In this document: positions 1 through 28,984 of the stretch, one piece after another
How the letters are laid out: every line of letters starts with the position of its first letter
How positions within the stretch are numbered: position 1 is the stretch's first letter
Virus record (IMG/VR): IMGVR_UViG_3300045051_001039
Span: 1 to 28,984 of that record
Length of the DNA: 28,984 nt
Direction: 5' to 3' (one strand)
Source: a virus
The notes under the pieces: generated by a model
What the model saw: only the letters and a program-made list of their open reading frames with translations
The model's database searches: none
What the model was told of the DNA's origin: nothing
Program-made: the position numbers and the translations under genes

Positions 1-8
1 CAGAGGAA

Positions 9-326
9 ATGGAAGGCAAAACAATCGATGGCACTTGTGAAGTGGTCCACCCCCCCATCAATGTTGTGTCGGCCAATCTTATCGACCAGGAACAAGCCGA
101 ATTGTTGACGCAGAAAGCCAAAGAAGCCGGCACATCATTGAAAGAGATTTGCGAACCCCTCAAAATAAAGAAACTGAGTGAGTTAAATGAGTCTCAATGG
201 TCAGAGTTATGCCGGAAGCTGGATAAAGAGATTAAGCGAAAACAGAAAACCAAGGCATTGGAAATCAACCAGGTTTTTGATAACGCAGAATCCGCACAAT
301 CCGCAGAATTAGTGGAACCCGCATAA
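9..326 (+). CDS. Hypothetical protein, probable C-terminal part of a phage recombinase-type protein
   Basis: A 105-codon frame runs from an ATG eight bases from the window edge, so the true start may lie outside. The AGAGGA before this ATG is too close to be an ideal ribosome site. Residues about 27-78 form a helical module, starting near IDQEQAELL, with spaced Lys and Leu. It resembles the small C-terminal domain often found at the end of phage single-strand annealing proteins (Erf/RecT-like); that resemblance comes from memory, not a search. The last 25 residues are acidic and low in complexity. It heads a rightward series of small genes. A stand-alone small protein is equally possible. Confidence 0.5.
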   Translation: MEGKTIDGTCEVVHPPINVVSANLIDQEQAELLTQKAKEAGTSLKEICEPLKIKKLSELNESQWSELCRKLDKEIKRKQKTKALEINQVFDNAESAQSAELVEPA

Positions 327-346
327 ACCCAAGACAAGGATGTCAT

Positions 347-508
347 ATGACCCCGCCAAAAGATTACATTGAAATCGATTTCAACGAGGCCATCGGTGAT
401 ATTTATGACACGGTTCGGGACATCGACAAGAAATTGGATCAACTTACCTATTGGGCTGCCGGGGTCATCATTGCCTTGGCAGTCTGTATGCTTAAGTTAT
501 TTTTTTAA
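347..508 (+). CDS. Small membrane protein with C-terminal transmembrane segment
   Basis: This 53-residue frame has an AAGGA-type ribosome site at 336-340 and starts 20 bases after the previous stop. Residues 1-33 are acidic and amphipathic (repeated D and I/L, likely helical). Residues about 35-53 form one hydrophobic helix, from YWAAGV to the C-terminus, which would tail-anchor the protein in the inner membrane with the N-terminus in the cytoplasm. I do not recognise a family. Its place near two other short membrane proteins and the convergent lysin gene makes a lysis or holin-related role possible, but nothing in the sequence proves it. Confidence 0.6.
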   Translation: MTPPKDYIEIDFNEAIGDIYDTVRDIDKKLDQLTYWAAGVIIALAVCMLKLFF

Positions 509-523
509 TAAAAGGACATGGAA

Positions 524-874
524 ATGGATAACAAAGACGCAATGTTAACGGAGTTTTTCGCCGTACTTAAGAATCAATGCCTTTATACTCAATTCGCTGA
601 GCAAAATCACGAGTTATTCGTTCAAGTGATGGAGCATTTCAAAAAGTATGCCAAAGAGTATTTTGACAGTCGGGTTAATGACATGCAAAAGCTGTTCCAA
701 GGAGATCAGAATATTGTTGTGCCGGCACAGGATGTCATCAAATCCGAGCTAGATGCGTTGTTACCGGATATAATTAAGACACACGCGTGGTTTCTGGTGC
801 AAGAGATCAAAAACCATACCGACACAATGATTACGGCAACACAGGATGCCAGTAAGCAATTCATCAAACATTAG
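524..874 (+). CDS. Hypothetical soluble helical protein
   Basis: A 116-residue protein is read from the ATG at 524, which lies seven bases after AGGA (513-516). An in-frame ATG at 518 is too close to that site. The sequence is rich in charged and aromatic residues, is probably all-helical, and has no membrane segment or Cys motif. One full GTGCCGGCAC palindrome (719-728) lies inside it and is read as V-P-A-Q. I do not recognise the family. It follows the small membrane-protein gene by 15 bases and precedes another membrane-protein gene by 10, so all three are probably co-transcribed. Confidence 0.6.
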   Translation: MDNKDAMLTEFFAVLKNQCLYTQFAEQNHELFVQVMEHFKKYAKEYFDSRVNDMQKLFQGDQNIVVPAQDVIKSELDALLPDIIKTHAWFLVQEIKNHTDTMITATQDASKQFIKH

Positions 875-884
875 GGAGAGAGTC

Positions 885-1049
885 ATGGTAGCAGGGATAA
901 TTATTGCATTGTGCGCCATCATTGGCGTGGCATCGTATTTCTATACCGGAAAGGCCGACAATCCCGTGGAACAAATCGCAGAACGCGTGATTGAAGACGA
1001 ATTGGGGTTACCTAAAGATTCGGTCGATCTGACGCCCCAAAAAAAGTAA
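885..1049 (+). CDS. Short phage membrane protein with N-terminal anchor
   Basis: A 54-residue frame starts at an ATG with GGGAGAG four bases upstream; an in-frame ATG at 846 lacks such a site and would overlap the previous gene. Residues 2-20 are a hydrophobic helix (VAGIIIALCAIIGVASYFY). The rest is polar, with an acidic segment near VEQIAERVIEDE and a C-terminal LTPQKK. I recall short phage membrane proteins with this plan (anchor, then EQxAExVI, then DLTP) beside lysis or packaging genes, but their role is unknown to me. It could be a holin-like or accessory lysis protein. Confidence 0.6.
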   Translation: MVAGIIIALCAIIGVASYFYTGKADNPVEQIAERVIEDELGLPKDSVDLTPQKK

Positions 1050-1072
1050 GATTAAAAGAAAAATTGTCCAAA

Positions 1073-1180
1073 ATGCTACAATATCTGGCCATCTATGGCA
1101 GTTTATTGTGGCATTTCTTGGATTTCTTGAAAGAATCGTGGGAAATATTTCACGACTTTTTATTGATGTTATTTTCCTGA
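1073..1180 (+). CDS. Possible 35-residue hydrophobic peptide
   Basis: An ATG at 1073 opens 35 codons ending in TGA at 1178-1180. The product is very rich in Leu, Phe and Trp and contains several acidic residues, so it could be an amphipathic membrane-associated peptide. The only ribosome-site candidate is a purine run (AAAAGAAAAA) that lacks GG. It overlaps the end of the convergent lysin gene by 12 bases. It would be the last member of the left-hand rightward gene series. This is a weak call that depends on the frame and composition only. Confidence 0.25.
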   Translation: MLQYLAIYGSLLWHFLDFLKESWEIFHDFLLMLFS

Positions 1181-1660
1181 ACCGGATTTGATGCCTTCCA
1201 TCCGATAATACGCGCCCAAATACTGTTCTGCGGTCGCTTTGCCGTCAACATTCCAGTATTTTTTGGCGTAACGGGACAAATCCTCTATGTCTTTTGGGAT
1301 TGGTTCTCTATTGGGTAAGAAGAAAATACGTGCCATTTGGCTGGCAAATTTCATGTTCCAGATTAATTCGGTCGGATCGGGTTTCCCGGTGAAATGGCAA
1401 GAAAACAGTATCTTACTGGCCAGCACAACATATTTGTCTTCAACGCCGCGCAAGAATTTTGACCACAGATTATTATATGTGCCGGGTTCCATTTGATAGA
1501 TTCCCAATGCCGGGCCACCTTCCTGGGCAATGAAATCACCGCCATTGGATTCGTGGGCGCAGATCATAACCAACAAATCCTCTGCCTCTTGAGACCATAA
1601 ACCAATCGAGTGTAACGCGGGCTGTATTACCAGCTCTCGCAGTTGTTTTGAAAGTACCAT
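1169..1660 (-). CDS. Lysozyme-like endolysin / lytic transglycosylase
   Basis: This 163-residue protein probably cuts the glycan strands of peptidoglycan at the end of infection. Around residues 35-41 it has AHESNGG, with Glu37 in the position of the catalytic acid of SLT/GH23 lysozyme-like folds. GPALGIYQMEP follows at about 49-59, the usual G-x-x-Q substrate-cleft motif of that fold. There is no signal peptide or cell-wall-binding domain, so export would need a holin or similar. AAGGATAAGGA lies directly before the ATG. The gene is the last in the leftward late operon and overlaps the rusA-like gene by 34 bases. The exact bond specificity is inferred. Confidence 0.7.
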   Translation of the reverse strand: MVLSKQLRELVIQPALHSIGLWSQEAEDLLVMICAHESNGGDFIAQEGGPALGIYQMEPGTYNNLWSKFLRGVEDKYVVLASKILFSCHFTGKPDPTELIWNMKFASQMARIFFLPNREPIPKDIEDLSRYAKKYWNVDGKATAEQYLGAYYRMEGIKSGSGK

Positions 1661-2040
1661 TCCTTATCCTTGAGTTCCATGATTCTTACGATTGCGCAAC
1701 CGGGGTCACGAATCTCTTTCCTATCAAGGTGCATCGAATCAACCTGGGAATCATTTTGAAAGACCTGGGCCGATTCAAGGGCATCATTCAGAATTTTAAC
1801 ATAATTATCTAAATCACGGGCTTTATCGTCGGGCGCGTGAAACTGCACATGCTCGAACAATCTGCCTTCCCAGAACAATCGCCGAAACGGTATGGTCATT
1901 AGGCGCACGGTATTCATATATACCTTGGCTTCTTTTGACTTTACGATCTTCTTTTCCCAAACCCGCCAGTATCGATTTCCACTGGGCGGGAAAGGAACCA
2001 TTATTTCAGCAAATGCCCCTCGTGATGGGGTGTCGGACAA
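1627..2040 (-). CDS. rusA: RusA-family Holliday junction resolvase
   Basis: RusA enzymes are dimeric, metal-dependent endonucleases that resolve four-way DNA junctions, here probably to clear branched DNA before packaging. Family signatures are the N-terminal strand and loop VPFPPSGNRYWR (residues 15-26), the DLDN motif with Asp76 and Asp78, and acidic residues Asp97 and Asp101 in NDSQVD, matching the catalytic carboxylates of the family. The start is uncertain. The TTG at 2040 lies six bases after the stop of the upstream small gene and keeps the first strand, while the first ATG (2001) would remove part of it. Neither has a strong ribosome site, so coupling to the upstream gene is likely. 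Confidence 0.85.
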   Translation of the reverse strand: MSDTPSRGAFAEIMVPFPPSGNRYWRVWEKKIVKSKEAKVYMNTVRLMTIPFRRLFWEGRLFEHVQFHAPDDKARDLDNYVKILNDALESAQVFQNDSQVDSMHLDRKEIRDPGCAIVRIMELKDKEWYFQNNCESW

Positions 2041-2046
2041 CTTACT

Positions 2047-2208
2047 TTAGCACATTTTGCCGGACATGTGACCACTTGGGCCGCCCTTTTCGTTGGCGAA
2101 CTTCATCTTGGGCATCGCTGGGCCTTTCGATCTGTCGGACATCTTCATCTTTGGGCCGGCACTTCCTTTCGGTTTTGCTGGCATTGGCTTTCCTTTGCTC
2201 ATTGACAT
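2047..2208 (-). CDS. Small Lys/Met/Gly-rich basic protein
   Basis: This 53-codon frame has a strong GGGAG ribosome site upstream of its ATG at 2208 and ends six bases before the rusA-like start. The product is low in complexity and strongly basic, with Lys, Met, Pro and Gly in near-repeats such as SKGKPMPAKPKGS and GPKMKMSD, and ends in Met-Cys. No folded domain is evident. It sits among two other tiny basic proteins between the structural genes and rusA. Function is unknown; DNA or RNA binding is only suggested by charge. Confidence 0.6.
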   Translation of the reverse strand: MSMSKGKPMPAKPKGSAGPKMKMSDRSKGPAMPKMKFANEKGGPSGHMSGKMC

Positions 2209-2218
2209 GACTGTCTCC

Positions 2219-2371
2219 CTACTTTGACTTCTTCCCTTTGCCTTTTTTCTTTGACTTCCCAGCCTCTTTCATTGCGATCGCCACACTTTGATCTTGTGGA
2301 CGACCGCTATGACGAAGTTCTGAAATGTTTTCGCTAATAACTTTGCGACTTTTTCCAGATTTAAGGGGCAT
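2219..2371 (-). CDS. Small phage protein of the MPLKxGKSxKxISENI family
   Basis: This 50-residue protein is read from the ATG at 2371, with AGGAAGGA about seven bases upstream. The same frame is open further upstream, but those codons overlap the neighbouring gene. The N-terminus [16 protein letters not shown] and the middle [16 protein letters not shown] match a widespread small phage protein family; I believe it is DUF6496, from memory. The tail is a Lys-Gly run. Its role is not known to me. It overlaps the end of the upstream gene by 11 bases, typical of coupled translation. Confidence 0.7.
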
Positions 2372-2570
2372 GTTCCATTCCTTCCTTGTCCTTTTTTTCG
2401 ACTTCGGCCTCTGCATCGGCTTTTGCTTTGGCTTCTTCGGCCTCAAGAACACCCAAATGGAATTGTGCTTCGGCTAAATGTCCCAAATGGGCATTTTGCT
2501 GGGCAACATTTTGCTCCATTGCTTTCTTGATTTCGTCGATTCTTTTCTCAAAATGGTCTTTGTTTAACAT
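2361..2570 (-). CDS. Small coiled-coil protein
   Basis: This 69-residue protein consists almost entirely of predicted helix. It has heptad-like hydrophobic spacing in residues 5-45, followed by an Ala/Glu/Lys-rich segment and the end EGMEHAP. Two GGA-containing ribosome-site candidates precede the ATG. I recognise no family. Its position after the large structural genes and before tiny basic proteins suggests a minor accessory or structural role, which is inference only. Confidence 0.6.
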
Positions 2571-2609
2571 TTCCTTTGTCCTTTTTTTCTTCCATGAATA
2601 TACACTTTA

Positions 2610-3764
2610 CTATTGTGCGGCGATGTAAACAATATAATTGATAATCGCTGACGCACCTGGGTCACCAGAGAATGTGACGGAAATTTTCGCAGACCCCGGC
2701 ACAACCTTTAATATGGAGACGGCATTGCTTGAAGACAAGACCGTTGCCACCGCGACACTGGCCGCTGTTGCACCCGTGACCGCAATATCAATTGGGCCGG
2801 CACCTGCCCCACCAATGTCGGCGCTTTGTTGCGCAACTACCTGTGACTTGAGCTGTACGTCGGACGACGCGATACCCGAATCAATGGTAAGACCGGCGGT
2901 TCCTGATGCTTGGATCAAATTACCACTCACAAATGCGGCTGTTTTGACCACAAATTGACCGGTTGCGGCAGCAACATCGGGAATACTCATCACGGTTGCT
3001 TGGCCCTGGGTCGAAACGTTACTGATGCTGACGGCAAAGTTACCCGCATTACCAACAGGGGTTAGGCGCAAGGAACCGTTTGCTGAAGTGGCAGGATATG
3101 CGATAAATCCACCTGCTGTACCACCTGTGGCCAGACCGGATGAAATAACACCGGCATCCACTTGTAATGCACCGACGGTGATGTGCTGGGTTCCGCTCAA
3201 TGCAGAGATGATGAAGTTGGCAGTCGCAGCCCCAGAATCAGGGATGGAGTAAACGGATGCCTGACCATGCAGGGCATTGGAGATAGTGACCAATGTATTG
3301 TTTGTGTTGGCTACCGCAACAATGCGCAATGAACCCTTCAACGACGAACTTGGGAAGGATGCCAGGTAACCCGCCGTGCCGCTCAAACCGGCTTGGATAT
3401 TACCGCCGTTGATTGCGGTGGCAGCATCTTCACCCAAAGCACCTGCCGTGTTGGTATAAATGGCGATATGGTTGGCAATCGTTGGCAATGCAACCGATCC
3501 GGGGCCACTTGGGGACACCAAGGAGACGTTGGAACCAGAAATATCGATCTGAAACCACGCCAATTGAACCGCCGAGGCGCTGGGGGTTAACTTTGTGGAG
3601 ACCAAGGCCATTTCATATTCGGAAAATTGATACCCCTGTTTTGCGGCTTGGTTCAAGAATCCGGTGGCGATTACCTCAGCAATCGTGTTGTTCGTTTCGA
3701 TGTAAATAACTTTTGGCAGTACTCCGACAAGCCCCGCCACTTCCGTTACAATATTCTCAATCAT
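2610..3764 (-). CDS. Repeat-containing virion-associated protein
   Basis: This 384-residue protein has a mixed N-terminal region (1-120). Two related beta-rich units follow at about 123-190 and 206-274. Both carry GTAG, then GSLR, then ISN, then GQA, and end in SIPD plus AATxxF. The last ~100 residues are Ala/Ser/Val-rich and look like stacked beta strands. Composition and place beside the tail-fibre genes fit a virion or host-contact protein, and I recall similar SIPD-repeat proteins in other phages. No catalytic motif is visible. A minus-strand GCCGGC copy of the dispersed 8-mer lies in it (2796). Confidence 0.6.
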   Translation of the reverse strand: MIENIVTEVAGLVGVLPKVIYIETNNTIAEVIATGFLNQAAKQGYQFSEYEMALVSTKLTPSASAVQLAWFQIDISGSNVSLVSPSGPGSVALPTIANHIAIYTNTAGALGEDAATAINGGNIQAGLSGTAGYLASFPSSSLKGSLRIVAVANTNNTLVTISNALHGQASVYSIPDSGAATANFIISALSGTQHITVGALQVDAGVISSGLATGGTAGGFIAYPATSANGSLRLTPVGNAGNFAVSISNVSTQGQATVMSIPDVAAATGQFVVKTAAFVSGNLIQASGTAGLTIDSGIASSDVQLKSQVVAQQSADIGGAGAGPIDIAVTGATAASVAVATVLSSSNAVSILKVVPGSAKISVTFSGDPGASAIINYIVYIAAQ

Positions 3765-3779
3765 TTGCTTCCTTCCTTG

Positions 3780-4049
3780 TTAAACTACTGGTTTAGGGTA
3801 TTTGTCGTTTATCGCCTTAATTGCGTTGTAAAATGCTTTGGATTGGGGGATTTCCCCGCTGTCCATGCTGTCCCACAACATCAATAACTGATCTTGAATC
3901 AGAGGATATTCGGCCTTCCTCAAATCAAGATATTCCACTTTTGAATAATTTGCCTTTTCAACCTGATATTTGGCTTCACGTGCCGCAATTTCTGCCAAAT
4001 CCGCAGCACTTAACGGGACTTCGACGCCATTAACAATTTTGTTTGCCAT
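3780..4049 (-). CDS. Small tail-associated hypothetical protein
   Basis: This 89-residue protein begins MANKIVNGVEVPLSAADLAE and later has AEYPLIQDQLLMLW and a DKYPKP end. I recall proteins of this plan immediately downstream of phage tail-fibre genes (XkdW-like or fibre-assembly-chaperone-like small proteins), and the position here agrees: it follows the 911-residue fibre gene by nine bases. A chaperone or tail-assembly role is plausible but unproven. It is mostly helical, with no membrane segment. Confidence 0.6.
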   Translation of the reverse strand: MANKIVNGVEVPLSAADLAEIAAREAKYQVEKANYSKVEYLDLRKAEYPLIQDQLLMLWDSMDSGEIPQSKAFYNAIKAINDKYPKPVV

Positions 4050-4058
4050 ATATAACCC

Positions 4059-6794
4059 TTATGCCGCCAATCCATACAATGTAAATGTGCCGGTACTGAT
4101 GTTTCCGGTTGAGAATAAAAACCGAATGGCATCAATGTCGGCGGCCACGGCAACCATTCCGGCATGGGTGGAATGACGCAACGCCCCGCCGGGTTCGGTA
4201 TAAGAGAATACGCCGGTGGAACGTCCGTAACTGGTGGCTGAGGGATTGTTTATGAAGAATTGCCCCGTAATACCCTCGTTGGCTGCGTTACCGACGTAAT
4301 AAGAAGAATCGCCACCCGTCAGTAAGCAAGCTGCCGTTCCCGTACCGCCTCGACAGTTATATGATCCATCGGTCGACCATGGAATCATGTTTGCGTATGA
4401 ATATTCGTTGGTCGTGTAATACGTGGAACCATTGTCGGTACTGGCCTGCCACTGGAAGGCCACACCGTCACTGACCGGTAAAGCTCTGTCGATCACCACC
4501 ATGTACATCATGTATGTCGCGGTAAGCCCCGTAAACGCAATGGTGGCCGAGTTGGATGCCACGGCAGCGGAACCGATTTTCGTCCATGCCCCGGAACTGC
4601 CTGACGCGGTAATGGTGATGGAACCCGCGCCTGGGGTGATTGTGATACCCGAACCGGCTATCAGGGATGCGGCAACCGGCGTAGCACCCGTGGAACCGAT
4701 GATGAGCTGGCCGTTGGTCATGGTTCCAGAAAATGCCGGTACACCTGTTGAGTTGGTAACCAATACCGCAGAGTTGGCGGACGTAATCTCACCAATGACG
4801 CTGGTGGCCGAGCTATAGAGGATTCGGTTAGCCGTCGTTGTAGCAGGCCATGTCGTTGTTGACCAAGCGGGGGTAGTACTTGCACCGGACTGCAACATTT
4901 GACGGGCCGTCGCGGTTGAGGCAAGAATCGCCAACGCCGATGCAGTGCTGTATACGATACCGCCGTTGTCTGCGGTCAATGACGCAGCCGTTCCACCGCG
5001 CGTTAAGGCCAATTGACCCGTCCATCCTGCGGTAATGCTGGCTGCACGCAATAGGGCCGTTGTTGGTGTTCCGCCCAAGGTTAACGTGACATTTGTGTCA
5101 TCCGTTTTTGTCAGAGCGGCACCCGTAATGTCGCCACCGGCAATCGTGGCCCAGACAGGGGCGGCAGAGTTAACGCCATCACCCGTTTGAGATAGGTATT
5201 GTTTTACAACCGTCGTGTTGCCCGATAATTTAGACAGGGTGTTTGCGGCGCTGGAATAAAGGGTATCGCCCGTCACATAAGTACTTTGTCCCGTACCGCC
5301 ATTGGTGGCAGGAAGGGTGCCCGTAACACCGTTGGCCAGATTGATTTGCGCCCAGGCGGGGTTGTTGCTTGCCCCAGTGTTGGAAAGGTATCGGGTCGCG
5401 TTTGCGTCTTTGGCTAGGGTTGAAAGAACATTGGAAGCCGATCCATACAATAAATCGCCCTGCACAACAGAGGGAATGGACGCCCCACCCGTTGTGGCCA
5501 GTGTCCCGGAAGTAGGGAAGGTGACCGAGGTGTTCCCGGTTATTGTGCCGGTAAAGGTGAAGCCACCAGAAAATGTGACGTTTCCGCCAATCGTAATTAA
5601 CGACGCGCCATTATTAACACCTGTTCCACCATTTGCGCCGGGTAAAATTCCAGTAACCCCGGTCGTTAAACTTACCTGCGCCCATGCTGGGTCATTTGAC
5701 GCACCTGTGTTTGATAAGTAACGGGTGGCGTTCGTATCTTTCGTTAAGGTGGATAAAACGTTCGCAGCAGAGCCGTATAATAAATCACCCTGGGCGATGG
5801 TTGGAATGGATGCCCCGCCTGTCGTGGCCAAGGTTCCCGATGTTGGAAAGGTAACCGTGGTCGCCCCAGTCAAGGTTCCCACAAAGGTAAATGCACCAGA
5901 CATCGTAAAGTTTGCGCCAACCGTGATAAGGGATGCGCCATTGTTAACTCCAGTACCCCCGTTTGTCCCCGGCAGTATTCCCGTGACGCCGGTCGTCAAG
6001 CTGACTTGCGCCCAGGCCGGATTATTGGATGTGCCGGTATTTGAGAGGTAACGCGTGGAACCGGTGTCTTTTGCCAATGCTGACAACACGTTGGCTGCCG
6101 AGGCGTACAACATATCCCCTTGAACCAATGCCGGAATACTTGCCCCTGCGGTCGTGGCCAAAGTACCGGATGTCGGGAATGTAACTGCCGTATTGCCGGT
6201 CAGTGTCCCAGCAAAAGTAAACCCCCCAACCATGGAGAAATTGCCGCCAATTGTGATGGTTTTGCCGGTATTTGCAACGCCAGTTCCACCATATTGGCCG
6301 GCCACAACTCCTGCATTCCATGTCCCCGTGGTCACAATTCCGAGGGTCGTCAGCGATGTTTGCCCAACATACGTGGCCGCAATATCGATAACCGGATTCA
6401 CCCCACCCGTCGAGGTGATGCGATTTGCAGTACCCGACACACTTAATACGGTACCGCCAGTGGTTGCCAAGGTAACCCAGGTCGCCCCATCCAAAGTGGC
6501 TTCCAATTCGGTGGTCTGGGAGTTGAAACGAATCGTTCCTGCGCCACCGGCACGTGCTGCGGTATTACCGCCCGGTAAGGTAACGCCGGCACTTCCTGGA
6601 AAGATGGCATTCGAGGCCAGTCCGATAATGGCTGCTGTTGTACCCGATACGGTGATTTGATTGGCCGTTCCGGTAATCGACAGTACCGCCGAGAACGTGA
6701 ATTTGGTATTTACGCCGCCACGCAAACCAACAACGGTGTCTCCGATTTGGAGAGCGCTGCCATTGGTAAACTGACTAAATTCAATTAAAGCCAT
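4059..6794 (-). CDS. Long tail fibre with three 110-residue repeats
   Basis: This 911-residue fibre is probably a receptor-binding component. Residues 1-110 are a conserved-looking N-terminal section (MALIEFSQFTNGSALQIGDT) that could attach to the tail. Residues about 171-500 are three tandem 110-residue units with no length change, each containing GGTGVNNGASLIT, a GxFTFxGTxTG strand, TFPTSGTLATT and TRYLSNTG. More degenerate repeats run to about 720. The C-terminal ~170 residues, from about WTKIGSAAV to FTLYGLAA, resemble a beta-sandwich tip domain that I know from many phage tail proteins. Its gene lies among other tail genes, 12 bases after a small structural gene. Confidence 0.8.
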   Translation of the reverse strand: MALIEFSQFTNGSALQIGDTVVGLRGGVNTKFTFSAVLSITGTANQITVSGTTAAIIGLASNAIFPGSAGVTLPGGNTAARAGGAGTIRFNSQTTELEATLDGATWVTLATTGGTVLSVSGTANRITSTGGVNPVIDIAATYVGQTSLTTLGIVTTGTWNAGVVAGQYGGTGVANTGKTITIGGNFSMVGGFTFAGTLTGNTAVTFPTSGTLATTAGASIPALVQGDMLYASAANVLSALAKDTGSTRYLSNTGTSNNPAWAQVSLTTGVTGILPGTNGGTGVNNGASLITVGANFTMSGAFTFVGTLTGATTVTFPTSGTLATTGGASIPTIAQGDLLYGSAANVLSTLTKDTNATRYLSNTGASNDPAWAQVSLTTGVTGILPGANGGTGVNNGASLITIGGNVTFSGGFTFTGTITGNTSVTFPTSGTLATTGGASIPSVVQGDLLYGSASNVLSTLAKDANATRYLSNTGASNNPAWAQINLANGVTGTLPATNGGTGQSTYVTGDTLYSSAANTLSKLSGNTTVVKQYLSQTGDGVNSAAPVWATIAGGDITGAALTKTDDTNVTLTLGGTPTTALLRAASITAGWTGQLALTRGGTAASLTADNGGIVYSTASALAILASTATARQMLQSGASTTPAWSTTTWPATTTANRILYSSATSVIGEITSANSAVLVTNSTGVPAFSGTMTNGQLIIGSTGATPVAASLIAGSGITITPGAGSITITASGSSGAWTKIGSAAVASNSATIAFTGLTATYMMYMVVIDRALPVSDGVAFQWQASTDNGSTYYTTNEYSYANMIPWSTDGSYNCRGGTGTAACLLTGGDSSYYVGNAANEGITGQFFINNPSATSYGRSTGVFSYTEPGGALRHSTHAGMVAVAADIDAIRFLFSTGNISTGTFTLYGLAA
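5295..6284 (-). repeat. Three tandem 330-bp repeat units inside the tail-fibre gene
   Basis: Units are about 6284-5955, 5954-5625 and 5624-5295, coding residues 171-280, 281-390 and 391-500. The register is exact at 110 residues and the shared words recur at the same offsets. The DNA differs at many third codon positions while the protein words stay constant, so this is an old duplication held by selection on the protein, not a recent DNA expansion. Confidence 0.75.
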
Positions 6795-6806
6795 TTTTGG
6801 ACATCC

Positions 6807-7190
6807 TTATCCGTTTTGTATGGCGTAAAACTCCACTGATACGTCGGCTGTGGCTGCACTGATGAAGTGCATCGTGTCCCCGGCTTTCACAAATCGACAG
6901 GACTGAACCGGTAATAATGCGGATGTGCTGGCTGCAAATGTGCCGCCCGCTGGAACCGCAGCGGTTGCATTTAAAGCCGCATATACCTTTTTGCCTTGTT
7001 CGACCGTGATAACAGCCAAGAATTTATTGTGTGATATGGCTGGCGCTGTTCCCATAGAAATATTTAAAGGAACAGCAAGGGATTGTTCCGAGGCAGCACC
7101 CAGCGTTACCGTGTATGAGGAATCACAGAAACGAAGACCCCAACCGTTAACCCCATGTGACTGGTCATCGATGTTGTATTGTGTAGCCAT
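6807..7190 (-). CDS. Small beta-rich structural protein
   Basis: This 127-residue protein has alternating beta-strand character, no signal peptide and a short polar N-terminus (MATQYNIDDQSHGVNGWGLR). AAGGATG lies about eight bases before the ATG. Between two tail-fibre genes it is likely a virion component such as a head or tail decoration or fibre accessory protein. I do not recognise a named family. Small jelly-roll head-fibre proteins are an alternative. Confidence 0.5.
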   Translation of the reverse strand: MATQYNIDDQSHGVNGWGLRFCDSSYTVTLGAASEQSLAVPLNISMGTAPAISHNKFLAVITVEQGKKVYAALNATAAVPAGGTFAASTSALLPVQSCRFVKAGDTMHFISAATADVSVEFYAIQNG

Positions 7191-7227
7191 TTAAATCATC
7201 CTTGATTTTGTTAACAGTATAAACCAT

Positions 7228-9345
7228 TTAGAGGCCGAGGCGAGAGTCCGCAGACCAATGTACAACCAATGGATCGCTCTGTCCTGTAGAGGCCGACCCA
7301 TTCGCGGAAATCTGCATTGATTTGGCAGAAATAATATTGACCAAGGTATTGGTTAAATTTTCGCTTCTTAATACGTTGTACGCTTGTCCTGCCACACCAC
7401 CGGCTGGCGCGGGATTGTATAGGGTAACGGTCGGAACGCTTATCATTCCTAAGCCAAACGGTATACTGACGGCTTGCTCACCATCGGCTGCCGTTCCCGC
7501 AATAAGGGCGGGCCAACGATATTCGCCGGTATTGAATCCTGTTGCGTTGGCCGGAACCGTGGCTTGCTCAAAGCTCTTTTGGTAGTAGTAACAGCAATCG
7601 GCAATGACTTCCGAGGGCGTTTGAGGGGCGGGGCGCGTAGCAATAGAACCCGGCACAACTGAAATGGAACCAATATCAATGGTGCCGGCGGCTGTGAGAC
7701 TCGCGAATCCCACGACCACGGCCACGAATGTTGCGGTATTGACGGCGGATGCCCCGTTTAACGACCACCCCGAAAAACTATAATCATTGAACAGTAAGCC
7801 ATTAGTATTAGTAACGGTAAATTTTGCGTCGCCCAAGCCATTTCGGGTCACCTCTGTCCAGTTTCCATTAAATGTGGCAGGTTTCCCGTTGGCATCCAAT
7901 GTCAGCACAATAGAATTGTTCGATGCGGTACTGGGCAAAGATACGTCGGTTGTGTACCAAATGGAGATTGTGCCAACCAATCCGCCCACTTTGGCAGTGA
8001 TGGCCGCGATGTTCGCTGATAAATTTTCCTGCAACATGCGACGGGCCACATTCTGGGGCAAGTATTGAATCAGGGCGAATTGCGTAGAGTTGGTGGCCGT
8101 CACACGTAACGCGCCGTTTCCGGTGGATGAACGGCTGATTGCGGGGCCATTATTGGCACTTTGGAACACAATTGTCTGATCCCATTTGTACTTAGATGTA
8201 TTGACCCCGGCTGCACTTGCCGCAACGGTAGGGCCAAGGGGTTGAGTGGGATTAAGGGGAAAATCCCAGCCAACCAAATAGGATTCAATGGGCTTGTATT
8301 GTAAAAGAGGATTGTAATAATTAAATAACTGATCTTTCTGACGATTGGCCGTGTTCTGGTCATAATTAACCGTGGTGGCGTCAGCATCAAGGCCCAAAAT
8401 CTGCAAATTGCTTAAGGTGGTGGCCGCCACAATGGAAAGACCGACCAAAATGTCCACATACCCACTGTCGCCATCATTGGTATTGTTGGCTGCGGTTAAT
8501 TGAACGGTTTCCTCGAATTGCTCATATGAACCGGTACTGTTCGTGGCCGTCAGAATGGTTTGGGCAGATTGTCCGTTTGGCTGATATTGGATCGTCACAC
8601 CACTGCTGGGGGCCAATAGAACCGAGGCCGATAACCAACCGTTGGTGCCTGCGGGGGCCGGCGCAAATACATCGGGATTATTGTTTAACCGCTGCCTTAG
8701 TACCAGCGATGTAATATTGAGACCAGGGGTGACGGTTAATGTGTACGGCGGATTGTACGGATAAGCAGAGGTTCCCACAATGGCGTTTCGCTGAACTGCC
8801 ACGGTTCCGGTTCCACTGTGCGTGATCACCAAATCCCAGCGGGGAGCAATGGCCACGGTGGTCGTTGAAGCACCCGTCACATTAATTGTGAATGGGTTGG
8901 TCAGGGGAAAATTGATGTCCACAAATTGTGGGTTACTCAATTCATTCGTAATGTTGGGGTTGGTATCCGATGGGCTTGGAGTCGAAGAAGATGTTGTGTT
9001 TGGCCAAGCCTGACGCGTGAATTGAATTGTGCCGGATGAATCTCTAACCACAATGTAATACAATTCGATGTCGCCATCGGCATTAAAGGGGTAATAATAA
9101 ATACTGACGGGGTTGCCTGAATTGTCGACGGGCGTACCGACGGAGCTTAGATTTAAGGGATTGGGCAATGCGTCGTATGTGTAGTTTGGGGGCGCACCGG
9201 TCAATTCATAAACAGATTTGGAAACCAAGCGGTCATCGTCTTTGTAGAATTCGATTGTACCGTTCGCCAAAAGAGTGCCATCACCATGATTGACGAAAAC
9301 CTCTTCAAGGTTGAGGGGCACAATGTATAGTGGATTTAATGCCAT
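7228..9345 (-). CDS. Large tail protein / tail fibre or spike
   Basis: This 705-residue protein begins with MALNPLYIVPLNLEEVFV and continues with FYKDDD, PPNYTYDALPNPLNLSSVGT and IELYYIVVRD up to about residue 115. That N-terminal domain recurs in phage tail fibres, probably as the part that joins the tail (recalled, not searched). Residues about 130-590 are beta-rich and Thr/Asn/Ser-rich. Near 590 there is a CCYYYQKSFEQ segment, followed by a C-terminal beta domain. AAGGGAA lies before the ATG. It follows the putative ejection-protein genes, the usual place for fibre genes in P22-like phages. Confidence 0.7.
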   Translation of the reverse strand: MALNPLYIVPLNLEEVFVNHGDGTLLANGTIEFYKDDDRLVSKSVYELTGAPPNYTYDALPNPLNLSSVGTPVDNSGNPVSIYYYPFNADGDIELYYIVVRDSSGTIQFTRQAWPNTTSSSTPSPSDTNPNITNELSNPQFVDINFPLTNPFTINVTGASTTTVAIAPRWDLVITHSGTGTVAVQRNAIVGTSAYPYNPPYTLTVTPGLNITSLVLRQRLNNNPDVFAPAPAGTNGWLSASVLLAPSSGVTIQYQPNGQSAQTILTATNSTGSYEQFEETVQLTAANNTNDGDSGYVDILVGLSIVAATTLSNLQILGLDADATTVNYDQNTANRQKDQLFNYYNPLLQYKPIESYLVGWDFPLNPTQPLGPTVAASAAGVNTSKYKWDQTIVFQSANNGPAISRSSTGNGALRVTATNSTQFALIQYLPQNVARRMLQENLSANIAAITAKVGGLVGTISIWYTTDVSLPSTASNNSIVLTLDANGKPATFNGNWTEVTRNGLGDAKFTVTNTNGLLFNDYSFSGWSLNGASAVNTATFVAVVVGFASLTAAGTIDIGSISVVPGSIATRPAPQTPSEVIADCCYYYQKSFEQATVPANATGFNTGEYRWPALIAGTAADGEQAVSIPFGLGMISVPTVTLYNPAPAGGVAGQAYNVLRSENLTNTLVNIISAKSMQISANGSASTGQSDPLVVHWSADSRLGL

Positions 9346-9372
9346 GTGTATATTCCCTTATACAACAAACTA

Positions 9373-9401
9373 TTGAAAATTGTCTTTCTTTGCGTTATCA
9401 T
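9373..9401 (+). promoter_or_regulatory. Sigma70-like promoter facing right inside the late operon
   Basis: TTGAAA (9373-9378), a 17-base spacer and TATCAT (9396-9401) match the -35 and -10 consensus in five of six positions each. An inverted repeat TCTTTCTT / AAGAAAGA (9383-9390 and 9406-9413) overlaps the spacer and start region and could be an operator. It points into a 22-codon rightward frame and then antisense to the neighbouring leftward gene. Confidence 0.5.
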
Positions 9402-9444
9402 CGATAAGAAAGAAACTTAACTAACAACCTAGAGGATCAAAACC

Positions 9445-9513
9445 ATGTCATTCATTCCCTTATGTCTAACCGTTTCGGTGGTAAGTGCGGCCCTCTTAAT
9501 CTTCTTAGGATAA
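9445..9513 (+). CDS. 22-residue hydrophobic peptide antiparallel to the late operon
   Basis: The ATG at 9445 follows AGAGGA (9431-9436) by eight bases. It opens 22 codons that are almost all hydrophobic, including CLTVSVVSAALLIFLG, enough for one membrane helix. It lies alone on the plus strand in the 176-base gap between two leftward genes and has its own promoter-like sequence upstream. It could be a toxin-like or holin-like peptide, or simply a short leader for an antisense RNA. I recognise no family and cannot show that it is translated. Confidence 0.4.
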   Translation: MSFIPLCLTVSVVSAALLIFLG

Positions 9514-9521
9514 TAACAAAA

Positions 9522-10730
9522 TTAATCTTGGGTTGCGTATTGTATTGCCTTTTTGCCCGCATATCCGGCCCCTGCTGCACCCGCCCCAGCGTAAAGGCCC
9601 ACCCGACCCGCTTTCTTTAAAGCCTCTTGAAATCCGATTTCTGGGAACTTTGCGGACAATTCCTCATCAAAAACTGAACTGCCTCTTAACTTTTTAAGGG
9701 TTTGTTTGGCGTCGGCTTTGCCAGACTCGTATCGACTTAATGCCTTTTTAACCTTGGGACTTAAATACGGAACAGCTTCTTGGCCGTATCCACGAGTCAA
9801 TTCATTATATCGCTGAGTCAAATCCGGGCGTCCGCGAGTATTGAATGACCTATCAATGGCGGCCTTCATTCTTTCCTGGGTCTTCCTGGCCACATCAAGG
9901 GCACGTAATTTCTCACTTGATAATACGGGCTGACCTTCCAGTGCGCGGATGTCCTTACCCAAATCACTTTGCAACCAATGGGCGTTCTCTAAACTGGGGT
10001 CTTGGCGATATTTCTTTAACGATGCACGGGAATGTTTCATTTCACGACCCAAAATTGGGGCGATTTTTTGCCTAACGGTATACTGGGCACCACTTTTCTG
10101 AGCCTGATCGAATAATTCCTTGTATCCTTTTTGATAGGTTTCGTTGATTTTCTTTTTATCGGCCAGCACATTATTTACGAGCGTTTTGGATTGAAGCCCA
10201 CCAAGACCCGATCCGGCACCTTGCAATATGGCACCCAATACCCTGCCTTCACCTTCGTTTCCGGTTTCACCCAGCGCATACCCAATGGCAGACCCACGGG
10301 CAATGTCCGATCCAATACCCATCTTTCCCACTGGACGCGCAATCTTATTTAATTTTTGGATGCCGGCGAATTTACCCAATCCTGGCCCAACAAATTGTCC
10401 GGCCAAAAAAGGAAGCGCCATTTCAGGATCAATGTATTGTTCCAAGTTGGGATGGGGAATTCGTTTGTCCGAACCCAATAATTGTGCGGGCAAGTTCAAT
10501 GCCGACACACCTAAATCGGCTAATCCTTGCGCTGAACCCAATCCGATTGCTTTTGCGCCTTCCCATAATTGTTTGGGATAATTTTCTTGAACACGACCGG
10601 CGGCTTGCATGATTTGTTCCATGCTCATTTTTTGGGGCGCACCTTGCTGCATCCCGGGCTGCGCGGGTTCTGGCTGTGGCTTCCCATAGCTTTTGTATGC
10701 AGATTGGTAGTCACTCAAATCAATAGGCAT
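9522..10730 (-). CDS. Putative internal virion / DNA ejection protein (third of three)
   Basis: This 402-residue protein is read from the ATG at 10730, with GAGG six bases upstream, overlapping the preceding gene by 11 bases; the longer frame upstream lacks support. The N-terminal 50 residues are Gln/Pro-rich. Residues about 55-180 have Gly/Ala-rich amphipathic helices such as GAKAIGLGSAQGLADLG. The middle is Lys/Arg-rich helix, and a Gly/Ala segment (VGLYAGAGAAGAGYAGKK) lies near the C-terminus. In P22-like phages the three proteins in this position (gp7, gp20, gp16) are ejected to help DNA cross the envelope. The match is by position and composition only. Confidence 0.5.
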   Translation of the reverse strand: MPIDLSDYQSAYKSYGKPQPEPAQPGMQQGAPQKMSMEQIMQAAGRVQENYPKQLWEGAKAIGLGSAQGLADLGVSALNLPAQLLGSDKRIPHPNLEQYIDPEMALPFLAGQFVGPGLGKFAGIQKLNKIARPVGKMGIGSDIARGSAIGYALGETGNEGEGRVLGAILQGAGSGLGGLQSKTLVNNVLADKKKINETYQKGYKELFDQAQKSGAQYTVRQKIAPILGREMKHSRASLKKYRQDPSLENAHWLQSDLGKDIRALEGQPVLSSEKLRALDVARKTQERMKAAIDRSFNTRGRPDLTQRYNELTRGYGQEAVPYLSPKVKKALSRYESGKADAKQTLKKLRGSSVFDEELSAKFPEIGFQEALKKAGRVGLYAGAGAAGAGYAGKKAIQYATQD

Positions 10731-11613
10731 ATTCAACCTCGTCAGGATTGTAGTTGCCAAGTTGCAAGGATGATTGGGGCACCATTTCTTCGCCGTACCC
10801 ATTAAATATACCGGCATCCTTTGAACCAATCAGCTTTTGGTATGACTCAAGACCGATTTTGCCCAATTTCTCCAAAGAATCTGCGTGGATTTGATTGGCC
10901 AATTCTTGAATCTCTTTTGGCATATTGTTTTCAAACCATAACAATGATTCTGGCCAACCTTGTTGAATGGCCTTTTCTTGGGCTTTCTTGGCCGACACTG
11001 TGCCTGTTTGACCCTGGCTTGTTAACTGCAAAGCTGAGTATTCTGGCAACAGCTTCTTCGCATTAACAGCAAGAGCCAATTTATAAGCAAGCGCCTTTTT
11101 CTCTTGTGGGTCTTGGGTTGCCTTATACCGATTGAAATCGTTAATCAGCTTCACATTTGAGCCGGCACCAATATAGGGTTGTTCCAAGTTCTGGGCGATG
11201 TAATTTCGCTGATCCCGGGCGATCATGGCATTCATTTGTTTGCCTTTAACCTGTGCGGGAACCTGGGCACCTTGACCTTGTGCTTTTCTTTCCAATGCGG
11301 CGCGTAATGCTTGGGTTCTGGGGTCGTTTTCGCCATTTTCTGCCATGGACACATTGAAATCTTTTAACAACTTGCCTTCGGGACTGCCCGGCTCACCACC
11401 CTTTCCGGCATAATAATCGCCCATTTGACCCTTGTATTTTACTTCCGCCTCACCCAGCATCTTTTTCAGATCGTGCAATTCTTTTTCACGCTCCATTTTC
11501 ATGGGCATTTGGTATGCGGCAAGCAGTTTCATGGGCAAATTCTCAAGCCCCGAATTGTCATATTTCTGAATGGGGGCATTCAGAAAATTAGGTAAGTTTA
11601 ATGGAATTGGCAC
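10720..11613 (-). CDS. Putative internal virion / DNA ejection protein (second of three)
   Basis: This 297-residue protein starts at a GTG (11613) seven bases after GGAGG, a strong ribosome site overlapping the previous stop. It is helical, rich in Lys, Gln, Glu and Met, with no predicted membrane segment or catalytic motif. Residues about 35-70 (MKMEREKELHDLKKMLGEAE) look like coiled coil. It lies between two other proteins of similar composition, in the position of P22 ejection proteins. Function is inferred from order. Confidence 0.5.
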   Translation of the reverse strand: MPIPLNLPNFLNAPIQKYDNSGLENLPMKLLAAYQMPMKMEREKELHDLKKMLGEAEVKYKGQMGDYYAGKGGEPGSPEGKLLKDFNVSMAENGENDPRTQALRAALERKAQGQGAQVPAQVKGKQMNAMIARDQRNYIAQNLEQPYIGAGSNVKLINDFNRYKATQDPQEKKALAYKLALAVNAKKLLPEYSALQLTSQGQTGTVSAKKAQEKAIQQGWPESLLWFENNMPKEIQELANQIHADSLEKLGKIGLESYQKLIGSKDAGIFNGYGEEMVPQSSLQLGNYNPDEVEYAY

Positions 11614-11616
11614 GTC

Positions 11617-12261
11617 CTAACCTCCATACTGCTTATTGGCAGCATATGCACCACTGGCGGCACCGGCAAGATTCCCCAGAAAATTAAGGAATGAATTTCG
11701 TTTACCCATGCTGTTTTCGTTCTTTTGTTGCTGCCCTTGGAATGCGGCACCACCTTGTGCCCCTAATGCATTACCCAAATATCCGGCCAGATTTCCGGCA
11801 GACTCATATCCTCGGCCAACCTGATTTTCCAATCCTTGCATGCCCTGACCTTGGGCACCCATGACATTTTGCAAGAATTGTTGCATGTCTCCACCCAGCA
11901 AGCCGCGAATCATTTCTGCCTGGGCCATTTGATCATTTTGTGTGCCGGCAAAACCGCCTGATGCCGCCGAGTTCTGTGCACCACGCAACATTTGCTGCTC
12001 TTTGAATCGGTAACCCTCGGATGGGCTGTAATTTTGCATCAAGGCGTTGATATATGCGGTTGGGTCTTGGGACATGCGCTCATAAAGTGGATTTAATTGT
12101 TGTTGCGCTTGCTGACCTTGGTCGATAAACGGTTGATACCCTTGACGACCAAATTCGGGTATCTGGTTTAAATAAGGCATTGCGGCTTCGGCGGGATTCT
12201 GTGCCGGGCGACCAAACAACCCATGTTCTATTTTCTGTCCAAACTTTTTAAAAAATCCCAT
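11617..12261 (-). CDS. Putative internal virion / DNA ejection protein (first of three, gp7-like position)
   Basis: This 214-residue protein starts MGFFKKFGQKIEHGLFG, an amphipathic basic helix. It continues with Gln/Gly/Ala-rich helices, among them QGYQPFIDQGQQAQQQLNPLY, the segment SGGFAGTQNDQMA and a Gly/Ala C-terminus. I know this pattern (Gln-rich, AASGGFxGT, basic N-terminal helix) from proteins annotated as internal or DNA-transfer proteins of podoviruses, where P22 gp7 occupies the same place. AGAGGGAA precedes the ATG. Confidence 0.55.
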   Translation of the reverse strand: MGFFKKFGQKIEHGLFGRPAQNPAEAAMPYLNQIPEFGRQGYQPFIDQGQQAQQQLNPLYERMSQDPTAYINALMQNYSPSEGYRFKEQQMLRGAQNSAASGGFAGTQNDQMAQAEMIRGLLGGDMQQFLQNVMGAQGQGMQGLENQVGRGYESAGNLAGYLGNALGAQGGAAFQGQQQKNENSMGKRNSFLNFLGNLAGAASGAYAANKQYGG

Positions 12262-12269
12262 AATTCCCT

Positions 12270-12563
12270 CTATGGATATGCTGTCGTCGTGAACTTCCTT
12301 AATGCCCCATTAATCTTTCCCACAAAAACCGGGGAAGGGGCCGCGTCAGACACGTACCATATTGTACCATCTGGCATTAAATTCAGCAGGCTTGTCAATG
12401 ACCCATCTGGGGCAATAACGACGTTTGTGGTCAATTGTGCGTTGGTTACCGATGGAATCGTGACCCCATTGGGGCCGGCACCATCTAACAGAACCCGATT
12501 CAGTTCCCGTTGATAATTCTCTTGGGTTACTTCGCTTCCTTGTGTATATACAGGAATGTTCAT
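12270..12563 (-). CDS. Small protein between gp10-like and ejection genes
   Basis: This 97-residue protein overlaps the upstream stop as ATGA, a sign of translational coupling with the gp10-like gene. It has an N-terminal IPVYTQGSEVTQENYQ segment and then beta-like stretches (DGTIWYVSD, PSPVFVGKINGAL). In P22 the needle gene (gp26) follows gp10, but this protein is much shorter than gp26 (about 230 residues) and is not clearly a coiled coil, so I do not equate them. It is probably a minor virion or assembly protein. The dispersed GCCGGCAC 8-mer lies in it (12474). Confidence 0.55.
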   Translation of the reverse strand: MNIPVYTQGSEVTQENYQRELNRVLLDGAGPNGVTIPSVTNAQLTTNVVIAPDGSLTSLLNLMPDGTIWYVSDAAPSPVFVGKINGALRKFTTTAYP

Positions 12564-14164
12564 TTAATCTCCAAGAAGGCGTTGTTAACCACAAATTGAT
12601 GGTGTCCCCAAAACCGGAACTTAAATGTAATTGTATTACACGCCCCTAGCCTGTTCCAATTCATGATGTTTTTACGGTAACCCAAGGGGTTCATGGGGTA
12701 CGAAACGGTATTACTCCATGTGATGGCCCCATCGGTGGAGATGCTTAAATCGACGCGTGGGCGATAGGGGATCGTGGTGGTAGTACCTTCAATGACGATA
12801 TATGTTTGCCCGTCCTCGGCCACAATAAACGCCTCTGCGGGGTTATTTGTCTGTTCCGTCACAATATATCCGATCCCAGAATTTTGATATTGTGGGTCGG
12901 TGCCCTGCTCAATCGTCAGCGTCAGCCGATTGGCAATGAATCTGTCGGAATCGTCCTGGGCATAATTTTCGGTAATCCTAATTCGCTGCATGTCGTATAT
13001 GTTGTCTGCTGAGAATCCGACAATATTTTCATCGATAACCGTAATATCAGAATTAATTCGGTAAAGCCGACCATTATTAAGCGAAACAAAGTAATTTTGT
13101 TGGTTGATGTACGCATATTGCCTCGCCGGATGGTAATTAAGGTACTGATCACTTAAATTGAAGAACTTTTGGGTATTAAAGTCGTACATATAAGTGATGT
13201 TGTCAGCCGCATTAAAGAAGGTCAGTTGGTAGATCAAATGGCCGTCGACCCGAATAAATGCGGCGGTCGAATCCGTTGGGACTTGAATCTTGGCCATTTC
13301 ATAGGCGATACCGTCCGTGGTTATACTGGCCGCCCCTTGACCACTGTAGACCATGATGACGGGGGAATTGAATTCATTTACACCCAACCAGGCAATAAAT
13401 TGATCGGCAGCATCAATTGTTGAGACACTCAAGCACCCATAATCGACCGAAACGGAATTGACCCGTTGATAATTCAGAATGCCGCCGACTTGTTGATGGA
13501 CTTCGCACACGGCGGTGCCGAATACCAACACGTTCGCTGACTGGCTGGGGATACGTTTGACTGCAATGGCATAATCCGGTTTGGTTTGCAGGGCTAATTG
13601 CGTGGCCTGCACAATTGTTGTGTCGGTGGCGTAGCTATAGGCGTACCATGCCGCCCCATTACCCGACGTGTTCCCATTCCCAAAGAGGAAGAACGTATTG
13701 TGGTATGCCACGTAATTCGGAATTAATGTGCCGGACAATGACTGTACGGTTAGATTGGGGGGCAGCGAATGGTTATAAATATACGCCCTGACCCCATCAA
13801 CGATACAAATCTGGTTATTAAGGTTCTCATCCATAAACACTTCGCCGGTGTTACTGGATAGGCTGCCGATTAAGATATACCCAAGATTTGGATTAATGCG
13901 GTACACGTTGGCATTAACCACCGCCAACATAAAATTTCCGCGAATACTGCGAAAAATCCCACGACCTTGGCCTGTTGGTAGGATTTCAGCGACGGATTTG
14001 TAACCAGGAAAAGGAATAAGCCATTGTTGTGCCGAATCCCCTTCACCGGAATTCGATTGATACATGTTGTACGTTTTGGCAGCCGACATTTTTGAGTATC
14101 GTCCGAAAACGCTTGACCCCACTACACCGATGGGAATTTGTTGGGAACCTGTCTTTTTGGTCAT
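12560..14164 (-). CDS. P22 gp10-like tail protein / packaged-DNA stabilisation
   Basis: This 534-residue protein probably forms part of the tail hub that closes the portal after packaging. Features matching gp10-like proteins are the N-terminal SAAKTYNMYQ region, GYKSVAEI, GRGIF and a run of beta strands that looks propeller-like. CEVHQQVGGILNYQRV and DYGCLS follow at about 220-245. P22 gp10 is about 470 residues, so this one is somewhat longer, with an extended C-terminus. It follows the gp4-like gene by 16 bases, the same order as in P22. Confidence 0.75.
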   Translation of the reverse strand: MTKKTGSQQIPIGVVGSSVFGRYSKMSAAKTYNMYQSNSGEGDSAQQWLIPFPGYKSVAEILPTGQGRGIFRSIRGNFMLAVVNANVYRINPNLGYILIGSLSSNTGEVFMDENLNNQICIVDGVRAYIYNHSLPPNLTVQSLSGTLIPNYVAYHNTFFLFGNGNTSGNGAAWYAYSYATDTTIVQATQLALQTKPDYAIAVKRIPSQSANVLVFGTAVCEVHQQVGGILNYQRVNSVSVDYGCLSVSTIDAADQFIAWLGVNEFNSPVIMVYSGQGAASITTDGIAYEMAKIQVPTDSTAAFIRVDGHLIYQLTFFNAADNITYMYDFNTQKFFNLSDQYLNYHPARQYAYINQQNYFVSLNNGRLYRINSDITVIDENIVGFSADNIYDMQRIRITENYAQDDSDRFIANRLTLTIEQGTDPQYQNSGIGYIVTEQTNNPAEAFIVAEDGQTYIVIEGTTTTIPYRPRVDLSISTDGAITWSNTVSYPMNPLGYRKNIMNWNRLGACNTITFKFRFWGHHQFVVNNAFLEIK

Positions 14165-14180
14165 GTAAACTCATCATTGA

Positions 14181-14888
14181 TTAAGGGACTGTCCACGATT
14201 TACCCAAGTTTATTTGCCCATAGTTAAGCGCCTGACCAGAAACAAGGGTCGATATTTTCTGAATCTTCAAATCCATTTGCTGGGACTGCTTGGATATGAT
14301 GCCCTCGTAATATTTAACCTGCTCTCTTAATTTTGCCGACACATCATAATCGTAATTGACGCAGATACGTTGGGCCAACATGTATTTGAGGTAATTGATA
14401 TAAAACTGGTCGTAGGTGAGTAATAAATCGTCATTCAGTGCCACAGCCGTTAAGCCAAACAGACCCCACAATTCCATCACGTACACGGATTCAGGTTTGA
14501 AATACATGTAGATGTCGGCACCGTTGAGTTGGCGTTCGACATGGTACATAAGCGGTAGGGAATTGATGTTATTGGCGCGAGGTGTCCCAAAGTATTCGAT
14601 ACGTTGGGTCTCGTTCATCTGGTATCGAACGGTATTCAGAACGAAGGTTAATGTGTCCACTTCAATAAGGCCCGGGATCGTGTATTTCTCTTGGCCGACC
14701 ACGGTATTAAAGGTGTATCGGGTAAAATACGAGAGCATGTCATCGGCTGCCCTCGTATCTCCCAAAATCTCATTTAGATAGTCCAACCCCTCTTGGAATT
14801 GAGTGCCGGACACCGTTTGAAACTCACGCGCTACAATACCGGATGTATAAAACGCGTTGTTGATCAGCTTCGTAACGGTGTACGACAT
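14181..14888 (-). CDS. P22 gp4-like head-tail adaptor (tail accessory factor)
   Basis: This 235-residue protein probably binds the portal ring and joins it to the tail. It opens with a helical part (LINNAFYTSGIVAREFQTVSG), then QEGLDYLNEILGDTRA and a beta part. YFTRYTFNTV and QEKYTIPG, a pattern I know from this adaptor family, fall at about 54-75. Next come a Leu/Tyr-rich helix (FYINYLKYMLAQRICVNYD) and a C-terminal coiled segment. P22 gp4 is 166 residues, so this is a longer version. AAGGGG lies before the ATG, and the gene sits between the coat module and the gp10-like gene as expected. Confidence 0.7.
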   Translation of the reverse strand: MSYTVTKLINNAFYTSGIVAREFQTVSGTQFQEGLDYLNEILGDTRAADDMLSYFTRYTFNTVVGQEKYTIPGLIEVDTLTFVLNTVRYQMNETQRIEYFGTPRANNINSLPLMYHVERQLNGADIYMYFKPESVYVMELWGLFGLTAVALNDDLLLTYDQFYINYLKYMLAQRICVNYDYDVSAKLREQVKYYEGIISKQSQQMDLKIQKISTLVSGQALNYGQINLGKSWTVP

Positions 14889-14899
14889 TCTTCAACCCC

Positions 14900-15727
14900 T
14901 TACAATTGGTCGACATACCCGTTTAACAAGAACACCACTGCGTCACTTGCCGAGGTTGAGGCATAAAGAATGGTGACCTTGCTTAAGATAGTCAGTGCGG
15001 CGATCTGGGTAGCATTAGGCAGCGAGCAAGGAACGCGCACAACACCCACTTGCGCACTTCCGGTTGCAGCGCCCGAGAATGCGGCCATAGAGCCGACACA
15101 GGCAGTGGTTCCGTTATCAATGGTTGGAGGTGCCAAATAAAGCACGTTATTGGCCGAGTTAGGGGTGAACGCAACACTGAGTATACAATCAATGGCTAAT
15201 TGAGGAACCAGACTTATCAACAACCCAAGGTTCACGTAAGAGGTTGAACCGCCGGTGCCGCTGGAAGGAATGACCACACCCTTGGTGCTTGGGCCGGTGC
15301 CTGGATCGTACCACATTTCGCGGGAATTTCCTGAACCGACTTGCATAAAGGGACGAACATGCGATCCGCTGTCGATAGAGATTGCGCCAATACGACGATA
15401 CATATCGTACCCAAAAGGAAGGGTGGGTTGGCTGGCACTCAAAGACAGCAAGCAACCATTGGTGCGAAACCCGGTGGAATCGCCAATGGCATAGACAGAG
15501 TACATGGTGGAAGCGGCGATTGTGCCGGTATCCAAGGCATTCACAACACCACTTGAACTGATGCTGACGCTGCATGCACTTGAGATAACAATGTCATTTA
15601 TATTGCTGGAATCACGAACTTGGCCGGCACTCACACTAATCGCTGTGGTGCTGACCCAACTTAAATTACAGCCGTTTACATATAGCAAACCATCGTTGAC
15701 GACGGGGGTATTTGGTACACTACTCAT
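14900..15727 (-). CDS. Head-fibre or decoration-like structural protein
   Basis: This 275-residue protein is Ser/Thr/Val-rich and beta-structured. The middle contains LPFGYDMYRRIGAISI at about 101-116 and VRPFMQVG soon after, a combination I recall from phage structural proteins annotated as head or tail accessory. Two potential strands with GTGGSTSYVNLG follow. The gene comes directly after the coat-protein gene and its terminator, so a capsid decoration or fibre is the best guess. AAAGGA precedes the ATG. Confidence 0.5.
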   Translation of the reverse strand: MSSVPNTPVVNDGLLYVNGCNLSWVSTTAISVSAGQVRDSSNINDIVISSACSVSISSSGVVNALDTGTIAASTMYSVYAIGDSTGFRTNGCLLSLSASQPTLPFGYDMYRRIGAISIDSGSHVRPFMQVGSGNSREMWYDPGTGPSTKGVVIPSSGTGGSTSYVNLGLLISLVPQLAIDCILSVAFTPNSANNVLYLAPPTIDNGTTACVGSMAAFSGAATGSAQVGVVRVPCSLPNATQIAALTILSKVTILYASTSASDAVVFLLNGYVDQL

Positions 15728-15749
15728 TTCAATTTCCTTTTATTCCGTT

Positions 15750-15777
15750 AAAAAAGCGGGGGCCATGGAAAACCCCC
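15750..15777 (-). terminator. Rho-independent terminator after the coat gene
   Basis: Read on the minus strand, GGGGG (15777-15773), a ten-base loop, CCCCC (15762-15758), GC, and then six T (15755-15750). It begins 18 bases after the coat stop codon. Partial termination here would leave coat mRNA more abundant than the downstream tail mRNA, as is common in phages. Confidence 0.65.
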
Positions 15778-15794
15778 TAAGTTCCTTTGGAGAA

Positions 15795-17039
15795 TTACAG
15801 CGGGAAAATCAATGCCATGCTGTTTTCAGGGACAAGAGTTGAACCCCAAATACAGTCATGTACCATCCCCATGGCATTCAACCCAAATTGCGCACCGTAG
15901 TACTGACGTAACGACACGCCGGTATCGCTGTCGTATGCGTTTCCGGTAGGAAATGGCGTTTGGTCAGGAAGCACGGGCATTGCCAAGAACAGTGGGTTAC
16001 CGGAACAAATTAACCCGGCACGATGACTTGGTAATGCTTTAACTTGCATACCGGCCACAATGGGGACGTTTATGTTCTGGGTATTCACCGAATTGACCTG
16101 CAATGCGGGAGTGATGGAAACAGTTACTTGACCGCCACCGGTAGACCCGGCATTAGCGGTTGCAGCAAACTGCACAGGGTTTTGAGAGATTTTATGTCCG
16201 ACAAAGGTCAGGTAACGGAGGTTAGGTTGACCAGACACCCCGTCTTGGAACTCGAACTTGTCATACAAGAACACCGCGCTTGCGTCAGACACGCCGGCAC
16301 CACTAAATGTAATGCTGGTCACAGCGCCTAGAGAATCAAGGGTTGTGCTAACAACAGTTAGGGTGGTTCCGTTTACACCGACATTACCGGCGACGTGGAC
16401 AGGCAGTAAGTTGGATTGATACCAATCGCATTTAGAGAACATACCGACTTCCCAAGAATTTGCGATCTTGTTGTTTCGGTCGAGGGCGAATTGGTTCAAG
16501 CCGCTGTTTACGATGGCAGCCACGGCAATATCACTTAAATAACCTTTTACGTTACTTCCGATAGCGCCATAGTTTCTGAAGAATGCCAACGCACTGGCCA
16601 ATTGACCGTATGAATTGATTGGGGACACACCGTCACCAAAGAATCTGTACGTGTTGCTTACGCAATTTAACGCAACGTTGGATTCGATTTGGGCACCCAA
16701 TTCGATGATGGCTGCCTTACCAAAACGTTCCATATAGTCTTTAACGTTGAAGATAAATTGTTGGGCGGTGAACTCGTAAGAAACGGATTGTTGTTGATCA
16801 ACAACCAAGTTCTGTACGCGTTGATCTGCCGGTTGGAAGGACGCAACCAAAGAATTGGTTGTGGTCATTCTTGGAGGCAAATCGAAGGAGACAGTGGAAC
16901 CCAAATTGGCCTCAAGCTGATTGAAGTTCTTGAATTTTGTGTTAGCTGTCCCAATAAAACAATTTAAATTTTGCATAAATGCAAGGCCACTTAACTGATA
17001 TGTTATGACCTGCTGTAGAATATTTGCTGGCACACTCAT
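15795..17039 (-). CDS. Major coat protein, P22 gp5-like
   Basis: This 414-residue protein is close to the length of P22 coat (430). The order after scaffold and before a head-accessory gene fits. The early region has NQLEANLGSTVSFDLPP and an RVQNLVVDQQQSVSYEFTAQ stretch suited to the long helix and E-loop of an HK97-fold coat. A beta insertion of about 90 residues (near VNGTTLTVVSTTLDSLG and ITFSGAGVSDASAV) lies where P22 coat carries its telokin-like inserted domain. The C-terminal part has YDSDTGVSLRQYYGAQFG. AAGGATG precedes the ATG. Assignment is by position, length and pattern. Confidence 0.75.
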   Translation of the reverse strand: MSVPANILQQVITYQLSGLAFMQNLNCFIGTANTKFKNFNQLEANLGSTVSFDLPPRMTTTNSLVASFQPADQRVQNLVVDQQQSVSYEFTAQQFIFNVKDYMERFGKAAIIELGAQIESNVALNCVSNTYRFFGDGVSPINSYGQLASALAFFRNYGAIGSNVKGYLSDIAVAAIVNSGLNQFALDRNNKIANSWEVGMFSKCDWYQSNLLPVHVAGNVGVNGTTLTVVSTTLDSLGAVTSITFSGAGVSDASAVFLYDKFEFQDGVSGQPNLRYLTFVGHKISQNPVQFAATANAGSTGGGQVTVSITPALQVNSVNTQNINVPIVAGMQVKALPSHRAGLICSGNPLFLAMPVLPDQTPFPTGNAYDSDTGVSLRQYYGAQFGLNAMGMVHDCIWGSTLVPENSMALIFPL

Positions 17040-17049
17040 TGTGTTTCAT

Positions 17050-17073
17050 CCTTGTAAAATCCATTTACCAAGG
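17050..17073 (-). promoter_or_regulatory. Hairpin covering the coat ribosome binding site
   Basis: On the minus strand CCTTG-g-TAAA (17073-17064) can pair with TTTA-CAAGG (17058-17050), with one bulged base and a five-base loop. The CAAGG arm holds the ribosome site that serves the coat ATG at 17039. Melting by ribosomes or refolding could set coat expression. This is short and A/T-rich in part, so stability is modest. Confidence 0.35.
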
Positions 17074-17093
17074 TGAGACAGGTTGAGTAACGT

Positions 17094-17810
17094 TTAGCCT
17101 CTTAACCAATCTTGCTGTTTCAAGTCTCGCAACGTCATCTCGCCCGTGTCCGCACCGACACTAGAACTTGATTTCAGGCGTTGAAGAGGTTCACGTGGAC
17201 TGACGTTTCCTTGTAATGCTTGCTGGTTTTTGACAATCGATTGAGACAATTTTTCCATCTCTCTCTTTGCCATCTTCGGCGAGTGCATCGCAAGGTCGTT
17301 AAGGTGAGTCAGTTTTGAGGGGTTTTTGGCCAGCTCGTACATGATGCCCGCTGTATCTAAGGGCTGTCCGTCCGATCCGGTCTCTGCCGCCAAAAATGCG
17401 ACTCTTGGGAAGGCGTGCGGTTCGAAATCCTGCATGACTTCTTCAAAATCTGAGTACTTGCTTTTGCCGGCACCCATTTTCAGATAAAAATCATCCGCGG
17501 CTTTCTGTAAATCCTCGCGTTCCTTTGCGGCTTGGGCTTCTTGCGCTTTCTTTTCCTCTTGGGCATCCATTTCCTGCGCTTTCTGCATGATGTGATTTAA
17601 CACCTCTTGCTTGATCGCATCCATGTCTGGCCCTTGAGACATGCCGCCCATTTGCTGGGGCTGCATCTTTTGCGCCATTTCGGCTTCCATTTCGCGCCGT
17701 ACTCGCTCGGCAACCTGCGCTTTTTCCCTCTTAACTATGTCATTTACTTGGCTCTGTGGAAGCATCTTCTCTTCTACAGGTGCCATCACGTCCTGTGTTA
17801 CTTCATCCAT
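17094..17810 (-). CDS. Scaffolding protein
   Basis: This 238-residue, highly charged, helical protein has a Gln/Met-rich middle (MAQKMQPQQMGGMSQGP) and a long Ala/Lys/Glu helix. The C-terminus is basic and ends in LKQQDWLRG, as expected for scaffolds that bind coat through a basic C-terminal helix. It lies directly before the coat gene. The start is uncertain. The ATG at 17810 puts EKMLPQSQVN near the N-terminus, where I recall it in similar scaffolds. A TTG at 17882 would add 24 basic residues but has no ribosome site. P22 scaffold is 303 residues, so this is shorter. Confidence 0.7.
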   Translation of the reverse strand: MDEVTQDVMAPVEEKMLPQSQVNDIVKREKAQVAERVRREMEAEMAQKMQPQQMGGMSQGPDMDAIKQEVLNHIMQKAQEMDAQEEKKAQEAQAAKEREDLQKAADDFYLKMGAGKSKYSDFEEVMQDFEPHAFPRVAFLAAETGSDGQPLDTAGIMYELAKNPSKLTHLNDLAMHSPKMAKREMEKLSQSIVKNQQALQGNVSPREPLQRLKSSSSVGADTGEMTLRDLKQQDWLRG

Positions 17811-18030
17811 AAAATCCGCTATTTCCCCGCGACGGTGTGTCCTGCGTATCGCTTGCAGTATGCGTTTGACATTCCTTGTCAAAAGAGTGTGTCGGCCCCG
17901 GTTTAGCTGTCCGGTACAGTGAGGTGGGGGTCTTTAAGAATGCACGTCCTGTGCTAAATTCCTTCCATGCTCAATTTGAGCCTAGCATATCCATAGAAAC
18001 GCGCAAGGCTCGTTCGATGACTTATTTAAC
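17811..18030. other. Non-coding upstream part of the late control region
   Basis: No credible gene is visible here apart from the uncertain 5' extension of the scaffold frame to 17882. A 13-base palindrome, GCTCAATTTGAGC, lies at 17969-17981. If transcription of the scaffold-coat operon starts near 18175, this stretch is a long 5' leader of its mRNA. Confidence 0.4.
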
Positions 18031-18179
18031 AAACGAAACCCGGCACAAAATTGATGAGGTTTCGTTTCTTTGACAAATGTCCACCCCTGACGGTGCAAAA
18101 ATTATGTACCGTCAGGAGGTTTCCCAAAACATCACAGCTAATGTCACAATGTGAGAAAATTACATTAGCCGTGATGTTT

Positions 18180-18208
18180 TTTATGACTATTGAGTGTCTA
18201 TATGGCAA
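18180..18208 (-). promoter_or_regulatory. Possible leftward promoter for the scaffold-coat operon
   Basis: On the minus strand TTGCCA (18208-18203), 17 bases, then CATAAA (18185-18180). The -35 matches five of six consensus positions and the -10 only four. The -35 lies in one arm of IR4. It would give a ~360-base leader containing IR1 to IR3. Confidence 0.3.
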
Positions 18209-18230
18209 AAGTGGGTCAAAATGGTCAGTT

Positions 18231-18260
18231 TTGCCATAACATAACCGCAAATGGTAAAAT
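18231..18260 (+). promoter_or_regulatory. Possible rightward promoter for the small membrane gene
   Basis: TTGCCA (18231-18236), 18 bases, then TAAAAT (18255-18260), five of six matches in each box. The -35 lies in the other arm of IR4 and the -10 in the left arm of IR5, so a factor binding IR4 could control both directions. Confidence 0.35.
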
Positions 18261-18365
18261 GACCTTCACCAAAATAAATATTGGATAGGTTTTTGGTCAT
18301 TTTAGGAGTACGCGCATAACATACAGATCAATTGGATTGGCGAAATATGTGATGCCTCGGCAAAG

Positions 18366-18560
18366 TTGCTGGGGAAATATGGGACATGGCTGTCGATAAA
18401 GAAAAACCGATGGTACTTCATTGTCCATACGGTTTGTTGCATCTACTGGGTTGGAATTAACTTACATCGTAATCTTTACGCCCAGGCATTGTTTACCATA
18501 CCGACAATTGCCCTTCACTTGTATGGGTTCTATACCTGGGGGAAAAAGAAGGGCGATTGA
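18366..18560 (+). CDS. Small membrane protein resembling a PnuC-type half
   Basis: The frame encodes GTWLSIKKNRWYFIVHTV and then two hydrophobic helices, ending YGFYTWGKKKGD. The pattern (WxxxKKNRWxF, helix, short polar loop with YAQALF, helix, W plus Lys tail) resembles the C-terminal part of PnuC-like nicotinamide riboside transporters, which phages also carry as very short versions. Transport by so short a protein is doubtful. No ATG exists in frame. The listed start is a TTG without a ribosome site, but coding-like sequence (INWIGEICDASAKLLG) extends back to about 18321, 12 bases after AGGAG (18304-18308), so a non-standard start is possible. Its stop abuts the stop of the convergent gene with no spacer. 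Confidence 0.5.
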   Translation: MLGKYGTWLSIKKNRWYFIVHTVCCIYWVGINLHRNLYAQALFTIPTIALHLYGFYTWGKKKGD

Positions 18561-18773
18561 TTATTTTTTACCCTTTTTTAATACCTTTCTGGCTTTCGCT
18601 TTGACCTTATCGGCAGCGCTGGCGGATATATTGCCTTTGTTTTCTTGCTGGGCAACACGGGCCAGGGCATTTTTGGCATGATTCTTGTCATTAACTGGGT
18701 ATTTTCGATCGCTCGGTTCTGCAAACGACGATTTCGGTAACTTATTTCTTGCTTTCGAACTTAATTTGGCCAT
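18561..18773 (-). CDS. Small basic phage protein (MAKLSSKARNKLPKSSFA family)
   Basis: This 70-residue protein starts at the second of two adjacent ATGs, seven bases after AAGGAG. The text MAKLSSKARNKLPKSSFA, then DRKYPVNDKNHAKNALARVAQ, matches a common small phage and bacterial protein family; I believe it is DUF6582, from memory. The C-terminus is Lys/Ala-rich. The biochemical role is unknown to me. It is the last gene of the terminase-portal block and converges on the small membrane-protein gene. Confidence 0.7.
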   Translation of the reverse strand: MAKLSSKARNKLPKSSFAEPSDRKYPVNDKNHAKNALARVAQQENKGNISASAADKVKAKARKVLKKGKK

Positions 18774-18909
18774 CATCTGACTCCTTGATTAATTGTGCCG
18801 GCACTTTCCATAAATCCATCAACCGAATTACCTTCGGATTTCCTAAAATCTCGTTGCGCATATTTTTGTACACGCGCTCTTTACGAACCTCTTCCTTCTT
18901 TCGATACAT
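18742..18909 (-). CDS. Small charged protein
   Basis: The ATG at 18909 has AAAGGA eight bases upstream and opens 55 codons in a different frame from both neighbours. The product (MYRKKEEVRKERVYKN, then NPKVIRLMDLWKVPAQ, ending FESKK) is helical and strongly charged. It overlaps the upstream gene by 29 bases and the downstream gene by 35. It carries one full GTGCCGGCAC palindrome (18795-18804), read as V-P-A-Q. Family unknown. The good ribosome site and protein-like composition are the reasons for calling it. Confidence 0.6.
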   Translation of the reverse strand: MYRKKEEVRKERVYKNMRNEILGNPKVIRLMDLWKVPAQLIKESDDGQIKFESKK

Positions 18910-19108
18910 CCACAAAATCCTTTGGCAAGAACCCCATGTCTTTTATTAATTTGGTTATCCGACTTTCTGATACCGCGTTCGAACGTAGGATCATGCACAC
19001 CAATCGAATGGCCTTGCGTATCTCGACCGAATCCATTGTCGACCAATCAAACCATGGCTGGGAAAATGGGTTACTCGGACTTTTCTTCTCTTTCTTCTCT
19101 CTTGGCAT
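18881..19108 (-). CDS. Small hypothetical protein after the portal gene
   Basis: This 75-residue frame starts at an ATG eight bases after AGGA and overlaps the end of the portal gene by 38 bases. Residues 1-20 are Lys/Pro/Ser-rich. From about 25 there are two helices (MDSVEIRKAIRLVCMILRS, then ESRITKLIKDMGFLPKDF). I do not recognise it. Its tight overlap with portal and with the next small gene suggests coupled translation with head genes. Confidence 0.5.
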   Translation of the reverse strand: MPREKKEKKSPSNPFSQPWFDWSTMDSVEIRKAIRLVCMILRSNAVSESRITKLIKDMGFLPKDFVDVSKEGRGS

Positions 19109-21218
19109 CGATGTGTTCCTGATTTAACCGTAACGCGAACTCGACCGCATCTTGGGCGGCTTTGCTGGCTACCTTTTCGCCTTCCAACTGCAATTTGCCT
19201 TGGCTCAGCTCGATTTCGTTCATGATTTGCATGACCTGGGCTTCGGTCTTTTGCTGTTCGATGGCGACCTTGGCGGAACTGACGGCCAACTCACCCTCGG
19301 CACGCTCGCGTTGCTGCTCAACCTTGGCTTGCTCAACTTCCATGGCCATTTTCAACATCTCTTGTTGTGGGTCTGGCTGCTGGGATTGGGCTTCTTGTTG
19401 CTGCTTCATGGCTTGCATGAACTTGCCGGCACGTACTTTCAACTCGTCGATTCCTCTAATGTCGAGGTTATCCATCAAGGTTTCGAGGCCCTCGGTGTTG
19501 ATGAATTCGGCAAATAATGGGCTGGCTTGCATCATGCGGATGATCTGATCTAACGCCACCTGTTTTTGCATGGAGGTATTGACGCCGGCTTCGACTTTGA
19601 CGTCTAACTCTTGAGGCTGATAACCCATCTTGATGCTGTTCGGGTCTTCGTCGTTATTGATAATTTGATAACTGCGCTTGCCGTCTGGCGTCATAATTGG
19701 CAAGGAACGGGGCGTTACATAATATTTGGGGATCAAATCCAAGAGAATGACCGCGACCCGGTTCAACGCCTGGATGTAACTCACCAGATATGGTGTGCTG
19801 GCCGTTGCTGACTGGATTGCACCGTTGCTTATCGCAACACCCGACACATCTTTATCGTTGATGCCCAATACACTGTCGTATGCCCCTAAAATTGCCTGGG
19901 TCACTCTGTCGGCACCCATAAACGTACTTTCAACAATGGGAGGGGTTGGGGTACGCTGAATCTCCATTGGAGGGGGTAACGGGGTGTTCACGTCACCTTT
20001 CAAAAAGGCGTGATACATCAATGTGTCGGCTTGCTGTACGTTCCGGTACGCTTCCATGTAATCGTCGGGAATGGATTCAACGGCAACCTTGAATTTATGT
20101 TGCACCATGTTTTCAACTTCCGCACCCACGGTCTGGCCACAAAAGTTCTTTAATTGTTGGATGCCCTTGGCGTGGTAGGGATATGGGCGCGTCATCTGGC
20201 AAGAGGCACCCGTGACGGTATCACTTACGTCGATGGAATTTCCGTCCACGAATACAAGGGGCAGGTATTTGTAATCGGTTTCGTCATACGACAGTATCTT
20301 GTTTTCACAGAAACGATACCGCACAATGGTTTCCATTTCGGTCACCCTGGCCGACACAATCACTGGGGGTTGCTCGATGAATCCCTTGGCTTCCCATCTC
20401 TCCAACAGTTCCTCGTAATGCTTTTCGGTAACGACGTGGCCCGTGGAGATTTTGACGATTTTGACCTTTTTCTTTTTCTTTTCGAAGTATTCACAAACAA
20501 GGATGACATCTTGCTGTTGCTGGGGATATGACCAGCTAAATGACCCCACATCGCGACAAAATCGCATCTCCTCTGCCATTCCCTTGCCGAATTCTTGTTC
20601 GAACTCTTCTTTTGTGCGAGGGAATAATTCACCACAATAATTTCCGTCACCTTTATGCGGTTCACGGGCCATTGGATCGAAAAAGGTTAGGGTCGGATCG
20701 AAAACGCGTTGGACATAAATTTTTTGGTCAAATGACAGTTCATTGATGTAATCATTGAACACCTTCATGACCGAATAACCACCGCCCAACTGGTCGGTAT
20801 GCACCCGGTATGCCAAACCCTCGTTCGAAGAGTCCAGAATGGATGCCCGCATGTGATTTTCCAGCATCTTGGACGTGGCAAGAAATTCATCTGTCATCTT
20901 AACAAGGGGTACACCGTCGGCTGCTTTGACCATAATGGACGGCTCTTGCTTGGCAAACTCCCCGCGTAGGCGCGATATAATCGATTCCAGCACATTAAAT
21001 TCGAGTGTCGGTTTCTTGAGTGCCTTTAATTTCTCGACGTCTTCATTGGTCAGGGAGGTATCAAAGATAAATCGCATGAACTCTTTGTATCGTTCGGCAT
21101 TCTTGCGCCAATACTGGTACGAATTCTCGACCTTCTTCTTTAATTCATTTAACTTGCTTCCACTTTCATTTAACTTTGCTAAACGCTTATCTGTGGAACT
21201 GTCCTTTTTGGGTGCCAT
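19071..21218 (-). CDS. Portal protein, P22 gp1-like
   Basis: This 715-residue protein is very near the length of P22 portal (725). Dodecameric portals form the DNA channel at one capsid vertex and dock the terminase and tail. The N-terminal helix-rich part (SYQYWRKNAERYKEFMRFI), the segment KKPTLEFNVLESIISRLRGE, FFDPMAREPHKGD and the later GVAISNGAIQSATAS fit P22-type portals. The C-terminal ~130 residues are a long Gln/Glu/Ala helix, comparable to the barrel of P22 portal. The ATG at 21218 has AAGGA nine bases upstream; a TTG at 21239 is less likely. It overlaps the end of the large terminase gene by 32 bases. Confidence 0.85.
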   Translation of the reverse strand: MAPKKDSSTDKRLAKLNESGSKLNELKKKVENSYQYWRKNAERYKEFMRFIFDTSLTNEDVEKLKALKKPTLEFNVLESIISRLRGEFAKQEPSIMVKAADGVPLVKMTDEFLATSKMLENHMRASILDSSNEGLAYRVHTDQLGGGYSVMKVFNDYINELSFDQKIYVQRVFDPTLTFFDPMAREPHKGDGNYCGELFPRTKEEFEQEFGKGMAEEMRFCRDVGSFSWSYPQQQQDVILVCEYFEKKKKKVKIVKISTGHVVTEKHYEELLERWEAKGFIEQPPVIVSARVTEMETIVRYRFCENKILSYDETDYKYLPLVFVDGNSIDVSDTVTGASCQMTRPYPYHAKGIQQLKNFCGQTVGAEVENMVQHKFKVAVESIPDDYMEAYRNVQQADTLMYHAFLKGDVNTPLPPPMEIQRTPTPPIVESTFMGADRVTQAILGAYDSVLGINDKDVSGVAISNGAIQSATASTPYLVSYIQALNRVAVILLDLIPKYYVTPRSLPIMTPDGKRSYQIINNDEDPNSIKMGYQPQELDVKVEAGVNTSMQKQVALDQIIRMMQASPLFAEFINTEGLETLMDNLDIRGIDELKVRAGKFMQAMKQQQEAQSQQPDPQQEMLKMAMEVEQAKVEQQRERAEGELAVSSAKVAIEQQKTEAQVMQIMNEIELSQGKLQLEGEKVASKAAQDAVEFALRLNQEHIDAKREEREEKSE

Positions 21219-22749
21219 ATGCGCGCGTCCTTGCTGCAAATCGGTTGTTCATCTCTTGGGCCATTGACTTAACTATATGCGAACCGTCCTGGTTTTGAGA
21301 TATGTTAAGGGTCTTATCAATTAGAGTTAGTTTTATGGCATCATACATCGTGTCGCATAAATCATCGTGTCGGTGGGTGTCGTTGGCCGTTATCTTCATC
21401 ATGTGATTAATGAATGTGTCGGTGTGCTTCGCCCCTTTTGTAAAGGATACCAGTTTTGACGCAATGATGGGCTGCATCTCCAAGTAACGGTCAGTTTTGG
21501 AACCCGACGCCTTGGTACGCTTGACCTCGCGTATCGATAACCCCCGCATATCTTGTAACACACTACATAATGTGACGCCGGTACTCTTCTTTTCGATGGC
21601 TGCAATTAACGGTTTGACTTTGTGCAACATGCAATCGCCATAAAAGGACATAAATTCGGCGCGTAGGTCTTTGGGTTCAATCCGTAATTCTACGGCATCT
21701 AAAGAGTGTAGGCCAGTTTGACCCGTTTTAATGCCCATCTCTTCTATCTCATACAGGCCCCAAAACGAGAATGCCGTAGCGTCATTATAGGATTTATTGG
21801 TCTCGGCGGTATCGGCAGTGATGAATGTCAGCAATATTTCGGGTTCTTCATCTAACAAAACAAAGTTTTCGGGTTTAAAGAGGGCACCGCCCGCCGGTAT
21901 TGGGTTCTGTTGGTATTGAGAGGCGAACACATACGGGTTTTTCTCTTGCTGTTCGAGTAACTGGGACAATGGGTTAACTTCGGGGTATAACGCGTTACCA
22001 GCCTCATCGAGCGCCTTTAATACGACCGGTTTCCATACCCGCACATCTTTTCCAGATAAGAGATATGCCGGCAAATCATCTTCGTGCAACCGCTGCCCGA
22101 TGTATATCATGGCGACGTTGGGGGCACGTGGACGCTGCAAAATGGTTTCTCGGTAATTCTGTATCACCGACTGACGAACGGTATCTGAATGGACTTCACC
22201 GGGCTTGTGACAGTCATCCATGATTACGCAACCTGTAAAATGTTCTGAATGGGGCAAACCGGCATCCTGACCCGTGATTGACCCGCTGGAACCAAACGCC
22301 TTGACCGACGCGCCCTGTTCTGTCTGAAAGAAGTCTTTTGCCCGGGAATCTGACCGTACTTTGATACCGAAAAGCTCTTTATATTGCCGGCACTCAATTA
22401 TTTGTTTGATAAACGCCGTGTGCTTACTGGCCAACTCATGCGAATAACTGATGTATAGATATTGGGAATTCTGGAACTTTGCCATCGTCCAAGCCACAAA
22501 CATGGACAAAAGGGTAGATTTGCCCGATCCGGGGGGCACTTGAATGCTTAATGCGTTGCACTGCATCCTAAAAACAAGCGTCAGTTCCTTGGCAATTGTG
22601 ATGAAATGAGACTCGCGACCCGGGGGATTGGAGATAATGAACGGTTTTCCGGTCACCAATGGGAAAAATGTCTGCACAAAGAGCAAAAATGACCCCAATA
22701 ATTCGGCCTTTAACTCTTCTACTTCGTCATTTCTTGCCGGGGAAGACAT
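21187..22749 (-). CDS. terL: Terminase large subunit
   Basis: This 520-residue motor pumps DNA into the capsid and cuts it. The ATPase has Walker A PPGSGKST (about 72-79) and Walker B CVIMDD followed by a Cys-His pair. A coupling-type segment follows near YIGQRLHEDDLPAYL. The C-terminal RNase H-like nuclease has its first acidic site in FITADTAE and a late one in HRHDDLCD. The sequence QQNPIPAGGALFKPE lies between the domains, as in many phage terminases. The start is either this ATG or a TTG at 22758. The gene overlaps the upstream Cys-rich gene by 23 bases. The small subunit gene lies 5.4 kb away, which is unusual. Confidence 0.92.
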   Translation of the reverse strand: MSSPARNDEVEELKAELLGSFLLFVQTFFPLVTGKPFIISNPPGRESHFITIAKELTLVFRMQCNALSIQVPPGSGKSTLLSMFVAWTMAKFQNSQYLYISYSHELASKHTAFIKQIIECRQYKELFGIKVRSDSRAKDFFQTEQGASVKAFGSSGSITGQDAGLPHSEHFTGCVIMDDCHKPGEVHSDTVRQSVIQNYRETILQRPRAPNVAMIYIGQRLHEDDLPAYLLSGKDVRVWKPVVLKALDEAGNALYPEVNPLSQLLEQQEKNPYVFASQYQQNPIPAGGALFKPENFVLLDEEPEILLTFITADTAETNKSYNDATAFSFWGLYEIEEMGIKTGQTGLHSLDAVELRIEPKDLRAEFMSFYGDCMLHKVKPLIAAIEKKSTGVTLCSVLQDMRGLSIREVKRTKASGSKTDRYLEMQPIIASKLVSFTKGAKHTDTFINHMMKITANDTHRHDDLCDTMYDAIKLTLIDKTLNISQNQDGSHIVKSMAQEMNNRFAARTRAYGTQKGQFHR

Positions 22750-22957
22750 AATCGTCAATCAATCCTTCGATTTCCGCTTCGTGATGTAGATAATATACCG
22801 CATAACAACAAAGTCGGCTTGCATATTTCCCAATGTACGTGATGGTGCTTTTTCCGTGTTCACCGCTTTCCTGGTCATGACAGGCGTCACAACAGACATA
22901 CGGGGCATTGACTGCTTTCAATATTTCACTGCATCGAACGGGGATATATTTTGCCAC
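22727..22957 (-). CDS. Small Cys/His-rich protein before terL
   Basis: The product of ~76 residues contains CCDACHDQESGEHGKS in its first third and LCCYAVYYLHHEAE near the end. The CxxCH plus His pattern could bind zinc. The GTG at 22957 has AAGGGA six bases upstream, whereas the ATG at 22990 has no ribosome site, so I chose the GTG. It is the first gene of the leftward terminase-portal block, back to back with the rightward early operon. It might be a small nuclease-like or terminase accessory protein, but no known family is recognised. Confidence 0.5.
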   Translation of the reverse strand: MAKYIPVRCSEILKAVNAPYVCCDACHDQESGEHGKSTITYIGKYASRLCCYAVYYLHHEAEIEGLIDDYVFPGKK

Positions 22958-23006
22958 GAAAATTCCCTTTTTGGCCGGCACACCTTTCATGATATATCAA
23001 TGACGA

Positions 23007-23035
23007 TTGATTGTTTAGGTGTAATGACATATGAT
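23007..23035 (+). promoter_or_regulatory. Sigma70-like promoter for the early operon
   Basis: TTGATT (23007-23012), a 17-base spacer and TATGAT (23030-23035). The -10 matches five of six positions and the -35 four. A short inverted repeat TCAAT-gacg-ATTGA (22998-23011) overlaps the -35 and could be an operator for the downstream helix-turn-helix protein. The expected start near 23042 would give a ~40-base leader before the ATG at 23081. Confidence 0.45.
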
Positions 23036-23080
23036 ATGCAAATCACTACTTGGAATGGTAATGTACATGGAGATATAACA

Positions 23081-23653
23081 ATGGAATTATTAACGGAAAA
23101 CGAGGCTGCGGATATTATCAAAATGTCTGTTCACTGGCTTCGTCGAGCCAGACACAAAAAAGAACCCAATCAACCCCCTTATCTAAAGATTGGAAGTAGC
23201 ATTAGGTATGAAAAAAAAGAAGTGATGAAATGGTTAAGAGAAAAGAAAAAATTCAAAACTGGAAAGGAAGAGGGTATTAAAATGGCAGATGCAACATCTC
23301 TTAGAGAGAAAAACACAACAGGCAAATATATATTGGATTCTAACGGTGACCCCGTTCAATGTAATAGCGTTACCGAATGGGGCAAGTGGATGGAAGACAG
23401 ATCGACCATATTGCAAAGAATTTTGTCCCGCACAACGATCCGAACAAACCCAAACGTACACGTGTCTACCGTGTTCCTTGGCCTCGATCATAATCATTGC
23501 TTCGGTAGCTTGGCCGTACCCATATTATGGGAATCTATGGTATTCGGGGGCGAATCTGACGGGGAGCAAGAACGATATTCAACAAAAGAGGAAGCCATCG
23601 CCGGCCATTTAAAGCTCGTTGATGAACAAAGGGGTTTATTAAAGAATGATTGA
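23081..23653 (+). CDS. Helix-turn-helix protein fused to a phage early protein
   Basis: This 190-residue product starts at an ATG seven bases after GGAGA. Residues 1-58 look like an excisionase/MerR-type winged helix: LTENEAADIIKMSVHWLRR, then PPYLKIGSSIRYEKKEVMKWL. Residues 68-190 match a different, widespread small phage protein: KYILDSNGDPV, WGKWMED, VHVSTVFLGLDHN, LWESMVFGG, QERYSTKEEAIAGH. The Met at residue 68 (23282) has its own GGAAGAGGG seven bases upstream, so a 123-residue second product is likely. The first part could bind DNA and autoregulate the operon. The role of the second part is unknown to me. Confidence 0.7.
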   Translation: MELLTENEAADIIKMSVHWLRRARHKKEPNQPPYLKIGSSIRYEKKEVMKWLREKKKFKTGKEEGIKMADATSLREKNTTGKYILDSNGDPVQCNSVTEWGKWMEDRSTILQRILSRTTIRTNPNVHVSTVFLGLDHNHCFGSLAVPILWESMVFGGESDGEQERYSTKEEAIAGHLKLVDEQRGLLKND

Positions 23654-23876
23654 CGATGAATTGATGAACGCGTTACACACCACATTTTCTTGCCATTTGG
23701 AACGTAAACAAGAAATGTCGGGGCACGTTGTAATTGCAACCTTGCTGGCGTATGTAGTGTCTGAGTTATCGCACGGCCTTCTTGCTAGACCAGAACATAT
23801 GAAGGCAAACAAAGAAAATATGGTTAACGCATTTAAAGTATTGTTGGATTCAGTAAAAGAACCGACAACGCATTAA
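23646..23876 (+). CDS. Small hypothetical early protein
   Basis: This 76-residue protein overlaps the preceding gene by eight bases. It is helical, with a hydrophobic centre (GHVVIATLLAYVVSELSHGLLA) that could be a helix in a small bundle or, less likely, a membrane segment. I recognise no family. Its stop codon ends two bases before the tRNA-like gene, so both are probably on one transcript. Confidence 0.55.
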   Translation: MIDDELMNALHTTFSCHLERKQEMSGHVVIATLLAYVVSELSHGLLARPEHMKANKENMVNAFKVLLDSVKEPTTH

Positions 23877-23878
23877 TG

Positions 23879-23952
23879 CACAAAGTAGCTTAATTATGGC
23901 AAAGCAATCGACCCATAATCTTTGGTTGCCGGTTCGAATCCGGCCTTTGTGC
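23879..23952 (+). tRNA. Degenerate tRNA-like gene, anticodon CAT
   Basis: The 74 bases fold as a cloverleaf. The acceptor is CACAAAG / CTTTGTG and can be extended by G23878-C23952. The D arm is GCTT / AAGC with GG in a ten-base loop. The T arm is GCCGG-TTCGAAT-CCGGC, with a canonical loop. The anticodon loop is CCCATAA, giving CAT (Met, or Ile if lysidine-modified). Two defects stand out. Position 33 is C, not the near-universal T, and the anticodon stem ATCGA / TCTTT has T-T and C-T mismatches at pairs 28-42 and 29-41. CCA is not encoded. It may be a decayed tRNA, a decoy, or one repaired or edited after transcription. Confidence 0.6.
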
Positions 23953-23970
23953 GCTTGATAGGAGACAGTA

Positions 23971-24324
23971 ATGGATAGATACATTTGGGTTAAACACGCA
24001 GACGGCGCACCGTTCCGTAAAGAGATTAATGAAAAGTTGGCGCAAGGGTACAAATTGGCCGGCACCATTATTTCGGTTGAAGGGGCGACATACCGATACA
24101 TTCAACCAATGATCATGCCCGAAAAGAAATGGAAGGAACTTCAAAAAGAAATAGGGGTTGTATTGCATGGGAAAAATGGCGACTTTACTCTTTACTCGCG
24201 AGATTGTGGGATCATAGTGACGAACGAACGTTTGGGAATTTGCGTAGAGTTACCCCATTATGCTGCAACCGATCTGTGGCCATTATTTAAATTGTACTCT
24301 GAAGAGTTTGCGAGGAAAAAGTAA
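23971..24324 (+). CDS. DUF1737-like domain protein
   Basis: This 117-residue protein follows an AGGAG site 18 bases downstream of the tRNA-like gene. Residues about 15-50 (FRKEINEKLAQGYKLAGTI, ending in YIQPMIM) match the small DUF1737-type module, which has a helix, then GY/GW, a glycine and strands ending in QPM or QAM. The remaining ~65 residues add a second part, rich in aromatic residues, without a known match. It shares the module with two other early genes here. Function of the module is unknown to me. The dispersed 8-mer lies in it at 24058. Confidence 0.6.
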   Translation: MDRYIWVKHADGAPFRKEINEKLAQGYKLAGTIISVEGATYRYIQPMIMPEKKWKELQKEIGVVLHGKNGDFTLYSRDCGIIVTNERLGICVELPHYAATDLWPLFKLYSEEFARKK

Positions 24325-24509
24325 TGTTTAGATTAATATGTTTTGGACTTTGTTGCGTATCTTTCGGGTGGACTACGGCTTATGTGATCAACCATAGGCA
24401 CGTGTTATCAAACGGAACGGTTTGCGGTATCAGTTTATTGGGAATTCTGACCACATTCGTTACTTGTTGCGTAACATTTTATACCACAAGTTTATTGTTG
24501 GCGGGGTAA
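24324..24509 (+). CDS. Small membrane protein with two helices
   Basis: This 61-residue frame starts within the previous stop (TAATG). Residues about 3-22 and 35-60 are hydrophobic and separated by VINHRHVLSNGTV, so a two-helix hairpin in the inner membrane is likely. It has five Cys. A holin, an antiholin or a superinfection factor could look like this, but no family is recognised. Confidence 0.55.
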   Translation: MFRLICFGLCCVSFGWTTAYVINHRHVLSNGTVCGISLLGILTTFVTCCVTFYTTSLLLAG

Positions 24510-24512
24510 TCA

Positions 24513-24734
24513 ATGACCGTCGCTAAATTTATAATAATTTCTCACCCCAGGGCTGGGGCAGTCGAAGAAAAGGTATCTGAATTATTGAACGATGGTTATG
24601 AGTTAGCGGGGCCATTGTTTTATACCGAAAAAGGACTTGTACAACCAATGGTTAAGTATACGTTTCCAAAAAATCCACCACCGCCCCTAAATATATCTCA
24701 TTGCTCAAAATGTTGTACGCGGGGCTTTATATGA
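24513..24734 (+). CDS. Second DUF1737-like small protein
   Basis: A 73-residue protein begins MTVAKFIIISH. AVEEKVSELLNDGYELAGPL and then QPMVKYTF follow, the same module as in the gene at 23971. A Pro-rich link leads to SHCSKCCTRGF, a possible CxxCC metal site. GGGG lies close to the ATG. It overlaps the next gene as ATGA. The MTV start is shared with the three genes that follow. Confidence 0.55.
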   Translation: MTVAKFIIISHPRAGAVEEKVSELLNDGYELAGPLFYTEKGLVQPMVKYTFPKNPPPPLNISHCSKCCTRGFI

Positions 24735-24955
24735 CAGTCGCTGAACTTATCGAAGAACCATGCGCCGAATGTGAAGCCCTGTCATTATGGACAATATATA
24801 TAACGCAGCTCAATGAAGAATTTAGAAAAGATATATTAAAAGACCATAAATACGAATATGAAGCGGAAGCGAGATTTGTGTGCGAGCAGCTTCTAAAAAG
24901 AGGGCATCACGTTCACATGGTTAAATTTCAAGGAGTTTGTCGTGACCGTATCTGA
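24731..24955 (+). CDS. MTVxELIE-leader protein 1
   Basis: This 74-residue protein is read from the ATG overlapping the previous stop. The first eight residues (MTVAELIE) are almost those of the two genes that follow, at the DNA level too. The rest (EPCAECEALSLWTIYIT, then a helical EARFVCEQLLKRGHHV) is unrelated and matches no family I know. It overlaps the next gene by 14 bases. Confidence 0.5.
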   Translation: MTVAELIEEPCAECEALSLWTIYITQLNEEFRKDILKDHKYEYEAEARFVCEQLLKRGHHVHMVKFQGVCRDRI

Positions 24956-25154
24956 ACTTATCGAAAAACTTCGTGAATATCCTCAAAATCAAGTTGTTAA
25001 TATATGGATAGCTGGAAAACGTGAACCTGGTCATTATCGTATCAGACATACAATGGAGAATGTGGGGGTATCAAAATATTATAAATGTACTGTTTTGGTT
25101 CCAAGCGATGTGATTGTGGACGGTCATGCATATACGGAGGGGTTAGAGGAATGA
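24942..25154 (+). CDS. MTVxELIE-leader protein 2
   Basis: This 70-residue protein starts at a GTG seven bases after AAGGAG. It begins MTVSELIEKLREYPQNQVVN, and the body has short strands with IRHTMENVGVSKYYK and VLVPSDVIV. I know this opening (helix, then YPxxxxV) from many short phage early proteins, whose function is mostly unknown. It overlaps the next, paralogous gene as ATGA. Confidence 0.55.
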   Translation: MTVSELIEKLREYPQNQVVNIWIAGKREPGHYRIRHTMENVGVSKYYKCTVLVPSDVIVDGHAYTEGLEE

Positions 25155-25363
25155 CCGTAAATGAACTTATCGAAGAGCTGCGGAAGTATCCGCCGGATAT
25201 GGTTGTGTTAAAGTTGTTCCCCACCATTAGAGGACACAACGTATTATATCCAGACCCACATATCGAGAAAGTGGATTCAATAAACACCGGTACTGATTAT
25301 CACATACCTAGCGATGATGATTATTACCCCGATGCAATAACGGTTGAAGTGCTCTGTATCTAA
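25151..25363 (+). CDS. MTVxELIE-leader protein 3
   Basis: This 70-residue paralogue of the preceding gene begins MTVNELIEELRKYPPDMVV. The body is different (PTIRGHNVLYPDPHIEK, then an acidic PSDDDYYPDAI). The ATG overlaps the previous stop and has GAGGA directly upstream. Its own stop lies inside the left arm of a hairpin (25357-25382) that recurs at 28135. Confidence 0.55.
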   Translation: MTVNELIEELRKYPPDMVVLKLFPTIRGHNVLYPDPHIEKVDSINTGTDYHIPSDDDYYPDAITVEVLCI

Positions 25364-25382
25364 TAACAGACATTATCGGATA
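25357..25382 (+). repeat. Intercistronic hairpin, copy 1
   Basis: TATCTAATAA (25357-25366) and TTATCGGATA (25373-25382) flank a six-base loop. Nine of the ten positions pair as RNA, one of them U-G, with a single A-C mismatch. The left arm includes the stop codon of the upstream gene. There is no T-run, so it is not a standard terminator. The same arms recur at 28135-28162. Confidence 0.55.
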
Positions 25383-25400
25383 TAGATTTAGGAGAGAAAA

Positions 25401-25607
25401 TTGTATAAAAACATGTCTGCCAAGTTCAAGCAGATGAAATTATATGCACTTGCGCAGCTTTGTATTGCAGATTACTTGCGAGGTTATGGGGATGAGTCTA
25501 ATGAATTTGTTGAGATGCTAAAGGAGTTAGATGATTATGCTGCAAAATGGTTAAGCAAGCATTATCCGTTGGATGAAGAACAAACCACCCCGCAGGAGTC
25601 GGCATGA
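25401..25607 (+). CDS. Small hypothetical early protein, TTG start
   Basis: The 68-residue frame starts at a TTG about six bases after AGGAG. The in-frame ATG at 25413 is 18 bases away and less likely. The product is helical and acidic at the end (LDDYAAKWLSKHYPLDEEQ). I recognise no family. The gene follows hairpin copy 1 and is coupled to a possible 18-codon frame by an ATGA overlap. Confidence 0.5.
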   Translation: MYKNMSAKFKQMKLYALAQLCIADYLRGYGDESNEFVEMLKELDDYAAKWLSKHYPLDEEQTTPQESA

Positions 25608-25660
25608 CCATATCCCCGACGTCAGGAAAATGGTTACCAATTTGTTGGCGTCAACAATAA
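25604..25660 (+). CDS. Possible 18-residue coupled peptide
   Basis: An ATG overlaps the upstream stop as ATGA and has AGGAG six bases before it. The frame has 18 codons (MTISPTSGKWLPICWRQQ) and ends ten bases before the next gene. Overlap and ribosome site are as good as those of its neighbours. It may be a real small peptide or a linking frame that carries ribosomes to the next gene. Confidence 0.35.
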   Translation: MTISPTSGKWLPICWRQQ

Positions 25661-25669
25661 GGTGAGAAC

Positions 25670-25939
25670 ATGAAACAATACCGTAAACGTCCGTTAATAA
25701 TTGAGGCTGCCCAATGGAACGGCGAAACATTGGATGGTCAACACGCGCGAACTGTGCTAGGTGACGAATATTATTATGGTTGCTGCAACGAGGATGGCAT
25801 GCTTTTTGATTTGATGGTTAAAACTTTAGAGGGCGTCATGACTTGCGAGGTTGGTGACTGGCTGATTAAGGGCATCAAGGGCGAGTTTTACCCATGCAAG
25901 CCGGATATATTCGCAGAGACATACGAGGCGGTCGAATGA
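25670..25939 (+). CDS. Phage early protein of the KYRKRPxxIEAxQW family
   Basis: This 89-residue protein has the signature start YRKRPLIIEAAQWNG. Further on it has TLEGVMTCEVGDWLIKGIKG and EFYPCKPDIFAETYE. I know this small family well from many phages and prophages (sometimes called PGDYG-type after its GDW/GDY turn), but its function is not established as far as I know. The start has AAGGTGAG upstream. It overlaps the next gene as ATGA. Confidence 0.75.
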   Translation: MKQYRKRPLIIEAAQWNGETLDGQHARTVLGDEYYYGCCNEDGMLFDLMVKTLEGVMTCEVGDWLIKGIKGEFYPCKPDIFAETYEAVE

Positions 25940-26115
25940 AGAGTTACACAGTCCACGAGGCCGATCAAATGGCGTCATTCATTAAAGAGTTGTTCAATAT
26001 GTTGAAATCGGGCAACGAAGTTATGGCCACCCAAATATTTGAATTGGGTTTGGATTGTGAAGTGTTTAAGGTTATTCAGGAAGACCCCACGGTAGCATTG
26101 GAGGATTGGTTTTAA
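25936..26115 (+). CDS. Small acidic helical early protein
   Basis: The 59-residue frame is coupled to the previous gene by ATGA and has GAGG seven bases upstream. The product (from YTVHEADQMASFIKELF to the acidic end ALEDWF) is helical, with no motif I can name. A longer frame from 25894 would overlap the previous gene without a ribosome site. Confidence 0.5.
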   Translation: MKSYTVHEADQMASFIKELFNMLKSGNEVMATQIFELGLDCEVFKVIQEDPTVALEDWF

Positions 26116-26117
26116 TT

Positions 26118-26270
26118 ATGGACAGAGTTCAGTCGTTAGAGAAATTCATAGCAGAGTTTGGCGCGTATCTTAAGGGTTACAATTGTAGTAGCGATGGATA
26201 TGACGAGATACAAGAGATTATCGAAAAGTTTGACGAATTAATGTGGGAACATGTCGACAAACCGCAGTAA
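26118..26270 (+). CDS. Small acidic protein
   Basis: An ATG two bases after the previous stop opens 50 codons. The product has a helical start (MDRVQSLEKFIAEFGAYLKG), a short loop (YNCSSDGYDE) and a second helix (IQEIIEKFDELMWEHV), so it is probably a two-helix protein. The ribosome site is weak; translation may depend on ribosomes from the gene before. No family recognised. Confidence 0.45.
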   Translation: MDRVQSLEKFIAEFGAYLKGYNCSSDGYDEIQEIIEKFDELMWEHVDKPQ

Positions 26271-26296
26271 TTCGTACATATAAAAGGGATATGTCG

Positions 26297-26557
26297 ATGG
26301 AATGGACACGACAATTAATGATTGTGCCGGCACTCTTCCTTTGTGGGTGTGGCGAATCATACGAAACAACCTATTCGAAACCTTACGTGGTTGTCTGTTC
26401 TGGAGTCCGCAACAACTGGTTCCGCGAGATAGACACCAAGCGATTAAGCGAGCGTGTAAACGATTATATTAACCACGGGTATACGGTGTCGGGTAACCTT
26501 ACTGGAACACGTGGGGAGATTTGCCAGACCTTGGAGAGGATGAACAATGACACCTGA
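26297..26557 (+). CDS. Putative lipoprotein with a DUF1737-like domain
   Basis: This 86-residue protein starts eight bases after AAGGG; an ATG six bases earlier is too close to that site. Residues 1-17 (MEWTRQLMIVPALFLCGC) fit a lipoprotein signal, with Gly-Cys at the cleavage site and a hydrophobic core before it. The mature part ends with LSERVNDYINHGYTVSGNL and EICQTLERM, similar to the DUF1737-type modules encoded at 23971 and 24513. If exported it would face the periplasm, where a phage lipoprotein could act in superinfection exclusion or lysis control; this is inference. A full GTGCCGGCAC lies within the signal region (26324-26333). Confidence 0.55.
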   Translation: MEWTRQLMIVPALFLCGCGESYETTYSKPYVVVCSGVRNNWFREIDTKRLSERVNDYINHGYTVSGNLTGTRGEICQTLERMNNDT

Positions 26558-26729
26558 ACAAATACAGAACATACAAACCGCATTAGAGAGATACCCCGAC
26601 CGGCGTGACGAAATCATGCAGAGAGTGGCAGCAGCGACGAAGTTATCGGCATTAATTGTTGAGTTGGGCGGAACATTGGGTTTGTTTCAAGAGTTCCAAC
26701 CAAAGGAAAAAGAATGTACCAGCAAGTAA
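26547..26729 (+). CDS. Small helical protein directly before rtcB
   Basis: This 60-residue protein overlaps the previous gene by 11 bases and the rtcB-like gene by 16. It is helical, starting MTPEQIQNIQTALERYPDRR, with a Gly-rich turn (VELGGTLGLF) in the second half. The ribosome site is GGAGAGGA a few bases upstream. The tight overlap with rtcB suggests co-expression; a functional link cannot be shown. Confidence 0.5.
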   Translation: MTPEQIQNIQTALERYPDRRDEIMQRVAAATKLSALIVELGGTLGLFQEFQPKEKECTSK

Positions 26730-27922
26730 TCAAGGAAGAGGGCGCACACCCCATCAAGATATGGACGAAAAACATAGAAGACAGTGCGTTATCACAATTA
26801 AAGAACATTGCCCGCTTGCCGTTCATACATCACCACGGTGTGGTTGCAATGCCCGACGTTCACATGGGGGTCGGCGCAACGATTGGCAGCGTCATAGCCA
26901 CAGATAGGGCCATTATACCGGCAGCCGTGGGGGTTGATATTGGTTGTGGCATGTTGGCCGTTAAATTGTCGTTGACTGCCTCTGATTTGCCCGATGATTT
27001 GGGGGCAATTCGGTCAGCGATTGAACGGGAAGTGTTGCAAGAACATATGCAAGACGCGCGTTACGATAATACAGTTCGCTCATATCGCCAAATGATGATT
27101 GACCTTGAAGACATGTTGAGGCGTCACGGCATATTGAAGAGTGGCCGACACATCACTTACGGTTTGGACAAGGCAATCCATCAAATGGGCACATTGGGCG
27201 GGGGCAATCATTTCGTTGAATTATGCTTGGACGAATCACAAAATGTTTGGGTAATGTTACATTCTGGCAGTCGGGGCATTGGTCACATGATTGGAACTTA
27301 CTTTATTGAACTGGCCAAACAAGATATGGAAAGGTTTTTTATTACGTTGCCCGATCAAGACCTTGCATATTTCCCCGATGGAACCGCGCACCACGGTGAT
27401 TATGTTGACGCCGTCGAATGGGCGCAGCAATACGCCTATCACAATAGGCAAGCAATGATGTGCGACGTTGTTATGGTTCTAAAAAAGTATGTGCCGGCAC
27501 AATTTAATATCATCAATGAAGCCATTAATTGCCATCACAATTACGTTAAACGTGAACATCACTTTGGTAAGAATGTGTGGGTCACACGCAAGGGCGCAAT
27601 CAGGGCACGCAAGGATGATTTGGGTATCATTCCCGGATCGATGGGCCAGCGTTCGTATATCGTGCGCGGTAAGGGTAATTATGATTCGTACCACTCATGC
27701 AGTCATGGGGCCGGGCGTGCGATGGGACGCAATCAAGCAAAGAAAAAGTTTACCGTCGATGATTTGATTGCCCAGACAAAGGGCGTGGAATGTCGTAAGG
27801 ATGAACACGTATTAGATGAAATACCGGGGGCATACAAAGACATTGACGTTGTGATGGAGAATCAAAGAGATTTGGTTGACGTGGTTCATATATTAAAACA
27901 AGTGTTGTGCGTTAAGGGGTGA
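26714..27922 (+). CDS. rtcB: RtcB RNA 3'-phosphate/5'-hydroxyl ligase
   Basis: This 402-residue protein is full length (E. coli RtcB is 408). RtcB enzymes join RNA ends with 2',3'-cyclic phosphate or 3'-phosphate to 5'-hydroxyl ends, using GTP and Mn. Active-site motifs are present: MPDVHMGVGATIGSV (46-60), VGVDIGCGM with the metal-ligand Cys78, LGGGNHFVEL, HSGSRG, NCHHNYV, GIIPGSMG and SCSHGAGR, whose His is the guanylylated residue of the family. In phages such ligases are thought to mend host or phage tRNAs cut by defence anticodon nucleases. AAAGGA lies eight bases before the ATG. No archease gene is visible in the window. Confidence 0.95.
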   Translation: MYQQVIKEEGAHPIKIWTKNIEDSALSQLKNIARLPFIHHHGVVAMPDVHMGVGATIGSVIATDRAIIPAAVGVDIGCGMLAVKLSLTASDLPDDLGAIRSAIEREVLQEHMQDARYDNTVRSYRQMMIDLEDMLRRHGILKSGRHITYGLDKAIHQMGTLGGGNHFVELCLDESQNVWVMLHSGSRGIGHMIGTYFIELAKQDMERFFITLPDQDLAYFPDGTAHHGDYVDAVEWAQQYAYHNRQAMMCDVVMVLKKYVPAQFNIINEAINCHHNYVKREHHFGKNVWVTRKGAIRARKDDLGIIPGSMGQRSYIVRGKGNYDSYHSCSHGAGRAMGRNQAKKKFTVDDLIAQTKGVECRKDEHVLDEIPGAYKDIDVVMENQRDLVDVVHILKQVLCVKG

Positions 27923-27926
27923 TTTA

Positions 27927-28127
27927 ATGGACATAATATTTAAGGGTATTAATGAAAAGGAAGCGCAGGTTATTGTTGCGCACGCAAAAATGTATGACTT
28001 TATTTACGAGTGGCGGGAAAGAATAATCAGAGCATGTAAAGAAGGTGATCATTACGCAACGCAATCTCTTAGAGAGGATTTTTACGACACATTGCACGAC
28101 TTTGGAATAGCTCAGTTGTTCGATTAA
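27927..28127 (+). CDS. Small helical protein after rtcB
   Basis: This 66-residue protein begins four bases after the rtcB stop with AAGGGG upstream. It is helical throughout (NEKEAQVIVAHAKMYDFIYEW, then a charged second helix), with no motif I recognise. It is the last gene of the rightward early operon and is followed by hairpin copy 2. Confidence 0.55.
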   Translation: MDIIFKGINEKEAQVIVAHAKMYDFIYEWRERIIRACKEGDHYATQSLREDFYDTLHDFGIAQLFD

Positions 28128-28134
28128 CATTCTC

Positions 28135-28162
28135 ATATCTGATAAGGAATATTATCGGATAT
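28135..28162 (+). repeat. Intercistronic hairpin, copy 2
   Basis: ATATCTGATAA (28135-28145) and TTATCGGATAT (28152-28162) flank a six-base loop. All 11 positions pair as RNA if the central T-G is counted as a U-G wobble. It lies between the convergent ends of the early operon and the small terminase gene. No T-run follows; AT-rich sequence does. The arms are the same as at 25357 apart from one base. Confidence 0.6.
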
Positions 28163-28182
28163 AATATTTAAATAACTGACTT

Positions 28183-28701
28183 CTAGTAATCCCGTTCGAA
28201 TTTCTTATGTAGCGCGATCAAATTCTGTAATTCTTTGACGGTACGATTTAAACCGAAGTGGTCGCAATCTTCTAATTCGACCTTTTCGCGCCAATTAAAA
28301 CGATTCTTCATGTTCAACATCCAAATTTTTTCGGATATTTTGCGCTCACCCTTGCACGCGTCATGACCCAATATCTGCCAATGCGCCATTGACGCACTGC
28401 GTCCGTGTTCTAGAGCTTTTGCGAATTCAGGGCGTTCGTTTTCCCATCTATACAGGGTTGCGCGGGATATATCTAACTTGACGCAAATCTCTGCGTCCGA
28501 CACACCATCTTTGTACCACTCCTGTATTTCCTGGCACATTTCAGGGCGATAGATTGGGTTGCGCCAATCGTGTTTTAAATCTTTAGGTGTCGCATCATCA
28601 AGCGACATTGCACACGCCATCGGGCGCTTCTTCTTCTTTGGCTTTTCTAACGTATTTGCGCTTGGTTTCGGCGACCGTTTTGGCTTCGGTTTCTCGCTCA
28701 T
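28183..28701 (-). CDS. terS: Terminase small subunit
   Basis: This 172-residue protein probably recognises the packaging start and recruits the large subunit. Residues 1-30 are basic and low in complexity. A helix-turn-helix follows at about 60-95 (GVSDAEICVKLDISRATLYRW). The typical family segment WMLNMKNRFNWREKVE lies at about 128-143, followed by an oligomerising helix. The ATG has AAGGA 11 bases upstream. It overlaps the zinc-ribbon gene by 104 bases. A general transcription regulator is ruled out mainly by the C-terminal NMKNRFNWREK segment. Confidence 0.8.
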   Translation of the reverse strand: MSEKPKPKRSPKPSANTLEKPKKKKRPMACAMSLDDATPKDLKHDWRNPIYRPEMCQEIQEWYKDGVSDAEICVKLDISRATLYRWENERPEFAKALEHGRSASMAHWQILGHDACKGERKISEKIWMLNMKNRFNWREKVELEDCDHFGLNRTVKELQNLIALHKKFERDY

Positions 28702-28888
28702 GTTTCACATCATCCTTGATTGGTTCAACAATCTTTTCTTCTTCTTTGAGTGCTTGGATTAATTCGGGTTTGACTTCGACCGCAACGGTACCTTTGCCGG
28801 CACATCTCTCACATTCCCTTTCGGTCATTCCCATGCCGACCATCTTTTTAGTGCCCCGGCATAGTGGGCAGCGTGTAATTACATTCAT
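28598..28888 (-). CDS. Small zinc-ribbon protein (DnaJ-type CxxC pairs)
   Basis: This 96-residue protein has CPLCRGTKK at about 7-15 and CERCAGKG at 26-33, two CxxCxG-type knuckles like the DnaJ zinc domain. The second half is charged and ends with YVRKAKEEEAPDG. Small proteins of this type are common near phage early or terminase genes; nucleic-acid or protein binding is likely. It overlaps terS by 104 bases in another frame, so the charged tail and the N-terminus of terS are coded by the same DNA. The dispersed 8-mer falls between the knuckles' coding bases (28796). Confidence 0.65.
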   Translation of the reverse strand: MNVITRCPLCRGTKKMVGMGMTERECERCAGKGTVAVEVKPELIQALKEEEKIVEPIKDDVKHERETEAKTVAETKRKYVRKAKEEEAPDGVCNVA

Positions 28889-28921
28889 ATATTATCGTCC
28901 ACATTCCATGTACATACCAAC

Positions 28922-28950
28922 ATCATAAGTCATTTAGTTAGTGGGGGCAA
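28922..28950 (-). promoter_or_regulatory. Possible leftward promoter for the terS operon
   Basis: On the minus strand TTGCCC (28950-28945), a 17-base spacer and TATGAT (28927-28922); four and five of six matches. It would start RNA near 28915, giving a ~27-base leader before the zinc-ribbon gene. A consensus TTGACA on the plus strand (28975-28980) suggests a diverging promoter that continues past the window edge. Confidence 0.4.
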
Positions 28951-28984
28951 TGCAAAAATAATTGATCAAAGGTATTGACATGTA

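Follow-up and report, generated by a model that had tools for sequence, protein, structure and literature searches.

Five clustered inverted repeats in a lytic phage group, including a conserved 38-bp palindrome, as candidate operator-type sites between divergent promoters

Results

The virus record analysed here (the window) is 28,984 bases long and belongs to a metagenome-derived phage group. Between its 71-aa gene and its scaffold gene it carries five inverted repeats (IR1 to IR5), which are confirmed as real and lie far more densely than expected by chance. IR4, a palindromic element of 38 bp, is conserved in this lytic phage group and has had no name until now. With moderate confidence, we read the array as palindromic sites of operator type in duplex DNA, placed between divergent promoters and reshaped by template switching; among the options that the initial annotation had listed for this region, an operator array fits best.

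A dense array of inverted repeats in an accessory-gene slot

IR1 (AAACGAAACC-N17-GGTTTCGTTT; positions 18031-18067) has arms of 10 bp and a loop of 17, IR2 (CCTGACGGT-N13-ACCGTCAGG; 18086-18116) arms of 9 bp and a loop of 13, and IR3 (18126-18180) arms of 19 bp with one odd position and a loop of 17. They are followed by IR4 (TATGGCAAAA-N18-TTTTGCCATA; 18201-18238) and IR5 (TAAAATGACC-N30-GGTCATTTTA; 18255-18304), both with arms of 10 bp and with loops of 18 and 30, respectively. The set agrees with the initial description of four perfect repeats of 9-10 bp and one 19-bp stem with a single odd position. Only five perfect inverted repeats (arm 9 or more, loop 3-32) occur in the whole 29-kb window, and four of these are in the array. 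The 661 bp from 17900 to 18560 thus hold four perfect repeats, compared with a mean of 0.087 and a maximum of 2 in 1000 shuffles, and shuffles of the whole window never clustered more than two within 300 bp; the shuffled-sequence control proposed at the outset therefore upholds the clustering. Across the phage group, inverted repeats are 11 times as dense in noncoding as in coding DNA; the array has approximately fifteen per kb, noncoding DNA elsewhere in the group one.

The terminase large subunit, portal, 71-aa, scaffold, capsid and head-closure genes of the window all run leftward. The array occupies a slot flanked by portal and scaffold, with the scaffold gene (17094-17882, minus strand) downstream of the repeats and the Lys-rich 71-aa gene (phrog_16160; 18561-18776, minus strand) on the other flank. 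The region had been described as having no gene, but it is more than plain intergenic DNA: 2 bp beyond IR5, a rightward ORF of 84 codons begins (18306-18560, plus strand), matching the first 70 of the 175 positions of PF04973 (NMN_transporter). Its 5' end lacks ATG, GTG and TTG, which suggests either that a rare start codon opens a short PnuC-like protein or that the gene has decayed. IR5 overlaps a -10-like hexamer with its left arm and adjoins the Shine-Dalgarno-like AGGAG of this ORF with its right. On the opposite side, a promoter-like block for scaffold and capsid (TTGC-N12-ATATGCTAG-N-CTCAA; 17976-18006, minus strand) follows about 20 bp downstream of IR1; relatives conserve this block whether or not they carry the array. 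With the rightward ORF on one side and this block on the other, the array is situated between two divergent units. A predicted rightward promoter, TTGCCA-18-TAAAAT (18231-18260, plus strand; 10/12, with TG before the -10), is formed by the right arm of IR4 and the left arm of IR5; the number of promoter-like matches, in the array region as in the window, is not above that in shuffles. A leader motif resembling ACCGTSRCGGGG-AAYAG stands just before the scaffold start codon in the window and in most relatives, even distant ones, and is possibly a conserved leader element of the capsid operon.

Among relatives the slot varies in content: L018 has a YopX-like gene there and L006 another small gene, of which L007 retains a remnant, while G018 has an HTH-type gene, L005 an AcrVA2-like gene and L015 apparently an HNH-type gene. 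The array is seen only where the slot has a rightward gene or its remnant, that is in the window, L018, L006 and L007 (remnant of 16 codons), while G018, whose slot also has a rightward gene, bears IR4 alone of the array. The contig of L005, which has the same flanking genes and a capsid protein 94% identical, is devoid of the array throughout. The initial annotation had held that related phages of the same gene order lacking the repeats would speak against structures kept for shape and loop, and L005 bears this out in part. Since its AcrVA2-like gene is located between portal and scaffold, the slot can hold anti-defence genes. The two homologues noted of AcrVA2, an anti-CRISPR protein, are at L005:3706-4737 (plus strand) and L117:7233-8240 (minus strand; PDB 7ci1, E 8.8e-13 and 1.5e-15). 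Elsewhere in the window, between the small and large terminase genes, a rightward accessory block opposite to the structural genes (22856-27922, plus strand) includes an HTH_17/Xis-like protein, a tRNA and an RtcB RNA ligase.

The group is known solely from metagenome contigs, many of them fragments. Known phages gave no convincing DNA match to the window, and their capsid proteins reached about 21% identity at best. The label 'lytic' is used because no tyrosine integrase (PF00589) was found in ten contigs of the group; for the same reason a phage attachment site is considered unlikely.

IR4 is conserved across lineages and lies close to predicted promoters

IR4 occurs as one copy per contig in eight lineages. 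The same arms with the 18-bp spacer are present in the window, L018, L006/L007, G009 (L044/L279) and G008 (L043), a version with shorter arms in G018 (L236), and a weaker form in L280 and L285. A profile built from the window, L006 and L018 only recovered IR4 in G009 (E 3.5e-5), G018 (5.8e-4) and G008 (8.9e-4), and a six-lineage profile run on portal relatives added L280 (3e-5) and L285 (4e-4). The portal is related to that of the window in every carrier except G008; G008 and G001 have the 71-aa gene, the small terminase and the replication gene in common. Conservation is higher in the arms (1.73 and 1.44 bits per column) than in the spacer (1.10). By inspection, IR4 contains two direct GGCAAAA-like copies 10-11 bp apart and one inverted copy, seen most clearly in G018 as GGCAAAATGG GGCAAAAAGG GTC GGTTTTGCC. 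A search for the IR4 arms in 84,980 prokaryote species genomes gave 41 scattered matches with no common spacer or host group, which we took as chance, and a motif scan for other arms around the IR4 spacer yielded no convincing new arms among the matches listed.

In four lineages IR4 lies 13-30 bp upstream of a predicted promoter of sigma-70 type (consensus match), and hence outside the downstream transcript. In L279, L280 and L285 the promoter-like sequence is TTGAC[AT]-18-TACTAT of the terminase operon, with its -35 element 13-14 bp past IR4; in G008 it is TGGACG-17-TATAAT, 28 bp past IR4. The promoter adjoining IR4 is weak or uncertain in the window, L018 and L006, which we count against the operator reading. 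At the orthologous place upstream of the terminase operon, the IR4 spacer of L280 and of L285 is inverted relative to that of L279 (p 0.001 and 0.048).

As operator-type DNA, the region would constitute a double-stranded control region of the accessory-gene slot, set between the rightward promoter of the slot gene and the leftward promoter of scaffold and capsid. The inverted repeats would serve as palindromic binding sites, of operator or activator type, for one or more dimeric proteins. IR4 would be the conserved core site, with its two direct boxes one helical turn apart and the inverted third copy, and a protein bound there may repress or activate the neighbouring promoter; the element would work as a duplex DNA site in either orientation near promoters. 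The near-perfect arms, the differences between arms and the inverted spacers would largely stem from replication template switching at existing palindromes. A dyad-symmetric site with conserved arms was found for IR4 (eight lineages) and IR2 (three). IR1, IR3 and IR5 are lineage-specific and have no orthologues, so that it is their position only that suggests the same job as IR4 for them. A co-occurrence comparison within the group turned up no gene family that accompanies IR4. We count this against the operator reading, although it would fit a host regulator as the candidate binding protein. IR4 offers a concrete target for finding the regulator of the group's operons and of the accessory slot.

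Palindromic operators between divergent phage promoters are known from lambda OR. The present array is alike in placing several dyads between divergent promoters, with sites that overlap or abut -35 and -10 elements, and differs in that its five dyads have unrelated arms, rather than being one repeated site, and spacers of 13-30 bp. The PeSL regulatory cassettes of T4-type phages combine a promoter with a stem-loop at sites of gene gain and loss. They share with the array the occurrence of promoter and stem-loop units where genes come and go, but belong to another phage group, and here there are five inverted repeats, one of which is conserved across lineages. A literature search on stem-loop promoter cassettes found no paper in the collection covered.

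Template switching probably accounts for much of the form of the repeats

The arms of IR2 are conserved in L006 and L007 and decayed in L018, where three positions are mismatched; changes in the arms of IR4 and IR2 in L018 are mostly uncompensated. Matches to the IR2 arms in viral contigs outside the group were scattered, mostly in GC-rich contigs and with unrelated spacers. Between L006 and L007 the IR2 spacer is inverted, and L007 has gained a 20-bp palindromic insertion (L007:4902-4923) in DNA that is otherwise almost identical. Published work attributes to replication template switching the creation of hairpins, the inversion of spacers and the homogenisation of arms (PMC8604942, PMC8794818), and both changes are marks of this process. 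The pair illustrates, in nature and on a small scale, how spacers invert and palindromes arise. Compared with L018 and L006, IR3 is an inserted segment of about 65 bp, and at the place of IR1 other hairpins are found in L018, L006 and L007.

These observations raise the alternative that the array is mutational and mostly functionless, template switching having made and perfected palindromes where the genome has its longest run of tolerant noncoding DNA, with IR4 and perhaps IR2 as the only real sites. The events separating L006 from L007, the discrete insertion of IR3, the differing hairpins at the IR1 place and the decay of IR2 and IR4 arms in L018 all argue for it. We consider it unlikely nevertheless: repeats are far denser in the array than in the group's other noncoding DNA, a loop core common to all five (see below) is not expected from such a process, and the entire array is unchanged in L002, L003 and L004. 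The likeness to published template-switch hairpins extends to arm homogenisation, spacer inversion and new perfect palindromes; being a mutation process, however, template switching accounts for the form of the repeats and not for the conservation of IR4 (PMC8604942, PMC8794818).

Despite the common loop core and strong folding, relatives do not support an RNA reading

The initial annotation had pointed to AAAAT in each loop, and this core is indeed present in all five. With each loop shuffled so as to preserve its own dinucleotides, a shared 5-mer was obtained with p 0.003 on one strand and 0.006 on either strand, so that the common core exceeds chance modestly. Loop alignment wider than the core reached no significance (p 0.08). 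Other long hairpin loops of the group contain AAAAT in 1 of 31 cases (Fisher p 1.6e-5, a post hoc test). RNA folding of the array gave a z of about -7.4 on both strands.

The core and the folding would suit RNA hairpins recognised by a loop-binding factor, whether in a structured leader, a small RNA or an array of protein-binding RNAs, and the slight covariation at the IR4 stem base points the same way. By pair counting, IR4 has 5 pairs with a double change, a number reached in 3/500 shuffles; these are mostly at the stem base and in single lineages, and the sample of eight lineages is too few for a firm test. Covariation of the outermost pairs is not needed by a purely sequence-specific site and counts against the operator reading. 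The covariation check proposed at the outset accordingly gave a mixed outcome, with some signal for IR4 and none beyond shuffles for IR2.

Several results nonetheless make RNA hairpins quite unlikely. The equal z on both strands means that folding favours neither, and the preference for a leftward RNA drawn earlier from the odd position of IR3 (G-U on one strand, A-C on the other) concerns one base pair only. At gathering threshold, Rfam matched nothing in the window except a tRNA at 23879-23952. Because the conserved promoter-like block of the scaffold gene comes downstream of the array, the scaffold leader does not include the repeats; IR4, moreover, sits upstream of promoters and flips its orientation to them between relatives. 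Finally, the AAAAT core is retained in two of the eight IR4 spacers, some of which are inverted, whereas the arms are conserved. The argument of the initial annotation that arms are free and loops kept for shape and sequence consequently fails, and its check on loop-motif conservation came out negative. A very strong fold score combined with a shared loop motif can thus mislead, as the conserved arms and inverted spacers of relatives reveal.

Repeated loop motifs on many hairpins characterise RNAs of the CsrB/RsmZ type, whose loops carry GGA. The array is similar in having many hairpins with differing arms and one loop core; it differs in its loops, which are without GGA, in the loss of the core among relatives and in the location of its sites upstream of promoters. 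We see a very slight chance that the repeats form a diverged hairpin family, whose common A/T loop core would be recognised single-stranded (as RNA or extruded DNA) while the arms are freely replaced by template switching. If true, this would represent a recognition system sensing shape plus loop.

Terminators and replication origins

The repeats, above all IR3, might alternatively act as a transcription insulator made of terminators, which would keep the portal operon, the slot gene and the capsid operon from reading through into one another. The IR3 stem on the plus strand is preceded by AAAA and followed by TTTTTT, and in L010 and L017 this interval has a GC-rich hairpin with a T run. A terminator scan, however, found no intrinsic terminator (GC-rich stem, short loop, T run) between 17850 and 18400, no T run follows the stems of IR4 or IR5, and the array separates divergent rather than convergent units. 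An insulator is very unlikely on these grounds.

An origin or other once-per-genome replication site, an option also raised in the initial annotation, would be compatible with the single IR4 per contig, with the proximity of IR4 to an O-like initiator gene in G008, L280 and L285, and with three DnaA boxes in the same interval of G018. In the window and in G008, by contrast, no DnaA box was found, L005 does without the array, and GC skew gave no origin signal at the array. The O-like initiator genes themselves contain repeats, three of 22-23 bp in G001, G008, L280 and L285 and two in G002. With iterons of lambda type inside the initiator gene, the array is probably not the origin, and we regard this option as scarcely probable at all. 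The iterons of the lambda ori share their arms and sit in gene O; the array resembles them in its succession of imperfect, A-centred palindromes, and departs from them in its differing arms and in that the O-like genes here bear iterons of their own.

The direct repeats in O-like genes are at L113:18450-18523, L117:11684-11757, L280:6054-6123, L285:6153-6218 and L115:9673-9718, and their sequence is different in each phage. They are probably lambda-type origins with exchanged iterons. The initiators of G001 and G002 are 37% identical, compared with 84-96% for the neighbouring genes. The DnaA boxes of G018 (L236:6375-6405; TTATCCACA) follow one another 11 bp apart within the slot, with the IR4 homologue on one side and the scaffold gene on the other.
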